NCBI RefSeq assembly: GCF_030929605.1
Contig: NZ_JAVFVS010000011.1
Span: 1 to 64,000, forward strand
Direction: 5' to 3'
DNA length: 64,000 nt
DNA from: Flavobacterium sp. LHD-80
GTDB lineage: Bacteria > Bacteroidota > Bacteroidia > Flavobacteriales > Flavobacteriaceae
Below, piece by piece: positions 1-64,000 of the stretch. A program made the translations under genes and the position numbers. The notes beneath the pieces were generated by a model, which had not been told where the DNA came from, did not search any database, and worked only from the letters and a program-made list of their open reading frames with translations. Numbering within the stretch: the stretch's first letter is position 1; each line of letters begins with the position of its first letter.

Positions 1-38
1 TAATTACTAATCACTAAGGACTAGTCACTAAAAACCTT

Positions 39-146
39 AAGGTGGTTATTGCGGCGGGGCTCACCTCTTCCCATCCCGAACAGAGAAGTTAAGCCCGCCT
101 GCGCAGATGGTACTGCAGTATTGTGGGAGAGTATGTCGTCGCCTTT
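39..146 (+). rRNA. rrf: 5S ribosomal RNA
   Basis: The sequence has the 5S hallmarks: the CCCATCCCGAACAG loop B/C segment, GAAGTTAAGC, and a closing helix formed by the GGTGGTTATTGCGGCGG start and the CGTCGCC end. It sits about 70 bases upstream of tRNA-Phe, so it is probably the last gene of a 16S-23S-5S operon whose larger genes lie outside the window. Ends are approximate to a few bases. Confidence 0.95.
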
Positions 147-152
147 CTTTTG

Positions 153-183
153 AAAATCCCGATTTTATGAATCGGGATTTTTT
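153..183 (+). terminator. Intrinsic terminator after 5S rRNA
   Basis: A perfect stem (AAATCCCGATT / AATCGGGATTT) with a short loop is followed by a T-run, directly downstream of the 5S gene. Confidence 0.85.
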
Positions 184-218
184 ATTCTAAATTTATTTAT
201 TTTGTATAGATAAATTAC

Positions 219-291
219 GGTACCTTAGCTCAGATGGTAGAGCAATGGACTGAAAATCCATGTGTCCCTGGTTCGATCCCTGGAGGTACCA
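219..291 (+). tRNA. tRNA-Phe(GAA)
   Basis: Full cloverleaf of 73 nt. The acceptor GGTACCT pairs with AGGTACC, the D-arm is GCTCAGATGGTAGAGC, the anticodon stem ATGGA/TCCAT closes loop CTGAAAA (anticodon GAA), and the T-arm contains GGTTCGATCC. No CCA is encoded. Confidence 0.95.
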
Positions 292-297
292 CATAAT

Positions 298-383
298 GCT
301 CGGATGGTGAAATTGGTAGACACGCTGGACTTAAAATCCAGTGAACAGCAATGTTCGTGCGGGTTCAAGTCCCGCTCTGAGTA
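298..383 (+). tRNA. tRNA-Leu(TAA)
   Basis: Class II tRNA of 86 nt with a long variable arm. The acceptor GCTCGGA pairs with TCTGAGT, anticodon stem CTGGA/TCCAG closes loop CTTAAAA (anticodon TAA), and the T-arm is GCGGGTTCAAGTCCCGC. It follows tRNA-Phe by 6 nt and probably shares its transcript. Confidence 0.95.
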
Positions 384-385
384 CT

Positions 386-424
386 AAAACTTCAATTGGC
401 TTTGCTAATTGAAGTTTTTTTTTG
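386..424 (+). terminator. Intrinsic terminator after tRNA-Leu
   Basis: Stem AAAACTTCAATT / AATTGAAGTTTT around loop GGCTTTGCT, followed by a T-run. It ends the tRNA transcript. Confidence 0.85.
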
Positions 425-571
425 AATTGAAGTTCCTCCCTTTGATTTCTTATAGATTTTATATTAAAAGAGCTTATTTTAGCTTTAAGACCTTTTTTGT
501 TGGACCTTATTAGTTTTTAGATCTTCATCTTCGGAAATAATGATAAATTTGTTTTCTTTAGTAATTACATT

Positions 572-1135
572 ATGAACGAACTAATTACCGTTATAAATAG
601 TTTTCAAAAGTTAGATACTGACACTGAAAATGCAATTCGGAAATTTTTTGTTGAAGAAAAGTTTAAGAAAAATGAGTTTATAATCCAAGAGCATAAAATA
701 TGTGACAAGATTTATTTCATCAGTTCTGGTGCAGTTCGAAGATTTTGCTTTGAGAACGATGAAGAAGTTACAAAGTGGATCTATACCGATAATCAGTTCA
801 TTACTTCCATGAGCAGTTTTTTTGAACAAAAACCTTCGTTTGAAATATTTCAGACCTGTGAGGAGACAGTCGTCTATTCTTTATCATATTCTGATGAGCA
901 AATTTTATTGGAATATCCATTATTTTTAAAATTTCACCTTAAACAACTTCGACATTATCTTTCTAGAATTAATGAATTTCATCATTTATTTCGTGTAATG
1001 ACGGCTGAGAAAAAATATCTATTTCTATTAGAATCATTTCCTCAAATGATTCAAAAAGCTAAGTTAAAACACATCGCTTCGTTAATTGGTGTAAGTCAGG
1101 AAACTTTAAGCCGGATTCGCGCTTCAATTATTTGA
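572..1135 (+). CDS. Crp/Fnr-family transcriptional regulator
   Basis: A 187-residue protein of Crp/Fnr layout. An N-terminal cyclic-nucleotide-binding-like beta-roll (about residues 20-115, with KNEFIIQEH and IYFISSGAVRRF as the strand and turn signature) is followed by a long dimer helix (about 115-150). A C-terminal helix-turn-helix lies around KHIASLIGVSQETLSRIR (about 164-182). The family senses a small ligand and binds DNA as a dimer; the canonical cAMP-contact residues are not evident, so the ligand is unknown. A TAAATTTG -7-type element lies at 544-551, 20 bases before the ATG. The lpxA-like gene follows by 64 nt on the same strand, so co-transcription is possible but unproven. Confidence 0.85.
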   Translation: MNELITVINSFQKLDTDTENAIRKFFVEEKFKKNEFIIQEHKICDKIYFISSGAVRRFCFENDEEVTKWIYTDNQFITSMSSFFEQKPSFEIFQTCEETVVYSLSYSDEQILLEYPLFLKFHLKQLRHYLSRINEFHHLFRVMTAEKKYLFLLESFPQMIQKAKLKHIASLIGVSQETLSRIRASII

Positions 1136-1199
1136 TATTAGGTCAAAAAATAAATTTTTCTTTTTTTCAATATTTGCTATGTTATTAAATTAAGTACTA

Positions 1200-1967
1200 T
1201 TGAAAAATACTGTAATAGACAAAAGTGCAATTATTGGAAAAAACGTTCACTTTGGAAATTTTACCACAATCGAAAATGATGTAATAATAGGTGATAATTC
1301 TTGGTTAGGAAATAACGTTACAATTTTAAGTGGTTCGAGAATTGGAAATAATTGCCAAATTCACTCAGGTACGGTATTAGGTGGAATTCCGCAGGATTTA
1401 AAATTTAATGGTGAATACACTTTATTGGAAATGGGAGATAATAACATTATTAGAGAAAATGTTACGATTAATCGTGGTACTTCTTCAAAGGGAAAAACTC
1501 GAATTGGAAATTCTAATTTAATTATGGCAAATGCTCATATTGGCCATGATTGTTTTGTTGGTGACAATTGCATTATTGGTTTTAGTGTCGGAATGGCTGG
1601 AGAAGTGATTGTTGGGGATTGGGCTAATATTAGTGGATTGACAGCTATTCATCAATTTTCATCTATTGGTAGTCATTGTATGGTTAGTGGTTTGAGTAGA
1701 ATTGTAAAAGATATTCCGCCTTATATTACAGTTGCACATGAGCCCTTGCAATATGTAGGATTAAATAGTGTCGGTCTTCGTAGGAGAGGTTTTACTTCCG
1801 CAAAAATGGAGGAGATTAAAGCAATTTATAAAATTATTTTTCAGGAAAAGAGAAATACTAAAAACGCCTTAGAATATATCGAAGAAAATTTTGAACCAAC
1901 TGTTGAGCGTGATGAGATTTTAAATTTTATTAAATCATCAAAACGCGGAATAGTGAAAGGCGTGTAG
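1200..1967 (+). CDS. lpxA: LpxA-type acyl-ACP--UDP-N-acetylglucosamine O-acyltransferase
   Basis: A 255-residue left-handed beta-helix protein of hexapeptide repeats (residues 5-180), then a helical C-terminal domain. LpxA transfers a hydroxyacyl chain from acyl-ACP to UDP-GlcNAc in the cytoplasm, the first step of lipid A synthesis. The motif NAHIGHDC (residues 111-118) matches the E. coli active-site segment, with H116 in the place of catalytic H125; GGIPQDLKF and the GLSRIVKDIPPY segment are also LpxA-like. The reading frame opens with TTG and the hexapeptide pattern begins at once, so no later start fits. Flavobacteria usually keep another lpxA in an lpxD-lpxC-lpxA cluster; this stand-alone copy after a Crp-like gene may be a paralogue acting on a different acyl chain or sugar. 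Confidence 0.85.
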   Translation: MKNTVIDKSAIIGKNVHFGNFTTIENDVIIGDNSWLGNNVTILSGSRIGNNCQIHSGTVLGGIPQDLKFNGEYTLLEMGDNNIIRENVTINRGTSSKGKTRIGNSNLIMANAHIGHDCFVGDNCIIGFSVGMAGEVIVGDWANISGLTAIHQFSSIGSHCMVSGLSRIVKDIPPYITVAHEPLQYVGLNSVGLRRRGFTSAKMEEIKAIYKIIFQEKRNTKNALEYIEENFEPTVERDEILNFIKSSKRGIVKGV

Positions 1968-1972
1968 AATAT

Positions 1973-2008
1973 AAAAAGCCTCCAATATTTTGTATTGGAG
2001 ACTTTATT
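1973..2008. terminator. Bidirectional terminator between convergent genes
   Basis: Stem CTCCAATA / TATTGGAG (1980-1987 with 1993-2000) with a 5-base loop. It lies between the end of the lpxA-like gene and the end of the minus-strand permease gene, with A/T-rich flanks on both sides. Confidence 0.65.
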
Positions 2009-2052
2009 GTTATGTGAATTAAAATTAGATGAAAAATACCTTGACAAGCCTT

Positions 2053-4470
2053 CTACTCATATTTGAGGTATTTCAAGACATTTGCTTTAGTTGCGTAATA
2101 AGCTCGTGATAAAACAATTATTAAAGTCAGAACTAATAGGATAATAAATCCTGCAACGAACGGCATTATGGTAATGTCAATTCTAAAAGCAAAATTTTGA
2201 AGCCATTTATTCAATAGGAAGTAAACGGGAAATAATGCAATTAGAAATCCTATAATACAATACAAAACATACTGTTTCGATAATTCTTTGAGTAAAACAT
2301 TGGTTTCGGCACCTAATGTTTTTCGAATGGCAATTTCTTTCATGCGTCGTTGTATAGAATAAGATGCTAAGGCAAATAATCCAAAAAGAGCAATTAGAAT
2401 TACAACAATATTGAGCAATGAAAATAAGCTTTTTTGTTTTGAGTAAGTTTCATAAGTTCTCGCATATTGTTTGTCTACAAAATCATATTGAAACGGGTAT
2501 TCGGTATCGACTTTCGACCATAATTTTTCAATATTGGTGATCGTGTTTTCCAAATTGTCAGCATTTAGTTTTATGTAAACTTTATTTATGTTTTCAGCCA
2601 TATCAAAGGTTTTAATATGATTGAAAACAATTGGCGGTACCTTTAATTCGGGGCTTAATATGTTAAAATCTTTGACAACGCCAATGATTTTTAATTTTTG
2701 CTCCCGTATTACAAGTTCTTTTCCAAGAGGAGATTTTAGATTCATTAGTTTTTCAGCCGTTTCATTTATTATAACTGAATTAATGGTGTCAGACGCTAAT
2801 TTTTTATCAAAATCTCGTCCTTTTATTATTTTAATATTCAGCATTTCAAACATCCCATAATCCAAATTGATTATTCTTTCCTTAAAAAGTTCATTATTGT
2901 ACAAAACCCCGGCGAGAGAATTATCTAATCCGTCAAAAGAAATAAGGCCAGTCGAAACTTGTTGAACTCCCTTAATTTTATACAGTTGTTGTTGTATAAT
3001 GCTGTATTTACTGTAAATATTTTGTGCGACATTTTCGGACTGATATTCGATTGATGGAAAATTTAGGGAAACCGAAATTACCTGATCGCCTTTAAAACCA
3101 AGATCTTTATTTTGTAAATATTTAATTTGCTGATATACAATGTTAGAGCCAATAATAAAAAAAGCAGCAATTGCAAATTGAAGAATAAGTATTCCATTAC
3201 GCAACCAAATACCATTTTTGCTTCTTTCGAAATTTCCTTTCAAAACTTTAAAGGTTTTAAAATTGGCGATATAAATTGCCGGCAATAATCCAGCAGTGAA
3301 AATCGTAATGATGAAAATCAGAAGCAATTGTACATAAAATTGATTGGCAAGAAGTAGAAGGTTTTTATTTAAAAAGTTGTTGTAATAAGGCAAAATGAGT
3401 TCTACGATTACCAATGCTAGTAAAACAGAGAAACTGGTTGTTAAAATAGTTTCAAATAGAAACTGAATGATAATATCACCTTTAGAAGCCCCCGATATTT
3501 TACGAACTCCCACTTCTTTTGCTCGCTTTACCGCGTTTGCAGTGGCGAGATTGACATAGTTAACAATCGACAGAATGAGAATTAAAACAGATAAACCCAT
3601 CATGATGATTAAAAATTGATAATTTCCTCGCGCTTCTGGATAACCATCGGTTATCGAGTGTAATCGGGCTTTTGATAAAGGTTCAAGAATAACTGTAAAA
3701 TGCCCCACTTTTTTAGTCATAACTTCGGCCGTAAAACCTGCTTCTTTGGCAATTATCGCAATAAAATCGTGATTGTAAATTCTTTCGAGTTTCTGTCTTA
3801 TAAGATCAACTTTTGACGGATCTTTTACTTTTAATAATAATTTTAAAACAAACGGACCCCTCAATCCGGAAGTTGTATATTGTTTCATTTTATTGATGAT
3901 GACATTTGGCGCAATTGAAGAATTTCCAGGAATACGGTACACGGCCCTTACAGAAAAGAGCTGGTTAAAGCATTTTATTTGTTTTCCAATGGGGTTCTCA
4001 TTTCCAAAAATCCTTTTAGCTGTAATATATGAAATAGCAATGCTGGAATCATCTTTTATAGCTGAAATTGCATCACCCTTAATAATTTCGAAAGGAAAAA
4101 AAGAAAAGAAATTTTGTTCGACATTTATAATTTTATCTACAAACTCTTTTTTTCCTTTGTAAATAATTTTATCCTTTTGATACCAGCTATCAGCATAAAG
4201 TATAGATTCTATATTAGGATCTTGGTCTAAAGCCGGTTTTAGGAATAAGGCACAATCGGATAGGGCTGGCATATCGCTTAGTTGAACCAAAACCTGATAT
4301 ACTTTTTCTTTCTCAGGATTCCAGGCATTATAACTTTGCTCGTCGTTCCAGTAAAGGAGCGCGAAAATCAATCCTGAAATTCCAATTGATAATCCTAAAA
4401 CATTCAAAGCTGTGAAAAGCTTGTTGTTTTTAATTTGGTAAATAAATATGTGGAGCCAGTTTTTTAGCAT
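2053..4470 (-). CDS. ABC transporter permease, MacB/FtsX type (copy 1)
   Basis: An 805-residue inner-membrane protein in the double-FtsX form common in Bacteroidota. There is an N-terminal membrane helix (about 20-41), a large periplasmic MacB-PCD-like domain, three helices of the first FtsX domain (about 285-400), another helix near 430, a second periplasmic domain, and a final FtsX domain with three helices (about 685-800). The motifs RAKEVGVRKISGASK and RRMKEIAIRKTLGAE are the cytoplasmic coupling segments of the two FtsX units. It follows a close paralogue with a 1-nt gap and an ATPase upstream, so all three probably form one mechanotransmission-type exporter or envelope-stress transporter. 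Substrate unknown. Confidence 0.88.
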   Translation of the reverse strand: MLKNWLHIFIYQIKNNKLFTALNVLGLSIGISGLIFALLYWNDEQSYNAWNPEKEKVYQVLVQLSDMPALSDCALFLKPALDQDPNIESILYADSWYQKDKIIYKGKKEFVDKIINVEQNFFSFFPFEIIKGDAISAIKDDSSIAISYITAKRIFGNENPIGKQIKCFNQLFSVRAVYRIPGNSSIAPNVIINKMKQYTTSGLRGPFVLKLLLKVKDPSKVDLIRQKLERIYNHDFIAIIAKEAGFTAEVMTKKVGHFTVILEPLSKARLHSITDGYPEARGNYQFLIIMMGLSVLILILSIVNYVNLATANAVKRAKEVGVRKISGASKGDIIIQFLFETILTTSFSVLLALVIVELILPYYNNFLNKNLLLLANQFYVQLLLIFIITIFTAGLLPAIYIANFKTFKVLKGNFERSKNGIWLRNGILILQFAIAAFFIIGSNIVYQQIKYLQNKDLGFKGDQVISVSLNFPSIEYQSENVAQNIYSKYSIIQQQLYKIKGVQQVSTGLISFDGLDNSLAGVLYNNELFKERIINLDYGMFEMLNIKIIKGRDFDKKLASDTINSVIINETAEKLMNLKSPLGKELVIREQKLKIIGVVKDFNILSPELKVPPIVFNHIKTFDMAENINKVYIKLNADNLENTITNIEKLWSKVDTEYPFQYDFVDKQYARTYETYSKQKSLFSLLNIVVILIALFGLFALASYSIQRRMKEIAIRKTLGAETNVLLKELSKQYVLYCIIGFLIALFPVYFLLNKWLQNFAFRIDITIMPFVAGFIILLVLTLIIVLSRAYYATKANVLKYLKYE

Positions 4471-4471
4471 C

Positions 4472-6895
4472 TTATTCGTATTTTAAATATTTTAAAATGT
4501 CAGTTTTTGTAGCTTGATAGGAGCGCGAAAGAACCACTGCAAGCGTTAGTAATAATAAAGCTGTGAACCCAATTAGAAAAGGAGAAATAGAAATAGAAAC
4601 TCTATAAGCAAAATTCTCTAACCATTTATTTAATAAATAGTAGGCAGGAAAAGAAGCAATCAAAAAACCAATTATACTGAAAAGAACATATTGCTTACAA
4701 AGATCCTTCAATAAATCATTCGTTTCGGCACCAAGTGTTTTTCGAATAGCAATTTCTTTCATACGCCTTTCAATAGAATAAGAAGCTAGTGCAAACAAAC
4801 CAATAAGAGCAATTATAATAACAATGATGTTTAGCAACGAAAAAAGATTTTTTTGTTTTACATAACTGCTATACGACCTTTTGTATTCCTTATCTACAAA
4901 ATCATATGAAAATGGATATTCTGAATCTATTTTCTTTACCCATAAACCTTCTATATCAGCAATAGTTTGCTGCATTGTTTTGGGATCTGCGGTTACATAA
5001 ATATTATTTAAAAGACTATTAAACCAAGGCACGCTTTTAAAGTGGAATATTGACATTGGTGGTATAGCTTCGCCCGGATTTCCAATATTAAAATCTTTTA
5101 TAACTCCCACGATAATGGCTTCTTTTCCGTCCCAGTTTATTTTTTTACCAATAGGATCTTTTTCATTCAATAATTTTAACGCAGTTTCATTGATCAACAT
5201 CGAATTGATGGTATCCTGAGCATATTTCGGACTAAAATAGCGACCTTTGATTAATTTTATTTTCATCATTTCAAGAAGTCCAAAATCTACAGGAACATTG
5301 TTCCCATCAATATTGATGTCTTTATAATGATAAGAAATTACAGATTTTGCACCATTTCCCATAACAAAGCCACCGCCAGCGACTTGCTGAACTCCTTTTA
5401 TGCGTAGCAGTTGATTTTTGATGTTATTATATTTGCCAAATTGATCTTTATCGGTAATTTTTTCACCATAGATATTTCGATAAGAGATGTTTAAAATTTG
5501 GTTTCCGTTAAAACCTAAATCCTTAGAATTCATGTAATCAATTTGTTGATATACAATATAAGAGCCGATTATAAAGAAAGCGGCCACAGCAAATTGAAAA
5601 ATCAACATCCCGTTACGAAGCCAAACGCCACTTTTGCTTCGAATAAAATTTCCTCTCAAGACTTTTAAAACCTCAAAATTCGAAACATAAATCGCCGGAA
5701 ATATTCCTGCTACAATTACTGTTACAATAAAGATAGCGCCTAATTGTAAATACAATTGCCAGCTTTGCAGTACAAAATCTTTTTCTAAAAAAGCATTGTA
5801 ATAAGGAATCGAAAGCTCGACAATAACAAGAGAAACCAAAATGGAAAACAATAAAATGATTGCAGTCTCAAAAATAAATTGCAGAATTATATTGGTTTTA
5901 GAAGCGCCAATAACTTTTCGAACTCCTATTTCTTTCGCTCTTTTTACAGCATTTGCGGTTGCCGAATTAACATAATTTACAATAGATAAGATCAGGATCA
6001 AGATTGAAAGCCCCATAAAAATTAGCAAAAGCTGATAATTTCCGTTGCTCTCTATGAGACCGCCAGTTTTGGTATGCAAACGAATAGAGGACAAAGGTTC
6101 TAAATGAGGTTTTACTTCTCCAAATTTTTTAATAAACTCTTCTGGAGTCATACCCTGAAATTTGGCGCGAGGCGCAGTCATGTTATCATAATAAATTTTA
6201 GAAAGGCTTTTTGTTACTAATCCTGCATCAGTTGGATTTTTTAATTTTAATAAAAGTATAAACTGAAAATTCCCCCATTGCTGAATAGTGTTTTTTATTC
6301 TTAAATCCATAAAATTGACTATGCAAGAAGGATTAAAAACCGATTTTTTATCCAGTTTATAAACACCTCTGACAACTAAAACTTGATTTTGCAAAACTAT
6401 TTTTTTGCCAAATGCACTTTCACTTCCAAAAAGTTGTATTGCAAGTTCTTCAGACAAACAAATACTATTGCCATCGGGCAAACCGGTTTTTGCATTTCCT
6501 TCGATAAATTGATACGGGAAATAATCAAAAAAGTTTTTTTGCGCTACAACAACTTTTTCGGATTGTACTTTTTTACCATTGTAACGAATGATTTCATCAT
6601 CATAATTTCCGTTTACATAACAATACGATTCAACTTCCGGACTTGTGTTTTTTATCGTTGAACCAATTGGTGCCGAACTTGAAGCCCAATATGTAGTAGG
6701 ATCCATTTGATTGGCAACCATAAAAACATTGTCTTTATTAGGATTCCATCGGTCATAACTTTGCTCATCATTCCAATACAGAATGGCAAAAATCAATCCG
6801 GCAATTCCTATACTCAAACCCAAAACATTCAAAGCTGTAAAAAGCTTGTTGTTTTTTACCTGAAAAATAAAAATACTAATCCAATTCTTCAGCAT
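4472..6895 (-). CDS. ABC transporter permease, MacB/FtsX type (copy 2)
   Basis: An 807-residue paralogue of the next gene in the operon, with the same domain order: N-terminal helix, periplasmic MacB-PCD-like domain, FtsX helices, second periplasmic domain, FtsX helices. The N-terminal segment NNKLFTALNVLGLSIG and the coupling motifs RAKEIGVRKVIGASK and RRMKEIAIRKTLGAE are almost the same in both copies, whereas the periplasmic parts differ much more. This suggests a tandem duplication followed by divergence of the outward-facing domains. The gene begins 4 nt after the ATPase gene ends. The pair may work as a heterodimer with that ATPase. Confidence 0.88.
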   Translation of the reverse strand: MLKNWISIFIFQVKNNKLFTALNVLGLSIGIAGLIFAILYWNDEQSYDRWNPNKDNVFMVANQMDPTTYWASSSAPIGSTIKNTSPEVESYCYVNGNYDDEIIRYNGKKVQSEKVVVAQKNFFDYFPYQFIEGNAKTGLPDGNSICLSEELAIQLFGSESAFGKKIVLQNQVLVVRGVYKLDKKSVFNPSCIVNFMDLRIKNTIQQWGNFQFILLLKLKNPTDAGLVTKSLSKIYYDNMTAPRAKFQGMTPEEFIKKFGEVKPHLEPLSSIRLHTKTGGLIESNGNYQLLLIFMGLSILILILSIVNYVNSATANAVKRAKEIGVRKVIGASKTNIILQFIFETAIILLFSILVSLVIVELSIPYYNAFLEKDFVLQSWQLYLQLGAIFIVTVIVAGIFPAIYVSNFEVLKVLRGNFIRSKSGVWLRNGMLIFQFAVAAFFIIGSYIVYQQIDYMNSKDLGFNGNQILNISYRNIYGEKITDKDQFGKYNNIKNQLLRIKGVQQVAGGGFVMGNGAKSVISYHYKDINIDGNNVPVDFGLLEMMKIKLIKGRYFSPKYAQDTINSMLINETALKLLNEKDPIGKKINWDGKEAIIVGVIKDFNIGNPGEAIPPMSIFHFKSVPWFNSLLNNIYVTADPKTMQQTIADIEGLWVKKIDSEYPFSYDFVDKEYKRSYSSYVKQKNLFSLLNIIVIIIALIGLFALASYSIERRMKEIAIRKTLGAETNDLLKDLCKQYVLFSIIGFLIASFPAYYLLNKWLENFAYRVSISISPFLIGFTALLLLTLAVVLSRSYQATKTDILKYLKYE

Positions 6896-6899
6896 GGCT

Positions 6900-7610
6900 C
6901 TAGTTTTTAGAAGTTACTAAAACATCGACATTTCTATGATTTTGTTTTTCAGAAAGAATAACGCCATCTTTCATTAAAATGGTTTTTTGTGAAAAAGAAG
7001 CATCATAATCAGAGTGCGTTACCATTAAAATTGTAGAACCGCTGGCATGAAGATCAGTCAATAATTCCATAACTTCATTTCCGTTTTTACTATCTAAGTT
7101 TCCTGTTGGCTCATCGGCCAAAATAATTTTCGGATTATTGATTAAAGCTCTCGCAACCGCCACACGCTGTTGTTGTCCGCCCGAAAGCTGTTGCGGAAAA
7201 TGTTTCAATCGATGCGAAATTCCTAAAATTTTTGCCATCTCATTTACCTTTTGCTTTCTTTCAGAAGAGGGAACATTATTGTAAATCAAAGGCAATTCAA
7301 TATTGTCATAAACCGACAATTCATCAATTAAATTGAAATTTTGAAAAATGAATCCGATATTTTCTTTTCTGGCTTTTGATCTTGATTTTTCTTTTAAACC
7401 TACCATTTCTTGGTCAAGTAAATGATAACTTCCGTCTGAAGCACTGTCCAAAAGTCCGATGATATTTAATAAAGTTGATTTCCCGCTTCCGGATGGCCCC
7501 ATGATCGAAATAAAGTCGCCTTGATTTATAGTTAGTGAAATTTCGCTTAATGCTTTGGTTTCTAATTCCTCAGTTCTAAATACTTTTGAAAGTTTGTTGA
7601 TCGTAATCAT
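6900..7610 (-). CDS. ABC transporter ATP-binding protein, LolD/MacB type
   Basis: A 236-residue ATPase that drives the two FtsX permeases downstream. Walker A GPSGSGKST is at residues 38-46, the Q-loop at FIFQNFNL (about 88-95), the signature LSGGQ at 142-146, Walker B with catalytic Glu in LADEP (164-168), and the switch histidine in MVTHSD (about 197-202). Length and motifs match the LolD/MacB/FtsE group. It is first in a three-gene minus-strand operon (gaps of 4 and 1 nt). The divergent intergenic region (7611-7883) holds a weak sigma-54-like element pointing toward this gene, which fits control by the neighbouring response regulator. Confidence 0.93.
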   Translation of the reverse strand: MITINKLSKVFRTEELETKALSEISLTINQGDFISIMGPSGSGKSTLLNIIGLLDSASDGSYHLLDQEMVGLKEKSRSKARKENIGFIFQNFNLIDELSVYDNIELPLIYNNVPSSERKQKVNEMAKILGISHRLKHFPQQLSGGQQQRVAVARALINNPKIILADEPTGNLDSKNGNEVMELLTDLHASGSTILMVTHSDYDASFSQKTILMKDGVILSEKQNHRNVDVLVTSKN

Positions 7611-7766
7611 AATGGATTGTTTTTAGTTTTGATTGATTTTCTTTTTAAAATATTTTCCCTTTTGAAGTAAAAGAAACGCATCGGAAAATTAAGATAATTA
7701 ACAATGCGATTTTTTGTTATTTTTACTTTCGAAAGGGCTTAATAATTAATGATTTATCAGTACAAT

Positions 7767-7782
7767 TGTGATTTTCGTGCCA
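7767..7782 (-). promoter_or_regulatory. Weak sigma-54-like promoter for the ABC operon
   Basis: On the minus strand the sequence reads TGGCAC at 7782-7777, then GAAAA, then TCAC. The -24 half matches the sigma-54 consensus (TGGCAC-N5-TTGC) exactly; the -12 half matches at two of four positions. It points toward the ABC ATPase, about 160 bases upstream of its start, and lies next to a sigma-54 activator gene. The match alone is weak. Confidence 0.3.
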
Positions 7783-7843
7783 AAAATTTAAACCTTGTAA
7801 CTGCTTTATTTTTAAGATTTTATTTTCTGAAAAAAAGTATTAC

Positions 7844-7859
7844 TGTCCATAAGTGGACA
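7844..7859. promoter_or_regulatory. Palindrome TGTCCATAAGTGGACA, candidate activator site
   Basis: Perfect 6-bp arms (TGTCCA / TGGACA) around TAAG, lying between the ABC operon and the response-regulator gene when the latter starts at 7884. A second GTCC half-site follows at 7866-7869. Activators of the NtrC family bind such dyads as dimers upstream of their target promoters, so this is a candidate site for the adjacent regulator. Function is inferred. Confidence 0.5.
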
Positions 7860-7883
7860 CCTTTCGTCCAAAACCGAACAAAA

Positions 7884-9230
7884 ATGAAAAAGACAAACGC
7901 TTCAATTTTAATCATCGACGATCAGGAAGACATCCTTTTTGCGTCGAAAGTCTATCTGAAAAAGTATTTCGAGAACATTTATACGCTCAATAATCCGAAA
8001 AATATTGTCGAATTATTGGCAAAAAATACCATCGATGTTGTTTTGTTAGATATGAATTACAGGATTGGTTTTGAAGATGGAAGAGAAGGTTTGTATTTGT
8101 TAAAAGAAATAAAAACGCTTTCGCCAAAAACAGTTGTGATTTTAATGACCGCTTTTGGAAAAGTGGAAACGGCGGTCGAAGGTTTGAAATCTGGCGCTTT
8201 TGATTATATTTTGAAACCTTGGGAAAATGTAAAATTATTAGAATCGGTAAAACAGGCCGTTGACAAAGCGAGAAAAGAGCAAAAGAAAATTAAAAGCCCC
8301 GAAAGTGTTGATGACTTTTTTATTGGTCATTCTGAAATTATAAAAAAAGCGTATTCGCTTGCCGATAAAGTGGCAAAAACGGATGCCAATGTTTTGATTC
8401 TTGGTGAAAACGGAACTGGAAAATTTGTGTTGGCGCATCATATTTTTGCACAATCTGAAAGAAAAAATCAGCCTTTTATAAATGTTGATTTAGGATCTTT
8501 AAATTCAAATATTTTCGAAAGCGAATTATTCGGATACGCAAAAGGTGCTTTTACCGATGCAAAAACTGACACGCCGGGACGTTTTGAAATGGCGCAAAAC
8601 GGAACTATTTTTTTAGATGAAATAGGGAATGTTCCGCTTCATTTGCAATCAAAATTATTGCAGGTGATTCAAACCAAAACGGTAACAAGATTAGGCGAAA
8701 CAAAACCAAGACCTTTAAATGTTAGAATTATTACGGCAACCAATTTGAATTTAAAACTCGAAGTTGCTGATAAAAATTTTCGTGAAGATTTGTATTACCG
8801 AATTAATACGATGGAAATTATTTTGCCTCCTTTGCGCGAAAGAATCGAAGATAAAATTCCGTTAGCCGAATATTTGTTGGAAAAAATCAGCGAAAAATAC
8901 GGAAGAAGCCAAATTACTTTCGATAAAAAAGTTTTAGAACAAATCGAAAAACATGCCTGGAACGGAAATATCAGAGAAATGGAAAATAAGATCGAACGCG
9001 CCATTATTCTTTGTGAAAATAATAAAATCACGGTTTCCGATTTAGATTTGGAACAAATAACCGAATATGAAAATCCGGATGATATTCAGCTTTCTTCTGT
9101 AGAAAAAGCGACTGTGGAAAAAGCTTTACTGAAACACAATAATAATATCAGTAAAACCGCTGAAGAACTAGGCTTATCAAGAGGTTCTTTGTACCGACGT
9201 TTGGAAAAATATAATATCAGCACCAATTAA
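7884..9230 (+). CDS. Sigma-54-dependent response regulator, NtrC family
   Basis: A 448-residue regulator when started at the ATG at 7884. An ATG in frame 135 nt upstream exists, but its extra residues resemble no receiver domain and would run through the palindrome. The receiver (residues 5-125) has acidic pair D12/D13 and phospho-acceptor D56. The AAA+ domain (about 150-380) has Walker A GENGTGKF, an ESELFGYAKGAFTDA loop in which the usual GAFTGA reads GAFTDA, and Walker B IFLDEIG. A Fis-type helix-turn-helix closes the protein (NISKTAEELGLSRGSLYRR). It is 1 nt upstream of a histidine kinase and divergent from an ABC export operon, its most likely target. Confidence 0.92.
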   Translation: MKKTNASILIIDDQEDILFASKVYLKKYFENIYTLNNPKNIVELLAKNTIDVVLLDMNYRIGFEDGREGLYLLKEIKTLSPKTVVILMTAFGKVETAVEGLKSGAFDYILKPWENVKLLESVKQAVDKARKEQKKIKSPESVDDFFIGHSEIIKKAYSLADKVAKTDANVLILGENGTGKFVLAHHIFAQSERKNQPFINVDLGSLNSNIFESELFGYAKGAFTDAKTDTPGRFEMAQNGTIFLDEIGNVPLHLQSKLLQVIQTKTVTRLGETKPRPLNVRIITATNLNLKLEVADKNFREDLYYRINTMEIILPPLRERIEDKIPLAEYLLEKISEKYGRSQITFDKKVLEQIEKHAWNGNIREMENKIERAIILCENNKITVSDLDLEQITEYENPDDIQLSSVEKATVEKALLKHNNNISKTAEELGLSRGSLYRRLEKYNISTN

Positions 9231-9231
9231 T

Positions 9232-10560
9232 ATGCTAAAATCTTTAAAAACATATCAGCTTCTTTTTCTGCGGTTAATTTTGATTTTGGTGGGAATCGAA
9301 TTTTCTATTTATCTGCATAAAATCAAATATGTATTCGCACCTATTTTTGGCTTTTTGATTGTCTTTTTTATGATTGTCGAATTGTATTTTTATGTTAAAA
9401 ATATCATTCTGCTTTACGATAAAACCATTTCTTCGATTATTCAAAATGATTTTAGTTCCGATTTTTCAAAACATAAATCGGGAAAAAATGATTTGTTCCA
9501 GCTTTATGATATTTTGAAGAACAAGCAAAATGAGCAGGTTTCAAAAGACATAATTTATACTTCGATTTTAAATAATATTGAAACAGGAATTATTATTCTG
9601 CAAAAACAGGAAAACGATTGGAGTATTTTTTTAATGAATGATTATTTTTCAAATCATTTTAATGTGCCGAAATTCTCAAAATGGAAATATCTTAAAAATC
9701 AGTTGCCGACATTGTGCGATATTATTGATAAAGATGATTTTCAGGAAATAAAAACGGCAATCGAAATCAGTATTAATCAGCAAAATTCACAGACTTTTGT
9801 TTTACAGGCATCGCGAACGGAGATTTTTGAAAATGATTATTTTATTGTTTTATTAGATTCGATTCAGAATGTTGTCGAGAAAAAAGAGAAAGATGCCTGG
9901 ATTAATTTGATGAAAGTAATCTCCCATGAACTTTTAAATTCGATAACGCCAATTCGTTCCATTTGTCAAAATTTACAGGATTTGGTTGAGCAGGATTCAT
10001 TGTCAACTGAAGATTTAGACGACATAAAAAACAGTGTCGAAACCATGCTCAGACGAAGCGATCATTTACAGAAATTCGTTGAAGGTTATCGCAAACTGGC
10101 GATGCTTCCGTCTCCAAAAAAACAAAAAATTGAATTACAGGATTTGATTCAGAATTGCCTTCGAATAATGGAACCTTTGTTGAAAAGGGAAAATATAGAA
10201 ATCGTAAATTCCAGTTCATTTAATTATTTGATAAATGTTGATACACAACAAATCGAACAAGTTTTAATTAATCTTTTGACGAATTCGATAAATGCTTTAA
10301 AAAACAATAATCAAAAACAGATTTTCATTTCGGCAGAAGCCAAAGAAAAACGAACTTTTATAAAAATTGCAGACAGCGGAAATGGAATCGAAAAAGAAAT
10401 CGAAAGCAAAATTTTCCTTCCGTTTTTCACCACAAGAAATGAAGGCGCCGGAATTGGTCTGACTTTATCTAAAAATATTATTGAAGCGCATGGCGGTTAT
10501 ATTAATTATAAAAGTGAGACCGGAAAAACGGTTTTTGAGATTTGTTTAATTGAAGATTGA
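9232..10560 (+). CDS. Membrane histidine kinase of the sigma-54 two-component pair
   Basis: A 442-residue sensor kinase. Two N-terminal membrane helices (about 12-30 and 36-58) with almost no periplasmic loop are followed by a PAS-like region (about 105-210), a HisKA-like segment with phospho-acceptor H232 in the motif ISHELLNSITP, and a HATPase domain: N-box NLLTNSINAL, G1 ADSGNGI, F-box FLPFFTTR, G2 GAGIGLTLSK. The lack of a sizeable outer domain suggests sensing within the membrane or cytoplasm. It starts 1 nt after the response-regulator stop, so the two are almost certainly partners. A copy of its last codons is found again downstream at 11142-11198. Confidence 0.92.
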   Translation: MLKSLKTYQLLFLRLILILVGIEFSIYLHKIKYVFAPIFGFLIVFFMIVELYFYVKNIILLYDKTISSIIQNDFSSDFSKHKSGKNDLFQLYDILKNKQNEQVSKDIIYTSILNNIETGIIILQKQENDWSIFLMNDYFSNHFNVPKFSKWKYLKNQLPTLCDIIDKDDFQEIKTAIEISINQQNSQTFVLQASRTEIFENDYFIVLLDSIQNVVEKKEKDAWINLMKVISHELLNSITPIRSICQNLQDLVEQDSLSTEDLDDIKNSVETMLRRSDHLQKFVEGYRKLAMLPSPKKQKIELQDLIQNCLRIMEPLLKRENIEIVNSSSFNYLINVDTQQIEQVLINLLTNSINALKNNNQKQIFISAEAKEKRTFIKIADSGNGIEKEIESKIFLPFFTTRNEGAGIGLTLSKNIIEAHGGYINYKSETGKTVFEICLIED

Positions 10561-10613
10561 TTTGTTTCTGCCCAAATAAATTTATATTAGCGAAAACTAT
10601 CTATTTTTAATTT

Positions 10614-11117
10614 ATGTTATTAGCCTTCGATACCTATTATTACGACAATAAAGCCAAAACAGTCTGCTTAGAATTTACAGAATGGAATCAGGAAAAAGAT
10701 TTTAAAGTTCACACCGAAATTATTAATAATGTAGAAGATTATGTTCCAGGCGAATTTTATAGAAGAGAATTGCCATGTATTCTCAGCTTATTGAATAACA
10801 TTGATTTAAAATCAGTTTCTGCAATTATTGTCGACGGTTTTGTATATTTAGATGACGATAAAAAATATGGCTTAGGTGGCCATTTATATGAAAAGCTAGA
10901 AAAGAAAATTCCAATTATTGGTGTCGCTAAGACGAATTTTGCCAGTATTGAAAAAGATAAAAAAGCGTTATTAAGAGGCGATAGTAAAAAGCCTTTATAT
11001 GTAACTTCTATCGGAATTGATTTGGATGATGCTTTTCAAAAAGTGGAAAGTATGGCCGGCGAATTTCGAGTGCCGACTTTGCTGAAAGAAATGGACAGAC
11101 TCACAAAAGAACTTTAA
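10614..11117 (+). CDS. Endonuclease V-like protein
   Basis: A 167-residue protein resembling endonuclease V (Nfi), which cuts DNA or RNA one phosphodiester 3' of inosine. The key blocks can be aligned: first Asp in FDTYY (D6), YVPGEFYRREL with E52 matching E. coli E89, IIVDG with D74 matching D110, GGH (H90), and IIGVAK (K106). It is shorter than the roughly 220-residue E. coli enzyme, missing most of the N-terminal helix and a C-terminal stretch, which fits a short flavobacterial subgroup. The strand carrying D6 begins right at the ATG. It lies between a histidine kinase gene and a decayed copy of that gene's 3' end. Activity is inferred from the conserved acidic residues. Confidence 0.75.
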   Translation: MLLAFDTYYYDNKAKTVCLEFTEWNQEKDFKVHTEIINNVEDYVPGEFYRRELPCILSLLNNIDLKSVSAIIVDGFVYLDDDKKYGLGGHLYEKLEKKIPIIGVAKTNFASIEKDKKALLRGDSKKPLYVTSIGIDLDDAFQKVESMAGEFRVPTLLKEMDRLTKEL

Positions 11118-11141
11118 AATCTTTCTGGACAAAACGCTTTT

Positions 11142-11198
11142 AATTACAAAACTGAAAGCGAAAAAATGACTTTTGAGATTTGTCTAATTGAAGGTTAA
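11142..11198 (+). pseudogene. Remnant of a histidine kinase 3' end
   Basis: The stretch translates to NYKTESEKMTFEICLIEG and a stop. The kinase at 9232-10560 ends NYKSETGKTVFEICLIED. The DNA also matches closely, so the two are homologous. It follows the endonuclease V-like gene and is in frame with that gene's stop codon (81 nt between the two stops). Most likely it is the last trace of a duplicated kinase gene, or the scar left when the endonuclease gene was inserted. Confidence 0.75.
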
Positions 11199-11307
11199 TC
11201 GTCCATTTTACATTATTGCATTTTTTAAATAGTGCTAAAATTTTTTACTTAAATTTGTGTAAGAGAAGTTGTAAATTGACTCTCATTAAAAAACAAAATT
11301 TATATCC

Positions 11308-11910
11308 ATGAGCACAAATCCTACTTTTGCAATAACTTCAAATTTCCTTAGCGACATAAAGACTCAAACTGCTGATTCTCATAGAAAATTAGAAGAGCTT
11401 CCAGTTTCTGCGTCAATTATGTCGCCTGAAATGAAGATTGAAGATTATATTTTTTATCTCAATTTAATGCATGATGTTCACAACGATACTGAAACATTTG
11501 TGTTTCCTTTTTTTACTGATCTTTTAGAAGACTTAGAACTAAGAAAAAAGAAACATCTTATAGAAAATGATCTTTCATTTTTAAATGCAAAAAAATCAGA
11601 TGCAGTAAAAGTTTTTCAAACTGAAGGAATTTCGGCACCATTTGCTTTAGGAATTTTATATGTAGTTGAAGGTTCTACTCTTGGCGGAAGATTTATTTTG
11701 AAGAATGTTTCAAAGTTTCCTGAACTTTCAGGTGATCAAGGCGTTTCTTATTTTAATGGTTATGGTGATAAAACCGGAAGTTTTTGGAAATCATTTCTGA
11801 ATTTTTTATCAGAATACGAACAAGAACATAATTGCGGAGATGAAATTATAGAAGGAGCAATATTTGCTTTTGATAGTATTTACAAGCATTTTGACTGTAA
11901 AACAAAATAA
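11308..11910 (+). CDS. bphO: Biliverdin-producing heme oxygenase (BphO type)
   Basis: A 200-residue all-helical heme oxygenase. It opens heme to biliverdin IXalpha, iron and CO in the cytoplasm. H25 in the segment TADSHRKLEE is the expected proximal heme ligand, and the segment LGILYVVEGSTLGGRFI carries the glycine-rich distal-helix pattern of bacterial heme oxygenases. The stop overlaps the start of the bacteriophytochrome gene (TAATG), so the two are translationally coupled: this enzyme makes the chromophore that the phytochrome binds. A TAAATTTG -7-type element lies at 11250-11257, about 50 bases before the ATG, without a clear TTG at the usual spacing. Confidence 0.92.
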   Translation: MSTNPTFAITSNFLSDIKTQTADSHRKLEELPVSASIMSPEMKIEDYIFYLNLMHDVHNDTETFVFPFFTDLLEDLELRKKKHLIENDLSFLNAKKSDAVKVFQTEGISAPFALGILYVVEGSTLGGRFILKNVSKFPELSGDQGVSYFNGYGDKTGSFWKSFLNFLSEYEQEHNCGDEIIEGAIFAFDSIYKHFDCKTK

Positions 11911-14186
11911 TGAAGATTAAGGATATAGTCAATCGGGATCTTGTTACGCTAACCAATTGCGAGCATGAGCCTATACATATTCCGGGTAAAATCCAGCCAC
12001 ATGGTTTTTTGATCGGTGTTACATCTTCCTGGAAAATAGATTTTTGTACAGAGAATATTTCTGAGTTTTTAGATGTGCGTCATACTCAAGTATTGGGGCA
12101 GGATTTTGTTGCTGTTTTTGGTTTGAATGTTGAGAAAAAGATTTTAGATTATATTAATGAAGATAAAATTCAGGATGTTTTTCCGCTGGAAATCGAGCTT
12201 TTAGGAAAATCGTTTCAGATAAGCATACATAAAAGTTTTGATATTTATGTTCTTGAGGCCGAGCCAAAGTTTGAAGGAAAAGAAAAACTTGCCGATGTGT
12301 ATGCGCAGACGATTCAGTTTGTAACACAAATGAACAACACCAAATCGCTCAAAGATTTGTGCGCTCTTGTCGCGGAGGGAACTCGCGAAATAACAGGTTA
12401 TGACCGTGTCATGATTTATCGTTTTGACGAACAATATAATGGAGAAGTTTTTGCCGAAGACTGCAGGGAGGATCTCGAACCCTTTTTAGGATTGCATTAT
12501 CCACATACCGACATTCCAGCTCAGGCAAGAGAATTGTATATTAAAAACCAGTTGCGTCTAATCGTCGATATTGACTACAAACCTGTTCCTATTTTTACGG
12601 TTGATGATAAAGAAGGAAAAAATCTGGATCTAAGTCTTTCGATATTAAGAAGCACGTCGCCAATTCATGTCGAATACTTAAAGAATATGGGAGTTGGCGC
12701 AACATTAACCATTTCGTTGATTCACCATGATAGATTGTGGGGTTTGATTGCCTGCCATCATTATTCAGAGAAAAATCTTTCTCCGGAAATCAGGCTTGCA
12801 GCAAAACTTCAAGGCCAGTTTATAACTTCTCAGATTGATATCAGACAATCTAATGATGAAAATATAAGTGCTCAAAAAGCAACTCTGGCATTGGAACAAT
12901 TAACAAATTTGGAACTTCCTATTTTGCATGAGGGATTAGAGACAATTGTGAGTACACAGCAAATATTAGATATTTGTAATGCGACAGGTGTTTCTATTGT
13001 TTCAAGAGGAAAAATTTTCAAAAATGGAGAAACACCCTCAGATGAAAAAATCGAAATTTTAATAAAAGAGATTACTGCCAAAAACAACGATAAAGTTTTT
13101 GTAACCAATAAAATCAGTGATCATTTTCCTGAAATAGCGCAAAATTCAGATTTCGCCGGGATTATTTATCATTCGCTTGGTAATAATGATCATATTATAT
13201 GGTACAGACCGGAAACTGTTTCGGAAATAAATTGGGGTGGTGATCCTGAGAAAAGTATCATAAAAGATAGTAATGGTCTGCATCCGCGAAATTCATTTAA
13301 TATTTGGAAACAGATTGTTAAAAATCAAAGCAGTATTTGGAGACCATACGAAATAAATGTAGCGGTTCAATATGCGCATACGTTGCAGAATCATCTTATA
13401 TTGATTATGTTGAGCGAAGAAGAGGAAAAGTACCGCAACCAAAGTGAAATATTAAAAGAAACCAATTCGGAACTTGAAAATATCAACTGGATTAGTACAC
13501 ATGATCTTCAGGAACCTTTACGTAAAATTCAGCTTATTACATCCAAAACGTTGTCTGAAATTGATAGTATCTCCTCAGAATCCATTTCAAATTCTTTAGA
13601 ACGTGTTTCAAAATCGGCCAGTAGAATGAGTGTTTTACTGGAAGATATTCTAAAATATACACGAATCAAAAATAACAGAGAAACTTTGCAAAAAGTAAAT
13701 CTGAACGAAATTCTTGAGGCGACTATTAAAGAAATGAACGAAACAATTGCAGAAAGCAATGTAGTAATTGAATCGGAAAAACTTCCTGAAGTTCATGCCA
13801 TCCATTTTTTAATGAGACAGTTGTTTGCCAATGTTCTTCAGAATTCATTAAAATATTCATCATCTGAAAGGACTCCAAAAATCAAAATAACGGCTTCTCA
13901 GGAACCGGTAATTATGCATCATTTGTATAAAGTGTATTGTTATTGGGTTCGTTTTTCGGATAACGGAATTGGTTTTGAACCGCAATATGCCGAATCAATT
14001 TTTAAAATATTCACAAGACTTCATGCGCAGGAACAATATACCGGATCTGGAATAGGTTTAGCTTTATGTAAAAAAATTATGCAGACTGTTGGTGGTGATA
14101 TTCATGCTGAAGGAAAACTAGGTGAAGGTGCAGATATTGTTATTTATTTTCCGTGTGATCCTGAAGATACACTTTTGCCTTTGTAA
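11910..14186 (+). CDS. bphP: Bacteriophytochrome histidine kinase
   Basis: A 758-residue red/far-red photoreceptor kinase. PAS domain (about 10-120) with the biliverdin-binding Cys at C17 in TNCEHEPIHIPGKIQPHG; GAF domain (about 140-310) with HTDIPAQARELY, the version of the PASDIP chromophore motif; PHY domain (about 325-500) with the tongue motif HPRNSF (around residue 458). A HisKA segment follows with H531 in STHDLQEPLRK, then a HATPase (NVLQNSLKYSS, SDNGIGF, GSGIGLALCKK). All parts needed for a light-sensing kinase are present. No response regulator is encoded next to it, so its phosphorylation partner lies elsewhere. It overlaps the upstream heme oxygenase stop by 1 nt. Confidence 0.96.
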   Translation: MKIKDIVNRDLVTLTNCEHEPIHIPGKIQPHGFLIGVTSSWKIDFCTENISEFLDVRHTQVLGQDFVAVFGLNVEKKILDYINEDKIQDVFPLEIELLGKSFQISIHKSFDIYVLEAEPKFEGKEKLADVYAQTIQFVTQMNNTKSLKDLCALVAEGTREITGYDRVMIYRFDEQYNGEVFAEDCREDLEPFLGLHYPHTDIPAQARELYIKNQLRLIVDIDYKPVPIFTVDDKEGKNLDLSLSILRSTSPIHVEYLKNMGVGATLTISLIHHDRLWGLIACHHYSEKNLSPEIRLAAKLQGQFITSQIDIRQSNDENISAQKATLALEQLTNLELPILHEGLETIVSTQQILDICNATGVSIVSRGKIFKNGETPSDEKIEILIKEITAKNNDKVFVTNKISDHFPEIAQNSDFAGIIYHSLGNNDHIIWYRPETVSEINWGGDPEKSIIKDSNGLHPRNSFNIWKQIVKNQSSIWRPYEINVAVQYAHTLQNHLILIMLSEEEEKYRNQSEILKETNSELENINWISTHDLQEPLRKIQLITSKTLSEIDSISSESISNSLERVSKSASRMSVLLEDILKYTRIKNNRETLQKVNLNEILEATIKEMNETIAESNVVIESEKLPEVHAIHFLMRQLFANVLQNSLKYSSSERTPKIKITASQEPVIMHHLYKVYCYWVRFSDNGIGFEPQYAESIFKIFTRLHAQEQYTGSGIGLALCKKIMQTVGGDIHAEGKLGEGADIVIYFPCDPEDTLLPL

Positions 14187-14274
14187 TGATGCATTCCAAG
14201 GAAAATTATATTGGTCTCAGAAATAGTTCAAAACTATCTGTTTTAGTATATATAGCTTTCAGCTTCTAAAAAAC

Positions 14275-14345
14275 TTTTTAACCGCAAATTGCGCAAATTT
14301 ACACAAATTAATTCGCGGAAATTTGTGTAATTTGTGGTTAAATTA
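14275..14345. repeat. Imperfect palindrome, AACCGCAAATT...AATTTGTGGTTAA
   Basis: Inverted arms beginning AACCGCAAATT and ending AATTTGTGGTT enclose inner complementary tracts (TTTACACAAATT / AATTTGTGTAA). It resembles the palindromes at 50241-50317 and 58985-59067. It lies downstream of bphP and may act as a terminator or be a REP-like remnant. Confidence 0.6.
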
Positions 14346-14434
14346 AGCTTTGTAATATTGCAGACTTCGAGTCTGCTGAACTTCAAGGATATTGTTGCTT
14401 AATTGTTATCTCGTTTGAATTCAATTAAATAAAA

Positions 14435-15202
14435 ATGAAACTCACTATCCAATCCCTTTTACCAGACGCTTCTATTTCACATTTTGTTCACAGCTTTTGG
14501 ATGGTGGAGAACAAAACGGGAAATGACATTCCGGGAACAATACTCCCAAACGGAATGATGGATATGACGCTCATGAAAATAAATACTAAGAATTGGGAAA
14601 TTTCAATTCGCGGATTGGATACAGTTTCAAGTCAAGTTAATATTGCTAAAGATGTGCGAATATTTTCTGTTGGATTTAAACTTTTGGCTGTTGAATATTT
14701 ATTTGGAGATTCTATAAAAGAGGTTTTGAACGGAGGAAAAACGATTCCGAATGATTTTTGGCAATTTGATGAAATTGATACCGAAAGTTTAGAAAAATTT
14801 CAGAAAAAAGTAACGCAGAAGATCAATTCAATTTCCATAAAACCAATAGATGACAGAAAGAAGAAATTATTTGAACTTATTTATGCATCGCATGGCGCTA
14901 TAACTGTAAAAGAACTTTCAGAAAAAGTGTTTTGGAGCAGTCGCCAGATTAATCGGTATTTTAATCAGCAATTCGGAATTTCACTTAAAGAATATTGCAA
15001 GATTCTGCGTTTTGGATCTTCTTTTAAAGATTTAAGCGAAGGCCGACTTTTTCCTGAATTGAACTTCACAGATCAAAATCATTTTATAAAAGAAATAAAG
15101 AAATATTCGGGCGTTACACCAAAAGAGCTCAGCAAAAATAAAGATGAACGTTTTATGGATATTGCAGCGATTAAAAAACTGCCAACTCAAAAAAACGACT
15201 GA
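14435..15202 (+). CDS. AraC-family transcriptional regulator
   Basis: A 255-residue regulator. The N-terminal half (about 1-120), starting LLPDASISHFVHSFWMVEN, has the beta-sheet pattern of the DUF6597-type sensor domain seen in many Bacteroidota AraC proteins. The C-terminal half carries two helix-turn-helix units: KELSEKVFWSSRQINRYFNQQFG (first) and the second ending FIKEIKKYSGVTPKELSK, the AraC signature. It lies 50 nt upstream of the TetX-like monooxygenase on the same strand, so that gene is the first candidate target. Inducer unknown. Confidence 0.88.
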   Translation: MKLTIQSLLPDASISHFVHSFWMVENKTGNDIPGTILPNGMMDMTLMKINTKNWEISIRGLDTVSSQVNIAKDVRIFSVGFKLLAVEYLFGDSIKEVLNGGKTIPNDFWQFDEIDTESLEKFQKKVTQKINSISIKPIDDRKKKLFELIYASHGAITVKELSEKVFWSSRQINRYFNQQFGISLKEYCKILRFGSSFKDLSEGRLFPELNFTDQNHFIKEIKKYSGVTPKELSKNKDERFMDIAAIKKLPTQKND

Positions 15203-15236
15203 TTTTTACTATTTCTGTCAAAACCTTCTTCGCAAT

Positions 15237-15249
15237 TTTGTATCGAAAT
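15237..15249 (+). promoter_or_regulatory. Promoter-proximal motif TTTGTATCGAAAT (copy 1)
   Basis: The 13-base string TTTGTATCGAAAT lies in the 50-nt gap between the AraC gene and the TetX-like gene, preceded by CAAT so that it forms a near -7 element (CAATTTTG against TAnnTTTG). The same string occurs before the serine hydrolase gene at 19067-19079. It could be a shared promoter or operator; the match may also be chance in AT-rich DNA. Confidence 0.35.
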
Positions 15250-15252
15250 TAA

Positions 15253-16395
<1,143 letters not shown>

Positions 16396-16454
16396 GCTTT
16401 TTAGGTAGTCATAAATTTTTGACCTATTGTATTCATTTTTAGTTTGAACGTTAT

Positions 16455-16483
16455 TTGTTTTATCAAATAAAAAAGTAATTTTA
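16455..16483 (+). promoter_or_regulatory. Bacteroidota-type promoter of the small membrane protein
   Basis: TTG at 16455-16457, an 18-base spacer, then TAATTTTA at 16476-16483 (consensus TAnnTTTG, one mismatch), 20 bases before the ATG at 16504. Confidence 0.5.
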
Positions 16484-16503
16484 TGACTACTAAATAATAA
16501 ATT

Positions 16504-16752
16504 ATGGCTGCCAAAAAACCAGAAGAAATGACCAACGAAGAATTACTTAAAAATGAAGTACTCTTTAAAACAATAATTTATCTTTTACTGTTTTTTGCTA
16601 TACTATTGCTAGCATTAGGAATATGGCTTACAATTGTAAAGAAACAATTTAGTGCTTTGACCGTTATTCCGCTCTCGCTTGGAATAATTGTAATGGTCAA
16701 TGCAAATACTTTGAAAACCTTGCAAAAAGAGAAAAAAAGCAGAGGACTATAA
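16504..16752 (+). CDS. Small two-helix membrane protein
   Basis: An 82-residue protein I do not recognise. A charged N-terminus (MAAKKPEEMTNEELLKNE) precedes two hydrophobic helices (about 23-46 and 51-68) and a basic tail (LQKEKKSRGL). The pattern predicts a hairpin in the inner membrane with both ends in the cytoplasm. Similar short proteins are common in flavobacterial genomes without a known role. It has its own promoter-like element and is followed by a terminator hairpin, so it is probably transcribed alone. Confidence 0.7.
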   Translation: MAAKKPEEMTNEELLKNEVLFKTIIYLLLFFAILLLALGIWLTIVKKQFSALTVIPLSLGIIVMVNANTLKTLQKEKKSRGL

Positions 16753-16784
16753 AGTGTGATTTAGCTTTTTTCGAAATACAATAA

Positions 16785-16816
16785 AAAAACTCCTTAAGAA
16801 ATTAAGGAGTTTTTTA
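16785..16816. terminator. CTCCTTAA-type terminator hairpin (copy 1)
   Basis: ACTCCTTAA / TTAAGGAGT around GAAA with a T-run on one side and an A-run on the other, so it can serve both the small membrane protein gene and the convergent VOC gene. The same hairpin recurs at 22621, 26215 and 26398. Confidence 0.8.
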
Positions 16817-16848
16817 TTAGCGAATTTTAGCTGAAATGCATTTTAAAT

Positions 16849-17244
16849 TTACATTCCCGGCCAATATAAAAAGTTGAATTTGTGACCATCAGGATCTGTA
16901 AAACCAAAAGTGTAGCCTTGCTGAAAATTTTCAGGCTCGGAGAAGATTTTTGCACCAGCATTTTTTACGATTTTATACCATTCGTCAACATTTTCTCTGC
17001 TGTCTGCAGACAACGAAAAAATGATTTCATTCTCAGTTTTAGTATCGGCAGATTTGCCTCGCAAGGCATTGTCAAACCTTTTTGGGATAAAAAAGTTGAT
17101 CACAAAATTATTTTCTCCGTAAATAAAACTTACTAATTCTTCGGTTTCTTTTCCGTTTTGCTTGAATCCCAGATCTGAATAAAATTTAATTGTTTTTTGC
17201 AAATCATGTGAAACCAAGTTTGCCCATATCATTTTCGTTTCCAT
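16849..17244 (-). CDS. VOC-family (glyoxalase/bleomycin-resistance-like) protein
   Basis: A 131-residue protein of the vicinal oxygen chelate fold: two beta-alpha-beta-beta-beta units, the first starting MIWANLVSHDLQKTIKFYSDLGF and the second ending FTDPDGHKFNFLYWPG. The DPDGH turn and the final beta strand are typical of the PhnB/lactoylglutathione lyase-like group. Such proteins include metal-dependent lyases, dioxygenases and drug-binding proteins; the substrate cannot be read from the sequence. It is convergent with the small membrane protein gene and separated from it by a bidirectional terminator. Confidence 0.8.
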   Translation of the reverse strand: METKMIWANLVSHDLQKTIKFYSDLGFKQNGKETEELVSFIYGENNFVINFFIPKRFDNALRGKSADTKTENEIIFSLSADSRENVDEWYKIVKNAGAKIFSEPENFQQGYTFGFTDPDGHKFNFLYWPGM

Positions 17245-17366
17245 AAACTTTAGTTTTAGTTAAATAGTTAATAATCTAAATTACTGAATTAATGTTTTAA
17301 TTGGTTTTCAATAACTTATAAAATTTTGTTATATAAAACTGTGATTTTTTTAAACCTAAAGGAGTT

Positions 17367-17396
17367 TTGAACTGGCAATCTTTTGTTTTAATTTTG
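17367..17396 (+). promoter_or_regulatory. Bacteroidota promoter of the zinc-finger monooxygenase
   Basis: TTG at 17367-17369, a 19-base spacer, and a perfect TAATTTTG at 17389-17396. The predicted transcript start is about 40-45 bases before the GTG start at 17447. Confidence 0.7.
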
Positions 17397-17446
17397 CATT
17401 ACTGCTGCAAAGTGCAAAACGCTGAAAATAAAGACCAATTAAAAAA

Positions 17447-18889
17447 GTGAAAAAGGAAGAAACAAACTGGACGATTTGTGAAGAATGTCAGGGAAGAGGA
17501 AAAAAAAGCCAGCGCATCAGCAAAAAAGTGAAGCTTCGTTATCAATTGGAATTGGACCAATTTGAAAACAATAAAAGCGAAGGAAAACCGCCAGTTCCTC
17601 CTAAAGCGCATTTAAAATTGTGTTTAAATTGCAACGGATCTGGATTAGTCCAAACTTCAAATTCTCCTTTAACAAATAAAGAAAACTATCCACATGTTGC
17701 TATTATTGGTGGCGGAATTGGTGGAGTCGCTTTAGCTGTGGCTTGTTTGCACCGACAAATTCCGTTTACTATTTATGAACGCGATACTAATTTTGATGCT
17801 AGATCGCAAGGTTACGGATTGACTTTGCAACAAGCAAGTAAAGCAATGGCAGGATTAGGAATTTTAACTTTAAAAGATGGCGTTGTTTCATCCAGACATT
17901 TGGTTCATACAACAGAAGGAAAAGTAATTGGAGAGTGGGGAAACAGAAAGTGGATTCAGTCAGAAGAAAAAAAATCTCCGAAACGTTCGAATATACATAT
18001 CGCAAGACAGTCACTGCGATTAGAACTTTTGCAACAACTTGGAGAAAGTGATGCTTTACAATGGGGACATCAATTAGTCGATTTTAAACAAAATGGGAGC
18101 GAAGGCGTTGAGTTAACTTTTAATGTCGACGGAGAAACAAAGAAATCAAAAGCAGATCTTGTTGTTGGTGCCGATGGTATTCGAAGTTCAGTGCGAAGAT
18201 TGCTTTTAGGAGACGATATTGCACCTTTGCGATATTTAGATTGTATTGTGATATTAGGAATTTGCCCGTTGAGTGCGCTTGAAGATGTTGAAAGTGATTT
18301 ATTAGATTCGGCGACCGTGTTTCAAACCGCAAATGGAAACGAACGAATTTATATAATGCCTTATAAAGCAGATTCGGTAATGTGGCAGCTTAGTTTTCCA
18401 ATGTCAGAAAATGAAGCTAAGGAATTAAGTGCACTCGGCCCAAAAGCACTAAAAGAAGAAGCAATCGGAAGAACACAATGGCACAATCCTATTCCGCAGA
18501 TTTTGAGCGCAACAAATGAAACTCAAGTTTCGGGTTATCCTGTTTACGATCGAGAATTACTCGATGCTGAAATATTGAAAAAAGGCGACGCAGTTACTTT
18601 AATTGGTGATGCGGCACATCCAATGAGTCCTTTTAAAGGACAAGGCGCTAATCAAGCACTACTTGATGCGCTTTCTTTGGCTAGAAACATCACAAGAGGA
18701 TGCAAATCTTTAAAGCATTGGAAAAAAGTTGGAATCAGAGAAAGTGTTTTAAATGAATTTGAAGCCGAAATGCTAAAACGCAGCGCTGTCAAAGTAAAAG
18801 ATTCTGCCGATGCGGCACTATTTCTTCATTCTGAAATTGTACTTCACGAAGGTGATGAGCCTAGAGGACGCTGTTTGAAGAAAAAATAA
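17447..18889 (+). CDS. FAD-dependent monooxygenase with N-terminal DnaJ-like zinc finger
   Basis: A 480-residue protein. Residues 1-75 hold two CxxCxGxG half-sites, CEECQGRG (C11, C14) and CLNCNGSG (C59, C62), like one zinc-binding unit of the DnaJ cysteine-rich domain. The rest is a UbiH/PHBH-type flavin monooxygenase: FAD motif GGGIGG at 88-93, GADGIRSSVRR, and LIGDAAHPMSPFKGQGANQ around residue 385. The start is GTG; the zinc finger is encoded immediately after it. The substrate is unknown; the group includes hydroxylases of aromatics, antibiotics and quinones. It has a perfect promoter and its own terminator, so it is probably monocistronic. The fusion is the unusual point. Confidence 0.85.
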   Translation: MKKEETNWTICEECQGRGKKSQRISKKVKLRYQLELDQFENNKSEGKPPVPPKAHLKLCLNCNGSGLVQTSNSPLTNKENYPHVAIIGGGIGGVALAVACLHRQIPFTIYERDTNFDARSQGYGLTLQQASKAMAGLGILTLKDGVVSSRHLVHTTEGKVIGEWGNRKWIQSEEKKSPKRSNIHIARQSLRLELLQQLGESDALQWGHQLVDFKQNGSEGVELTFNVDGETKKSKADLVVGADGIRSSVRRLLLGDDIAPLRYLDCIVILGICPLSALEDVESDLLDSATVFQTANGNERIYIMPYKADSVMWQLSFPMSENEAKELSALGPKALKEEAIGRTQWHNPIPQILSATNETQVSGYPVYDRELLDAEILKKGDAVTLIGDAAHPMSPFKGQGANQALLDALSLARNITRGCKSLKHWKKVGIRESVLNEFEAEMLKRSAVKVKDSADAALFLHSEIVLHEGDEPRGRCLKKK

Positions 18890-18985
18890 TTTTTAGCTAT
18901 TTTGATAATTCTTAAATTTTTATTGGCTGTTTTTTGTTGTAAAACATTGTAAAACATTGTTTTGTGAACATTCGTACTAATAGAC

Positions 18986-19034
18986 TAAAAAAGTCGTACC
19001 ATTTTTTTAAAACAAATGAGTACGACTTTTTTTA
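18986..19034 (+). terminator. Terminator after the zinc-finger monooxygenase
   Basis: AAAAAGTCGTAC / GTACGACTTTTT stem with a 21-base loop and a T-run, about 100 bases past the stop codon. Just before it, at 18940-18960, the 10-mer GTAAAACATT is repeated twice in tandem. Confidence 0.7.
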
Positions 19035-19066
19035 TTCGGTCGCGTAGCTCTTGCTTCTTTTTCAAA

Positions 19067-19079
19067 TTTGTATCGAAAT
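19067..19079 (+). promoter_or_regulatory. Promoter-proximal motif TTTGTATCGAAAT (copy 2)
   Basis: Same 13-base string as at 15237-15249, again preceded by a near -7 element (CAAATTTG) and by a CTTCTT tract. It lies 27 bases before the serine hydrolase start. Confidence 0.35.
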
Positions 19080-19105
19080 AAATTTTTAACCTAAAACGCG
19101 ATACA

Positions 19106-20164
19106 ATGAAAACTTCAGTAAAATTTTTAACTGTACTATTAGTAATAAGCAACTTTTCTTTTGGACAAGATATCTCTAAAAGAATCGATTCGATAATAAA
19201 GGACAATTATCAAAAAAATCCAAACGTTGGCATAAGCGTTGGTTTTATTAAAAATAATGACGAATATTTTACAGCTTATGGTAATTTGAATTCCGAAAGC
19301 CAAATTCAAATCAATAAAAATTCATTATTCGAAATTGCATCAATTACTAAAATTTTAACCTCAAATCTGATTGCTCAAGCCATTATTGAGAATAAAATAA
19401 AAGCAGATGATTATATCGACAATTATCTTCCAGCGGTATATATTCTGCAAAAGAATCTTCAGAACAAAATAAAAATTTCAGATCTGGCGTCTCATCAATC
19501 TGGTTTGCCTGATATTGATTTTGGAAAACTAATAGAATTAAATCCGCAACAGCCAGTAAGTAATGTGACCGAAAAAACATTGGCTGATATAATCAATAAT
19601 TGCATTGAACTGAAAGATTATGGTAAATATCGTTATTCTACAATTGGATATACTTTACTCGGCCAAATACTAGAAAAAGTGTATAACAAGAGTTACGATC
19701 AAATTATTACCGAAAAAATAATTGTACCCTTAAAAATGAAAAATACATTAACAAAGGATTTTAATGTAAGCAACATTACAACTGCGCACAATCCTGATGG
19801 TGGTATTCAGGAATTTTTTAAATGGAATGTTACTGCGTCTGCCGGATTAATAAAATCGAATGCTGCAGACATGGTTACGTATTTAAAGGCGGTTTTAAAT
19901 AGTAAAACTTCAGTAGGAAAAGCGGCGATCATTACCGAAAAAATCTTTTATAAAGATCAAAAAAGAGAAATGGGTTTAGGCACAAATATCGTTACAGATG
20001 AAAAAAATACCATTTATATGAAATCAGGTGATTCAATGGGGCAATCTTCAATTATATGTTATAACCGAGCTAAAAATTGGGGTATCATTATACTTTTAGA
20101 TCAAAGAAATTCAAAAATGAGACAAGATTTGCTGAATGTAATTTATGATACTATTTTGAAATAA
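19106..20164 (+). CDS. Secreted serine hydrolase, beta-lactamase/class C penicillin-binding-protein fold
   Basis: A 352-residue periplasmic protein with a signal peptide (residues 1-20, cleaved near FSFG/QD). It has the SxxK motif as S79-I-T-K82 (IASITKILTS), the second motif as Y177-S-T (YSTIGYTLLG) where class C enzymes have YxN, and a KSG box in MKSGDSMGQSS. The family (AmpC, DD-peptidases, esterases, EstB) hydrolyses beta-lactams, peptides or esters; the Thr in place of Asn argues against assuming beta-lactamase activity. A perfect hairpin follows the gene. It shares an upstream motif with the TetX-like gene. Confidence 0.85.
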   Translation: MKTSVKFLTVLLVISNFSFGQDISKRIDSIIKDNYQKNPNVGISVGFIKNNDEYFTAYGNLNSESQIQINKNSLFEIASITKILTSNLIAQAIIENKIKADDYIDNYLPAVYILQKNLQNKIKISDLASHQSGLPDIDFGKLIELNPQQPVSNVTEKTLADIINNCIELKDYGKYRYSTIGYTLLGQILEKVYNKSYDQIITEKIIVPLKMKNTLTKDFNVSNITTAHNPDGGIQEFFKWNVTASAGLIKSNAADMVTYLKAVLNSKTSVGKAAIITEKIFYKDQKREMGLGTNIVTDEKNTIYMKSGDSMGQSSIICYNRAKNWGIIILLDQRNSKMRQDLLNVIYDTILK

Positions 20165-20172
20165 TTTATTTA

Positions 20173-20219
20173 GAAAAAAACAGCCTCCAAAATGAAGTCA
20201 TTTTTGGAGGCTATTTTTG
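20173..20219 (+). terminator. Terminator after the serine hydrolase
   Basis: AGCCTCCAAAAATGA-type arms (AGCCTCCAAAA / TTTTTGGAGGCT) followed by a T-rich run, 10 bases after the stop. Confidence 0.8.
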
Positions 20220-20319
20220 TATTATTTGTTCCGAAATCAATTCGTATTTCTTTTTTTGAATAAGGAAAAATGAAGAAGTATATTCATTTTTTCAATGGAT
20301 ATGAGTATATGGATGCACA

Positions 20320-20460
20320 TTAATCTTTTAATTTCTCAAAATCTACCTTTTTACTGCTTTTAAAAAAATAACTGGTTAACTCCTGCGGAATACCAAAAAG
20401 TCCATTCAGAATAAGTTTGGAAGTATAAAATAAGAGTGCTGCATTATAAATTTGAACCTT
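20320..20460 (-). pseudogene. C-terminal remnant of an unidentified gene
   Basis: In the 350-base gap before the NTF2-like gene, the minus strand is open for 46 codons to a TAA at 20320-20322. It ends with a protein-like sequence: ...SKLILNGLFGIPQELTS, then YFFKSSKKVDFEKLKD. A stop codon (20461-20463) next to a T-run cuts it off upstream and no start codon fits. Composition and the lysine-rich end look like a real flavobacterial protein tail, so I read it as the last part of a decayed gene. Family not recognised. Confidence 0.45.
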
Positions 20461-20517
20461 TTAAAAAAACAACTTCTGGATATTTGCTCTCATTATTAAT
20501 AATTTAAAATTTTAAAG

Positions 20518-20979
20518 ATGAGAAAAGCGCTTTTATTTATTTCCTTAAATTTTTTCTTTCTAAGTGCAAATGCCCAATTAAATGACCCCGGAAATGATTG
20601 GAGTTTAATTCAGAAAACACTTAACCTATACTTAGATGGGCAGGCAACAGGTGATTCAATTAAAGTCGGACAGTCTTTTCATAATTCTTGGCAACTGAAA
20701 TATTTTGCTGATAATAAGCTGAATATTGTACGAAAATCAGACTATATAAAAGGATATAAAGCTCCAAATCCTAGATCTCCTAATTGGTCTGGGCGTATTA
20801 TATCTATTGATATTACAAACAATGTTGCAGCTGCTAAAGTCGAAATTAGTACTTCAAAACTTTTGTTTATCGACTATTTTAATCTCATGAAAATAAATCA
20901 AGATTGGTTTATAGTCGATAAAATTTCAACTAGAATACCTCATAAAATGGTTGAAGCTGTAGTTGCAAAAACGAAGTAA
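20518..20979 (+). CDS. Secreted NTF2-like protein (putative lumazine-binding family)
   Basis: A 153-residue protein with a signal peptide (MRKALLFISLNFFFLSANAQ, cleaved after residue 19 or 20). The mature part has the cone-shaped NTF2-like pattern: an amphipathic helix LIQKTLNLYLDGQATGD, then FHNSWQLKYF, and beta strands ending INQDWFIVDKIST. This matches the Bacteroidota proteins labelled putative lumazine-binding. These usually have no known catalytic role. It precedes the amidohydrolase gene by 120 nt on the same strand; a separate -7-like element before that gene suggests separate transcription. Confidence 0.75.
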   Translation: MRKALLFISLNFFFLSANAQLNDPGNDWSLIQKTLNLYLDGQATGDSIKVGQSFHNSWQLKYFADNKLNIVRKSDYIKGYKAPNPRSPNWSGRIISIDITNNVAAAKVEISTSKLLFIDYFNLMKINQDWFIVDKISTRIPHKMVEAVVAKTK

Positions 20980-21065
20980 TTATTTTCCTAATAATTTTCG
21001 TACCTAAAAAACCGCATTTCATACCTAATCCTTGATTACATGCTGAATAAGGATGTTTTCGGATA

Positions 21066-21073
21066 TATTTTTG
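21066..21073 (+). promoter_or_regulatory. -7 element (TATTTTTG) of the amidohydrolase gene
   Basis: Perfect TAnnTTTG match 26 bases before the ATG at 21100. No TTG stands at the usual 17-23-base spacing (nearest at 21032), so the promoter call is only partial. Confidence 0.4.
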
Positions 21074-21099
21074 CCTCTCAAATCTAAAATAAATAATTT

Positions 21100-22617
21100 A
21101 TGAAAAAGAGATGGTTTAGCAGATTTTTATACGTTGCGACTATAATAATATTTGTTTTTATCAGTGTTTTTATATGGGCAGATAATGAGTTAAATAAAGT
21201 TTTAGGTAAATCAACCAAAGTCATTACTATTTCTTCAATTGTTAAACCATCCACAGCAACTCAAATAAAAAATGTAAATGTACTTTCTGAAGATTGCACT
21301 TATTTTATAAAAAATCAAGATGTACTTATTAAAGATGGTACAATAATTCAAATTGGAAAAAATCAATTGCTGGATAGCACGATTACGAGTATTGACGGAA
21401 CTGGAAAATTCCTGATTCCGGGTCTTGTAGACAGCGATGTTCATTTAAAAGAAAGCAAAAATGATTTGTTTCTGTATTTAGCAAATGGTGTAACTTCTGT
21501 TAGAGAAATGGCTGGAAGTGAGGTAATTTTAGAATGGAGAAAAGAAATTTTAAATGACAATATTGGACCGAGAATGTTTATTGCTTCTCCGCCCATATTT
21601 AGCGAAAGTGGACTAACGGGTTACTATTACAGCTGGACGAGACATGCAATTAATTATTCGAGCCAAAAAGAGACTGAAAAAGCAATCAAAAACATAAAAG
21701 AACAGGGTTATGATGCCATTAAAATGTATGGTTTTGTTAATCCTGAAATGTTCAAAACCACGATAGCAATTGCCAAAAAGCAAAATATTCCAGTTATAGG
21801 TCACATTCCGTTAGTTGATTTAGAAACTTTATATAAATCAGGCCAAATTGAAGTGGCTCATGTTGAGGAATTAACCGTAAAAACGATTGATGAATTTGGA
21901 AAATCAATTTCTAAAAATCCGAAAGAGTTTCTTCAGTTTTTAAAAATACGTTCTGACCAAATTGCAAAAAAGCTCAAAGAGAAGAATATAAGTGTTACTT
22001 CAACGGTTTGGCTTTGTGAAAGTTTTTCGAATCAAAGATTTAACTTGAAATCTAAGCTTAAAGAAATAGAACTTCAATATGTTAATCCGAAAATCATTGA
22101 GGGAACGCCACTTTATAAAATGGGTTGGTTGCCTGGCGAAAATGGTTACGAATATGATGGAAAGGATGACGATAAAGCAAAAAAGTTATCCCAAATTTTT
22201 TGGAATACTTATTCCGAAGCGATTCATATTATGACAAAAGCGTTGGTTGATAATAAAGTTACAATTATGGCTGGAACTGATGCGAATGTAGCTACTGTTG
22301 TCCCGGGATTTTCACTTCATAACGAATTAGAATCTTTGTCTAAAACCGGAATGACGAATTCACAAGTGCTTTATGCTGCAACTGCTGCGCCAGGCAATTG
22401 GATGAAAAAAAATACCGGAAAAATAAAAACAGGATACAAAGCTGATTTGGTTTTGCTTACTAAAAATCCATTAGAAAATATTTCAAATTCAAAGACAATT
22501 GAATATGTTTTTTTTGATAAATATAGAATCGATAAAATCCAAATTGAAAATATTCTAAAAGCGATAAAAGATGCAAATGATCAAAATAGAAAAATAAATA
22601 TTGATGAGTATTTATGA
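21100..22617 (+). CDS. Amidohydrolase-family membrane-anchored or secreted protein
   Basis: A 505-residue protein with an N-terminal hydrophobic segment (about 8-27) that acts as a signal anchor or uncleaved signal. The rest is an imidazolonepropionase/prolidase-like amidohydrolase: GLVDSDVHL (109-117), the metal-bridging Lys candidate in IKMYGF, metal His candidates in VIGHIPL and VAHVEEL, and the catalytic Asp in MAGTDAN. The first metal-site His of the usual HxH motif is replaced by Asp (D113-V-H115). That could change metal use or mark loss of activity. Typical substrates of the group are cyclic amides and peptides. It ends just before a bidirectional terminator shared with the next, convergent gene. 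Confidence 0.8.
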   Translation: MKKRWFSRFLYVATIIIFVFISVFIWADNELNKVLGKSTKVITISSIVKPSTATQIKNVNVLSEDCTYFIKNQDVLIKDGTIIQIGKNQLLDSTITSIDGTGKFLIPGLVDSDVHLKESKNDLFLYLANGVTSVREMAGSEVILEWRKEILNDNIGPRMFIASPPIFSESGLTGYYYSWTRHAINYSSQKETEKAIKNIKEQGYDAIKMYGFVNPEMFKTTIAIAKKQNIPVIGHIPLVDLETLYKSGQIEVAHVEELTVKTIDEFGKSISKNPKEFLQFLKIRSDQIAKKLKEKNISVTSTVWLCESFSNQRFNLKSKLKEIELQYVNPKIIEGTPLYKMGWLPGENGYEYDGKDDDKAKKLSQIFWNTYSEAIHIMTKALVDNKVTIMAGTDANVATVVPGFSLHNELESLSKTGMTNSQVLYAATAAPGNWMKKNTGKIKTGYKADLVLLTKNPLENISNSKTIEYVFFDKYRIDKIQIENILKAIKDANDQNRKINIDEYL

Positions 22618-22620
22618 ATG

Positions 22621-22652
22621 AAAAAAACTCCTTAAGAAATTAAGGAGTTTTA
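22621..22652. terminator. CTCCTTAA-type terminator hairpin (copy 2)
   Basis: Same hairpin as at 16785 (ACTCCTTAA-GAAA-TTAAGGAGT) between convergent genes, 4 nt after the amidohydrolase stop and 10 nt before the end of the minus-strand gene. Confidence 0.8.
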
Positions 22653-22661
22653 ATTTAGTAC

Positions 22662-23201
22662 TTAACAGCCATCTTCACTAAGGACACGTTTATAAATTAC
22701 TTTACCATCTCGTTCTACATAGTCGCCCGATAGTATTGGATACGAATACTTGGGTGCGTACGATACGCTATGACTTTTTAAAATTATTTTGTCATTAACT
22801 TTCAGGCTCTGCAATTGCTCAAGTTGAGACATTTGCGGCTCAAATCTAAGAATATAGTCCTCACCATTAATTCTGACCATCATTCCAAAACCTAATCGTG
22901 ATCCCGGCGGAAGTGAAAGTGAGGTTACAACAGCCTCCATATTAGTAAAGTCACTTATAGGCTTGCTTATTTTAGCAATACCGGCAAGAACTTTTTCGCC
23001 TTCGGGAGACTCTTTCCACTTTTTGACCTTTATGCCATCAGGGCTAGCTTCCCATTTTTTCAGTTCGGCTTTCCGTTCAGCGGCAGAGAGTGTTTTTGGA
23101 GTTGGTTTTTTAGGAGTTTCATTTTTACTTTCAGAATTTGCAAACACTAAACTGCTTACTGCAACCAGCGGTAAGATCAGCGCATAAATGATTTTTTTCA
23201 T
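22662..23201 (-). CDS. Secreted protein with KKWxxSPxGxKV repeats, unknown function
   Basis: A 179-residue protein not recognised as a known family. It has a signal peptide (residues 1-21, ending VFA/NSE), a Lys/Pro-rich linker (about 26-38), then two tandem copies of a 12-residue unit, KKWEASPDGIKV and KKWKESPEGEKV (about 48-71), and a beta-rich C-terminal part (about 95-175) ending in Cys. The layout suggests an envelope protein with a charged spacer. It is transcribed away from the ToxR-like regulator at 23384 across a 182-nt gap, so it is a natural candidate target of that regulator. Confidence 0.65.
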   Translation of the reverse strand: MKKIIYALILPLVAVSSLVFANSESKNETPKKPTPKTLSAAERKAELKKWEASPDGIKVKKWKESPEGEKVLAGIAKISKPISDFTNMEAVVTSLSLPPGSRLGFGMMVRINGEDYILRFEPQMSQLEQLQSLKVNDKIILKSHSVSYAPKYSYPILSGDYVERDGKVIYKRVLSEDGC

Positions 23202-23383
23202 ATTTTTTATTGGGTTTAATTAAGATAGACCTATCTCCTGATAAATCTTGTTTATGTAAAGCATTCTTTTTATTTTTCACCGCCTTTTAAAGTTGGTGTA
23301 ACAAAATTACTTTGATATATTTCAGCCTGAGGAACTTAGATTGTAAATAAAAATGTAAACTTTGTAAATAAAAACTTGACACT

Positions 23384-24271
23384 ATGTCTAATAGCCAAAA
23401 TCTTCTGTTCAGGAAAGGCAAGTACCTTTTTGGATTGATGTTGCTTTTGTTTTTGTCTGCAATCTGTATAGCTTTCAATATAACTGATAGCGATGACTTT
23501 GCTATTGCAAGAAGGGAAACTTTGCTCCGCAGAATCGGACATGAATTACTTTTACAGTCGGGAGACACTACATCTAGAGTTCTTCCCATACAAAAGATTG
23601 CTGAAAATGAGTACCAGATCAGGTTTGAGAATGAGTTTGCTTTTCAAACTGACTCTTTGGTGAATGTTACGCAACGTTTATTGGCCAAAGATCCTCTTAC
23701 GGTTGATTATATTGTTAACGTAGTAAACTGCGGTACTAACAGTGTAGCTTATGGATATGCTATATCAAAAAATAAGAAAGATGATATTGTACCATGCAAA
23801 GGAAGAAAGCAGCCGTTAGCATGTTATACCATTAATATCAAATTTAAACCAGTGGGTATAAATACGGCAAAGAATAAATATTTTTTGGTTGGCCTGTCAT
23901 TTTTGGCTTTTATTGGATTTGTTGTTTTTAGATCTGCTAAGCCGAAAGCAATTTTGACTGATAATAATACTAGTTTATTTACTTTAGGCTCGTTGGTGTT
24001 TGATGCGAAGAATCGTAAGTTGATCACAAACGAAAAAACACTAGAACTCACTGGAACTGAAACCCGTTTATTGCTCATTTTTGCATTGTCTCCCAATGAG
24101 ACCATAGAGAGAACGCGACTGCAAAAAGAGATATGGGAAGATGAAGGCGTTATTGTGGGCCGTAGTCTGGATATGTTTATTTCAAAACTTAGAAAAAAAC
24201 TGGAATGTGATCCTAACATTACAATTGTTGTTGTAAGAGGGAAAGGATATAAGCTTAATATCGACTCTTAG
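23384..24271 (+). CDS. ToxR-like membrane-bound winged-helix regulator
   Basis: A 295-residue one-component regulator. Membrane helix 1 spans about 14-32, a periplasmic domain about 33-164 (three Cys at 116, 138 and 147), membrane helix 2 about 166-183, and a C-terminal OmpR/PhoB-type winged helix about 200-294 (LTGTETRLLLIFALSPNE, then GRSLDMFISKLRKKL and VVRGKGYKL). The order is reversed from ToxR/CadC, where the DNA-binding domain is N-terminal. No receiver or kinase domain is present, so the periplasmic domain presumably senses the signal directly, perhaps through its cysteines. The divergent secreted-protein gene is the likeliest target. Confidence 0.82.
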   Translation: MSNSQNLLFRKGKYLFGLMLLLFLSAICIAFNITDSDDFAIARRETLLRRIGHELLLQSGDTTSRVLPIQKIAENEYQIRFENEFAFQTDSLVNVTQRLLAKDPLTVDYIVNVVNCGTNSVAYGYAISKNKKDDIVPCKGRKQPLACYTINIKFKPVGINTAKNKYFLVGLSFLAFIGFVVFRSAKPKAILTDNNTSLFTLGSLVFDAKNRKLITNEKTLELTGTETRLLLIFALSPNETIERTRLQKEIWEDEGVIVGRSLDMFISKLRKKLECDPNITIVVVRGKGYKLNIDS

Positions 24272-24530
24272 GCAGAGATTTTATAGCGTGAATTTGCAAT
24301 CCGTGTCCATAACAGTGAGACACTATGCTAATCCGCAAAACAAAAAAAACTAACCTTTGCAGGTACGGAGTACAAATTTGCACTTTCAGAATAGTATTAA
24401 CTTAAAGTTATACGATTACAGAATGAAGATATTGGTTATCTTAGTTTTAAATAAAGATAATTTAGGGTGTAAAAATCATAATTTGATAGCTAATAGTATT
24501 CTTAAAATAAAGTAAAACCCATTTCATAAA

Positions 24531-26192
24531 ATGAAAATAAAACGCATTATTACAATTTTTCTTTTGACCTTTTTTACAAAGGTTCACTGTCAAGATATAG
24601 CAAATTTTAAAGTTGATTTTAAATTGTCTTTGGATAAAACATTTAATGAAGAGAATCTGAATAAATTATTTTTAAAATATCCGCATCTTTTAACCCCGCA
24701 AAGTGATATTACACAATTAACATCAAATTTAAAAGGAGAAACTCTAATAAACTTTCCTTTAAGCAATTTTAAAAATGACAATTTATATATCGATAATATT
24801 AATAAACTATTGAATTCAGAAAATTCATATCAGCGTTTATTTTCTTATTTAATCGTTGGTGCTTCTAATGATTTATCAAAAGAAGAAGAGTTGTTGAAAA
24901 GGTTAAAATCAGAAAAAGAAAAAGGGAATTTAATTTGGTGCGGAATGTCATTGTTGCATTTAAAAACGAAACACACTACTGAACTATTTGATTTTTTAGT
25001 AGAAAACGAAAATTTTGGTGATACACATATGATACCTTTATTTTTTAAACTAGATAGAGATAGCTTACAAGCAACAGCATACAAAAGATATGACAGTAAA
25101 ATTTTAAAAGCCAAAATTTTAGCCATTCAAACATTATCACGAACAGGAAAAAATGCCGAAACAGAGAAAATTGTTTTAGACGCGGTTAAAAACTGGGATA
25201 TAAACATAAAAGGATATGCAATTTATACCGTAAAAGAACTTCAAATGGGGAATTTATTAGAAACCTTTAAACCATTTTTAGCCGATAATAAAACAAGAAA
25301 AATTGCCTTACAAGCTTTAGCAGAAAGTCCAACAAGCAGTGATGTTGCGTATTTAAAATCATTAACAACTCAAAAAGACAGCATTTCAGATGATTTGTTA
25401 GATTGCTTTCTTGAATCAAAGAAAGTTGAGAATCTAAAGTATTGGTTAGAATTATTAAAAACAAGAAAGATTTCAAATGATTATTATTTTTCAGTTCCAA
25501 ATAATCAATTAATTTACGCTGACGAATTATTGCCTAATATCCAAAACACTTTAAAAGAGTGCAAAAACGAAAAAATACTCGAAGAATTAGTCCGAGCGTT
25601 ACAAGGTAGAAATGATATTGAAAGCACAAATATTTTAATTGACTTCTTAAAACATAAAAATCCTTCTATAAGATATTGGAGTGGCGTTGCATTAAAAGGA
25701 AATAAGAATCAAAAAGTAATTGATCTTTTGCCAATCTTAATAAATGATCAAGAATATAGAACAACTGCTTTAGTAGATTTGCTTATTGAAAATCATATAG
25801 ATAATCAACAAAGCACATTTGAAAAACTATATAAAAACAGCGGTGAAAATCTGGATTGGGAAAGGAGTTCAATAGAGTATTTATCAAATTATCCATTAGA
25901 AAAACATAAAGAACTTTTTAGAAAAATTTTAAAAAGTGAGGAATCAGATTTTTCAATGCGATATGATGCTGCATTAGGATTGGGAAGATTAAAAGATGTG
26001 AGTTCAGTCGATTTGCTGATTAAAGTTTGTGAAGAAACGAGAAAAGAAAGTGACTTAAATTCAAGAACATACCTAGAAGCATTGGCAATGGTCAAAGGAG
26101 AAAAAGCGGAAAAGGAAATTAAATCATTTCTCAATAGTGATGAAGAAGTTGTAAAAGAACTTGCAAACGAATTATTGAAAAAATGGAATTAA
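24531..26192 (+). CDS. Secreted HEAT-repeat protein
   Basis: A 553-residue protein with a signal peptide (MKIKRIITIFLLTFFTKVHC, cleaved before QDIANF). The mature part is almost wholly helical, with HEAT/PBS-lyase-type repeats of about 30 residues visible in the second half: KNPSIRYWSGVALKGN, RYDAALGLGRLKDVSSVDLL, and DEEVVKELANELLKKW at the end. Such alpha-solenoids act as protein-binding scaffolds; no catalytic motif is seen. It has a 259-nt upstream gap from the ToxR-like gene and is followed by a strong hairpin, so it is probably monocistronic. Function unknown. Confidence 0.75.
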   Translation: MKIKRIITIFLLTFFTKVHCQDIANFKVDFKLSLDKTFNEENLNKLFLKYPHLLTPQSDITQLTSNLKGETLINFPLSNFKNDNLYIDNINKLLNSENSYQRLFSYLIVGASNDLSKEEELLKRLKSEKEKGNLIWCGMSLLHLKTKHTTELFDFLVENENFGDTHMIPLFFKLDRDSLQATAYKRYDSKILKAKILAIQTLSRTGKNAETEKIVLDAVKNWDINIKGYAIYTVKELQMGNLLETFKPFLADNKTRKIALQALAESPTSSDVAYLKSLTTQKDSISDDLLDCFLESKKVENLKYWLELLKTRKISNDYYFSVPNNQLIYADELLPNIQNTLKECKNEKILEELVRALQGRNDIESTNILIDFLKHKNPSIRYWSGVALKGNKNQKVIDLLPILINDQEYRTTALVDLLIENHIDNQQSTFEKLYKNSGENLDWERSSIEYLSNYPLEKHKELFRKILKSEESDFSMRYDAALGLGRLKDVSSVDLLIKVCEETRKESDLNSRTYLEALAMVKGEKAEKEIKSFLNSDEEVVKELANELLKKWN

Positions 26193-26214
26193 ATAAAATA
26201 TACAGATAAAAGCA

Positions 26215-26249
26215 TAAAAAAACTCCTTAAGAAATTAAGGAGTTTTTTT
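26215..26249. terminator. CTCCTTAA-type terminator hairpin (copy 3)
   Basis: Same stem as copies at 16785, 22621 and 26398. It lies between the HEAT-repeat gene (plus) and tRNA-Tyr (minus) and has T-runs usable by both. Confidence 0.8.
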
Positions 26250-26274
26250 GTTTTGGCTTCTTTTAGCTTTTTAG

Positions 26275-26355
26275 TGGGGAGAGCAGGATTCGAACCTGCG
26301 AAGTTCACACAGCAGATTTACAGTCTGCCCTCGTTGGCCGCTTGAGTATCTCCCC
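26275..26355 (-). tRNA. tRNA-Tyr(GTA)
   Basis: Class II tRNA of 81 nt. Acceptor GGGGAGA pairs with TCTCCCC, anticodon stem GCAGA/TCTGC closes loop CTGTAAA (anticodon GTA), a long variable arm follows, and the T-arm is GCAGGTTCGAATCCTGC. Last tRNA of the minus-strand cluster. Confidence 0.95.
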
Positions 26356-26397
26356 AAAATTCCGTAGCGCGTAGTTTATACACACTGAGTAAAGCGT

Positions 26398-26430
26398 AAA
26401 AAAAACTCCTTAATTTCTTAAGGAGTTTTT
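26398..26430. terminator. CTCCTTAA-type terminator hairpin (copy 4)
   Basis: ACTCCTTAA / TTAAGGAGT around TTTC, the mirror orientation of the other copies. It stands between the broken tRNA and tRNA-Tyr. Confidence 0.7.
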
Positions 26431-26432
26431 GG

Positions 26433-26506
26433 TGGGCGATGAGGGGTTCGAACCCCCGACCACTTCCGATTGAAAATCGGAATGCTCTGAACCAGCTGAG
26501 CTAATC
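26433..26506 (-). pseudogene. Broken tRNA (Val-like body, damaged acceptor and anticodon arm)
   Basis: On the minus strand the D-arm segment (24 nt from GATTAGCTCAGC) and the T-arm plus 3' acceptor strand (about 30 nt, ending ATCGCCCAC) are identical to tRNA-Val at 26812-26886. The 5' acceptor strand is gone: where GGGCGAT is needed, AAAAGAT is found, leaving three pairs. The anticodon arm also differs (TTCCG/CGGAA around a 9-nt loop, or a 7-nt loop TTTTCAA with UUC in the middle), and the variable region is longer. It should not fold or be processed as a normal tRNA. The GIY-YIG gene runs into its 5' end and uses its GAT-TAG as last codon and stop. Confidence 0.8.
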
Positions 26507-26752
26507 TTTTTTTCTAATTAATTCTTGGATTTTAATTCTGCTTTTCCAAGACTTGATCTGTAATTCTCTTTTGTGTGCAATTTCTTTTGTTACGTAGTTT
26601 TCAATATAAGCAACTTTCCAATCACTTACATTTCCTGTAAAACCTTTGCTTTTTTGATTGTGGCGAGCCAGTCTTTTTTCTAAATTAGAAGTAAATCCAA
26701 TGTAGAATTTGTTCTTGCTTTCGCTAAATAAAATATAAACTATAAAATTCAT
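26501..26752 (-). CDS. Small GIY-YIG nuclease-domain protein fused into a tRNA copy
   Basis: An 83-residue single-domain GIY-YIG protein when started at the ATG at 26752. An ATG 33 nt earlier lies inside the hairpin that follows tRNA-Val and adds residues without homology. Motifs: FIVYILFSESKNKFYIGFTS (the GIY and YIG strands), catalytic Arg in EKRLARHN, AYIENY, and the metal-binding Glu candidate in HKRELQIK. The family includes UvrC-type and homing nucleases. The last codon (GAT, Asp) and stop (TAG) belong to the adjacent tRNA copy. Similar short GIY-YIG proteins, often labelled excinuclease ABC C subunit domain, are numerous in flavobacteria as far as I recall. Position between an intact tRNA-Val and a broken copy suggests a tRNA-targeting mobile gene. 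Confidence 0.8.
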   Translation of the reverse strand: MNFIVYILFSESKNKFYIGFTSNLEKRLARHNQKSKGFTGNVSDWKVAYIENYVTKEIAHKRELQIKSWKSRIKIQELIRKKD

Positions 26753-26767
26753 AAAAGTATATAAAGC

Positions 26768-26803
26768 AAAAAACTCCAAAATCATAAGACTTTGGAGTTT
26801 TTG
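26768..26803. terminator. Terminator hairpin after tRNA-Val
   Basis: AAAACTCCAAA / TTTGGAGTTTT with a 10-base loop and T-runs on either side, 9 nt downstream (minus strand) of tRNA-Val. It should separate tRNA-Val from the GIY-YIG gene. Confidence 0.75.
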
Positions 26804-26811
26804 GAATTTTG

Positions 26812-26886
26812 TGGGCGATGAGGGGTTCGAACCCCCGACCCCCTCGGTGTAAACGAGGTGCTCTGAACCAGCTGAGCTAATCGCCC
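26812..26886 (-). tRNA. tRNA-Val(TAC)
   Basis: Complete cloverleaf of 75 nt: acceptor GGGCGAT / ATCGCCC, D-arm GCTCAGCTGGTTCAGAGC, anticodon stem CCTCG/CGAGG with loop TTTACAC (anticodon TAC), T-arm GGGGGTTCGAACCCC. A matched promoter lies just upstream at 26924-26953. Confidence 0.95.
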
Positions 26887-26923
26887 TATTTTACTAGGTT
26901 GCTATCGTTTGTGATTGCGAGTG

Positions 26924-26953
26924 CAAATATACGCTTGTTTTTGAGTTCTGCAA
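26924..26953 (-). promoter_or_regulatory. Bacteroidota promoter of tRNA-Val
   Basis: On the minus strand TTG (26953-26951), a 19-base spacer, and TATATTTG (26931-26924), a full match to TTG-N19-TAnnTTTG. The predicted start lies about 30 bases upstream of the mature tRNA-Val. Confidence 0.75.
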
Positions 26954-27045
26954 AGAAAACACACTAAAAATTTAAAGTTTTTTTAATGTGTTTTCTATCT
27001 TGCTGATGTAGAATTTGTTATAAACGAACTTTTTTTGGTTATTTT

Positions 27046-27858
27046 TTATTTTGAAAGCGATGGAACGTTTCTATAGATGTAATCACTGTGTTTTCCGGTG
27101 AAAGATTTTTCTAATTCATCAAAAAAAGCATCAGCATCTTTCTCATTTGGCCAAGTCGATTTTATAAGTTCGTCTATTTTATCACTTGATTTTTCCAAAT
27201 CGGCTAAAGAATCGTAGTAAAAAACCTCGAGAAAGTCTGTACTATTAGAACCCCATGAATGTCTCAACGGATAATAAGCTTTTACATAAGGATCTTTAAG
27301 CGTGATTTTGTCATTGAATTCTTTTGCTTTTTTTGAATCCCCTTTCATGCTTAGCTGTGATTTTCGCAAATAAACAATCATTGGCTTTTTGGTTTCGTCT
27401 TTGTACTCTTTCCTGCCAATAGATGTTACGCTTTGATAAATTTCGTCAGAATGGACAGGTGTGTAGAAAGAATCATACTTTTCAAAAAATGCTTTTCTGG
27501 CCTTTTCGTCCGGCCATGCTTTTTTAATTAAATCATCGCTGATTGCGTTTGCTTTTTCAATGTCCTCCCAAGTTCTGTAAACATTGACAAAAGCAATTTC
27601 AGTATTATCTTCAGTATAATAATGGGTGATAACTTCAGATCCAATAATAAGATCGTTTTTGCTCGTCACTTTATCAAAGTATTCCTGTTCTGCTGCTTTC
27701 CAGTCTTTGGCCTTCAATTTAGAATCCAAATTTCGATGTAAAGTAGTTACCGTAATAAATACGGGTTTTTCCGCGTCTTTTTCCTGCGCGCTGACTTTTG
27801 CGCCAATAAGAATCATCAGCAGGATGATCCCTATAGCAAGGGTTTTTCTCTTTTTCAT
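27046..27858 (-). CDS. Secreted protein with two duplicated alpha/beta domains
   Basis: A 270-residue protein with a signal peptide (about 1-24, ending KVSA/QE). The mature part is an internal duplication: the end of the first half (DDLIKKAWPDEKARKAFFEK, then HSDEIYQSV) matches the end of the second (DELIKSTWPNEKDADAFFDE, then HSDYIYRNV). Each half of about 120 residues has the strand-helix order of a ferredoxin-like dimeric alpha/beta-barrel domain, so the two may pack as an intramolecular dimer. I do not recognise the family or a catalytic residue. It is alone, followed by the tRNA promoter region and preceded by folC in the same direction after a 107-nt gap. Confidence 0.65.
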   Translation of the reverse strand: MKKRKTLAIGIILLMILIGAKVSAQEKDAEKPVFITVTTLHRNLDSKLKAKDWKAAEQEYFDKVTSKNDLIIGSEVITHYYTEDNTEIAFVNVYRTWEDIEKANAISDDLIKKAWPDEKARKAFFEKYDSFYTPVHSDEIYQSVTSIGRKEYKDETKKPMIVYLRKSQLSMKGDSKKAKEFNDKITLKDPYVKAYYPLRHSWGSNSTDFLEVFYYDSLADLEKSSDKIDELIKSTWPNEKDADAFFDELEKSFTGKHSDYIYRNVPSLSK

Positions 27859-27965
27859 GTTTTAAATTTGTATTGGTTATTAAAAAAACTTAACAAATTT
27901 AAAACATTAAAAATCAAGTGGTTAAATAACAGATGTGAATTTTGAGGGGTGTTTTTCCCCTAATT

Positions 27966-29201
27966 TTAACTTTCTTTATTTAATGGGAGTTCAGCAACAA
28001 CAAATGTGCTTCCGCCGGCATAAATGAAATCATTTTTTGTAGCGTTTTTCTTTGCATCTAAAAAAGCTTTTTCAACCGAATCGTATTTTTCTCCAATTAA
28101 ATCATACTTTTTGGCTGTATCTTTCAGAATTTCAGTGCTTAACCCCCTCGAAGAATCGGGTCTGCAGAAATAATAGCGTGCTTTTTTAGGAAAAAGTGGT
28201 AAAATAGAATCCAGATCTTTATCGTTTACAACACCTAAAATAATGTGTAAGTTTTCGTAAGTTTCTTTTTGAAGCTGCTTCATAACAACGGCAAGGCCAT
28301 GCTGATTATGAGCAGTGTCGCAAATGATTTTCGGATTTTCGCCAAGTTGTTGCCACCTGCCTTGCAAACCAGTATTTTTTACAACGCTCAATAATCCTGA
28401 TTTCAGACTTTCTTCCGAAACTTTAAAATCGGTGGTTTCATTTAAAATCTGAATTGTCTGCTGTACCGTTTTCTTATTATGAAACTGATAATCTCCAATT
28501 AAATCCGAAGGGAAAACTTCTGAAATTAAATCCGAAGCAAAATAAATTGGCGCTTTGTTTTCTTTGGCTTTCGCCAAAAATACAGGCTGCGTTTCATTTG
28601 TATATTCGCCAATAACAACCGGAACATTTGGTTTAATAATTCCGGCTTTTTCTCCGGCAATTAAAGCAGGCGTATTGCCAAGAAATTGTGTATGATCTAA
28701 ATCTATATTTGTAATTACCGAAACCAAAGGCGTAATAATATTAGTAGCGTCCAATCGTCCGCCCAAACCAACTTCAATAATAGCAATATCAACTTTTTCC
28801 GCAGCAAAATAATCAAAAGCCAAACCAACCGACATTTCGAAGAAACTCATATCATTGGCTTCAAAAAAGCTTTTATGTTTTCCGATAAATTCAATTACAA
28901 AATCTTCTGAAATTTCTTTGCCATTTATTCTGATTCGTTCTCTAAAATCTTTTAAGTGCGGCGAAGTGTATAATCCAACTTTATATCCAGCTTCCTGCAA
29001 AACCGAAGCCAGCATGTGCGAAGTAGAACCTTTTCCGTTTGTTCCCGCAACATGAATGCACTTTAAATGATCTTGCGGATTATCAAGATGCCCAGCCAGC
29101 AATTTAATATTGGTTAAGTCTTCTTTATAAGCCGAAGCGCCCTGAAGCTGATACATTGGAAGCTGATTAAACATCCAGTTTGTGGTCTCTTGATAGTTCA
29201 T
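27966..29201 (-). CDS. folC: Bifunctional folylpolyglutamate synthase/dihydrofolate synthase
   Basis: A 411-residue Mur-ligase-like enzyme that adds glutamate to dihydropteroate and to reduced folates using ATP in the cytoplasm. The P-loop GTNGKGST lies at residues 53-60, followed by LYTSPHLKDFRERIRING, the FolC signature, then the magnesium-binding segment GLGGRLDATN and NIDLDHTQFLG. The C-terminal domain contains DTAHNQHG. Length is normal for the family. It is divergent from exbB (130-nt gap), a neighbour often seen with Tol/Ton genes in flavobacteria. Confidence 0.95.
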   Translation of the reverse strand: MNYQETTNWMFNQLPMYQLQGASAYKEDLTNIKLLAGHLDNPQDHLKCIHVAGTNGKGSTSHMLASVLQEAGYKVGLYTSPHLKDFRERIRINGKEISEDFVIEFIGKHKSFFEANDMSFFEMSVGLAFDYFAAEKVDIAIIEVGLGGRLDATNIITPLVSVITNIDLDHTQFLGNTPALIAGEKAGIIKPNVPVVIGEYTNETQPVFLAKAKENKAPIYFASDLISEVFPSDLIGDYQFHNKKTVQQTIQILNETTDFKVSEESLKSGLLSVVKNTGLQGRWQQLGENPKIICDTAHNQHGLAVVMKQLQKETYENLHIILGVVNDKDLDSILPLFPKKARYYFCRPDSSRGLSTEILKDTAKKYDLIGEKYDSVEKAFLDAKKNATKNDFIYAGGSTFVVAELPLNKES

Positions 29202-29331
29202 TTATTTGGATAAAATGGTTGTTGATTGAAATAAATTTCGATTTTTGTAGTTTAATATTACAGCGAAAATTATCTTTAGTGCAAATTTCAAAATAATTTT
29301 TAGAATTAATCATAAAAACCAGAATTAAAAT

Positions 29332-30027
29332 ATGTTTAGCTTCATTCAATTACAAACAGATACCATCGCAAACGCAGCATCTAACGTAGTTATCGAAAAA
29401 ATCGCTCCAAATAACGAAATCTCAGTTTTAGACTTTATTTTAAAAGGAGGTGTATTCCTTATTCCAATTGCTATTTTATTGTTTTATACTATTTATGTCA
29501 TTTTTGAGCGTTACATGTACATCAGCAAAGCGTCGCAAATCGATAGCCGATTAATGCAGGATGTGGGCGACAAGTTGAATGCTGGAAATATCGAATTAGC
29601 AAGAACTATTGTAGAAAGAAGCAACACTGCTGCCGGAAATATCTTAAAAGAAGGCGTTTTAGTAATTGGAAGACCAATTGCCGAAATCGAATCAAACATG
29701 GACCGCGCTGCCGATATTGAAATTGGCGAAATGGAAAAGCATTTAGGCCATCTTGGTCTTATCGCTGGTATTGCGCCAACGCTTGGTTTTATCGGAACAA
29801 TTTCTGGAGTAATTAAAATTTTCTACAGTATTTCTGTTACAGAAAATATCAGTATCGGAAACATTTCTGGAGGTTTATACGAAAAAATGATCAGTTCAGG
29901 TTCTGGATTAATTGTGGGAATTATTGCGTATTCTGCTTACCATTTATTAAACGGAAAAATTGATAATTTCGCCTTGAAAATTCAGAAACAAATATTAGAA
30001 TTTGTCAATATAATTCAAAGAGCATAA
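29332..30027 (+). CDS. exbB: MotA/TolQ/ExbB-family proton channel protein
   Basis: A 231-residue inner-membrane protein with three helices: about 38-58 after a periplasmic N-terminus, then about 142-166 (LGLIAGIAPTLGFIGTISGV) and about 186-208. The long cytoplasmic loop between the first and second helices and the conserved Thr/Gly-rich second helix are typical of ExbB/TolQ. With ExbD it forms the proton-driven motor that energises TonB or Tol. It is 3 nt upstream of exbD. A near -7 element (TATCTTTA) lies about 60 bases before the ATG. Confidence 0.92.
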   Translation: MFSFIQLQTDTIANAASNVVIEKIAPNNEISVLDFILKGGVFLIPIAILLFYTIYVIFERYMYISKASQIDSRLMQDVGDKLNAGNIELARTIVERSNTAAGNILKEGVLVIGRPIAEIESNMDRAADIEIGEMEKHLGHLGLIAGIAPTLGFIGTISGVIKIFYSISVTENISIGNISGGLYEKMISSGSGLIVGIIAYSAYHLLNGKIDNFALKIQKQILEFVNIIQRA

Positions 30028-30030
30028 GGT

Positions 30031-30426
30031 ATGTCCATTAAAAGAAAAAGAAGATTTCACGCTGAGGTTGCGACTTCATCATTAAGTGATATTATGTTTT
30101 TCCTGCTGTTGTTTTTCTTAATTATCTCAACGCTGGCAAATCCTAATGTGATTAAAATGACGTTGCCAAAAGCCAAAGCAAACGAAAAAACGAATAAACA
30201 ATTAATCAGTTTATCCGTTACCGAGGATAAAAAATTCTACATTGACAAAGAACCAGTAGATTTTGAAAATCTGGAAACCAGTTTGATGTCTAAAATAGGA
30301 ACAAACAAAGAACAAACAGTTGTAGTTAGAATTCCGTTTAACCTGCAAGTGCAAGATTTAGTCGATGTTTTGCAGATAGGAGTGAAGAACAATTTGAAGT
30401 TTGTAATTGCAACAAGTCCGAAGTAA
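30031..30426 (+). CDS. exbD: ExbD/TolR-family biopolymer transport protein
   Basis: A 131-residue protein with one N-terminal membrane helix (about 20-38) carrying the conserved region LSDIMFFLLLFFLIISTL, with the proton-carrying Asp (D19), and a periplasmic ferredoxin-like domain ending QDLVDVLQIGVKNNLKFVIAT. It is co-transcribed with exbB. A structured repeat begins 12 nt after its stop, and the TonB-like gene beyond it is on the opposite strand, not in the operon as often found. Confidence 0.92.
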   Translation: MSIKRKRRFHAEVATSSLSDIMFFLLLFFLIISTLANPNVIKMTLPKAKANEKTNKQLISLSVTEDKKFYIDKEPVDFENLETSLMSKIGTNKEQTVVVRIPFNLQVQDLVDVLQIGVKNNLKFVIATSPK

Positions 30427-30437
30427 AATAATAATTA

Positions 30438-30550
30438 GGGCGTGACCACAATAAAAAAATGGGCTAATCAGCAAAGCGTTGATAGGCCCATTTTTTTATT
30501 GCGGTCGGGCTATCCGCGCTACTTCGGTAGCTTGCTTCTATCCCTCACGC
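30438..30550 (+). repeat. Structured repeat element, copy 1
   Basis: Begins GGGCGTGACCAC and ends CCCTCACGC, so the two ends can pair (GCGTG/CACGC). Inside, a long stem (ACAATAAAAAAATGGGC with GCCCATTTTTTTATTG) is followed by TCGGGCTATCCG and a 5-bp hairpin with a TTCG loop (GCTACTTCGGTAGC, 30518-30531). A second copy at 48333-48447 has the same flanks and TTCG hairpin but a different main stem that still pairs. It follows exbD by 12 nt. Role unknown: REP-like mobile repeat or transcript-end structure. Confidence 0.75.
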
Positions 30551-30602
30551 GGAAACAAGACGATTTTAGTATTCGAGAAAAAAAGTAATTTCAACACAAT
30601 CT

Positions 30603-30702
30603 TGTCATTCCGAGGAACGAGGAATCTCCGCAAGTAGCTCGACAAAGTTTGGATTCTCGTTGCGGAGTTACTTGCGGAGATTCCTCGTTCCTCGGAATGA
30701 CA
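30603..30702. repeat. Long hairpin repeat, TGTCATTCCGAGG type (A)
   Basis: Perfect 34-bp arms (30603-30636 with 30669-30702) around a 32-base loop that begins GCTCGACAAAG. Related hairpins occur at 31888-32014 and 49211-49312. The arm sequence differs between copies while pairing is kept. This type of palindrome is frequent in flavobacterial intergenic DNA. Confidence 0.85.
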
Positions 30703-30721
30703 TACTGGACGAAATAAAACG

Positions 30722-30760
30722 AAAAAAGGCTTTCTGAAATTTTAAAAAGCCTTTTTTTTA
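30722..30760. terminator. Terminator hairpin AAAAAGGCTTT / AAAAGCCTTTTT
   Basis: A short stem (AAAGGCTTT... with AAAAGCCTTT) followed by a T-run, between the exbD side repeats and the end of the TonB-like gene. Confidence 0.55.
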
Positions 30761-30827
30761 TATAGTCAAATTTGTGAGAATCCGTGACTCGAGCCCGAAG
30801 GGCGAACAGACGAAGTAAATCCGTGTT

Positions 30828-31733
30828 TTAATTCAAACTAAAATTATAAATAATCTTACCAACTTGCTTAACTGGAGCATCATTATCCGATTCCCATTTC
30901 GTATTCATTGCTGCAATTCTCGCTTGATCTAGTAAACAGCTTGCTGTATTTGTAGTTCCTTTTATTCCGGCAGTTGCACTAATTGTTTTTCCATTTTGAT
31001 CTACCGTTACTTCAACTACGACTTTTCCTTCTTCATTGCAATTGTATTTTGGTGCCGGTTTCGATAATGCTTTTCTATTTCCTAAAGAATATCCTGAACC
31101 ACCGCCAGAACCGCCGCCACTTCCGGCTCCGTAACCGCTTCCTGTGCCAATTCCATTTCCGGTTCCGTTACCGCTTCCGGTTCCTCCGCCAGAACCTCCA
31201 GATCCATAATAACCTTTAGAGTTCAAGCTTCCGTTTGATTTTCCTTTATTTCCGGCAACTTTATCATCGCCATCTCCACCTTTATTTGAACCTTTCAAAA
31301 TACTTGACAAAGCATCGTTTGTAGAATTAGAAACTTTCGGTTTTTCAGGAACAGGTTTGGTTTCCGGTTTTGTTACAGGAGCAGGTTTTTTAGGTTTCTC
31401 TTTTGCTGGTACCACTACATCTGTTTCATCAGCGGTTGTGTTTTCCTGAGTAACGATTGCTTCTTCTGGAGCCGCTTTTGCAGGAGCTTGTTTTACATTG
31501 TTTTTTACATCTAAAACTTCACTTTTATAATTCGCTCCTGAACCTAAATCACTATCGCCAAAATTTATAGTTACGCCACCACCTCCGCCGCCACCATCAG
31601 CAAGTGCTACGTTGTTTTCTGGATTATAAGGTGGCCAGAAACGTATAAAAAACAGCAATACTAAAATTGCTGCATATATTGCTGTTGTATAAAGTAGCGA
31701 TTTCTTTTTATCTGAAGAATCGGTAGAAGCCAT
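30828..31733 (-). CDS. TonB-like energy transducer with Gly-rich linker
   Basis: A 301-residue protein built like TonB/TolA. A short cytoplasmic N-terminus and one membrane helix (about 13-31) are followed by FRPPYNP-like RFWPPYNPE, a Gly run near residues 46-54, a Pro/Lys/Glu-rich spacer (about 95-150), a Gly/Ser-rich low-complexity stretch (about 170-215), and a C-terminal TonB-type domain (about 222-301: NEEGKVVVEVTVDQNGK, ending GKIIYNFSLN). It would connect the ExbB/ExbD motor to an outer-membrane receptor. It is convergent with exbB-exbD across 400 bases of repeat DNA. Confidence 0.8.
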   Translation of the reverse strand: MASTDSSDKKKSLLYTTAIYAAILVLLFFIRFWPPYNPENNVALADGGGGGGGVTINFGDSDLGSGANYKSEVLDVKNNVKQAPAKAAPEEAIVTQENTTADETDVVVPAKEKPKKPAPVTKPETKPVPEKPKVSNSTNDALSSILKGSNKGGDGDDKVAGNKGKSNGSLNSKGYYGSGGSGGGTGSGNGTGNGIGTGSGYGAGSGGGSGGGSGYSLGNRKALSKPAPKYNCNEEGKVVVEVTVDQNGKTISATAGIKGTTNTASCLLDQARIAAMNTKWESDNDAPVKQVGKIIYNFSLN

Positions 31734-31887
31734 TTTGATTCTGAATTTTGTAATTGTATTTATAAAAACGTTTAAAAGTAGTAAAAATTGTTTAGAATGA
31801 AAGAGCTATGATGAATTTAACCGCAAAGTACGCTAGGGATTACGCAAGGTTCGCAAAGTCTTTTTATAATGATTTAATTATACTGTT

Positions 31888-32014
31888 TGTCATTTCGACG
31901 AAGGAGAAATCTCCACGAGAAGCTCGACAAAGATTGGATTTTCGTCGCGGAGCTACTCGTGGAGATTTGCTTCGCCTATTCGCTATCGCTCGGGTCTCCT
32001 TCGTCGAAATAACA
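31888..32014. repeat. Long hairpin repeat, TGTCATTTCGACG type (B), with insertion
   Basis: The left arm starts TGTCATTTCGACGAAGGAG at 31888 and the loop begins GCTCGACAAAG. The right arm is interrupted after GAGATTT by about 27 bases (GCTTCGCCTATTCGC and on to CGGGT, near 31969-31995), then resumes CTCCTTCGTCGAAAT. Related to hairpins A (30603) and C (49211). Confidence 0.8.
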
Positions 32015-32055
32015 TAAAATGGGAGTAAACTTTATAAGCTTTGTGGTTAAATCTA

Positions 32056-32086
32056 AATAAAAAACGAGCCAAATTTTGGCTCGTCT
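32056..32086 (-). terminator. Terminator of the dehydrogenase gene
   Basis: ACGAGCCAAA / TTTGGCTCGT stem; on the minus strand it is followed by a T-run. It lies 22 nt past the dehydrogenase stop. Confidence 0.8.
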
Positions 32087-32107
32087 TATAATAAAGTATA
32101 ATTAGGA

Positions 32108-33334
32108 TTATACTAATTGTTTCAATGCAATCTCAAAAGCCGTTGCACTAATATTTGTTTTTGATGAACTTAAAGCATGAGCCTTAACAATCGCATTTTT
32201 GATAATTTCTGAAGTATCATTAAAAATAGCTTCATCAGTCATTTGAACTTTTTTCTCCATGAAATAAGCAAAAACTCTCGCCATTCCACAGTTTGAAATG
32301 AAATCCGGAATCAAACTTACTTTGTGATCCACTTCTTCCATAATTGATCCGAAGAAAATTTCTTTGTCGGCAAAAGGAACATTTGCGCCACACGAAATAA
32401 CTTCTAATCCGTTTGCAATTAAATCATCAATTTGTGCTTGAGTTACCAATCTTGAAGCTGCACAAGGAGTAAAAATTTCAGCTCCAATTGTCCAGATTTT
32501 AGAATTGATTTCTTCAAACGGAATCATATTTTCGGCAACTAATTTATTTCCATCTTTATTTAAAAACAACGTTCTGATTTCTTCAAATGAAAAACCTTCT
32601 TCTTTAATCAATCCTCCGTCACGGTCAATAATTCCGATAACTTTTGCGCCCATTTCGGCTAAATAAAAAGCAGCAGCAGATCCAACATTTCCAAAGCCTT
32701 GAACGATTGCTTTTTTACCTTTAATTTCACCGCCATAAGTAGCGTAGAAATGGCGAACTGCTTCAGCAACGCCATAACCGGTAATCATATCGGCAACTGT
32801 ATATTTTCTAGTTACATCTGGAGAGAATTTTGGGTTTTCAATTACTTTGATAACACCTTGACGTAATTGCCCAATTCTATTGATTTTATCAGCTTCCGTT
32901 GGTTTGAAATGTCCGTTGAAAACACCTTCCTGCGGGTGCCAAACACCACATTCTTCTGTCATTGGAATTACTTCGTGAATCTCATCAACATTCAAATCTC
33001 CTCCAGTTCCGTAATAACTTTTTAATAAAGGTGAAACAGCTTTGTACCAACGCTGTAAAACGCCTTTTTTGCGTGGATCATTTGGGTCAAAATTAATTCC
33101 AGATTTAGCGCCTCCAATTGCTGGTCCAGAAACTGAAAATTTAACTTCCATAGTTTTAGCCAAAGATAAAACTTCGTTCATATCTAAGCCTTTTCTCATT
33201 CTAGTTCCTCCGCCTGCTGCACCGCCACGAAGTGAATTAATCACAGTCCATCCTTCTGCTTCTGTTTCAGAATCTTTCCAGTTAAACACAATTTCAGGTT
33301 CCTTATTTTCAAATTGTTGTAATAAATCTTTCAT
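32108..33334 (-). CDS. Glu/Leu/Phe/Val-type amino acid dehydrogenase
   Basis: A 408-residue NAD(P)-dependent dehydrogenase that deaminates an amino acid to a 2-oxo acid and ammonia. The catalytic Lys lies in GGAKSGI (K77), a second Lys in MEVKFSVSG (K65), GGDLNVDE follows, and the Rossmann motif GFGNVGS is near residue 212. The C-terminal part has CGANVPF, matching the family NGAN/CGAN segment. The sequence GGAAGGGTRMRKG replaces the usual GPxKGGxR of hexameric glutamate dehydrogenases and is closer to leucine/valine dehydrogenase-like proteins, so substrate preference is uncertain. It has its own terminator. Confidence 0.85.
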   Translation of the reverse strand: MKDLLQQFENKEPEIVFNWKDSETEAEGWTVINSLRGGAAGGGTRMRKGLDMNEVLSLAKTMEVKFSVSGPAIGGAKSGINFDPNDPRKKGVLQRWYKAVSPLLKSYYGTGGDLNVDEIHEVIPMTEECGVWHPQEGVFNGHFKPTEADKINRIGQLRQGVIKVIENPKFSPDVTRKYTVADMITGYGVAEAVRHFYATYGGEIKGKKAIVQGFGNVGSAAAFYLAEMGAKVIGIIDRDGGLIKEEGFSFEEIRTLFLNKDGNKLVAENMIPFEEINSKIWTIGAEIFTPCAASRLVTQAQIDDLIANGLEVISCGANVPFADKEIFFGSIMEEVDHKVSLIPDFISNCGMARVFAYFMEKKVQMTDEAIFNDTSEIIKNAIVKAHALSSSKTNISATAFEIALKQLV

Positions 33335-33414
33335 TTTGTTGAGATATGTTTATTTTGCGTAAAAGTATAAAATAGAATAATGCGAATAATGTATTTTATT
33401 GCAAATTTAATGAA

Positions 33415-33456
33415 AGAAAAAAAAGAAAGCCGAAAACTATAAGGTTTTCGGCTTTC
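33415..33456 (-). terminator. Terminator of the chalcone isomerase-like gene
   Basis: GAAAGCCGAAAAC / GTTTTCGGCTTTC stem followed on the minus strand by a long T-run, 31 nt past the stop. Confidence 0.85.
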
Positions 33457-33486
33457 GGAATTCGAATATTTTTAAGGAAATTTGAA

Positions 33487-34062
33487 TTATATTCCTAATA
33501 AGTGTTTTTTCAAAGTTTCGTCAACTGGTTTGTCTGAAAGCCAGATTCCGAATAATGCTTGTTTAAAATCAAATCCTGTGATTTTTCCTTTTGGAACATC
33601 ATTTTTGATTACGTTAACAGTTTGATCAAGCGGATTGTAAAACAAAATAAATACATCTTTTTCTGTTATCGCATCACTCAAATACGTTTTGAACTGCTCA
33701 ATTCTTGGGCGTAAAGCTTCAAGATTGCTTCCTGCAGATTTTTCAAATCCTGTATTCATTGCTTTTGTCAATTTGTTTGAAGAAACCATAGAAGAAGTGA
33801 TTTCGATTCTCACAGCCATTTCAGTATCACTATCGATAATGTATTTTGGGTCTTGGCTTAATTGTGATAAATAAAGTGCTTGAACATAAACTTCCAACCA
33901 CATTTTTGATCTTCCGCCAGCACCATTTAGCTGCATTGTTTTGTTTTGAATTTCAATTTTTCTTGGAACTGTAACGCCGTTCACTTCTAGTTGAGTTTGT
34001 GCCGAAACAGTTGAAAATTGCACGCTGAAAATGAATGCAAATAATAGTAAAATCTTTTTCAT
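33487..34062 (-). CDS. Secreted chalcone isomerase-like protein
   Basis: A 191-residue periplasmic protein with a signal peptide (about 1-21, ending VSA/QTQ). The mature part follows the chalcone-isomerase-like fold of bacterial proteins: LEVNGVTVPRKI, then GAGGRSKMWLEVYVQALYLS, AVRIEITSSMVSSNKLTKAMNTGF, and the final FGIWLSDKPVDETLKKHLLG. Bacterial members of this family usually lack the plant enzyme's active-site residues and may bind fatty acids, so catalysis is not assumed. A CAAAAATA element at 34091-34098 (TATTTTTG on the minus strand) may be its -7 box. Confidence 0.82.
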   Translation of the reverse strand: MKKILLLFAFIFSVQFSTVSAQTQLEVNGVTVPRKIEIQNKTMQLNGAGGRSKMWLEVYVQALYLSQLSQDPKYIIDSDTEMAVRIEITSSMVSSNKLTKAMNTGFEKSAGSNLEALRPRIEQFKTYLSDAITEKDVFILFYNPLDQTVNVIKNDVPKGKITGFDFKQALFGIWLSDKPVDETLKKHLLGI

Positions 34063-34546
34063 ACTTCTATCGATATTTTTTGTTTTTGGGCAAAAATACT
34101 TTTAATTTCTAAATTCTGCCCTCTAAAAATACATGTTTTTTATTAAAGTCGTGTATTTTTTTTAATTGTATATCTTTCATTATCAATTTAGTAAGACTTG
34201 TTTTACGTACAAATACTTGTTCCAAAACCGGTTGCGCACTTTTTTGTCTAAATTTTACTAAAACTTTATAAATATTGCCTTTTTGATGTGCAATTATATT
34301 CTTAAATTTTAAAGAAATCCTTGAAGTATTGCTGTTAGTTTTTTCAAAATTCCGAATTATTACGAAAACGTTATCGTAATTCTTGCCGATCTATTAATTT
34401 TATATGCATGCATTGTTAATTTGACTTTTAACATTTATCTTTGAAAGCCTTTTTTAAGCAGAAAAACATTTTTAAAAACAAAAAATAGTTCCATCAACGA
34501 AAGTTTTTCGATTTTGGTTCAAAAAAAACAATAACTAAACAAGACT
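34063..34546. other. 484-base intergenic region, no gene seen
   Basis: Divergent control region between the chalcone isomerase-like gene and the acyl-CoA dehydrogenase gene. Both strands are full of stop codons. It holds a TATTTTTG-type -7 element for the minus-strand gene (34091-34098) and a full promoter for the plus-strand gene (34414-34444). I see no repeat element or RNA gene. Confidence 0.6.
34414..34444 (+). promoter_or_regulatory. Bacteroidota promoter of the acyl-CoA dehydrogenase gene
   Basis: TTG at 34414-34416, a 20-base spacer and a perfect TATCTTTG at 34437-34444. This predicts a 5' leader of about 95 bases. Confidence 0.65.
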
Positions 34547-35689
34547 ATGGATTTTAATCTTACCGAAGAACACTTAATGATTCAGCAGGCTGCTAGAGAT
34601 TTTGCTCAAAACGAATTGCTGCCTGGTGTTATTGAGCGTGACGAAAAACAAATTTTTCCGACAGAACAAGTAAAGAAAATGGGACAATTAGGTTTCATGG
34701 GAATGATGGTTGATCCGAAATACGGAGGAAGCGGACTTGATGCTATTTCATACGTAATTGCAATGGAAGAGATTTCTAAAGTTGATGCATCAGCTTCTGT
34801 GGTTATGTCGGTGAATAATTCATTGGTTTGCTGGGGTTTACAGGAATTTGGAACGGAAGAACAAAAACAAAAATATTTGCCAGGTTTAGCTTCAGGTGAA
34901 ATTCACGGAGCTTTTTGCTTAAGTGAGCCAGAAGCTGGAAGTGATGCAACTTCTCAAAAAACAACAGCTGTTGATATGGGAGATCACTATTTGGTGAACG
35001 GAACAAAAAACTGGATTACAAACGGAAATACGGCTTCAGTATATTTAGTAATTGCGCAAACGCACCCAGAGAAAAAACATAAAGGAATCAATGCTTTGAT
35101 TATGACCAAAGATATGCCTGGTTTTTCGATTGGTCCAAAAGAACAAAAAATGGGAATCCGTGGTTCTGATACACACTCTTTGATGTTTAGCGATGTAAAA
35201 GTTCCAAAAGAAAACAGAATTGGTGAAGATGGTTTCGGATTCAAATTTGCGATGAAAACTTTAGCTGGAGGAAGAATTGGTATTGCTTCTCAAGCGTTAG
35301 GAATTGCTTCTGGAGCTTATGAATTGGCTTTGAAATATTCAAAAGAACGTAAAGCTTTCGGAACAGAAATCTGCAATCATCAGGCAATTGCTTTTAAATT
35401 AGCTGACATGGCTGTAAATATCGAAGCAGCGCGTCATTTATGTATGAAAGCGGCTTGGGATAAAGATCAGCACAAAAACTACGACGTGAGTGGTGCAATG
35501 GCAAAATTATTTGCTTCGCAAGTAGCAATGGATACTGCTGTTGAAGCGGTACAAATTCATGGCGGAAACGGATATGTGAAAGAATATCATGTTGAACGTA
35601 TGATGCGTGATGCAAAAATTACTCAGATTTATGAAGGTACATCTGAGATTCAAAAAATCGTAATTTCAAGATCAGTTATCGCAGGATAA
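34547..35689 (+). CDS. Acyl-CoA dehydrogenase (short-chain/butyryl type)
   Basis: A 380-residue FAD enzyme that oxidises acyl-CoA to trans-2-enoyl-CoA in fatty-acid or branched-chain amino-acid breakdown. It has the usual N-terminal helical, middle beta (CLSEPEAGSDATSQKT, KNWITNG) and C-terminal helical domains. The catalytic base is E363 in QIYEGTSEIQK, the position typical of short-chain acyl-CoA dehydrogenases, and the segment AVEAVQIHGGNGYVKEY is the FAD/dimer signature. It is monocistronic, with a strong promoter and a hairpin after the stop. An electron-transfer flavoprotein partner is not in the window. Confidence 0.95.
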   Translation: MDFNLTEEHLMIQQAARDFAQNELLPGVIERDEKQIFPTEQVKKMGQLGFMGMMVDPKYGGSGLDAISYVIAMEEISKVDASASVVMSVNNSLVCWGLQEFGTEEQKQKYLPGLASGEIHGAFCLSEPEAGSDATSQKTTAVDMGDHYLVNGTKNWITNGNTASVYLVIAQTHPEKKHKGINALIMTKDMPGFSIGPKEQKMGIRGSDTHSLMFSDVKVPKENRIGEDGFGFKFAMKTLAGGRIGIASQALGIASGAYELALKYSKERKAFGTEICNHQAIAFKLADMAVNIEAARHLCMKAAWDKDQHKNYDVSGAMAKLFASQVAMDTAVEAVQIHGGNGYVKEYHVERMMRDAKITQIYEGTSEIQKIVISRSVIAG

Positions 35690-35711
35690 ATTCGATTTTC
35701 AATTCAATAAA

Positions 35712-35756
35712 AATAAAACCCTTTCAGCTTTTACAGCTTCGAAAGGGTTTTTTTAT
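35712..35756 (+). terminator. Terminator after acyl-CoA dehydrogenase
   Basis: AAACCCTTTC / GAAAGGGTTT stem followed by a T-run. Confidence 0.85.
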
Positions 35757-35799
35757 TATTTTTCAGAAGGCTAATATCAAATCATAAAACCAGTTACTT

Positions 35800-36741
35800 A
35801 TGAAAAAACTATTCTTTATTCTTCCGTTTATTTTTTTTGGATGTAAATCGAATACTTCTACTGTAGATGAAGTAACTTATAAAGTTTCTCAAACAGAGGT
35901 TTCAGACTTTTTAAAATATCTTTCTTCAGATGAATTAGAAGGACGAGAAACCGGAACAAAAGGAATCGAAAAAGCAGCTGTTTTTTTAGAAGATTTTTTA
36001 AAGAAGAATAAAATCAAGCCTTATTTTGAAACTTATCGCGATACACTCACTAATTTTAAATCTCCTGCGTATAATATTGTTGGAGTTCTAGAAGGAACAG
36101 ATCCAGTTTTAAAAAAGGAATTTGTGGTTTTGAGTGCGCATTATGATCATATTGGCGTGGAGACAAAACAGCAGGCTGATAAAATTAATAATGGTGCCAA
36201 TGACGATGCTTCGGGTGTAACGGCCGTGGCACAGATGGCTAAATATTTTGCTAAGACAAAATCGAACAAACGTAGTATTTTGGTTGTGTTTTTTGCCGGC
36301 GAAGAAAAAGGTTTGCTGGGTTCTAAAAGTTTGGTAGAAAAATTGAAAAAGAAAAAATTTAATTTATATGCACAGCTGAATATCGAAATGATTGGTGTGC
36401 CAATGAAACGTGATTATTTAGCTTATGTTACTGGTTTTGATAAATCGAATATGGCACAGAAAATCAATGAATATACAGGAAAAAATACGATTGGTTTCTT
36501 GCCGAAAGAAGCAGAGTATAAATTGTTTTACAGATCTGATAATTATTCATTTTTCGAGGCTTTCGGAAAACCTTGCCAATCGATAAGTACTTTTGATTTT
36601 GAGAATTTTGATTTTTATCATCACGTTTCAGACGAATTTAAAGTGATGAATATTCCGCATATGACTTCGTTTATCCAGGAATTTTTGCCTGCTGTAACTA
36701 AGATTGCTTCTACACCAACAGAAGAAATTACAATGAATTAA
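35800..36741 (+). CDS. M28-family zinc aminopeptidase lipoprotein
   Basis: A 313-residue peptidase with a lipoprotein signal (lipobox FFGC, Cys at residue 15), so likely anchored in the envelope. Zinc-binding and catalytic elements of M28 are present in order: SAHYDHIG (first His), NGANDDASGV (bridging Asp), FFAGEEKGLLGS (general base Glu and metal Glu), and a late His in FDFYHHVSDEF. The family removes N-terminal amino acids from peptides. The SDR gene starts 38 nt downstream on the same strand, so the two may be co-transcribed. Confidence 0.92.
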   Translation: MKKLFFILPFIFFGCKSNTSTVDEVTYKVSQTEVSDFLKYLSSDELEGRETGTKGIEKAAVFLEDFLKKNKIKPYFETYRDTLTNFKSPAYNIVGVLEGTDPVLKKEFVVLSAHYDHIGVETKQQADKINNGANDDASGVTAVAQMAKYFAKTKSNKRSILVVFFAGEEKGLLGSKSLVEKLKKKKFNLYAQLNIEMIGVPMKRDYLAYVTGFDKSNMAQKINEYTGKNTIGFLPKEAEYKLFYRSDNYSFFEAFGKPCQSISTFDFENFDFYHHVSDEFKVMNIPHMTSFIQEFLPAVTKIASTPTEEITMN

Positions 36742-36779
36742 TAACATCGCTTTTTATTGGATTTGCTTATTTTTGCAGA

Positions 36780-37457
36780 ATGAAAAATATTATTGTTACC
36801 GGAACGAGTAGAGGAATTGGTTACGAATTAGCATTGCAATTTGCCAATGCAGGAAATCAGGTTTTAGCGATTTCAAGAAAAATACCGCAAACTTTATTAG
36901 AACATCAAAACATTACTTGTCTTTCAATTGATTTGGCAGATGAAAATGCTTTGACCGAAGTAGATCATTTCCTTTCTTCAACATGGAAAAGAGTTGATGC
37001 AGTTGTTCATAATGCTGGCGCATTAATTTGGAAACCTTTTGCAGAAACCACTCAAGCTGATTTTGAGAGAATTTATAAAGTAAATGTTTTTGGAGTAGCA
37101 AATCTTACCAGAATTTGTCTTCCATATTTACAAAAAGGAAGTCATGTGGTAACTATAAGTTCGATTGGTGGCGTTCGCGGAAGCTTAAAATTTGCTGGTT
37201 TGGCCGCTTACAGTTCAAGTAAAGGCGCTGTAATCACTTTAACCGAATTATTAGCTGAGGAATATAAAGAAAAAGGAATTTCGTTTAATGTTCTAGCTTT
37301 AGGTTCTGTTCAAACCGAAATGCTTAACGAAGCTTTTCCAGGTTACCAAGCACCAATTTCAGCTGAAGGAATGGCAACTTATATTTATGATTTTACTCTT
37401 AACGGAAATAAATATTTTAATGGTAAAGTATTAGAAGTTTCCTCAACAAATCCGTAG
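36780..37457 (+). CDS. Short-chain dehydrogenase/reductase
   Basis: A 225-residue classical SDR. Cofactor motif TGTSRGIGYE (residues 7-16), NAG in VHNAGALIWKP, the Ser of ISSIGG, and the catalytic YxxxK as YSSSK. The basic SR pair after the first Gly suggests NADP(H). It reduces or oxidises an unknown alcohol or carbonyl compound in the cytoplasm. The C-terminal tail is short, as in the 3-oxoacyl-ACP reductase-like group. Confidence 0.9.
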   Translation: MKNIIVTGTSRGIGYELALQFANAGNQVLAISRKIPQTLLEHQNITCLSIDLADENALTEVDHFLSSTWKRVDAVVHNAGALIWKPFAETTQADFERIYKVNVFGVANLTRICLPYLQKGSHVVTISSIGGVRGSLKFAGLAAYSSSKGAVITLTELLAEEYKEKGISFNVLALGSVQTEMLNEAFPGYQAPISAEGMATYIYDFTLNGNKYFNGKVLEVSSTNP

Positions 37458-37469
37458 TTAATTATAGAT

Positions 37470-37494
37470 TGTCAGGCTGAGCGGAGTCGAAGCC
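37470..37494. repeat. Fragment of a TGTCAGGCTGAGCGG repeat
   Basis: A 25-base stretch (TGTCAGGCTGAGCGGAGTCG and on) resembling one arm of a palindromic intergenic repeat seen in many Bacteroidota. The other arm is missing here. It lies between the SDR and SprT-like genes. Confidence 0.45.
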
Positions 37495-37547
37495 TTTTTT
37501 GTTCTTTTAACTAATCGAAAACTCACAACTCACAATTCATAATTATT

Positions 37548-38144
37548 TTGAGCGACACATTAGCAAAATATATTCCGGAGCACGCAGTAAAGCCTGTTTT
37601 TGATTTGATTGTTTCCAATCAAGTTCATTTGAAAATCGTAAATGAGCGCCAGACGCGTCATGGAGATTATCGCAGAGGACCGAGCGGCAAACATGAAATC
37701 ACGGTTAATGCGAGCTTAAACAAGTATCGTTTTTTGATTACGCTGATTCATGAAATTTCGCATTTGGTGGCATTCGAAAAATTCGGGCGAAATATAAAAC
37801 CACACGGAAATGAATGGAAATATACTTTTCAACGTTTAATGGTTCCGTTTATTCGTCCAGAAATATTTCCCGGTCAGATTTTGCCTTTACTGGCGAGACA
37901 TTTTAAAAATCCGTCAGCAAGCAGCGATACTGATACTACTTTGTCATTGGCACTAAAACAATATGACTCAAACAGCGACAAAAATTATGTTTTTGAAATT
38001 CCTTACGGAAGTGTTTTCAAAATAAAAAATGGCAAAATATTTAAAAAAATTGCTGTTAGAACCAAACGTTTCGAATGCCTCGAAATAAGCACAGGAAAAA
38101 CTTATCTGTTTAATCCAAATGCTGAAGTTGAGCTGATAGATTAA
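37548..38144 (+). CDS. SprT-like zinc metalloprotease-domain protein
   Basis: A 198-residue SprT-family protein. The zinc motif HEISH (residues 66-70 in TLIHEISHLVAFEKFG) is followed by a third ligand candidate in PHGNEWKYTF, matching the SprT arrangement HExxH...H. The start is TTG; the N-terminal helix (LAKYIPEHAVKPVFDLI) begins at once and no ATG or GTG fits better. Eukaryotic Spartan/SPRTN relatives cut DNA-protein crosslinks; bacterial SprT is less well understood, so the substrate is unknown. A hairpin follows the gene. Confidence 0.85.
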   Translation: MSDTLAKYIPEHAVKPVFDLIVSNQVHLKIVNERQTRHGDYRRGPSGKHEITVNASLNKYRFLITLIHEISHLVAFEKFGRNIKPHGNEWKYTFQRLMVPFIRPEIFPGQILPLLARHFKNPSASSDTDTTLSLALKQYDSNSDKNYVFEIPYGSVFKIKNGKIFKKIAVRTKRFECLEISTGKTYLFNPNAEVELID

Positions 38145-38165
38145 AGGTTTAAATATTTCAAAGTA

Positions 38166-38214
38166 GAAAAATCCAAATTCAATTTTATATGAAATTGCAA
38201 TTTGGATTTTTTTA
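38166..38214 (+). terminator. Terminator after the SprT-like gene
   Basis: AAAAATCCAAATTC / GCAATTTGGATTTTT stem followed by a T-run. Confidence 0.8.
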
Positions 38215-38305
38215 TTGGGATTTGTAATAAGAAATTTAATATTAATTTTAAATACAACTCGCTCTACAATTGTAGAATTGTAATATCTTTACAAAAAACA
38301 TCTTT

Positions 38306-39028
38306 ATGAAAAATACAGTAATTTTATTTGCGTTATTATTTTCATTGGTTTCCTGCGACAAGGATCCTGTATTAATTAAATCAGGAATTGAAACTAAAGT
38401 GAGCGGAAAGGTCACTGATAATCACGATGCACCAATTTCAAATTTAATTGTAAAAGTTGGAGAATATAAAGTGACAAACACTGGCTCCTATATTATGTCT
38501 TATGAAGATCATGAGTTTGTAAAATGGGTTGATTCGACATATACGGATAGTAACGGGAACTATGATTTTGTTTTTAAAACAAGCGGTAAAGGAAATTTTT
38601 ATAATTTATTGATAGGTAAAAAAGTAAAGCCACATGAAACTCCAGTTATCTTTGGAGAATTTTATGTTCGTATTACTGAGGATCCAAATGATATGAGATT
38701 TATTGGGAAACAATTTGAGTTTAGTACAAATGATTTAATTCGATTGTATCCATGCCGAGTAACATTTAAGCTCAATAATGTTGAAACTTTTCCTGTACAA
38801 ATTATGCATGAATATACACATGCATCCAATTTAACTGATCTTACTGCTAATGGAACTTCTGAGCAAACGATATACATACAGCGTTACAATAAAGAAAAAG
38901 TTACTTTGTCAAGGATGAAAAATGGACTCAGACAGACGGCATCATATGAGTTTCCCGCAAGTAATGCAGCAGAAATAACATATCAAACAATAACAGTTTT
39001 AGAAACGGATTTTAAAGATATAAAATAA
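38306..39028 (+). CDS. Lipoprotein with carboxypeptidase-regulatory-like domain
   Basis: A 240-residue lipoprotein (lipobox LVSC, Cys at residue 18). After the lipid anchor, residues about 33-100 form a carboxypeptidase D regulatory-like beta-sandwich: KVSGKVTDNHDAPISNLIVKVG, then TYTDSNGNYDFVFK. The rest is beta-rich and unrecognised. Such domains in Bacteroidota often mediate protein binding at the cell surface. It has its own terminator, and the following gene is unrelated in sequence. Confidence 0.75.
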   Translation: MKNTVILFALLFSLVSCDKDPVLIKSGIETKVSGKVTDNHDAPISNLIVKVGEYKVTNTGSYIMSYEDHEFVKWVDSTYTDSNGNYDFVFKTSGKGNFYNLLIGKKVKPHETPVIFGEFYVRITEDPNDMRFIGKQFEFSTNDLIRLYPCRVTFKLNNVETFPVQIMHEYTHASNLTDLTANGTSEQTIYIQRYNKEKVTLSRMKNGLRQTASYEFPASNAAEITYQTITVLETDFKDIK

Positions 39029-39037
39029 TCAAGTATC

Positions 39038-39090
39038 AAAAAAAAGTCCCAAATTCCATCATTGTCAAAATTGGAATTTGGGATTTTTTT
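39038..39090 (+). terminator. Terminator after the lipoprotein gene
   Basis: AAAAGTCCCAAATTCCA / TTGGAATTTGGGATTTT stem and T-run. Confidence 0.8.
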
Positions 39091-39184
39091 GTTGAAGTCT
39101 TTTTTGAGATATTTAATATTAGCTTAATGTAGAAATTTTCTTAGTATTTATTAAATTATTGCATCTTTGAAAAAATCGTTTTTT

Positions 39185-39787
39185 ATGAATAGAACATTAC
39201 TTTGGATATTTTTAGCATTCGTTTTCTCAAATTCTGTTTCAGGGCAAGAGGCTTCAAATTTGGAAAAAGAAGAAAAAACAAATCCGATTATATATTTTGA
39301 AGGTTTTGGTGGATTTGCTGTTGCAAGAAATATTGGTCTTGCCGGTGGCGCAGAATTAAATTATCAAACAGGAAAAAATCTTTTTAGTTTTAGATATACA
39401 AATGCAGTTGGGTATACTCAGAAAGAAGAGAATTATATTGTACCAGCTTTTGATAAAGAAGAAGATCTTAATGAAGTTGCTTTAATGTATGGTAGACGAT
39501 GGTTAAAAGAAAATCATTCTTATAGTATTTCTGCCGGTTTAAATTATTCTAGTATTGATTTGATAAACAGGGATTTTGACGGCAATCGCAATTCAAATAA
39601 TAAATATTTTTATGGTGTCCCTTTTGAAGCAAATTACAAGAGATTTTATTCAAAAAGAAGAACCAATTTGATCTTCAATATGATGATTCCAAGTGTTGGG
39701 TTTAAACTTTTTGGTTCTATAGCCAAATACAGTTTTGTTGGAGTAGGAGTTACGCTGGGATTTGGACTTCCTAAAGATTATAAATAG
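39185..39787 (+). CDS. Secreted beta-rich protein, possible small outer-membrane barrel
   Basis: A 200-residue protein I do not recognise. Started at the ATG at 39185 it has a clean signal peptide ending VSG/QEA. A TTG start 18 nt earlier would place the start inside a probable -7 element (CATCTTTG). The mature protein alternates hydrophobic and polar residues with many aromatic and Gly residues (FEGFGGFAVARNIGLAGGAE, RYTNAVGYTQ, SYSISAGLNYSS) and ends VGVGVTLGFGLPKDYK, a pattern seen in small outer-membrane beta-barrels. Function unknown. Confidence 0.6.
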   Translation: MNRTLLWIFLAFVFSNSVSGQEASNLEKEEKTNPIIYFEGFGGFAVARNIGLAGGAELNYQTGKNLFSFRYTNAVGYTQKEENYIVPAFDKEEDLNEVALMYGRRWLKENHSYSISAGLNYSSIDLINRDFDGNRNSNNKYFYGVPFEANYKRFYSKRRTNLIFNMMIPSVGFKLFGSIAKYSFVGVGVTLGFGLPKDYK

Positions 39788-39805
39788 TTGAGATATAAAA
39801 TTTAA

Positions 39806-39859
39806 ATAAAAAAATTCCAAATTCTAATTTTAGTAAAATTGGAATTTGGAATTTTTTAT
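39806..39859. terminator. Bidirectional terminator
   Basis: AAAAATTCCAAATTCTAATTTTA / TAAAATTGGAATTTGGAATTTTT stem with T-runs on both strands, between convergent genes (39787 and 39879). Confidence 0.8.
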
Positions 39860-39878
39860 ATTGAAATTTAAAAGGCGA

Positions 39879-40640
39879 TTAACCTTTCAAATAAGCTTCT
39901 CTTACTTTTTTAAACAGATTTGAAGAGTAAACAAATTTGACAATATCTTTATTGTCAGTTCTAAAGATTTCTTCTTTAGTTCCTTGCCAAGCTTTTAATC
40001 CTTTTTTTAAGAAAACAATATTCTCGCCAATTTCCATTACCGAGTTCATATCGTGGGTGTTAATTACAGTTGTAATGTTGTATTCTTTAGTGATTTCCTG
40101 AATCAAATTATCGATCAAAGTTGAGGTATTTGGATCTAAACCCGAGTTAGGTTCGTCACAAAATAAATATTTCGGATTGTTTACAATCGCGCGCGCAATC
40201 GCAACACGTTTCTGCATTCCTCCTGAAATTTCTGAAGGAAGTTTTTTATGCGCATCAACAAGGTTTACTCTTTCTAAAACAAAATCAACACGTTCTTTAA
40301 TTTTGGCTTTGTTGTCGTTGGTAAACATTTTTAAAGGGAAAGCTACGTTTTCTTCAACTGTCATCGAGTCGAATAAAGCACTTCCTTGAAAAACCATTCC
40401 AATCTCCGTTCTCAATTCTCTTTTTTCATCCGGATTTAATTCAGAATAAATTCTTCCGTCAAATTCAATTGTTCCAGAGTCTGGCGTATGAATTCCGAGT
40501 AACGTTTTTAATAAAACTGTTTTCCCAGATCCACTTTGTCCAATAATCAGATTGGTTTTTCCAGTTTCAAAAACGGTCGAAACACCTTTTAGAACTTTGC
40601 TGTCCCCAAATGATTTTACTACATTTTTTACTTCTATCAT
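39879..40640 (-). CDS. mlaF: ABC transporter ATP-binding protein, MlaF type
   Basis: A 253-residue ATPase of the Mla phospholipid transport system. The ATG at 40640 overlaps the stop of the upstream permease gene (ATGA) and starts directly with MIEVKNVVKSFG; an in-frame ATG 60 nt earlier lies inside the permease gene and adds no homology. Walker A GQSGSGKT, Q-loop MVFQGSALFDSMTV, signature ISGGMQKRVAIARAI and Walker B LFCDEPNSGLDP are present. The ISGGMQ and GLDP variants are typical of MlaF. With MlaE it moves phospholipids between the membranes to keep the outer leaflet asymmetric. The MCE-domain partner is not in the window. Confidence 0.9.
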   Translation of the reverse strand: MIEVKNVVKSFGDSKVLKGVSTVFETGKTNLIIGQSGSGKTVLLKTLLGIHTPDSGTIEFDGRIYSELNPDEKRELRTEIGMVFQGSALFDSMTVEENVAFPLKMFTNDNKAKIKERVDFVLERVNLVDAHKKLPSEISGGMQKRVAIARAIVNNPKYLFCDEPNSGLDPNTSTLIDNLIQEITKEYNITTVINTHDMNSVMEIGENIVFLKKGLKAWQGTKEEIFRTDNKDIVKFVYSSNLFKKVREAYLKG

Positions 40641-41386
40641 GATCCTAATAACAATTGGGTTAATATGTAATTGAAAAGAATGATGGATACCGATGTCCAA
40701 ACAAACGAAACCGTACTGGCTTTACCAACTTCTAGCGCGCCACCTTTCATATAGTAACCATGGAAAGAAGGAATTGTTGCTAACAACATAGCAAAGATTA
40801 AGGTTTTGATAAAAGCATAGGTGATGTGAAACGGAATAAAATCCATTTGTGCTCCGGCAATAAAAGCGTCGCTCGTTGTGAATCCGCCGTAAACTCCAGC
40901 TAGCCATCCTCCAAAAATTCCTAAAAACATACTGATTCCGATAACGAATGGATACAATAGTAAAGCAATAATTTTAGGGAAAACCAAATAGTTAAGTGAA
41001 TTTACTCCCATAACTTCCAATGCGTCAATTTGCTCAGTTACACGCATCGTTCCAATACTTGAAGTGATAAATGAGCCCATTTTTCCGGCCATAATTACCG
41101 AAATAAAAGTAGGAGCAAACTCTAAAATCACAGATTGACGAGTTGCAAAACCAATTAAATATTTTGGAATTAACGGATTTGTTAAGTTTAATGCAGTTTG
41201 AATGGCAACAACACCTCCAACGAAGAATGAGATGAAGCAAACGATACCAAGAGAGTCAATAATTAAATCATCAATTTCCTTGAAAATCAAATTTTTCATG
41301 ACAGGCCATTTGGTCTGTTTATTGAAAATTTCCTTTAGCATTAAAAAATATCTTCCTATTTGAGATAGGTAACGAATTAGCATCAT
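40637..41386 (-). CDS. mlaE: MlaE-family phospholipid transport permease
   Basis: A 249-residue inner-membrane permease with about five helices. It shows the MlaE features: the PF02405 core with GVVAIQTALNLTNPL, EFAPTFISVIMAGKMGSFITSSIGTMRVTEQIDALEVMG-type segment carrying the conserved Glu and Gln-Ile-Asp-Ala-Leu-Glu stretch, then FGGWLAG. The gene overlaps the ATPase gene by 4 nt, so they are translationally coupled. Two ATGs stand at the start; the first is used here. Confidence 0.92.
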   Translation of the reverse strand: MMLIRYLSQIGRYFLMLKEIFNKQTKWPVMKNLIFKEIDDLIIDSLGIVCFISFFVGGVVAIQTALNLTNPLIPKYLIGFATRQSVILEFAPTFISVIMAGKMGSFITSSIGTMRVTEQIDALEVMGVNSLNYLVFPKIIALLLYPFVIGISMFLGIFGGWLAGVYGGFTTSDAFIAGAQMDFIPFHITYAFIKTLIFAMLLATIPSFHGYYMKGGALEVGKASTVSFVWTSVSIILFNYILTQLLLGS

Positions 41387-41465
41387 AGTTTTTGAAATAT
41401 TGGCTAAATTAAGGATTAGTTTACAGTTTACAGTTTCAGTTTACAGTTTTTTAATTTTTTTAAGA

Positions 41466-42314
41466 TTAAAAAAGCTTCTGTTTCATTTTTTGTAAACGAT
41501 AATTTCTAATAAATTTAGCTTGTTCAGGAGTTACTAATAAAGGAGTTTTGGCGCTTTTAGCTTTGATGAATCCTTTGATATAGTCTAAAAATAGAAATGG
41601 TTTTTTCTTCATCATCGCCAGTTTTGCCGATGCAATTGCGGTGATCCAAAAACCATAACCTAAAGTGTAAAAAGCTTCGCCTTGTTTGTAACGAGCTGTT
41701 TTGTTGTAATTTGCGCCGGTTGGTTTTAAATGTTTTACGTGTAAAGATTCATCGGTTACAATTTTCCAATCGTAATATTTACACAATAATTCATCAACAG
41801 TATCCCAACCCATTGCAGGTTTTAAACCACCAATTTGTTTATATGTTGCTGCGCGATACGCTTTTAATGCACCACGAATGTGATCTTTATCAGTAAGGTT
41901 TTCTAAAACCCATTCGCCGTTTTTATCGATATAACAAAATCCGCCAACCATACCAACTTTTGGATCAGATTCGAAATGTTTGATTATGGTTTCGAAATAA
42001 TTTGGAGGAAAAATTAAATCACCGTCAATCTTTACAATAATATCGTAATCAGAATCTAAAGTTTCAAATCCTTTCTGGAATGCCTGAATTACTTTGCTTC
42101 CCGGCATATGAATCGCATCTGAAGTTTTGTTTACAACAGAAATGTACGGATTTTCTTTTGCAAAACTTAAAACAACTTCTTCTGTTTTATCGGTCGAATT
42201 GTCATTTACAACCACCACTTTTGAAGGCAAAACAGTTTGTGAAACTAGAGATTGTAAGGTCAGGCCAATTAAATCTTGCTCATTGTGCGCGGGAATAACG
42301 ATGTAATATCTCAT
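41466..42314 (-). CDS. Family 2 glycosyltransferase
   Basis: A 282-residue GT-A-fold glycosyltransferase. The N-terminal nucleotide-sugar domain begins YYIVIPAHNEQDLIGLTLQSL and includes VVNDNSTD and the DxD-like VKIDGDLIFPPNYF. The acceptor-side segment GLKPAMGWDTVDELLCKYYDWK contains the ED/DE motif expected for an inverting GT2. It has no membrane helix. The next gene on the strand encodes a methyltransferase; both could serve a cell-envelope glycan, but the acceptor is unknown. Confidence 0.88.
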   Translation of the reverse strand: MRYYIVIPAHNEQDLIGLTLQSLVSQTVLPSKVVVVNDNSTDKTEEVVLSFAKENPYISVVNKTSDAIHMPGSKVIQAFQKGFETLDSDYDIIVKIDGDLIFPPNYFETIIKHFESDPKVGMVGGFCYIDKNGEWVLENLTDKDHIRGALKAYRAATYKQIGGLKPAMGWDTVDELLCKYYDWKIVTDESLHVKHLKPTGANYNKTARYKQGEAFYTLGYGFWITAIASAKLAMMKKKPFLFLDYIKGFIKAKSAKTPLLVTPEQAKFIRNYRLQKMKQKLF

Positions 42315-42322
42315 GTAAAAAA

Positions 42323-42350
42323 TTTTAGATTTTAGATTTTAGATTTTAGA
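42323..42350. repeat. Tandem heptamer TTTTAGA x4
   Basis: Four exact copies of TTTTAGA, followed after 15 bases by three copies of AAAAATC-type units (42366-42387), roughly complementary to the first block. It lies in the 88-nt gap between the methyltransferase and glycosyltransferase genes. Confidence 0.8.
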
Positions 42351-42402
42351 TTATTTGGAAGTCATCTAAAAATCAAAAATCAAAAATCGTTAATCTGCAA
42401 TC

Positions 42403-42930
42403 TTAATTCTTAACTTTTTCAGCCACAACAATATAATATCTCGGAGTGAAATATCTTAATAAAGGTCTGAATCCAAACTTTTTTACGGGATGTGTAAATT
42501 GCAGACGATCTGTAATTTTCCAGCCTGTTTTTTCTAAAAGCCAGTCCAATTGCCAGTCTTCAAATTCGTGGTAATGTCTGTCCCACATGTCAGTTTTAGA
42601 ACGATATGCTGGAGAAAACCATAAACGCAACGGAATTGAAATTAACAATTTATCACATTTTACATTTTCTAGAATGGTGTATGGATTTAGTAAATGTTCG
42701 AAAATTTCAAATGCAGTAAAAACAGTATAATCTTCAGTTTGTAGCGCCGTTTGATCGTTATCTAAATCTTCGCCTTTTGTGTTTTTTACGGTATAACCAT
42801 TCTCTTCCATTATTTTAGAAAACGGATTTGGCACACCAAAATCAAAAATAGTTTCAGATGTGCTAACGTGCTTTTGTAAAAACTCTAAAGTAAGTTTGAA
42901 TCTTTTATTCGGAAACGTTTTTTCGTACAT
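42403..42930 (-). CDS. Class I SAM-dependent methyltransferase-like protein
   Basis: A 175-residue protein with a Rossmann-like methyltransferase pattern: SETIFDFGVPNPFSKIMEENG takes the place of motif I, EDLDNDQ of motif II, and DYTVFTAFEIFEHLLNPY matches the motif IV region with the EIFEHL helix seen in Methyltransf_11/23 proteins. Motif I lacks the usual glycine-rich GxGxG, so SAM binding may be weak or altered. Substrate unknown. It precedes the glycosyltransferase gene on the same strand with an 88-nt repeat-filled gap. Confidence 0.7.
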   Translation of the reverse strand: MYEKTFPNKRFKLTLEFLQKHVSTSETIFDFGVPNPFSKIMEENGYTVKNTKGEDLDNDQTALQTEDYTVFTAFEIFEHLLNPYTILENVKCDKLLISIPLRLWFSPAYRSKTDMWDRHYHEFEDWQLDWLLEKTGWKITDRLQFTHPVKKFGFRPLLRYFTPRYYIVVAEKVKN

Positions 42931-42987
42931 AGTCGTTGCGAACGAATCAATCTCTCGTTCTTGAATTTAATTAGGTCGCAAATATAC

Positions 42988-43022
42988 TAAAAAGTCCGCA
43001 TCTTACCAGTGCGGACTTTTTT
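42988..43022 (-). terminator. Terminator after the KAS III-like gene
   Basis: AAAAGTCCGCA / TGCGGACTTTT stem with T-run on both strands, between the KAS III end and the methyltransferase start. Confidence 0.7.
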
Positions 43023-43034
43023 AGTTTTCAGTCT

Positions 43035-43074
43035 CAGTCACAGTTTACAGTTAGCTAATTGTAAACTGTGACTG
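43035..43074. repeat. 15-bp inverted repeat CAGTCACAGTTTACA
   Basis: CAGTCACAGTTTACA (43035-43049) pairs perfectly with TGTAAACTGTGACTG (43060-43074) around a 10-base loop. CAGTTTACAG-type strings also appear at 41415-41448. It may add to termination downstream of the KAS III-like gene. Confidence 0.75.
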
Positions 43075-43084
43075 TAAACTGCGA

Positions 43085-44143
43085 CTAATATCGGTAAACA
43101 AAAGCATTAATGTTCATTCCCGCTCCAACCGATGCAAAAATAACCACATCGCCTTTGTTGATTTCGTGATTTTCAATTTTCCCTTGAAGAATTAAATCGT
43201 ATAAAGTTGGAACAGTTGCAACACTGCTGTTTCCTAAATCGTGAATACTCATTGGCATGATATCTTTAGGTGCAGTTTTGTCGTATAATTTGTAGAAACG
43301 TTCGATAATCGCTTCGTCCATTTTTTCGTTTGCTTGGTGAATAAGGATTTTTTTCACTTCATCGATGCCAATACCGCTTTTGTCTAAACAGCTTTTCATC
43401 GCGCAAGGAACATTACTTAATGCAAACTCGTAAATTTTACGACCATACATTTTAATGTATTTAATATCTGGATCTAAATCTGGATTGTATGATTTTCCAA
43501 AATATAGGTAATTTGCTTCATCATTTGCAAAAGTGGCGCTTTCATAAGATAAAAGCCCAGCTTCGTCTGTTGAAGCTTCTAAAATAGAAACTCCCGCTCC
43601 ATCAGAATAAATCATTGAATCACGATCGTGATCGTCAACAACTCTCGAAAGCGTTTCGGCACCAATTACCATCACTCTTTTTGCCATTCCAGATTTGATG
43701 AAAGCATTTGCTTGAAGCACACCTTCAATCCAGCCCGGACAACCAAAAAGAATATCGTAAGCCACGCATTTAGGATTTTTGATTCCTAATTTGTTTTTAA
43801 CACGAGTGGCTAAACTTGGTAAAATATCTGTTTGATGTGTTCCTGTTTTTACATCACCAAAATTATGAGCAAAAATAATGTAGTCTAAAGTTTCGGCATC
43901 GATTCCTGCATTTGTAATTGCTTTTTCGGTGGCAAAAAATGCTAAATCAGACGCTGTATATTGTGGTTCGGCATAACGGCGGTTTTGAATTCCGGTAATA
44001 CCTTTAAATTTTTTTATAACAACTTCATTCGGGTAACCAAAAGGAGTTCCATCTTCATTCAAAAAAATATGTTTGTCAAAGTCTGTGTTTTTTACTTCTA
44101 AATTAGGAATATAACTCCCAATGCCAATGATTTTTATTTTCAT
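43085..44143 (-). CDS. 3-oxoacyl-ACP synthase III-family protein
   Basis: A 352-residue thiolase-fold condensing enzyme of the FabH group. The catalytic triad is visible: Cys in LFGCPGWIEG, His in LIHQANEKM, and Asn in HDLGNSSVAT. FabH joins acetyl-CoA to malonyl-ACP to start fatty-acid synthesis. The active-site Cys context (FGCPGW, not the usual DxxAACxGF) and the extra length suggest a specialised member, for example one that starts an unusual acyl chain or polyene pigment; this is inference. No acyl carrier protein gene is adjacent. A terminator follows. Confidence 0.85.
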   Translation of the reverse strand: MKIKIIGIGSYIPNLEVKNTDFDKHIFLNEDGTPFGYPNEVVIKKFKGITGIQNRRYAEPQYTASDLAFFATEKAITNAGIDAETLDYIIFAHNFGDVKTGTHQTDILPSLATRVKNKLGIKNPKCVAYDILFGCPGWIEGVLQANAFIKSGMAKRVMVIGAETLSRVVDDHDRDSMIYSDGAGVSILEASTDEAGLLSYESATFANDEANYLYFGKSYNPDLDPDIKYIKMYGRKIYEFALSNVPCAMKSCLDKSGIGIDEVKKILIHQANEKMDEAIIERFYKLYDKTAPKDIMPMSIHDLGNSSVATVPTLYDLILQGKIENHEINKGDVVIFASVGAGMNINAFVYRY

Positions 44144-44397
44144 TTTTCCTTTAATTATCCGATAAATTTATTGCTAAAGTATAAATAAAATCATGATAAC
44201 TATCATAAAAAATACTATGCATGCATATAATTGTGAAATAACAATTTTTTGGATGATATAATGGTTATTTTCTAATGATTTTTTAATTTTTCCGAGATTT
44301 CAAACGTTTGAGATTGCTTTTGGAACGTATTTTTATTCTGTCTCAATATTTGAAAGTGTTATAAAAAGCACTTAAAGTTTTAAGAATGTTATAAAAA

Positions 44398-44436
44398 AAC
44401 AAAACCCGATAACATCATTGTTATCGGGTTTGTTTT
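44398..44436 (-). terminator. Terminator of gcvP
   Basis: AAACCCGATAACA / TGTTATCGGGTTT stem with T-rich flank on the minus strand, 17 nt after the gcvP stop. The rest of the 309-base gap 44144-44452 is AT-rich with no gene or repeat that I can see. Confidence 0.85.
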
Positions 44437-44452
44437 ATGAAATAATCTGCGA

Positions 44453-47302
44453 TTAGTTTTCCATGTAAGCTTCAATAGGAGCACAGCTGCAAACTAAGTT
44501 TCTGTCACCGTAAGCGTCATCTACACGACGAACCGATGGCCAAAATTTATTTTCAGCAATATACTCTAATGGATAAGCTGCTTTTTCTCTCGTATAAGGG
44601 AAATCCCAAGAATCTGTAGTTAACATTGCCAATGTGTGAGGTGCATTTTTCAATACATTGTTTTTGTCATCAGCAGTTGACGCTTCAATCTCTTTTCTGA
44701 TTGAGATAAGAGCATCACAAAAACGATCTAACTCAGCTAAATCTTCAGATTCAGTTGGTTCGATCATTAAAGTTCCAGCAACTGGGAAAGAAACCGTAGG
44801 AGCGTGGAAGCCGTAATCCATTAAACGTTTTGCGATATCACCAACTTCGATTCCGTTTTCTTTAAATGAACGACAATCTAAAATCATTTCGTGAGCCGCT
44901 CTTCCGCATTCTCCAGTATAAAGAATTGGGTAGTGACCTTCGAAACGAGCTTTCATATAGTTCGCATTCAAAATCGCGTGTTCAGTAGCACTTTTTAATC
45001 CTTCAGCTCCCATCATTGTGATGTAACCGTAAGAAATTAAACATACTAAAGCTGATCCGTAAGGTGCAGATGAAATAGCTGTAATGGCTTGTTCACCACC
45101 TACTTTTAAGATTGGGTTTGTTGGCAAGAATGGAACTAATTTTTCGTTCACACAAATTGGTCCAACTCCAGGCCCACCACCACCGTGAGGAATAGCGAAT
45201 GTTTTGTGTAAGTTTAAGTGACAAACGTCAGCACCAATTGTTGCAGGATTTGTTAATCCAACTTGTGCGTTCATGTTTGCACCATCCATATATACTAATC
45301 CACCATTTTCGTGGATTAATTTTGTGATTTCAATAATTGAAGATTCGAAAACTCCGTGAGTAGAAGGATACGTAACCATTAAACAAGATAAATCATCTTT
45401 GTGTTCAATTGCTTTTTCTCTTAAATCTTCTACGTCAATATTTCCTTCTGGAGTAGTTTTAGTAACAATGATTTTCATTCCGGCCATAGCTGCAGAAGCA
45501 GGATTTGTTCCGTGAGCTGATGATGGAATCAAACATACATTACGGTGACCTTCGTTTCTTGACATATGGTAAGCACGAATCGCCATTAAACCTGCATATT
45601 CTCCTTGAGCTCCAGAGTTTGGCTGTAAAGTTGTTCCAGCAAAACCAGTAATTACATTTAATTGCTCTTCTAATTTTTTAAGCATTGTAATGTAACCTTC
45701 TGCTTGTTCAACTGGTGCAAACGGGTGAATGCTGTTCCAGTTTGGCATTGAAAGAGGCAACATTTCCGAAGCTGCGTTTAATTTCATCGTACAAGAACCT
45801 AGTGAAATCATCGAATGATTCAAGGATAAATCTTTACGCTCTAACTTTTTGATGTAGCGCATGATCTGACTTTCTGAATGATGATTGTTGAAAACATCAT
45901 GCGTCAAGAAAGATGAAGTTCTTTCTAATGAAGCAGGTAATTGACTAGCTTCAGTTAGTTCAGAAACAGTAAAAGTTTCTTTTCCTAAAGCTTCAGCAAA
46001 AATCGAAACGATTTGATTGATGTCAGCAATAGAAGTTGTTTCGTTTAATGAAATAGAAACGGAGTCAGCATCAGGATAGAAGAAGTTAACTTTGTTATTC
46101 TCAGCAACTGCTTTTACTTTTTGAGCATCAGCTTTTACTAAAATCGTGTCAAAGTAAGCTGTGTTGGTTTGGAAAACCCCTAATTTATTTAAAGCTTCAG
46201 CAGTTGTAACCGCAGATGCGTGAACTTTGTTTGCAATGTATTTTAATCCTTCTGGACCGTGGTAAACCGCGTACATTCCAGCCATAACCGCCAATAAAAC
46301 CTGAGCAGTACAAATGTTAGAAGTCGCTTTTTCACGTTTAATGTGTTGTTCACGAGTTCCTAAAGCCATACGTAAAGCGCGGTTTCCATTTACATCGATA
46401 GAAACTCCAATAATACGACCTGGCATAGAACGTTTGTATTCTTCTTTAGTTGCAAAAAAAGCAGCATGAGGACCACCATAACCCATTGGTACACCAAAAC
46501 GTTGTGAAGTTCCAACTACTACTGCAGCTCCCATTTCTCCTGGAGAAGTTAAAGTTGCAAGTGATAAAATATCGGCAGCAAAGGCAACTTTAATTTCATT
46601 TTCTTTTGCTTTAGCAACAAAAGCACTATAATCATTTACCTGACCATATTTTCCTGGGTATTGTAAAATAGCTCCAAAAAACTCATTTGAAAAATCAAAT
46701 GTTTCGTGATTTCCAACTACTAATTCAATTCCAATTGGAGTCGAACGTGTTTGAAGTACAGACAAAGTCTGAGGTAAAATTTCTTCAGAAACGAAGAATT
46801 TGTGTGTATTGTTTTTCTTTTGATCTCTCGTACGAACGTCAAATAATAAAGCCATAGCTTCTGCAGCCGCAGTTCCTTCATCAAGTAAAGATGCGTTTGC
46901 AATTTCCATTCCTGTTAATTCGATAACAGTAGTCTGGAAATTTAAGATAGCTTCAAGACGACCTTGAGCAATTTCTGCTTGGTAAGGCGTATAAGCTGTG
47001 TACCATCCTGGGTTTTCGAAGATATTTCTCTGAATTGGAGCCGGAACGATAGTTGGGTGATAACCCAAACCAATGTATGATTTAAATGTTTTGTTTTTCT
47101 TTCCTAAGTCGCGAATATGATTTGCAAATTCGAATTCTGTCATTGCAGGATCTAAATTCAAAGGCGCTTTTAAACGAATATCGTCCGGAAGGGTTTCATA
47201 AACAAGTTGTTCAATCGAATCAACTCCAATAGTTTTCAGCATATGCTGAAGATCTGTTTCTCTTGGACCAATGTGTCTTAAAGCAAAAGCATCTGTTTTC
47301 AT
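44453..47302 (-). CDS. gcvP: Glycine dehydrogenase (decarboxylating), P-protein
   Basis: A 949-residue single-chain P-protein of the glycine cleavage system. It decarboxylates glycine with PLP and passes the aminomethyl group to lipoyl-GcvH. The PLP lysine lies in HLNLHKTFAIPHGGGGPG, and the N-terminal half (starting FALRHIGPRETDLQHML, with GLGYHPTIVPAPIQRNI) is the inactive, structural half typical of fused GcvP. Length is standard. A TAATTTTG -7 element lies at 47394-47401 (minus strand), giving a leader of about 85 bases. No other gcv gene is adjacent, as is common in flavobacteria. Confidence 0.97.
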   Translation of the reverse strand: MKTDAFALRHIGPRETDLQHMLKTIGVDSIEQLVYETLPDDIRLKAPLNLDPAMTEFEFANHIRDLGKKNKTFKSYIGLGYHPTIVPAPIQRNIFENPGWYTAYTPYQAEIAQGRLEAILNFQTTVIELTGMEIANASLLDEGTAAAEAMALLFDVRTRDQKKNNTHKFFVSEEILPQTLSVLQTRSTPIGIELVVGNHETFDFSNEFFGAILQYPGKYGQVNDYSAFVAKAKENEIKVAFAADILSLATLTSPGEMGAAVVVGTSQRFGVPMGYGGPHAAFFATKEEYKRSMPGRIIGVSIDVNGNRALRMALGTREQHIKREKATSNICTAQVLLAVMAGMYAVYHGPEGLKYIANKVHASAVTTAEALNKLGVFQTNTAYFDTILVKADAQKVKAVAENNKVNFFYPDADSVSISLNETTSIADINQIVSIFAEALGKETFTVSELTEASQLPASLERTSSFLTHDVFNNHHSESQIMRYIKKLERKDLSLNHSMISLGSCTMKLNAASEMLPLSMPNWNSIHPFAPVEQAEGYITMLKKLEEQLNVITGFAGTTLQPNSGAQGEYAGLMAIRAYHMSRNEGHRNVCLIPSSAHGTNPASAAMAGMKIIVTKTTPEGNIDVEDLREKAIEHKDDLSCLMVTYPSTHGVFESSIIEITKLIHENGGLVYMDGANMNAQVGLTNPATIGADVCHLNLHKTFAIPHGGGGPGVGPICVNEKLVPFLPTNPILKVGGEQAITAISSAPYGSALVCLISYGYITMMGAEGLKSATEHAILNANYMKARFEGHYPILYTGECGRAAHEMILDCRSFKENGIEVGDIAKRLMDYGFHAPTVSFPVAGTLMIEPTESEDLAELDRFCDALISIRKEIEASTADDKNNVLKNAPHTLAMLTTDSWDFPYTREKAAYPLEYIAENKFWPSVRRVDDAYGDRNLVCSCAPIEAYMEN

Positions 47303-47497
47303 GTAGCTATCTAATGTTTTTAATTAATGTGTTCGTGCACCATTTTGCTATACGAATCACATTTAAAAGTAAATGTGTTGTTTTTTTGTCGCGCAAAATT
47401 AAGTATTATTAATAATTTAATGGGTATTTTTAACTTCAATTTTTATCAAATTTCTAGTTAAAGAGTTGATTTGTTAATAAATGATTAGATTTGATAT

Positions 47498-48304
47498 ATG
47501 AAACTTTTAAAACAGCTTTTAGATTTTTATTTAAATAGCAGTATTCACGTGGCTTTATCGTGTTATGCTTTGGTGCGAATTACGTTTCATTTCTTTCATA
47601 TTCAGTACGATGAACCAATGGCGTTGTTTGTTTTTTTCGGAACAATTGTAGGATATAATTTTGTAAAATACGATGCTTTGGTTCGGGTAAAAAGAAAACC
47701 GGTTGGAAATCAGCTAAAAATTATTGCAGTTTTGAGTTTCATTTCGCTGATTTTGGTTGGATATTATTTTTTCCATTTAAAGCGAATTACCCAAATTGTC
47801 TCTGTCGTAATTTTTGCCATAACAGCACTTTATACTTTACCATTTTTCCCAAACAGAAAAAATGCCCGAAACTGGGCAGGAGTAAAAATCTACATTGTAG
47901 CAATTTGCTGGGTAGGAGCAAGTTTGGTTTTACCGTATATAAATGCCGAAATCCCGTTTACAGCCGACTTTTTTATAAAATGCGTCCAGCGTTTTGTTTT
48001 AGTTTTTGTACTTATTTTGGTTTTTGAAATTTTAGATTTAGCCAATGATGATCCGCATTTGCAAACTGTTCCACAAACAATCGGGGTTAAAAAAACGAAG
48101 ATTTTAGGATTTTCACTTTTGGTTCCGTTTTGGGTTTTAGGAATTTTGTCTTTTACACTTCATGATCTTATTATCAACCTCATAATGGTAGTGACTCTGA
48201 TGCTGTTTATTTTCTTCGCCAATACTAATCGTTCTAAATATTATACTTCCTTTTGGGTCGAAAGCGTTCCGATATTTTGGTGGCTGATGATTGTATTTTT
48301 ATAA
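47498..48304 (+). CDS. UbiA-like polytopic membrane protein
   Basis: A 268-residue integral membrane protein with about eight helices. The layout resembles UbiA prenyltransferases: the second Asp-rich motif region reads EILDLANDDPHLQTVPQTIGVKKT, close to the family DxxxDxxxxxxTxPxxxG pattern. The first motif (NDxxDxxxD) is not clear; GYNFVKYDALVRVK occupies the place. It may therefore be a divergent or inactive UbiA-fold protein. It is divergent from gcvP and followed 28 nt after the stop by a structured repeat. Confidence 0.6.
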   Translation: MKLLKQLLDFYLNSSIHVALSCYALVRITFHFFHIQYDEPMALFVFFGTIVGYNFVKYDALVRVKRKPVGNQLKIIAVLSFISLILVGYYFFHLKRITQIVSVVIFAITALYTLPFFPNRKNARNWAGVKIYIVAICWVGASLVLPYINAEIPFTADFFIKCVQRFVLVFVLILVFEILDLANDDPHLQTVPQTIGVKKTKILGFSLLVPFWVLGILSFTLHDLIINLIMVVTLMLFIFFANTNRSKYYTSFWVESVPIFWWLMIVFL

Positions 48305-48332
48305 ATAAGGCATTCAAGTTTCTAAATAATTT

Positions 48333-48447
48333 GGGCGTGCCACCATCTTGGTAAAAGGGCAAATTCACTTTGCGCTTATACGCCCTTTTATCAAGATGCT
48401 GTCGGGCTATCCGGGCTACTTCGGTAGCTTCCTCCTATCCCTCACGC
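48333..48447 (+). repeat. Structured repeat element, copy 2
   Basis: Same outer ends as the element at 30438 (GGGCGTG...CCCTCACGC), the same TCGGGCTATCCG tract and the same TTCG hairpin (GCTACTTCGGTAGC). The main stem is a different sequence, ACCATCTTGGTAAAAGGGC with GCCCTTTTATCAAGATGCT, which still pairs over about 19 bp with two mismatches. The GGGC/GCCC pairs near the loop are shared with copy 1. Confidence 0.75.
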
Positions 48448-48506
48448 AAAACGTAAATCGAGGAAATTCATTTTCAAAAGAGAGCTTTATAAATTATTAA
48501 ATTTTG

Positions 48507-48635
48507 AATTGCCTCCAGCTTCAGCTGGAGATTAAAAAAAGTATTCGATCAGAGCTTTAGCCAAATGATAAAGTTAGGCTAAAGCCAAGACATGCTATCA
48601 TAATTTATCCTCCAGCTAAAGCTGTAGGCAATTGA
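48507..48635. repeat. Nested palindrome AATTGCCTCCAGCT...AGCTGTAGGCAATT
   Basis: Outer arms AATTGCCTCCAGCTTCAGC / GCTAAAGCTGTAGGCAATT surround an inner stem (GCTTTAGCC / GGCTAAAGC, about 48554-48585). Each outer arm also contains its own small palindrome (CTCCAGCTTCAGCTGGAG). With the element at 48333 it fills the 389-base gap before the DUF1090 gene; no coding capacity is seen there. Confidence 0.75.
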
Positions 48636-48693
48636 AATTGTTTTTTTAATCTGCTCAAATCTGCCGAATCTGCGTGAAACAAATCAACGTAAT

Positions 48694-49089
48694 CTATTTC
48701 GTTTTCTGTTCAGCCAAAGCTTTATTCAAATCAGCTTTTGCTTCATTTAGTTTTTTCCTTTTCTTGTCGATTTTTTCTTTGCTTTCCTTGTCTTTAATCG
48801 CTTCGTTCAAATCGGCAGTTCTTTCGTTTACTTTTTGCTGTTTTTCTTTTACTTTTTTGTCAAGATCTTTGTTTACTGTTTTAGTGGTGCAGTTTTTCTT
48901 TGTTTGCGCAATAGCTTCTTCAACACCTTTTATCTGATTTTGATTTCCAGCTTTTTTCGCATTTGCTAATTTCACATTCAATTCACAAAGCTTTCTTTCG
49001 CATCCTTTTAAAGTTGCACAATTGCTTTGAGAAAACCCGATAAAAGAGATTGTAAAAAGAGCTAGAGTTAATATCGTTTTTAATTTCAT
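48694..49089 (-). CDS. DUF1090 (YqjC-like) periplasmic coiled-coil protein
   Basis: A 131-residue protein with a signal peptide (ending IGFS/QSN). The mature part is helical: NCATLKGCERKLCELNVKLA, AKKAGNQNQIKGVEEAI, and KKNCTTKTV carry the Cys and helix pattern of the enterobacterial YqjC/DUF1090 family, followed by a Lys/Glu-rich coiled coil (about 75-128). Function of the family is unknown. DUF1090 is best known from Gammaproteobacteria, so its presence in a flavobacterium may reflect transfer or a wider distribution than I know. Confidence 0.72.
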   Translation of the reverse strand: MKLKTILTLALFTISFIGFSQSNCATLKGCERKLCELNVKLANAKKAGNQNQIKGVEEAIAQTKKNCTTKTVNKDLDKKVKEKQQKVNERTADLNEAIKDKESKEKIDKKRKKLNEAKADLNKALAEQKTK

Positions 49090-49210
49090 AAGTACATTTT
49101 TTGATTTGTAATGAATTCGTTTTAAGAATAATACTTATAAAAATAGGCAATTTATCTTAAACGAGTTTTTTGGTTTCATATTAATTTAAGTTTGCTTTTT
49201 ACACAAATCT

Positions 49211-49312
49211 TGTCATTTCGACGGAGGAGAAATCTCCGCAAGTAACTCCGCATAGAATTTCGCCAATCTTTGTAGAGCTACTTGCGGAGATTTCTCCTCC
49301 GTCGAAATGACA
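49211..49312. repeat. Long hairpin repeat, TGTCATTTCGACG type (C)
   Basis: Perfect 34-bp arms (49211-49244 with 49279-49312) around a 34-base loop. The loop is the reverse complement of the loop type in copy A (30637-30668), so this copy is inserted in the opposite orientation. It lies 7 nt past the stop of the epimerase gene. Confidence 0.85.
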
Positions 49313-49319
49313 AAAATGC

Positions 49320-50225
49320 TTAAATTAAATCTTGAAGCGCCTCATCAATATCTCCAAACTTAAATTGAAACCCATTTTCCAAAAGTCGTTTCGGAATCAC
49401 ATTTCTGCTTTTTAAAACTAATTCTGTTTCAGTTCGAATAAAGAAAGAACCAATTTCCAAAAAGAATTTACTTATTGGAATTCCAAAAGGGAAACCAACA
49501 ACTTTTCGAAGTTTCTGCATAAAATCAGCATTACGAATTGGTTCTGGAGAAACAATATTGATAACTCCAGTCATTTCTTTCTGAATAATAAAATCCACCG
49601 CACTAGCAAAATCTTCCTCATGAATCCAGCTCACAAACTGATTCCCTTTTCCTTGTTTTCCTCCAAAACCAATTTTTGCCAAAGTCTTTAGCGGAATAAA
49701 AGCGCCTCCATTTTTCCCTAAAACAATTGAAGTTCGCAAAGCTGTTTTCATTGTTTTTGGTGTTTCAATTTTAAAGAACGCTTTTTCCCAAGAAAGAGCC
49801 ACATTTATAGAAAAATCATTCCCGATTTCGCCATCAGATTCATCCATTTGTTTGTCTAAAGAAAATCGATAAATAGTTGAAGTTGATGAATTCAGCCAAT
49901 GTTTTGGCGGATTTTTGCAATTCAAAACGGCTTTATTTAGAATTTTTGTGCTTTCAATTCTAGACCAAAGAATTTCTTTTTTATTCTTTTTCGTATAACG
50001 GCAATCAACCGATTTTCCTGCGAGATTAATTAAAACTGTTGCATTTTCTAATTCCTTTTCCCAACCAGAAAAAGTTTTGGCATTCCAGTTTACATATTTA
50101 ATTCCGTCAATTGTTTGAGATTTTCCTCTTGTTAGAATTATAATTTCTTCAAATTTATTTCTGAAATGATGGATTAAAACTTGTCCCAGAAAACCTGTTC
50201 CGGCTGCGATTATGAGTTTTTTCAT
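49320..50225 (-). CDS. TIGR01777/SDR39U1-type NAD(P)-dependent epimerase
   Basis: A 301-residue extended-SDR-like protein, started at the ATG at 50225 (MKKLIIAAGTGFLGQ); an ATG 27 nt earlier adds a stretch without homology. The cofactor motif is AAGTGFLGQ (usually GGTGFIG), followed by NLAGKSVDCRYTKKNK, the TIGR01777 signature, and STSTIYRFS, then SWEKAFF and RTSIVLGKNGGAF. The protein corresponds to YfcH and the plant/animal SDR39U1 group. The reaction is unknown. The C-terminal DUF1731 segment is present (VIPKRLLENGFQFKFGDIDEAL). Confidence 0.88.
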   Translation of the reverse strand: MKKLIIAAGTGFLGQVLIHHFRNKFEEIIILTRGKSQTIDGIKYVNWNAKTFSGWEKELENATVLINLAGKSVDCRYTKKNKKEILWSRIESTKILNKAVLNCKNPPKHWLNSSTSTIYRFSLDKQMDESDGEIGNDFSINVALSWEKAFFKIETPKTMKTALRTSIVLGKNGGAFIPLKTLAKIGFGGKQGKGNQFVSWIHEEDFASAVDFIIQKEMTGVINIVSPEPIRNADFMQKLRKVVGFPFGIPISKFFLEIGSFFIRTETELVLKSRNVIPKRLLENGFQFKFGDIDEALQDLI

Positions 50226-50240
50226 TTGAGTTTTTTTATA

Positions 50241-50317
50241 GCCACGAATCACACGAATTTAAAAATGAATAAAGGCAATTTGAAAATTAATTCGTGAAAA
50301 TTCGTGTAATTTGTGGC
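50241..50317. repeat. Palindrome GCCACGAATCACACGAATTT...AAATTCGTGTAATTTGTGGC
   Basis: Inverted arms of about 20 bases (50241-50260 with 50298-50317). One of three related palindromes in the window (others at 14275 and 58985). Confidence 0.8.
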
Positions 50318-50325
50318 AAACTATT

Positions 50326-50712
50326 TTAAGCTTTAAAAACCAATCTTTCTTCTCTTTGAGCTTCTTTTGCTTTTCTTTTTCCTCTAAAAAAGAAATATAA
50401 ATTGAAGAATAACATAATACCAAGATAAATAGAAAATCCTCCAATTTTATAACTTAATTTTTCAATTAATTCCTGATAACTGTCCTGGTTTAATTGCAGT
50501 TCCAAAATCATTAAGGCAAAACCTATATTTAAAAGATAAAACCCAGTTTCAAAAAGTTTGTTAGTTGCTTCAGCGATTTCTTCTCGTCCTTTAAAAATGT
50601 CAAGCATGAATATTTTTCCGTTTTTGAAAAGCGTTTTAGAAACATAATAAGTTAAAAATAAAGCAACTGGTAAATAAATTCCATAACCGATTAAGATTTT
50701 TGTAGTTTCCAT
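50326..50712 (-). CDS. Small membrane protein of the GbsR-linked cluster (third)
   Basis: A 128-residue protein with three or four hydrophobic helices (about 8-25, 52-71, 90-108) and a very basic C-terminal tail (FFRGKRKAKEAQREERLVFKA). The segment TKILIGYGIYLPVALF and FYLLNIGFALMILEL are similar in layout to the gene just upstream, which has YYLLNIGYCAMTLI, so the two are paralogues. I do not recognise the family. It is the last gene of a three-gene run behind a GbsR-type regulator. Confidence 0.7.
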   Translation of the reverse strand: METTKILIGYGIYLPVALFLTYYVSKTLFKNGKIFMLDIFKGREEIAEATNKLFETGFYLLNIGFALMILELQLNQDSYQELIEKLSYKIGGFSIYLGIMLFFNLYFFFRGKRKAKEAQREERLVFKA

Positions 50713-50731
50713 AATATTTGAATTTTAGTTG

Positions 50732-51079
50732 TTATTTGATTAATTTTTGAATGTATTTTGTTATAATTAAAATATTGAGATAATGCAGAACTGAAATAAT
50801 AAAAATGATGACAGCTGTTTTTATGCAAATTGTTTCGATCAATTGAGTGGAAGAAATAATTTTTTGCCAAGAAATCAATGTCATTGCACAATACCCAATA
50901 TTGAGTAGATAATACGCCAAAAGCAAAACCTGATTAATTTTTTGGCAGATATCAACGTGATTCGGAATTAAATCTGCGACATAAATATTTCCGTTGGTAT
51001 AGCAGATTTTTCCAACTTTTAGAATAATGAAAGTCGTAATTCCTAAATAGATTAGATATCCTATAATATTAAGATTCAT
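50732..51079 (-). CDS. Small membrane protein of the GbsR-linked cluster (second)
   Basis: A 115-residue protein with about three hydrophobic helices. The ATG at 51079 is preferred: it overlaps the end of the upstream gene by 11 nt and starts with a membrane segment (MNLNIIGYLIYLGITTFIIL). The earlier in-frame ATG at 51130 would give 17 residues read from inside the upstream gene. It shares the pattern YLLNIGYC with the next gene (FYLLNIGFA) and a similar DLIPNHVDICQKINQ loop, so it is a paralogue. Function unknown. Confidence 0.7.
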   Translation of the reverse strand: MNLNIIGYLIYLGITTFIILKVGKICYTNGNIYVADLIPNHVDICQKINQVLLLAYYLLNIGYCAMTLISWQKIISSTQLIETICIKTAVIIFIISVLHYLNILIITKYIQKLIK

Positions 51080-51458
51080 AATTTCTATTGTTTTGAATGT
51101 TTGTTTCGCTACCGTATTCAAATTCAGCAACTATTTTTCTCATTATCATATAAAAATAAATTGCAATTGACATTGGAAAAAAGACCATTAATGACCATTC
51201 GATCGCGTCATTTGTTATTGGGAAATAATAGTTTTTTATAAAAAATAAGACGAGTTCTGAAATTGCTACGATCCAATAAATAGATAAGTGTTTTTTAGCA
51301 TAATCTGACTTATGATAGGTTTCGATTGTGAGGTAAATAGCTGAAATTACCTGAATAATCCCCAAAGGAATTTGCGCTAACATTCCTAGATATACAGTTA
51401 GGAATAAAACCAAAGTAGTTAATAATGCAATTTTGTTGATTTTTTTAAGTGTTTTCAT
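51069..51458 (-). CDS. Small membrane protein of the GbsR-linked cluster (first)
   Basis: A 129-residue protein with four predicted membrane helices (about 10-28, 32-45, 58-75, 88-107) and a charged C-terminus (RKIVAEFEYGSETN). Not recognised. It follows the GbsR-type gene by 56 nt. A perfect palindrome, AAACTTTC-N10-GAAAGTTT, lies 18 nt before its start, in a position to control it. Confidence 0.7.
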   Translation of the reverse strand: MKTLKKINKIALLTTLVLFLTVYLGMLAQIPLGIIQVISAIYLTIETYHKSDYAKKHLSIYWIVAISELVLFFIKNYYFPITNDAIEWSLMVFFPMSIAIYFYMIMRKIVAEFEYGSETNIQNNRNYES

Positions 51459-51475
51459 AACTATCTATTGTTTTT

Positions 51476-51501
51476 AAACTTTCAGAAAAAAATGAAAGTT
51501 T
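51476..51501. promoter_or_regulatory. Palindrome AAACTTTC-N10-GAAAGTTT (operator candidate 1)
   Basis: Perfect 8-bp arms with a 10-base spacer, in the 56-nt gap between the GbsR-type gene and the small-membrane-protein cluster. A second copy with the same spacing lies upstream of the regulator gene at 52044-52069. This is the pattern expected for a dimeric autoregulated repressor. Confidence 0.6.
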
Positions 51502-51514
51502 TGATTAAATTTTT

Positions 51515-52018
51515 TTATTTCATGATTTTTATAATCAGTTTTCCAAGCCAATTTTCGTTAAATTCGGTCATTTTATCTAACATATTATCTGCTTTTAAAA
51601 CGAAGTCATATAGTTTTGTTGTTTGATCAACAAAATGTTTTTCTTCTTCCGAATCTTTAGCTTCAATAGTCGAAACTTCTTTTAAAATTTTAAGAGCTGG
51701 CTTAATTTCTCTTTTGCTTCTTTCTCTGGAAATTTTTGCTGCCAATTCGTCTAAATCTTTTTCAGCTGTAAAAAACTCTTTTCTTTCTCCGGCTTTAAAT
51801 TCTTTGTATACAATCCCCCAATCCATTAAAGCTCTTAAGTTCATACTTGCGTTTCCGCGGGAAATTTGCAATTCATCCATAATGTCTTCCATCGAAACAG
51901 CTTCGTTTGAGACCATTAATAAAGCGTGGATTTGTGCCATCGTTTTATTAATTCCCCATTGAGAACCTAATGCTCCCCAAGTTTGTACAAACTTATTTTT
52001 TGCTTCTTTGAATTCCAT
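51515..52018 (-). CDS. GbsR/MarR-type transcriptional regulator
   Basis: A 167-residue winged-helix regulator of the GbsR type: MEFKEAKNKFVQTWGALGSQWGIN, then a helix-turn-helix IMDELQISRGNASMNLRALMDWG (about residues 43-65) and a charged C-terminal helical part. GbsR in Bacillus represses choline/glycine-betaine genes; the ligand here is unknown. It lies directly upstream of three small membrane protein genes and is flanked by two like palindromes. Its own -7 element (TACATTTG) ends only 4 nt before the ATG, so the mRNA may be leaderless. Confidence 0.88.
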   Translation of the reverse strand: MEFKEAKNKFVQTWGALGSQWGINKTMAQIHALLMVSNEAVSMEDIMDELQISRGNASMNLRALMDWGIVYKEFKAGERKEFFTAEKDLDELAAKISRERSKREIKPALKILKEVSTIEAKDSEEEKHFVDQTTKLYDFVLKADNMLDKMTEFNENWLGKLIIKIMK

Positions 52019-52022
52019 AGAT

Positions 52023-52053
52023 CAAATGTAAGCAAAAGTTTTTAAACTTTCAA
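52023..52053 (-). promoter_or_regulatory. Bacteroidota promoter of the GbsR-type gene
   Basis: On the minus strand TTG (52053-52051), a 20-base spacer, and TACATTTG (52030-52023), a full consensus match. The -33 TTG lies inside palindrome 52044-52069. Confidence 0.7.
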
Positions 52054-52069
52054 AAATAATTGAAACTTA
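52044..52069. promoter_or_regulatory. Palindrome AAACTTTC-N10-GAAACTTA (operator candidate 2)
   Basis: Same left arm and same 10-base spacing as the palindrome at 51476-51501, with two mismatches in the right arm. It covers the -33 element of the regulator's own promoter, which suggests autorepression. Confidence 0.6.
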
Positions 52070-52112
52070 TTTTGAGGATTATAAAGTTATGTTAATTCAA
52101 GGTCCGAAATTT

Positions 52113-52141
52113 TTGATTAAATGATGATACAGCTATTTTTG
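52113..52141 (+). promoter_or_regulatory. Bacteroidota promoter of the antiporter gene
   Basis: TTG at 52113-52115, an 18-base spacer and TATTTTTG at 52134-52141, 15 bases before the ATG at 52156. Confidence 0.65.
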
Positions 52142-52155
52142 TAAAAATCACTTTT

Positions 52156-53418
52156 ATGGAATTATACTACACATTTTCGGTGCTAATTGTATTGGCATCA
52201 TTCTTCGCCTATTTAAATTTAAGATTTTTAAAACTTCCTGGAACCATCGGAATCATGATTATTGCTATGCTGGTTTCTGTTGGAATTCGTCTTTTGGGAG
52301 ATTCTTATTTCCCTGCTACGACCAAACATTTTTTTGATTTGATAAAAGAATTTGATTTCAACGAAATCCTAATGGGAGCGATGTTGAACTTTCTTTTATT
52401 CGCTGGAGCTTTACATGTAAACATGTTTGATTTGAAAGAACAAAAAGTTCCTATCATGATTTATTCGACAGTCAGTGTCGTTTTATCAGCCTTAATTATT
52501 TCTGTTTTACTTTATTATATAGCACCACTTCTCGGAATTGCTATTCCTTACATATTTTGCTTGGTTTTCGGAACCTTAATTTCTCCAACCGATCCAATCG
52601 TAGTTTTGGGAGTTTTAAAGGAAGCGAAAGTTCCGAAGAGAATTGAAACTAAAATTGTTGGTGAATCATTGTTTAATGATGGAGTAGCGGTTGTAATGTT
52701 TGCAGTTGTTCTAAAAATGGCAACCGATCCAACATTTGATGCTACTCTAGGTTCTATTAGTTGGTTATTTATCAAAGAAGGATTTGGCGGACTTTTATTA
52801 GGAGCCATTTTCGGATTTACTGCTTCAAGAGTCATGAAGAAAATAGACGACTATAAAGTTTCGGTTTTAATCACACTTTCTATTGTTACCGGAGGATTTT
52901 TGGTTGCTCAGGCATTACATGTTTCTAGTCCGCTGGCAATGGTTGTTGCGGGATTGATTATTGGAAATTATGGTAAAAAAGTTGCCATGAGCGAAGTCAC
53001 AAAAGATTATCTTGGCAAGTTTTGGGAGCTTATCGATGAAATCCTGAATGCCGTTTTATTCTTATTTATAGGTTTTGAATTGTTGTTACTTCCAAATTTG
53101 GACAAACAATTATTGACAGGAGTTGTAGCCATTTTTATTGTACTATTTTCAAGATTGACCTCTATCGTTTTGCCTTGGAAATTCTTCGATATATTTAAGT
53201 TTTTCGGAATTAGATCAGCCTACAACAAAGGTTCTTTGATGGTTTTAGTTTGGGGAGGAATTCGTGGTGGAGTTTCTATTGCATTGGTACTTTCTATGCC
53301 CGAAGGAGAATATAAAAACCTGCTTTTGGAAGTAACTTATATCGTTGTTTTGTTTTCAATTGTAGTGCAAGGACTTACTGTTGGGAAATTGGCGAAAAGA
53401 GTTTTAGAGAAAGAATAG
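52156..53418 (+). CDS. CPA1-family Na+(K+)/H+ antiporter
   Basis: A 420-residue polytopic membrane protein with about 12 helices. It shows the CPA1/NhaP motifs: PTDPIVVLGVLKEAKVPKR, the ion-binding ND pair in GESLFNDGVAVVMFAVV, LAMVVAGLIIGNYG, and VWGGIRGGVSIALVLSMP. It exchanges cytoplasmic Na+ or K+ for protons in pH and salt homeostasis. The large C-terminal cytoplasmic regulatory domain of some members is missing. It is divergent from the GbsR-type regulator, whose relatives respond to osmotic solutes, but it has a separate promoter. Confidence 0.92.
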   Translation: MELYYTFSVLIVLASFFAYLNLRFLKLPGTIGIMIIAMLVSVGIRLLGDSYFPATTKHFFDLIKEFDFNEILMGAMLNFLLFAGALHVNMFDLKEQKVPIMIYSTVSVVLSALIISVLLYYIAPLLGIAIPYIFCLVFGTLISPTDPIVVLGVLKEAKVPKRIETKIVGESLFNDGVAVVMFAVVLKMATDPTFDATLGSISWLFIKEGFGGLLLGAIFGFTASRVMKKIDDYKVSVLITLSIVTGGFLVAQALHVSSPLAMVVAGLIIGNYGKKVAMSEVTKDYLGKFWELIDEILNAVLFLFIGFELLLLPNLDKQLLTGVVAIFIVLFSRLTSIVLPWKFFDIFKFFGIRSAYNKGSLMVLVWGGIRGGVSIALVLSMPEGEYKNLLLEVTYIVVLFSIVVQGLTVGKLAKRVLEKE

Positions 53419-53471
53419 AAAAAATAAAGAATAGAGTCAAGAATAAAGATTTTATTTTTTAACCATTTGAT

Positions 53472-53508
53472 AAAAAGACTTGCAAGAATATTTGTAGGTC
53501 TTTTTTTA
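53472..53508 (+). terminator. Terminator after the antiporter gene
   Basis: Imperfect stem AAAGACTTGCAA / TTTGTAGGTCTTT followed by a T-run. Confidence 0.55.
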
Positions 53509-53563
53509 AATCAAAAATACTTTTGAATGATTTTTCTTATTTTTATTTTTTAATTTAATTTGT

Positions 53564-53578
53564 AACTAAAATTTAGTT
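53564..53578. promoter_or_regulatory. Palindrome AACTAAAATTTAGTT over the hicAB promoter
   Basis: Perfect 7-bp arms around a single A. It overlaps the -33 TTG (53577-53579) of the hicAB promoter, so it is a good candidate operator for HicB or the HicAB complex. Confidence 0.55.
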
Positions 53579-53606
53579 GCAAATTGAAGATTTAATTATA
53601 AATTTG
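53577..53606 (+). promoter_or_regulatory. Bacteroidota promoter of hicAB
   Basis: TTG at 53577-53579, a 19-base spacer and a perfect TAAATTTG at 53599-53606, only 1 nt before the hicA ATG. The transcript would have almost no leader. Confidence 0.65.
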
Positions 53607-53607
53607 T

Positions 53608-53850
53608 ATGAGTAAGATTGATAAACTTATTGAAAGGTTAAAATCAAAACCAAAAGATTTTTCTTGGGATGAAATGCTGAAAGTTTTAAATCATTTTGGT
53701 TATAATCAGATTTCACAAGGAAAAACAGGTGGTTCAAGAAGAAAATTTGTGAATAAAAATAAACAGATTATAAGTCTACATGAACCACATCCGCAAAAAG
53801 TTTTGAAAGGATATCAGCTTGATATTATTATTGAATATTTAGAATTGTAA
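53608..53850 (+). CDS. hicA: HicA-family toxin
   Basis: An 80-residue mRNA interferase-type toxin with the dsRBD-like HicA fold. It belongs to the subgroup starting KIDKLIERLKSKPKDFSWDEMLKVL, with TGGSRRKFVNKN where many HicA proteins have GSHxxF, then ISLHEPHPQKVLKGYQL. The usual catalytic His of the GSH motif is Arg here, but His residues remain in LHEPHP, as in this subgroup. HicA degrades mRNA until bound by HicB. hicB begins 1 nt after its stop. The ATG lies right next to the -7 element. Confidence 0.88.
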   Translation: MSKIDKLIERLKSKPKDFSWDEMLKVLNHFGYNQISQGKTGGSRRKFVNKNKQIISLHEPHPQKVLKGYQLDIIIEYLEL

Positions 53851-53851
53851 G

Positions 53852-54202
53852 ATGAAAAACTATTTAGAATATAACGGATATATTGGGACATTAGAATTTT
53901 CTGCAGATGATAAAATATTCTTTGGGAAAATTCACGGTATAAACGATTTAATAACCTTTGAAGGTTCTTCGGTTACAGAATTAGAAGACTCTTTCAAAGA
54001 AGCTGTTAAGGATTATTTAGAGACGTGTAAATTATTGAATAAAGTCCCAGATAAAACATATAAAGGATCTTTTAATGTGAGAGTGTCTCAAGAATTACAT
54101 CAAAAAATAGCACTTTTAGCTACTAGAAAGGGATTAAATTTAAATGAAATTGTAAAAGAAGCTTTGTCATATGTTGTGAAACATGAAGAAATTTTAAATT
54201 AA
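53852..54202 (+). CDS. hicB: HicB-family antitoxin
   Basis: A 116-residue antitoxin. Residues about 1-60 form the HicB RNase H-like fold (MKNYLEYNGYIGTLEFSADDK, FFGKIHGINDLITFEG), and the C-terminal part (FNVRVSQELHQKIALLATRKGLNLNEIVKEAL) is a ribbon-helix-helix-type DNA-binding domain of the Arc/HicB_lk group. It neutralises HicA and probably represses the operon through the palindrome at 53564-53578. Confidence 0.9.
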   Translation: MKNYLEYNGYIGTLEFSADDKIFFGKIHGINDLITFEGSSVTELEDSFKEAVKDYLETCKLLNKVPDKTYKGSFNVRVSQELHQKIALLATRKGLNLNEIVKEALSYVVKHEEILN

Positions 54203-54236
54203 AAATCCGAAACATTTTTGTTTCGGATTTTTTTAT
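54200..54236. terminator. Terminator after hicAB
   Basis: AAAATCCGAAACA / TGTTTCGGATTTT stem with T-run; it also fits the convergent SanA-like gene on the other strand. Confidence 0.8.
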
Positions 54237-54892
54237 CTCTTATCTTCTTTAGAATAATTAGATTCACCATTTATATTAATTTCTCCGCCTAAAAAACGAG
54301 GTTCACGATTTCTCAAAACATCAAAAAAAGATTTAAAAACCGAACCGTATTCTCTAAAGCAAACATAATTATATCCAAGATATTGCCCATTATTAGCAGA
54401 ATATCCAACCGATTTGATTCCGAGTTTTTGTCCAATGTAAATAGCACGATTTAAATGATATTCCTGAGAAATTAAAGTTGCTTTTTTAATCTTGAAAATA
54501 TGTTTCGCACGATACATAGTTGAATACGTATCGAAACCCGCATAATCAATAAAGATTTTTGTGGTGTCAACTCCTTGATTGAAACAGTAGTTTTTCATAA
54601 CCGTTAATTCATCGTACTCATCACGGCCGTTATCTCCCGAAAGTAAAATTTTATTGATACGTTTGGCTTTCCAAAGCATAATTCCAGCATCTAAACGATC
54701 TTTTAAATATTTGCTTGGCTGATCTCCATTGATTCCCGCACCAAAAATAATTCCAACATCATTTTTTGGAAACTTTTTTACCGAATAATATATCTTAGTT
54801 TTAGTTGAAGATTTTACATAATAATTCACTGAAATAACAGCAATTAATCCGAAAAGCAAAAGATAAAGGACTATTCTAAAATATTTTTTCAC
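54233..54892 (-). CDS. SanA/YdcF-family (DUF218) membrane protein
   Basis: A 219-residue protein with an N-terminal membrane anchor (about 5-24) and a DUF218 domain outside or on the membrane: VGIIFGAGINGDQPSKYLKDRLDAG, ILLSGDNG, and STMYRAKHIFKIKKATLISQEYHLNRAI are the family blocks. SanA affects envelope permeability (vancomycin exclusion) in E. coli; the biochemical activity is unknown. It is convergent with hicB. Confidence 0.88.
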   Translation of the reverse strand: MKKYFRIVLYLLLFGLIAVISVNYYVKSSTKTKIYYSVKKFPKNDVGIIFGAGINGDQPSKYLKDRLDAGIMLWKAKRINKILLSGDNGRDEYDELTVMKNYCFNQGVDTTKIFIDYAGFDTYSTMYRAKHIFKIKKATLISQEYHLNRAIYIGQKLGIKSVGYSANNGQYLGYNYVCFREYGSVFKSFFDVLRNREPRFLGGEININGESNYSKEDKR

Positions 54893-54950
54893 GGTTTGTA
54901 TTTGTAAGATTAAGATTTAAAAACACGAAGATAGCTAAAGTGAAATCAAA

Positions 54951-54984
54951 TAAAAAACCGAAGCAGGAAAGCTTCGGTTTCAAA
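54951..54984 (-). terminator. Terminator of the M3 peptidase gene
   Basis: AACCGAAGC / GCTTCGGTT stem with a T-run on the minus strand. Confidence 0.8.
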
Positions 54985-55024
54985 AATATCTAACAGTCTA
55001 AGAAGTCTTAAAATCTAAGAAAGT

Positions 55025-57052
55025 CTAAAGTAATCCTGCTCTTTTCAACAAAGCTTCAGGTTTAGGTTCTTGCCCTCTAAAACGTTTGTATAAAATCATT
55101 GGATGTTCTGTTCCTCCTTTTGAAAGTACATTATCTTTGAATTTGGTTGCCACTTCTTTATTGAAAATCCCATTTTCTTGGAAAAATTCAAAAGCATCAG
55201 CATCTAAAACTTCAGCCCATTTATAGCTGTAATATCCAGAAGAATATCCGCCTTGAAATATGTGTGAAAAAGCCGTACTCATGGCGTTTTCTTTTACATC
55301 AGGATACAATTGTGTATTTGCAAATTGTTCTGTTTCGAAAGTTTTTAAATCTGTAATATTAGTCGGATTTTGTCCGTGCCAAGCCATATCTAATAATCCG
55401 AAACTTAATTGGCGTAACGTTGCCAAACCTTCCTGGAAACTTGCACTTTCTTTAATCTTCTGCACATATTCAATCGGAATAATTTCTCCCGTTTCATAAT
55501 GATTCGCAAACAATGCCAAAGCTTCAGGCTCGTAACACCAATTTTCCATAATCTGACTTGGTAATTCTACGAAATCCCAAAAAACAGAAGTTCCTGATAA
55601 ACTTGGATAAACCGTGTTTGCCAACATTCCGTGTAAGCCATGTCCAAATTCGTGAAATAAAGTTGTTACTTCATTAAAAGTCAATAACGAAGGTTTTGTT
55701 TCTGTTGGTTTTGTAAAATTACAAACGTTTGAAATATGTGGTCTTTCATTAACGCCGTCTTTTATAGATTGCGATTTGAATGAAGTCATCCAAGCGCCGT
55801 TTCTTTTTCCTTTTCTTGGGAAGAAATCAGCGTAGAAAATCGAAACCAAATTGTTTTCAGCATCTCTTACTTCATAAGTTGTAACTTCTTCATGGTATTT
55901 ATCAATATCAAAAACTTCCGTAAAAGTTAAACCGAATAATTTTTTGGCAACTGTAAAAGCACCTTCCAACACTTTTTCTAATTGAAAATACGGTTTCAGT
56001 TTTTCATCATCTAAATTAAAAAGCTGTTGTTTTAATTTTTCAGAATAATAAGCGCCGTCCCATTTTTCTAATTGTTCGATTCCGTCCAATTCTTTTGCGA
56101 AAGCAGTTAACTCAGCAAATTCTTTTTGGGCTGCTGGTTTTGCTTTTGCCAATAAATCATTTAAAAAAGAGAAAACTTTCTCAGGACTTTCGGCCATTCT
56201 TTCTTCCAAAACAAAATTTGCATGCGTTTTATAACCTAATAAATTAGCTCTTTCAAAACGCAATTTGGCAATTTTCAAAACATTTTCCTGATTGTCGAAT
56301 TCGTTGTTTTGAAATCCTTTCGCGCCAAAAGCAATCGCCATTTTTTTACGCAATTCACGATTATCAGCATAAGTCAAAAACGGAACATAACTTGGATAAT
56401 CTAACGTAAAAATCCAGCCTTCTTTTTCCTGATTTTTGGCCAATAATCTCGCCGCTTCAATTGTGCCTTCCGGTAAACCGGCTAAATCTTTTTCATCAGT
56501 TAAATGTAATTCGAAGTTGTTGGTTTCTGCCAAAACATTTTCGCCAAACTGTAAACTCAATTTAGATAATTCTTTGTCGATTTCTCTTAATTGATTTTTC
56601 TTGTCTTCTGGCAGATTAGCTCCGTTTCTTGAAAAGCTTTTGTATTTTTTATCTAATAAAGTAGTTTGTTCTGCATTCAGATTTAAGCTTTCTTTTTGAT
56701 AGTAAACCGCTTTCACTCGTACAAATAAATCGGCATTTAAGCGAATGTCATTTCCAAATTCTGAAAGCAAAGGCGAAACTTCCTGAGCAATTTTCTGCAT
56801 TTCGTCATTGGTTTCAGCCGAATTCAAATTGAAGAAAATACTAGAAAGACGATCTAAAATATCGCCCGAAAAATCCATCGCCACAATTGTGTTTTCAAAA
56901 GTCGGCGCTTCAGGATTATTTACGATTGCATCAATTTCAGCTTTAGCCAAAGCAATTCCTTCGTTGAAAGCAGGAACATAATCTTCGATTTTAATTTGCG
57001 AAAAAGGTGCAGTGTTATGTTTGGTGTTGAAATATTGTGTTAATACGCTCAT
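55025..57052 (-). CDS. M3-family metallopeptidase (peptidyl-dipeptidase Dcp/oligopeptidase A type)
   Basis: A 675-residue zinc peptidase. The active-site motif HEFGHGLHGML (around residue 460) carries HExxH, with the third ligand Glu in WDFVELPSQIMENW. The N-terminal two-thirds is the helical channel domain of M3 enzymes. No signal peptide is seen, so it is probably cytoplasmic and degrades peptides. Length agrees with Dcp and PrlC. It is monocistronic with a terminator. Confidence 0.93.
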   Translation of the reverse strand: MSVLTQYFNTKHNTAPFSQIKIEDYVPAFNEGIALAKAEIDAIVNNPEAPTFENTIVAMDFSGDILDRLSSIFFNLNSAETNDEMQKIAQEVSPLLSEFGNDIRLNADLFVRVKAVYYQKESLNLNAEQTTLLDKKYKSFSRNGANLPEDKKNQLREIDKELSKLSLQFGENVLAETNNFELHLTDEKDLAGLPEGTIEAARLLAKNQEKEGWIFTLDYPSYVPFLTYADNRELRKKMAIAFGAKGFQNNEFDNQENVLKIAKLRFERANLLGYKTHANFVLEERMAESPEKVFSFLNDLLAKAKPAAQKEFAELTAFAKELDGIEQLEKWDGAYYSEKLKQQLFNLDDEKLKPYFQLEKVLEGAFTVAKKLFGLTFTEVFDIDKYHEEVTTYEVRDAENNLVSIFYADFFPRKGKRNGAWMTSFKSQSIKDGVNERPHISNVCNFTKPTETKPSLLTFNEVTTLFHEFGHGLHGMLANTVYPSLSGTSVFWDFVELPSQIMENWCYEPEALALFANHYETGEIIPIEYVQKIKESASFQEGLATLRQLSFGLLDMAWHGQNPTNITDLKTFETEQFANTQLYPDVKENAMSTAFSHIFQGGYSSGYYSYKWAEVLDADAFEFFQENGIFNKEVATKFKDNVLSKGGTEHPMILYKRFRGQEPKPEALLKRAGLL

Positions 57053-57076
57053 AAGTAGAGTTTTTTAAAAGTAGTC

Positions 57077-57142
57077 AGTGGTCAGTTTTTTAGTGTTCAG
57101 TTCTTATAAAGACAACTACTGAACACTAAAAAACTGACCACT
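57077..57142. repeat. Inverted repeat AGTGGTCAGTTTTTTAGTG / CACTAAAAAACTGACCACT
   Basis: Near-perfect arms of about 25 bases around a 15-base loop, between purE and the M3 peptidase gene. The motif family (GTCAGTG, ACTAATCACT) also appears at 1-30 and 57715-57745. Confidence 0.75.
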
Positions 57143-57153
57143 GATCACTAAAT

Positions 57154-57639
57154 TTATTTATTAAGACCTTCAGCCGCTTTATTAACCGCCGCTTTTAATT
57201 CTTCTTTATAAGAAATAATAGTATCCAAAACTTTTTTATCGTGGCTTCCAATGATTTGTGCTGCTAAAATCCCCGCGTTTTTTGCTCCGTTCAAAGCGAC
57301 AGTTGCAACAGGAACGCCACCTGGCATTTGCAGAATCGATAACACTGAATCCCAGCCATCAATGGAATTACTTGATTTTACCGGAACTCCAATTACTGGA
57401 AGCGGCGACATTGAAGCCACCATTCCAGGTAAATGTGCCGCACCGCCCGCACCTGCAATAATTACCGAGATTCCGCGAGTATGTGCATTTTTACTGAAAT
57501 CGAATAATTTTTCCGGCGTTCTGTGTGCCGAAACAATATCTACTTCAACTTCTACATTAAATTGTTTTAATATGTCGATTGCATCCTGCATAACTGGCAT
57601 ATCTGAGATGCTTCCCATTATAATGGCTACTTTGCTCAT
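57154..57639 (-). CDS. purE: N5-carboxyaminoimidazole ribonucleotide mutase
   Basis: A 161-residue class I PurE that moves the carboxyl group from N5-CAIR to CAIR in purine synthesis. Signature blocks: GSISDMPVMQDA, VSAHRTPEKLFDF with the catalytic His, and IAGAGGAAHLPGMVAS. It needs the product of PurK, whose gene is next upstream on the same strand (89-nt gap). Confidence 0.96.
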   Translation of the reverse strand: MSKVAIIMGSISDMPVMQDAIDILKQFNVEVEVDIVSAHRTPEKLFDFSKNAHTRGISVIIAGAGGAAHLPGMVASMSPLPVIGVPVKSSNSIDGWDSVLSILQMPGGVPVATVALNGAKNAGILAAQIIGSHDKKVLDTIISYKEELKAAVNKAAEGLNK

Positions 57640-57728
57640 GTTTTTATTTTTGTTGTGTTTTGTTTCAGGTTTAAAGTTTCAAGTTTTTGCTGGGAACTTA
57701 AAACTGTGACTGCGACTAATCACTATTA

Positions 57729-58889
57729 CTATGCACTAATCACTCTAATAGTATTCTTAACTTCCTCAGCAATTCGTCTTGCTTCCTGCATGTCTTCATT
57801 TACAATCGTAACGTGACCCATTTTTCTGAAAGGTCTTGTTTGTTTTTTACCGTAAATATGAGGTGTAACGCCATTCCATCCTAAAATGGTTTCTATATTT
57901 TCATAAACTACATCTCCAGAAAATCCTTCGGCACCAACTAAATTTACCATAACTCCGGCAACTTTACTGTCTGTGTTTCCTAATGGAAGATCTAAAATAG
58001 CACGTAAATGATTTTCGAATTGTGAAGTATAACTTGCTTCGATTGAGTAATGTCCAGAATTATGTGGGCGAGGAGCAACTTCGTTTACCAAAATTTCATC
58101 TTCCTGAGTTTGGAACATTTCAACAGCCAAAAGTCCAACGTGATTGAATTTCTCCGAAACATTCAAAGCAATTGCTCTTGCTTTTTCGGCTACTTTTTCG
58201 TCGATTCTTGCTGGACAGATAACATATTCCACTTGGTTTGCTTCTGGATGAAATTCCATTTCTACAACCGGATATGTTTTTATTTCTCCCGATGGATTTC
58301 TAACCACGATTACCGCCAATTCATTTTTGAAAGGAACCATAGTTTCTGCGATACATTCTACATTTGGCAAATCATCCATATCAGAAATTTGGCGAATTAC
58401 TTTTACGCCATTTCCATCGTAACCAAATTCGGTACATTTCCAAACGAAAGGCAATTTGATTGTTGATTGTTGATTAACGATTGCTGATTTTAGATTTTCT
58501 AAATTTTCAAACCTTTCGAATGGTGCGGTTGGGATATTATTTTTAGCGTAAAAATCTTTTTGAACGCCTTTATTCTGAATTCCTTTTAAAGTTTTTGGAG
58601 ATGGATATACTTTTACACCTTCGTTTTCTAATTGCGTTAATGCTTCAAGGTTTACCAATTCGATTTCGAAAGTCAAAACATCGACTTGTTTTCCAAAGTT
58701 GTAAACTGTTTCATAATCCATTAAATCGCCTTGAAAGAATTTATTGCAGGCAATTTTACTCGGCGCTTCGTCGCTCGGATCAAGAACGTAAGTTTGTATG
58801 TCAAATTTTCTAGTGTCGAACAAAAGCATTTTGCCTAATTGTCCGCCACCTAATATTCCTAATTTAAAATCAGAAGAAAAATAATTCAT
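57729..58889 (-). CDS. purK: N5-carboxyaminoimidazole ribonucleotide synthase
   Basis: A 386-residue ATP-grasp enzyme that makes N5-CAIR from AIR, ATP and bicarbonate. Started at the ATG at 58889 (MNYFSSDFKLGILGGGQLGKML); an ATG 48 nt earlier adds a basic stretch without homology. The N-terminal Rossmann motif ILGGGQLGKM, the ATP-grasp segment KCTEFGYDGNGVK, and the metal-binding VNEVAPRPHNSGHYSIEA are all present. It feeds PurE, encoded downstream. Confidence 0.96.
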   Translation of the reverse strand: MNYFSSDFKLGILGGGQLGKMLLFDTRKFDIQTYVLDPSDEAPSKIACNKFFQGDLMDYETVYNFGKQVDVLTFEIELVNLEALTQLENEGVKVYPSPKTLKGIQNKGVQKDFYAKNNIPTAPFERFENLENLKSAIVNQQSTIKLPFVWKCTEFGYDGNGVKVIRQISDMDDLPNVECIAETMVPFKNELAVIVVRNPSGEIKTYPVVEMEFHPEANQVEYVICPARIDEKVAEKARAIALNVSEKFNHVGLLAVEMFQTQEDEILVNEVAPRPHNSGHYSIEASYTSQFENHLRAILDLPLGNTDSKVAGVMVNLVGAEGFSGDVVYENIETILGWNGVTPHIYGKKQTRPFRKMGHVTIVNEDMQEARRIAEEVKNTIRVISA

Positions 58890-58984
58890 TTTGTGTTGTG
58901 TTTTTGCAAAGATACCTTTTAATCTTTTTTTAGCCAAAATTTAGTTTTTTAGCCACAGATTAAAAGATTAGTATGATTTTTTGT

Positions 58985-59067
58985 TTGCCACGAATTACAC
59001 AAATTTTCACGAATTATTTTTTTATTTAATCTAAAAAATTAGTGGAAATTTGTGTAATTCGTGGCAA
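58985..59067. repeat. Palindrome TTGCCACGAATTACACAAATT... (third copy)
   Basis: About 26-bp arms (58985-59010 with 59042-59067) with few mismatches around a 31-base loop. Related to 14275-14345 and 50241-50317. Confidence 0.8.
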
Positions 59068-59075
59068 CTAAAATA

Positions 59076-59627
59076 CTATTTCATTTTCTTCAAAACTTCC
59101 TTAGCAACTGCTTTGTAAGCGGCCGAATGATCGCCATAATCTTTTTCTAAAATAATTCGGAGTTCAGGATGAATCCATGCGTAGTGATTTCCCAAAACAT
59201 ATAAAGTTCTAATAGAATAGGCTTTTGTGGCCACTTTGACATCATTTATTAGCCAATCAAAAGAAGCTTCAATAATGTCTTGTAAATTATTTTCGGAAAG
59301 AGAAATACAATTTTCATCTTTTTTATAATGTGACTTAATCAAAAGTTGCGTCACTTTTGCAATTGGCCGAATGGCACTTTCATCTTTTAAAATTTTTAAA
59401 TTCGAACAGAAAAAATCAAGATGTGGCTGTAGCCAAAGCAATTCTTCGTAAGACACAAATTCTAAAATCCAGCAGGCTTTATGATTGTTTTTGTCTTCGG
59501 GAGAAAAACAAATCGAAACCAATTCGCTAAAAAGTGAAGGATTTTCTAAAACATCTTGTGCTGCTTTAAGACGGTTTTCTCTATAAGCATTTACATAATC
59601 CAGTTTTTTTTGCAATTCAGAAAGCAT
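59076..59627 (-). CDS. Helical (HEAT/ARM-like) protein of unknown function
   Basis: A 183-residue all-helical protein without signal peptide. Repeating helix pairs such as NNHKACWILEFVSYEELLWL, FDWLINDVKVATKAYSIRTLYVLG and SAAYKAVAKEVLKK suggest a short alpha-solenoid. I do not recognise the family with certainty; similar flavobacterial proteins are sometimes labelled adenylosuccinate lyase, for which no signature is visible. It follows the TonB-dependent receptor gene by 22 nt on the same strand, so co-transcription is likely. Confidence 0.65.
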   Translation of the reverse strand: MLSELQKKLDYVNAYRENRLKAAQDVLENPSLFSELVSICFSPEDKNNHKACWILEFVSYEELLWLQPHLDFFCSNLKILKDESAIRPIAKVTQLLIKSHYKKDENCISLSENNLQDIIEASFDWLINDVKVATKAYSIRTLYVLGNHYAWIHPELRIILEKDYGDHSAAYKAVAKEVLKKMK

Positions 59628-59649
59628 TATTTGATATTTAAATACTAAG

Positions 59650-61752
59650 CTAAAATAAGTAATTTAATGCGATAATTCCGTAGTAATTTATAGGCAAACC
59701 GGGATAATAAAATCTTGGTTGCGCGTTTCCTATGCCAGTTGCATTGGTTAAAATCATCGAGGCATATTTTTCATTTGTGACATTATTTATGCCTGCGTCT
59801 AAATGCGCTTTTAAACCAGAAATAATTTCAAATTGATAACCCGTTTTTAAATTCAAAAGAGAATAAGAATCTGAAAAATTAGCATTGGAATCGTTCATCG
59901 GAATTTTATCGGTAAACTGAAAATCGGCGCTAAAATAAATTCCAGAAGTTGTGTTTAAAGTAAAACCTGCGCTTGCCGTATTTGCAGGAACTCCAGTTAA
60001 TTTGTTTCCAGAAAAATCATTTCCTCTGTCGATAAATTCTTTAAATTCATAATTCCCAATTGACGTTCCGACATAAGAATTTAAAGTGAAAATTCTATTT
60101 ATTGGCCAATTGTGATTTAACGAGATTTCGATTCCTTCATGAAAAGTTTTTCCGGCGTTTACACCTTCATATTGATCATCGCCGATTCTTTTGGCAACTA
60201 ATAAATCTTTAATTTCCATTCGGTAAAGAGCAATTTCGGTATAAAGTTTTTTGCTGAAAAAATGAAGTTTTGTTCCGAATTCAAAATTATAACCCGTTTC
60301 CGGTTTAATATTTTGATTGATGTTTCCTGTCGAGGTCAAAGTTTCCTCGGTAGCAGGCAAAGAAAATCCTCGGCTTACAGAAAAGTAAAAAGTTCGGACT
60401 TCATTCGGCTTAAATAAAAAAGAAAGCTGTGGCGAAAAAATGCCATCATAACTATATTTTTCCTTTGGATTATTCGCGGAAGCGGGAAAATCATTCTGAA
60501 GTTCAAATTTGGTTTTATTATAATTTAAACCAGCCTGAATTTCAAATCGATCAGAAAGCAAAGTTCTTATTTGTGAAAAAACATTATAAAAATCTCTTTT
60601 TTGATTCGTTGCTGTAAGTTGATCGCCTTGCAAACTTCCATTTCCCTTATTTTGCTGATAAAGATTTTGAAAAGTATTGCCGCTGTAATTATCTCTGAAA
60701 TATTCTAATCCGGCAATAAACTGATTTTTGATTTTCCCGATTTTAAAATCTCCCGAAAACTGTGTTCTTGCGCCCGAAGCAAAAGTATATTGACGCAAAA
60801 TATCAAACGGACGCGGTTCGTTGCTATCTTTATAATTGATGAAAACAGAAGTTGAATTGTTTAAGTTTTCATTAATTGAAAAATCATAAGCCAATCCGCC
60901 CAAAGTCGATTTGTATTCTTTAAATCCTTTTGAAGCAACCCAAGTTGGCGCGCCTGCTTGCGGATTATTTTCGAAAGTGGTTTTGTTAATCGAACTCGGA
61001 ATAAAAGCTTTTAAATAAGTATAATTAGAAAAGTAAGTCAGTTTGCTGTTTTTCTTTCGAAATAATTCTCCTGAAAGTGTAATTCCTTCCCGATTGTACG
61101 CACTGTTTTCGCGCCAACCGTCGGTTTTTAAATTGTGATAACTCAGATTTAAAGAAGCACTTTTTTCATTCAAATCAAAAGAAACTCTATTTTTCAATAA
61201 TCCAAAAGAACCAAAAACAGAACTTATTTCAGTTTGATACTTTTCTTTTTTTATTGTTTGGGGGGAAATCAAAATTGCTCCACCCAATCCTGCTCCGTAA
61301 ATACTCGAAAGCGGACCTTTTATAATTTCAACTTGACCAATATTTTGAAGATCAATATCGTCAATTACGGTTTCGCTATTCCCAGAAGTCAACGGAATAT
61401 TTCCATAAAAAGCCCTGATTTTATTAGTTCCGTATGGAGTTCTGGCACCGATTCCTCGAATTGAAATTCTAGTTGTGGTAATATTAGACGATTGCATAAA
61501 AACACCAGGAATCGTATTGATAACATTGCTGATATCTGTGGTATTATTTCGAAGTAATTCTTTTTCGGATAAAATGCCTATAGAAGCCGGACTATTCTGC
61601 AAATCCCGATTAATATGAAGCGGACTAATTAAAACTTCATTTAGTTTTTGAGTTTTGACAGAATCAATATTTCGAACTTCTTTTTCTTGCGCAAAAATGT
61701 TTAGAGAAATAAAGAGCGCAAAAAGAAGAAGAGAATATTTTTTTGAAATCAT
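59650..61752 (-). CDS. TonB-dependent outer-membrane receptor
   Basis: A 700-residue receptor. Signal peptide about 1-21 (ending NIFA/QEK), then directly a plug domain (about 40-165: INTIPGVFMQSSN, RISIRGIG, VEIIKGPLSSIYGAGLGGAI), then a 22-strand beta-barrel ending in the aromatic residue of IIALNYLF. It lacks the N-terminal carboxypeptidase-regulatory domain of SusC-type receptors, so it is closer to siderophore or metal transporters (FecA/FhuA-like). Uptake would be powered by ExbB/ExbD/TonB. The substrate is unknown; no SusD or siderophore gene is next to it. Confidence 0.9.
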   Translation of the reverse strand: MISKKYSLLLFALFISLNIFAQEKEVRNIDSVKTQKLNEVLISPLHINRDLQNSPASIGILSEKELLRNNTTDISNVINTIPGVFMQSSNITTTRISIRGIGARTPYGTNKIRAFYGNIPLTSGNSETVIDDIDLQNIGQVEIIKGPLSSIYGAGLGGAILISPQTIKKEKYQTEISSVFGSFGLLKNRVSFDLNEKSASLNLSYHNLKTDGWRENSAYNREGITLSGELFRKKNSKLTYFSNYTYLKAFIPSSINKTTFENNPQAGAPTWVASKGFKEYKSTLGGLAYDFSINENLNNSTSVFINYKDSNEPRPFDILRQYTFASGARTQFSGDFKIGKIKNQFIAGLEYFRDNYSGNTFQNLYQQNKGNGSLQGDQLTATNQKRDFYNVFSQIRTLLSDRFEIQAGLNYNKTKFELQNDFPASANNPKEKYSYDGIFSPQLSFLFKPNEVRTFYFSVSRGFSLPATEETLTSTGNINQNIKPETGYNFEFGTKLHFFSKKLYTEIALYRMEIKDLLVAKRIGDDQYEGVNAGKTFHEGIEISLNHNWPINRIFTLNSYVGTSIGNYEFKEFIDRGNDFSGNKLTGVPANTASAGFTLNTTSGIYFSADFQFTDKIPMNDSNANFSDSYSLLNLKTGYQFEIISGLKAHLDAGINNVTNEKYASMILTNATGIGNAQPRFYYPGLPINYYGIIALNYLF

Positions 61753-61778
61753 AAAGAAGTGTAATTAAGGGCGAGTTT

Positions 61779-61920
61779 TTTAACACATAGAAACATAGTA
61801 TTCATTGAGGCAAAAAGGCGTTTCACTTATTTAAATTCACATAGCAACTATGTGTGAAAACGAGTTTTCTTTTCAATCTTTATTCTACGAAACAAAAATC
61901 TATGTTTCTATGTGTTTAAA
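61779..61920. repeat. Nested palindrome TTTAACACATAGAAACATAG...
   Basis: Outer arms TTTAACACATAGAAACATAG (61779-61798) and CTATGTTTCTATGTGTTTAAA (61900-61920) enclose an inner hairpin TTCACATAG-CAA-CTATGTGTGAA (61836-61858). It fills most of the gap between the sugar dehydrogenase and receptor genes. Confidence 0.8.
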
Positions 61921-61935
61921 TTGGAATTTGGAATT

Positions 61936-63213
61936 TTACTTATTCGCAGTAACCTTCCAAATTGTATTCCCGCTATCATCATTTACCAAAAGCGAACCAT
62001 CTTTCATAACAGTAACCGCAACTGGTCGCCCATAAACTTCTGCTTTATCATTATCAGAAATAAAACCAGTTAAAAAATCTTCCGGTTTTCCTGAAGGTTT
62101 TCCGTCTTTAAAAGGAACAAATAAAACTTTATAACCTGAAATTATAGAACGATTCCAAGAACCATGCTGACCTACGAAAGCACCATTTTTATATTTAGCG
62201 GGAAAAGCGTCTTTAGTATAAAAAGCCAATCCGAGCGAAGCAGTATGCGCACCAACAGGAACATCTGGAACAATTGCCCTTTTGATCAAATCTTTTCGTT
62301 CGTCTTTCCATCTTGGATCTGGAATGCTTCCAAAATACGAATACGGCCATCCATAAAAACCACCTCGTTTTACACTCGTAATATAATCTGGAACTAAATC
62401 GTCGCCAAGTTCATCTCTTTCATTTACTGCAGTCCAAAGTTCTTTTTTATTGGCCGGATTCCAATCCATTCCCATTGGATTTCTGAGTCCGTCAGCATAT
62501 ATTTTTTCGTCCGTTCCATCGGGATTAATTTCTAAAATGGCTGCACGGCGAATTTCTTTATCCATTCCGTTTTCTCCCACATTGCTTCCAGAACCAACGC
62601 CAATATAGATTTTTGTTTCGTCAGGATTAGCAAGTAAACTTCTTGTCCAGTGATTGTTGTATCCGCCAGCTGGTAATTCAACAATTTTTACACCTTTAGT
62701 TTCTAATTTTAGTGGAGCGTTTTTATACGGATATCGGTAAAGCCCGTCAGTATTTGCAACATAAAAAAAGTCTTTTAAAATTAACATTCCTAAAGGTCGG
62801 TTAAGGTCTTTTAAGAAAACTTCTCGAGTTTCATAGGTTCCGTCTTTATCTTTGTCGCGCAAAATTATAATTTGGTTTTTGCTCGTTCTTGTACCGCTTT
62901 CGACAACAAAAATGTCATTGTTTGGACCTATATAAGACCAGCGCGGATTATTAAAACCGTCAGCAAATTTTGTAACTGTAAAACCTTCTGGCGCTATTGG
63001 CGTTTTTCCTTCGGGCCAGCCTATGACTTTACTGTTTTTTCGGCTAGATTCAGTTGCATACGGTGGAGGAAGTGTAATATTTCCAATCGCAGTTTTTACA
63101 ATATTCGAAGGCTGTTTGGCCAGCGCTTCTTTTTCTTCTTTACTAACTTGGCCGTGACAGGCGGTTGTTAATGCTATTATTGATATCGAAAATAGGTTTA
63201 AAAATGTTTTCAT
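61936..63213 (-). CDS. PQQ-type sugar (sorbosone) dehydrogenase-like lipoprotein
   Basis: A 425-residue beta-propeller protein with a lipoprotein signal (TTACHGQ, lipobox Cys near residue 19). The propeller carries the soluble glucose/sorbosone dehydrogenase pattern: PEGFTVTKFADGFNNPRWSYI, RPLGMLILKDFFYVANTDG, ADGLRNPMGMDWNP, and GGFYGWPYSYFG, with the expected NHW segment (YNNHWTRSLL) containing a PQQ-site His. The family oxidises sugars or aldehydes with PQQ in the periplasm; flavobacteria often cannot make PQQ, so the cofactor may come from outside. Substrate unknown. Confidence 0.85.
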   Translation of the reverse strand: MKTFLNLFSISIIALTTACHGQVSKEEKEALAKQPSNIVKTAIGNITLPPPYATESSRKNSKVIGWPEGKTPIAPEGFTVTKFADGFNNPRWSYIGPNNDIFVVESGTRTSKNQIIILRDKDKDGTYETREVFLKDLNRPLGMLILKDFFYVANTDGLYRYPYKNAPLKLETKGVKIVELPAGGYNNHWTRSLLANPDETKIYIGVGSGSNVGENGMDKEIRRAAILEINPDGTDEKIYADGLRNPMGMDWNPANKKELWTAVNERDELGDDLVPDYITSVKRGGFYGWPYSYFGSIPDPRWKDERKDLIKRAIVPDVPVGAHTASLGLAFYTKDAFPAKYKNGAFVGQHGSWNRSIISGYKVLFVPFKDGKPSGKPEDFLTGFISDNDKAEVYGRPVAVTVMKDGSLLVNDDSGNTIWKVTANK

Positions 63214-63371
63214 TGGTATTTTTGGAAGTTAAAGGTTTAAACATAAACAATTTAATTAAATAATAGAAAGTGAAGGGGAGACCTTTGTAAATATTAACTG
63301 ATATTTAACATTCCTAAAAAATTATAACCGCACAGTTTATTTTTGATACTTACAGTTTAGTTGTAATTCTG

Positions 63372-63379
63372 TATCTTTG
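63372..63379 (+). promoter_or_regulatory. -7 element (TATCTTTG) of hpt
   Basis: Perfect TAnnTTTG match 26 bases before the hpt ATG at 63405. A TTG lies at 63343-63345, a 26-base spacer, slightly long. Confidence 0.45.
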
Positions 63380-63404
63380 TCCATTATTTTAAATTTAAAA
63401 AATA

Positions 63405-63935
63405 ATGATACAACTTCACGATAAACAATTTGTTCCGTTTATTTCGGCTAAAGAAATTGATTTTGCTTTAACCAAATTAGTGGCTCAGGTAGAAGACGAT
63501 TTTGGAGATGATACTCCCATTTTTATTGGAGTTTTGAACGGTGCCTTTATGGTTGTTTCCGATTTTTTGAAAAAATATAAAAAACCGTGCGAAGTTTCAT
63601 TTATAAAAATGGCATCGTATGAAGGAACTGAAAGTACAAATTCGGTAAAAGAATTAATAGGAATCAATCAAGATTTAACGGGCAGAACTGTTGTTATACT
63701 TGAAGATATTATTGATACCGGAAACACAATCGAAGAGTTAAAACATTTATTTAAAGAACGAAATGTAAAGCATTTCAAAATTGCAACATTATTCTTTAAA
63801 CCAGAAGCGTATAAAAAAGACATTAAAATCGATTATATCGGAATCAGAATCCCGAATAAATTTATTGTTGGTTACGGATTAGACTACGATGGTCTTGGAA
63901 GAAACCTGACAGAGATTTATAAATTAGCTGAATAA
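63405..63935 (+). CDS. hpt: Hypoxanthine phosphoribosyltransferase
   Basis: A 176-residue type I phosphoribosyltransferase that turns hypoxanthine (and guanine) plus PRPP into IMP (GMP) in purine salvage. The PRPP-binding motif is VVILEDIIDTGNT, the flexible-loop segment KMASYEGTESTN, and a C-terminal purine-contact segment FIVGYGLDYDGLGRNL is present. Length is standard. It stands near the purE-purK pair but is not in their operon. Confidence 0.95.
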   Translation: MIQLHDKQFVPFISAKEIDFALTKLVAQVEDDFGDDTPIFIGVLNGAFMVVSDFLKKYKKPCEVSFIKMASYEGTESTNSVKELIGINQDLTGRTVVILEDIIDTGNTIEELKHLFKERNVKHFKIATLFFKPEAYKKDIKIDYIGIRIPNKFIVGYGLDYDGLGRNLTEIYKLAE

Positions 63936-64000
63936 TTTAAAAACAAACACAACTATATATTCATTTTAAACTTCTTAAAGTAAGAAGTCGCAACACTAAC

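Follow-up and report, generated by a model that had tools for sequence, protein, structure and literature searches.

The window, the 64-kb stretch of Flavobacterium sp. LHD-80 DNA analysed here, carries on its minus strand, in this order, an intact tRNA-Val gene, a terminator-like hairpin, a small GIY-YIG ORF, a damaged tRNA-Val copy, a terminator, and tRNA-Tyr. The features are as follows:

26811..26886 (-): intact tRNA-Val(TAC), called by ARAGORN and Rfam (66.6 bits), encoded CCA absent
26772..26799 (-): terminator-like hairpin between tRNA-Val and the ORF, identified by eye
26501..26785 (-): GIY-YIG nuclease ORF (Pfam GIY-YIG, E=1e-15), 94 aa from the first ATG
26430..26506 (-): damaged tRNA-Val copy, spanning tRNA position 5 through the 3' end, followed by CCA
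26464..26482 (-): hairpin TTCCGATTTTCAATCGGAA, with a perfect 8-bp stem, in place of the damaged copy's anticodon arm
26400..26429 (-): putative native tRNA-Val terminator behind the damaged copy, from comparison with loci L346, L347, and L117

The likelier start of the ORF is the ATG at 26752, which gives a protein of 83 aa and is the common start among many relatives. Its last codon and stop (GAT TAG) are made of tRNA bases, TAG being tRNA bases 8-10. The damaged copy keeps the D-arm, the T-arm, and the 3' acceptor, and its 5' acceptor strand is gone. Rfam matches it at 26438-26506 (-) with 37.9 bits over model positions 5-66; by eye, it extends to 26433, and to 26430 including CCA. The initial annotation had described a second tRNA-Val copy beside the intact one, identical D-arms and T-arm/3' acceptors in the two copies, a GIY-YIG gene ending in tRNA bases, and the placement of this gene between the working tRNA and its damaged copy. 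All of this stands: ARAGORN and the two Rfam matches recover the copies, alignment confirms the identical arms, and the Pfam match and the GAT TAG end are as described. It was also right on the loss of the 5' acceptor strand, but missed the replaced anticodon arm. The two tRNA 3' ends (discriminator bases) lie 379 bp apart, and the GIY-YIG ORF is the sole ORF of at least 40 aa between the two copies. A tRNA-site integrative element was rejected because this interval holds no recombinase ORF, and a group I intron around the ORF because no intron family reaches the Rfam gathering score in the window and the neighbouring tRNA is complete.

The source genome (4.96 Mb, 27 contigs) contains six matches to the ORF at E<=0.01, itself included. 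It also holds 50 tRNA matches of at least 43 bits and four weaker ones (150 of 449 first-look candidates scored). All four weaker matches lie near three of the six ORF matches, so the damaged copy is not a chance product. Elsewhere in this genome (L003, C8:209924-210080), two damaged tRNA-Ala copies, each with a full 5' end and a hairpin for the anticodon arm, are located upstream of an intact tRNA-Ala, a GIY-YIG gene, and a third fragment, with Flavo-1 RNA nearby. Two further small GIY-YIG genes, L005 (C8:323894) and L006 (C11:226495), have no tRNA linkage; by eye, their flanks display palindromic repeats of other kinds (gtcattccgaggaacgaggaatc; gtcaggctgagcggagtcgaagccc).

Linkage was assessed on 184 arrays (268 ORF units) in 181 loci, drawn from the genus and from part of the family and phylum matches, with one genome per species. 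It was defined by an intact same-strand tRNA at most 300 bp upstream or 60 bp downstream of the array. Damaged copies were accepted from a score of 32, the maximum of 60 shuffled 3' regions being 28.75. The genus set comprises all places at E<=1e-12 plus L004, L005, and L006 from the own-genome search. The family and phylum lists are longer; from these, the tool-given loci plus 40 and 20 chosen stretches were taken, a choice made before viewing the tRNA neighbourhood and favouring tandem arrays and good scores. The phylum sample includes genomes from the window's own genus and family. Loci L002, L049, L054, L063, L066, L145, L171, L215, L216, L235, and L242 were left out as duplicates, and L217 is also absent from the linkage counts. 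Damaged copies called Lys or Glu by ARAGORN were taken out of the tRNA library before counting. Such labels, tRNA-Lys(ttt) or tRNA-Glu(ttc), are found at L046, L067, L068, L080, and L285, and constitute an annotation hazard.

In this sample, 178 of the 184 arrays adjoin an intact same-strand tRNA and/or a tRNA fragment. An intact tRNA is present in 151, of which 133 also possess a damaged copy of the same amino acid, 17 have none above threshold, and one (L206) has a copy of another isotype: it is classed as Ser(gct), its fragments match tRNA-Pro, and a contig ends there. Another 27 arrays have a damaged copy in range and no intact tRNA, and six have neither feature. Among these six, L005 and L006 are the distant members added from the own-genome search, and L104, L168, and L209 are at contig ends. 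The last, L102, passed E<=1e-12 and is a true exception; it is closer to L005 (48% identity, E=4e-31) than to L050 (46%, E=7e-20). Arrays with an intact tRNA, a copy only, or neither number 56, 11, and 4 in the genus set (71 arrays), 55, 12, and 2 in the family set (69), and 40, 4, and 0 in the phylum set (44). By an estimate assuming ~55 tRNA genes in a 5-Mb genome, ~0.2% of genes would be so placed by chance. As a control, 20 genes of the same fold and genus, of the L006 subtype, were inspected: none is tRNA-linked (0/20), and no tRNA occurs in any flank examined. The expectation that small GIY-YIG relatives are tied to tRNA genes beyond chance is thus borne out (178/184 versus 0/20). The idea that such a mobile unit accounts for the numerous small GIY-YIG genes of flavobacteria fails for at least one subfamily, the L006 type.

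The presence of the gene is patchy: 50 of 121 genus genomes harbor a homologue at E<=1e-12, and none was found at this cut-off in the other 71. Close named relatives are found in Flavobacterium. A named set, overlapping the others and kept outside the 184, comprises 77 arrays in 79 loci, with an intact tRNA in 54 (48 with a same-isotype copy), a copy only in 16, and neither in seven. The latter are six distant homologues whose records bear the names of other phyla (L327, L328, L332, L334, L338, and L339) and one short piece in L280. Among the distant loci, L331, L333, L335, and L336, and by eye also L327, lie near tRNA genes or pieces, some with hairpins; the records of L327, L331, L333, L335, and L336 are named Brocadiaceae, Moraniibacteriota, Parcubacteria, Levyibacteriota, and Omnitrophota. 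The proximity of distant loci to tRNA hints at a possible spread beyond Bacteroidota.

The arrays with an intact tRNA display two layouts. In layout A (125/151), that of the window, the tRNA is followed by the ORF and the damaged copy. In layout B (26/151), the order is mirrored: damaged copy, ORF, tRNA, with the ORF ending at, or a few bases from, the first tRNA base in the loci read. An ORF at the 5' end of the working tRNA is thus a trait of layout B only. The layout B copy starts at or near tRNA base 1. For tRNA-Arg(tcg), Ser, and Ala, it stops close to the anticodon loop; it is longer for others, the longest being that of tRNA-Pro(tgg) (up to base 73). Twelve amino acids are represented among the intact partner tRNAs: Val, Ala, Asn, Pro, Arg, Met, Asp, Phe, His, Ser, Lys, and Gly. 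In the two His arrays, no damaged copy is seen. At least two ORFs are found in 51 of the 184 arrays, with a maximum of eight. Successive units are 290-440 bp apart in 76 of 84 steps (median 365, range 255-576), and in some arrays this distance is identical throughout.

Among alignable units, the longest perfect stem is greater in the damaged copy than in the intact tRNA in 94/140 cases for layout A and 34/41 for layout B. In layout A, most Val, Arg(tct), and Pro(tgg) copies, and many Ala copies, have this hairpin at the anticodon arm; Met copies have it immediately 3' of that arm, and Asp, Phe, and many Asn copies in the T-arm or close to it. In layout B, many copies have it in the D-arm or close to it, and those of Pro(tgg) close to the T-arm. 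The damaged tRNA-Val of L051 harbors a second hairpin inserted in its T-arm. Of 37 distinct tRNA-Val arms, 33 fit the searched core CCGA...TCGG; moving outward, the adjacent pair is TA in 19 and CG in 14, a change on both sides, and the pair beyond it is TA in 32 and TG in one. The stem is thus conserved and the loop variable. Since the hairpin follows the ORF in layout A and precedes it in layout B, a simple role at the mRNA end is unlikely; it may mark the displaced copy against re-cutting or misfolding as a tRNA. A conserved hairpin is not known as a feature of homing genes.

The comparison of empty with filled sites concerned tRNA-Val in layout A. Many genomes of the genus share the folC-tRNA-Val neighbourhood, whose syntenic alignment sets two empty sites (L346 and L347) against four filled ones (L001, which is the window, L050, L051, and L052). 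L346 and L050 share 97% identity over the 120 nt upstream of tRNA-Val. The empty sites have no ORF; their tRNA-Val ends in CCA, directly followed by the terminator ccaagaaactccttaagaaattaaggagtttttt. At L051 and L052, CCA and ccaagaaactccttaagaaattaaggagtttttt sit after the damaged copy, and a near-identical sequence does so in the window: the counterpart of 26400..26429 directly follows tRNA-Val at L346 and L347, and also at L117. The working tRNAs of L001 and L052 lack CCA and run into another hairpin. CCA is on both copies at L051, and a different sequence lies behind the damaged copy at L050. The hairpin type of 26772..26799 is found at the equivalent place in many filled relatives, and the terminator following tRNA-Val at L346 and L347 differs from it.

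As CCA and a terminator close to that of the empty sites stand behind the damaged copy and the 3' end of the working tRNA differs, the element probably entered the tRNA-Val gene, gave it a new 3' end, and displaced the native one. A gene end supplied by the element and a displaced native end are indicated for L001 and L052 by comparison with L346 and L347. In the window, the tRNA-Val at 26811..26886 would then be a hybrid of a native 5' part and an element-derived 3' end, the hairpin at 26772..26799 would belong to the element, and the 3' part and CCA of the copy at 26430..26506 would be the displaced native end. The initial annotation had the unit entering at the 5' end of tRNA genes; the comparison with empty sites does not support this, and indicates that the native 3' end and terminator moved, so that the element of the window lies within or at the 3' part of the gene.

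The exchange is visible in part of the tRNA-Val sites. Among 37 distinct filled sites of the genus and named sets with both ends readable, CCA is found on the damaged copy only in 11, on the working tRNA only in two, on both in six, and on neither copy in 18; another 18 rows yielded no 3' end for the damaged copy. CCA is encoded by four of the 35 tRNA-Val genes of the comparison loci, two of them L346 and L347, and thus marks an exchange only where the native gene had it. At L060, L062, L064, and L300, both copies are followed by a near-identical terminator, which is equally compatible with local duplication. The tRNA body is too conserved to tell the donor of the supplied end, and L064 carries the same host-type variant in both copies. 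A broken tRNA in strains devoid of the gene, which would speak against a link between the two, was not encountered: among 30 tRNA-Val genes without a GIY-YIG gene downstream, a damaged copy within 450 nt is found in 0 of the 27 readable ones, versus four of five with the gene.

The catalytic residues of GIY-YIG nucleases are two tyrosines, an arginine, and a glutamate. In the present family, Tyr6, Tyr17, Gly19, Arg27, His31, and Glu63 show no variation among 16 diverse members or in 33 rows, and the domain match together with invariant Y6, Y17, R27, and E63 assigns the protein to the GIY-YIG superfamily (UPF0213/Slx1-like). The predicted fold is a lone GIY-YIG domain of 83 residues (mean pLDDT 88.3), further domains being absent from the model. 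Profile comparison returns 1zg2 (UPF0213, E=1.4e-12) and also SLX1 chains; the best Foldseek match is 1zg2 (E=4.2e-4), followed weakly by Slx1 chains (E 0.018 and worse). SegB and I-TevI possess a part beyond the GIY-YIG domain. Membership in the SegB family was rejected on account of the 83-residue single domain and because a search of 50,697 phage records with L050, a window-type protein, gave no match at E<=1e-3; phage cargo was rejected on the latter ground. Plasmid cargo was discarded as well: 11 records of the plasmid collection match only distantly (<60% identity), and these are predicted non-mobilizable and come from six genera, none of them Flavobacterium.

Most genus-listed ORFs are intact (72/82), and 10/82 are broken. 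The median dN/dS of 0.10 (157 usable of 250 pairs tried), obtained at a median dS of 0.88 that is near saturation in many pairs, indicates strong purifying selection, which would be compatible with a host function too. A 220-member tree shows 33 changes of tRNA amino acid, versus at least 139 in 200 shuffles, and 12 changes of layout (n=180), versus at least 27, although these shuffles ignore common descent and tandem copies and hence overstate the signal. Nuclease lineages are thus tied to tRNA identity with occasional retargeting, a correlate of specificity.

Sequence comparison shows linkage with tRNA genes, lineages tied to isotypes, empty sites, an exchange of 3' ends at some tRNA-Val sites, a conserved active site, and purifying selection. 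We consider it fairly probable that the gene is a minimal, free-standing mobile gene of the homing type, specialised on tRNA genes. Two traits of homing genes are present: occupied and empty versions of one site (for tRNA-Val), and a lineage-specific target, as a correlate. The arrangement like a homing gene put forward in the initial annotation hence remains the best model, without the entry at the 5' end. The unit, ~380 bp here, would consist of a tRNA 3' part with its own terminator, the single-domain GIY-YIG ORF, and a tRNA fragment with one hairpin arm swapped for a longer palindromic hairpin. The nuclease would break the element-free tRNA gene within the tRNA sequence, and repair from the element-bearing copy would follow, with the two tRNA stretches as homology arms. 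The outcome would be a working hybrid tRNA, one side native and the other element-supplied, together with the nuclease gene and the displaced, damaged native copy. Layout A would restore the 3' part of the tRNA and layout B the 5' part. Cutting of the element-free gene, homing repair, and current mobility are what this model would add to the comparisons. As the working tRNA would remain a target, copies could accumulate in tandem; for the same reason, self-cutting would have to be tolerated or prevented, which counts against homing. So do the 18 of 37 filled sites with CCA on neither copy, CCA being a weak marker, the terminators alike on both copies at some loci, the 17 of 151 arrays without a damaged copy and the one with a copy of another isotype, the exception L102, the conserved hairpin, and the bare catalytic domain, which has no extra domain in the predicted structure.

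It is unlikely that the gene instead fulfils a host function, in which the GIY-YIG protein and a tRNA-like hairpin transcript would serve the cell, in tRNA dosage, processing, or quality control or as a toxin-decoy pair, and linkage would reflect co-expression from the tRNA promoter. The low dN/dS and the stem conserved with one two-sided change would suit such a function, as would the fusion of an Slx1-cluster GIY-YIG nuclease with a TrmH-like tRNA methyltransferase, from which the authors of a superfamily survey suggested a role in RNA metabolism (PMC1564403). Against it stand the lack of the gene, at the cut-off used, in 71 of 121 genus genomes, the targeting of tRNAs for 12 amino acids, the freedom of the ORF to precede or follow the tRNA, the 10 broken ORFs among 82, and the clean empty site in relatives.

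Tandem arrays, some evenly spaced throughout, and near-matching terminators on both sides at some loci would also be expected if tRNA genes duplicated by unequal recombination and the GIY-YIG ORF rode along without being the cause. We find this quite improbable, given that the control subfamily of the L006 type is at tRNA genes in 0/20 cases, that damaged tRNA-Val without the ORF is found in 0/27, and that lineages are tied to isotypes.

A palindrome resembling the hairpin, CCCGATAGCTATCGGG, is dispersed in the source genome (40 copies) and also occurs in related genomes. In several of 20 stretches from the source genome (L348-L367), it is seen by eye to cap another short inverted repeat, as though hairpin tips were its insertion sites. 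CCCGATAGCTATCGGG occurs in genomes with no GIY-YIG gene at the cut-off (G006, G009, and G109, with 40, 26, and 67 copies), and the gene occurs in genomes with 0 copies of it (G007, G010, and G013). Among the dispersed copies that were read, none adjoins tRNA sequence (best score 30.0 against a threshold of 32). RAYTs are Y1 HUH transposases that are linked to dispersed palindromes and move REPs; a REP/RAYT system was rejected, the enzyme being here a GIY-YIG protein, and the GIY-YIG protein was rated low as a mover of the dispersed palindromes, which occur independently of the gene. That the enzyme acts mainly on palindromic hairpins through Slx1-like structure-specific cutting and moves them, tRNA arms being hairpin-forming, would agree with its nearest solved structures (UPF0213, weakly Slx1), with the hairpin at one of the tRNA's own arms in most units, and with CCCGATAGCTATCGGG at inverted-repeat tips, but is very unlikely in view of this independence and of the lack of tRNA sequence beside the copies read.

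A bolder form of the homing reading, which we hold as possible rather than probable, is that of phylum-wide autonomous elements of ~300-440 bp living only in tRNA genes, with isotype-matched nucleases and two mirror-image ways of rebuilding the tRNA. The bare GIY-YIG domain would cut a tRNA arm, and the hairpin would be the element's own mark against re-cutting and misfolding; perhaps the domain recognises hairpin or branched DNA, by analogy with Slx1. If true, essential tRNA genes in many Bacteroidota would house one of the smallest self-spreading genes, and some of their working tRNAs would be hybrids with an end supplied, and thus in part encoded, by the element. How a bare domain of 83 residues finds one tRNA gene among ~50, and how a selfish gene persists in a target that the cell cannot do without, would become testable questions, as would the share of such elements in the large number of small GIY-YIG genes of these bacteria.

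Several known systems share traits with the tRNA-linked family. Integrative elements of tRNA sites attach at tRNA 3' ends, restore the 3' end, and leave a partial tRNA copy at their far end. Here, in contrast, the unit is ~380 bp long with one nuclease ORF and no recombinase ORF, and an arm of the far copy is replaced. The UPF0213/Slx1 group shares fold and sequence with the tRNA-linked proteins (1zg2, SLX1 chains); no association with tRNA genes was met in the main text of the superfamily survey (PMC1564403), and among the matches listed from openly licensed papers, no description of a tRNA-linked GIY-YIG family was found. SegB of T-even phages is a free-standing GIY-YIG nuclease encoded beside tRNA genes, within which it cuts, and drives the tandem amplification of a tRNA plus segB unit via microhomology shared by the 5' end of the tRNA and the 3' end of segB (PMC13096335). 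It is, however, a phage gene, and a damaged tRNA copy of the present kind is not part of that description (PMC13096335). The mobile ORFs of fungal mitochondria (atp6, atp9, cox2, and nad3 of Glomus, atp6 of Allomyces) make hybrid genes: a nuclease gene, GIY-YIG in one case, enters an essential gene and supplies a substitute 3' end, the original one being left downstream as a displaced duplicate (PMC3630166). Unlike these, the tRNA-linked family is found in bacterial genomes and in tRNA genes, and displays a bare 83-aa domain, a hairpin in the displaced copy, and a mirror layout; it is by host, target, size, hairpin, and mirror layout that it differs from these mobile ORFs and SegB, its nearest precedents in print.
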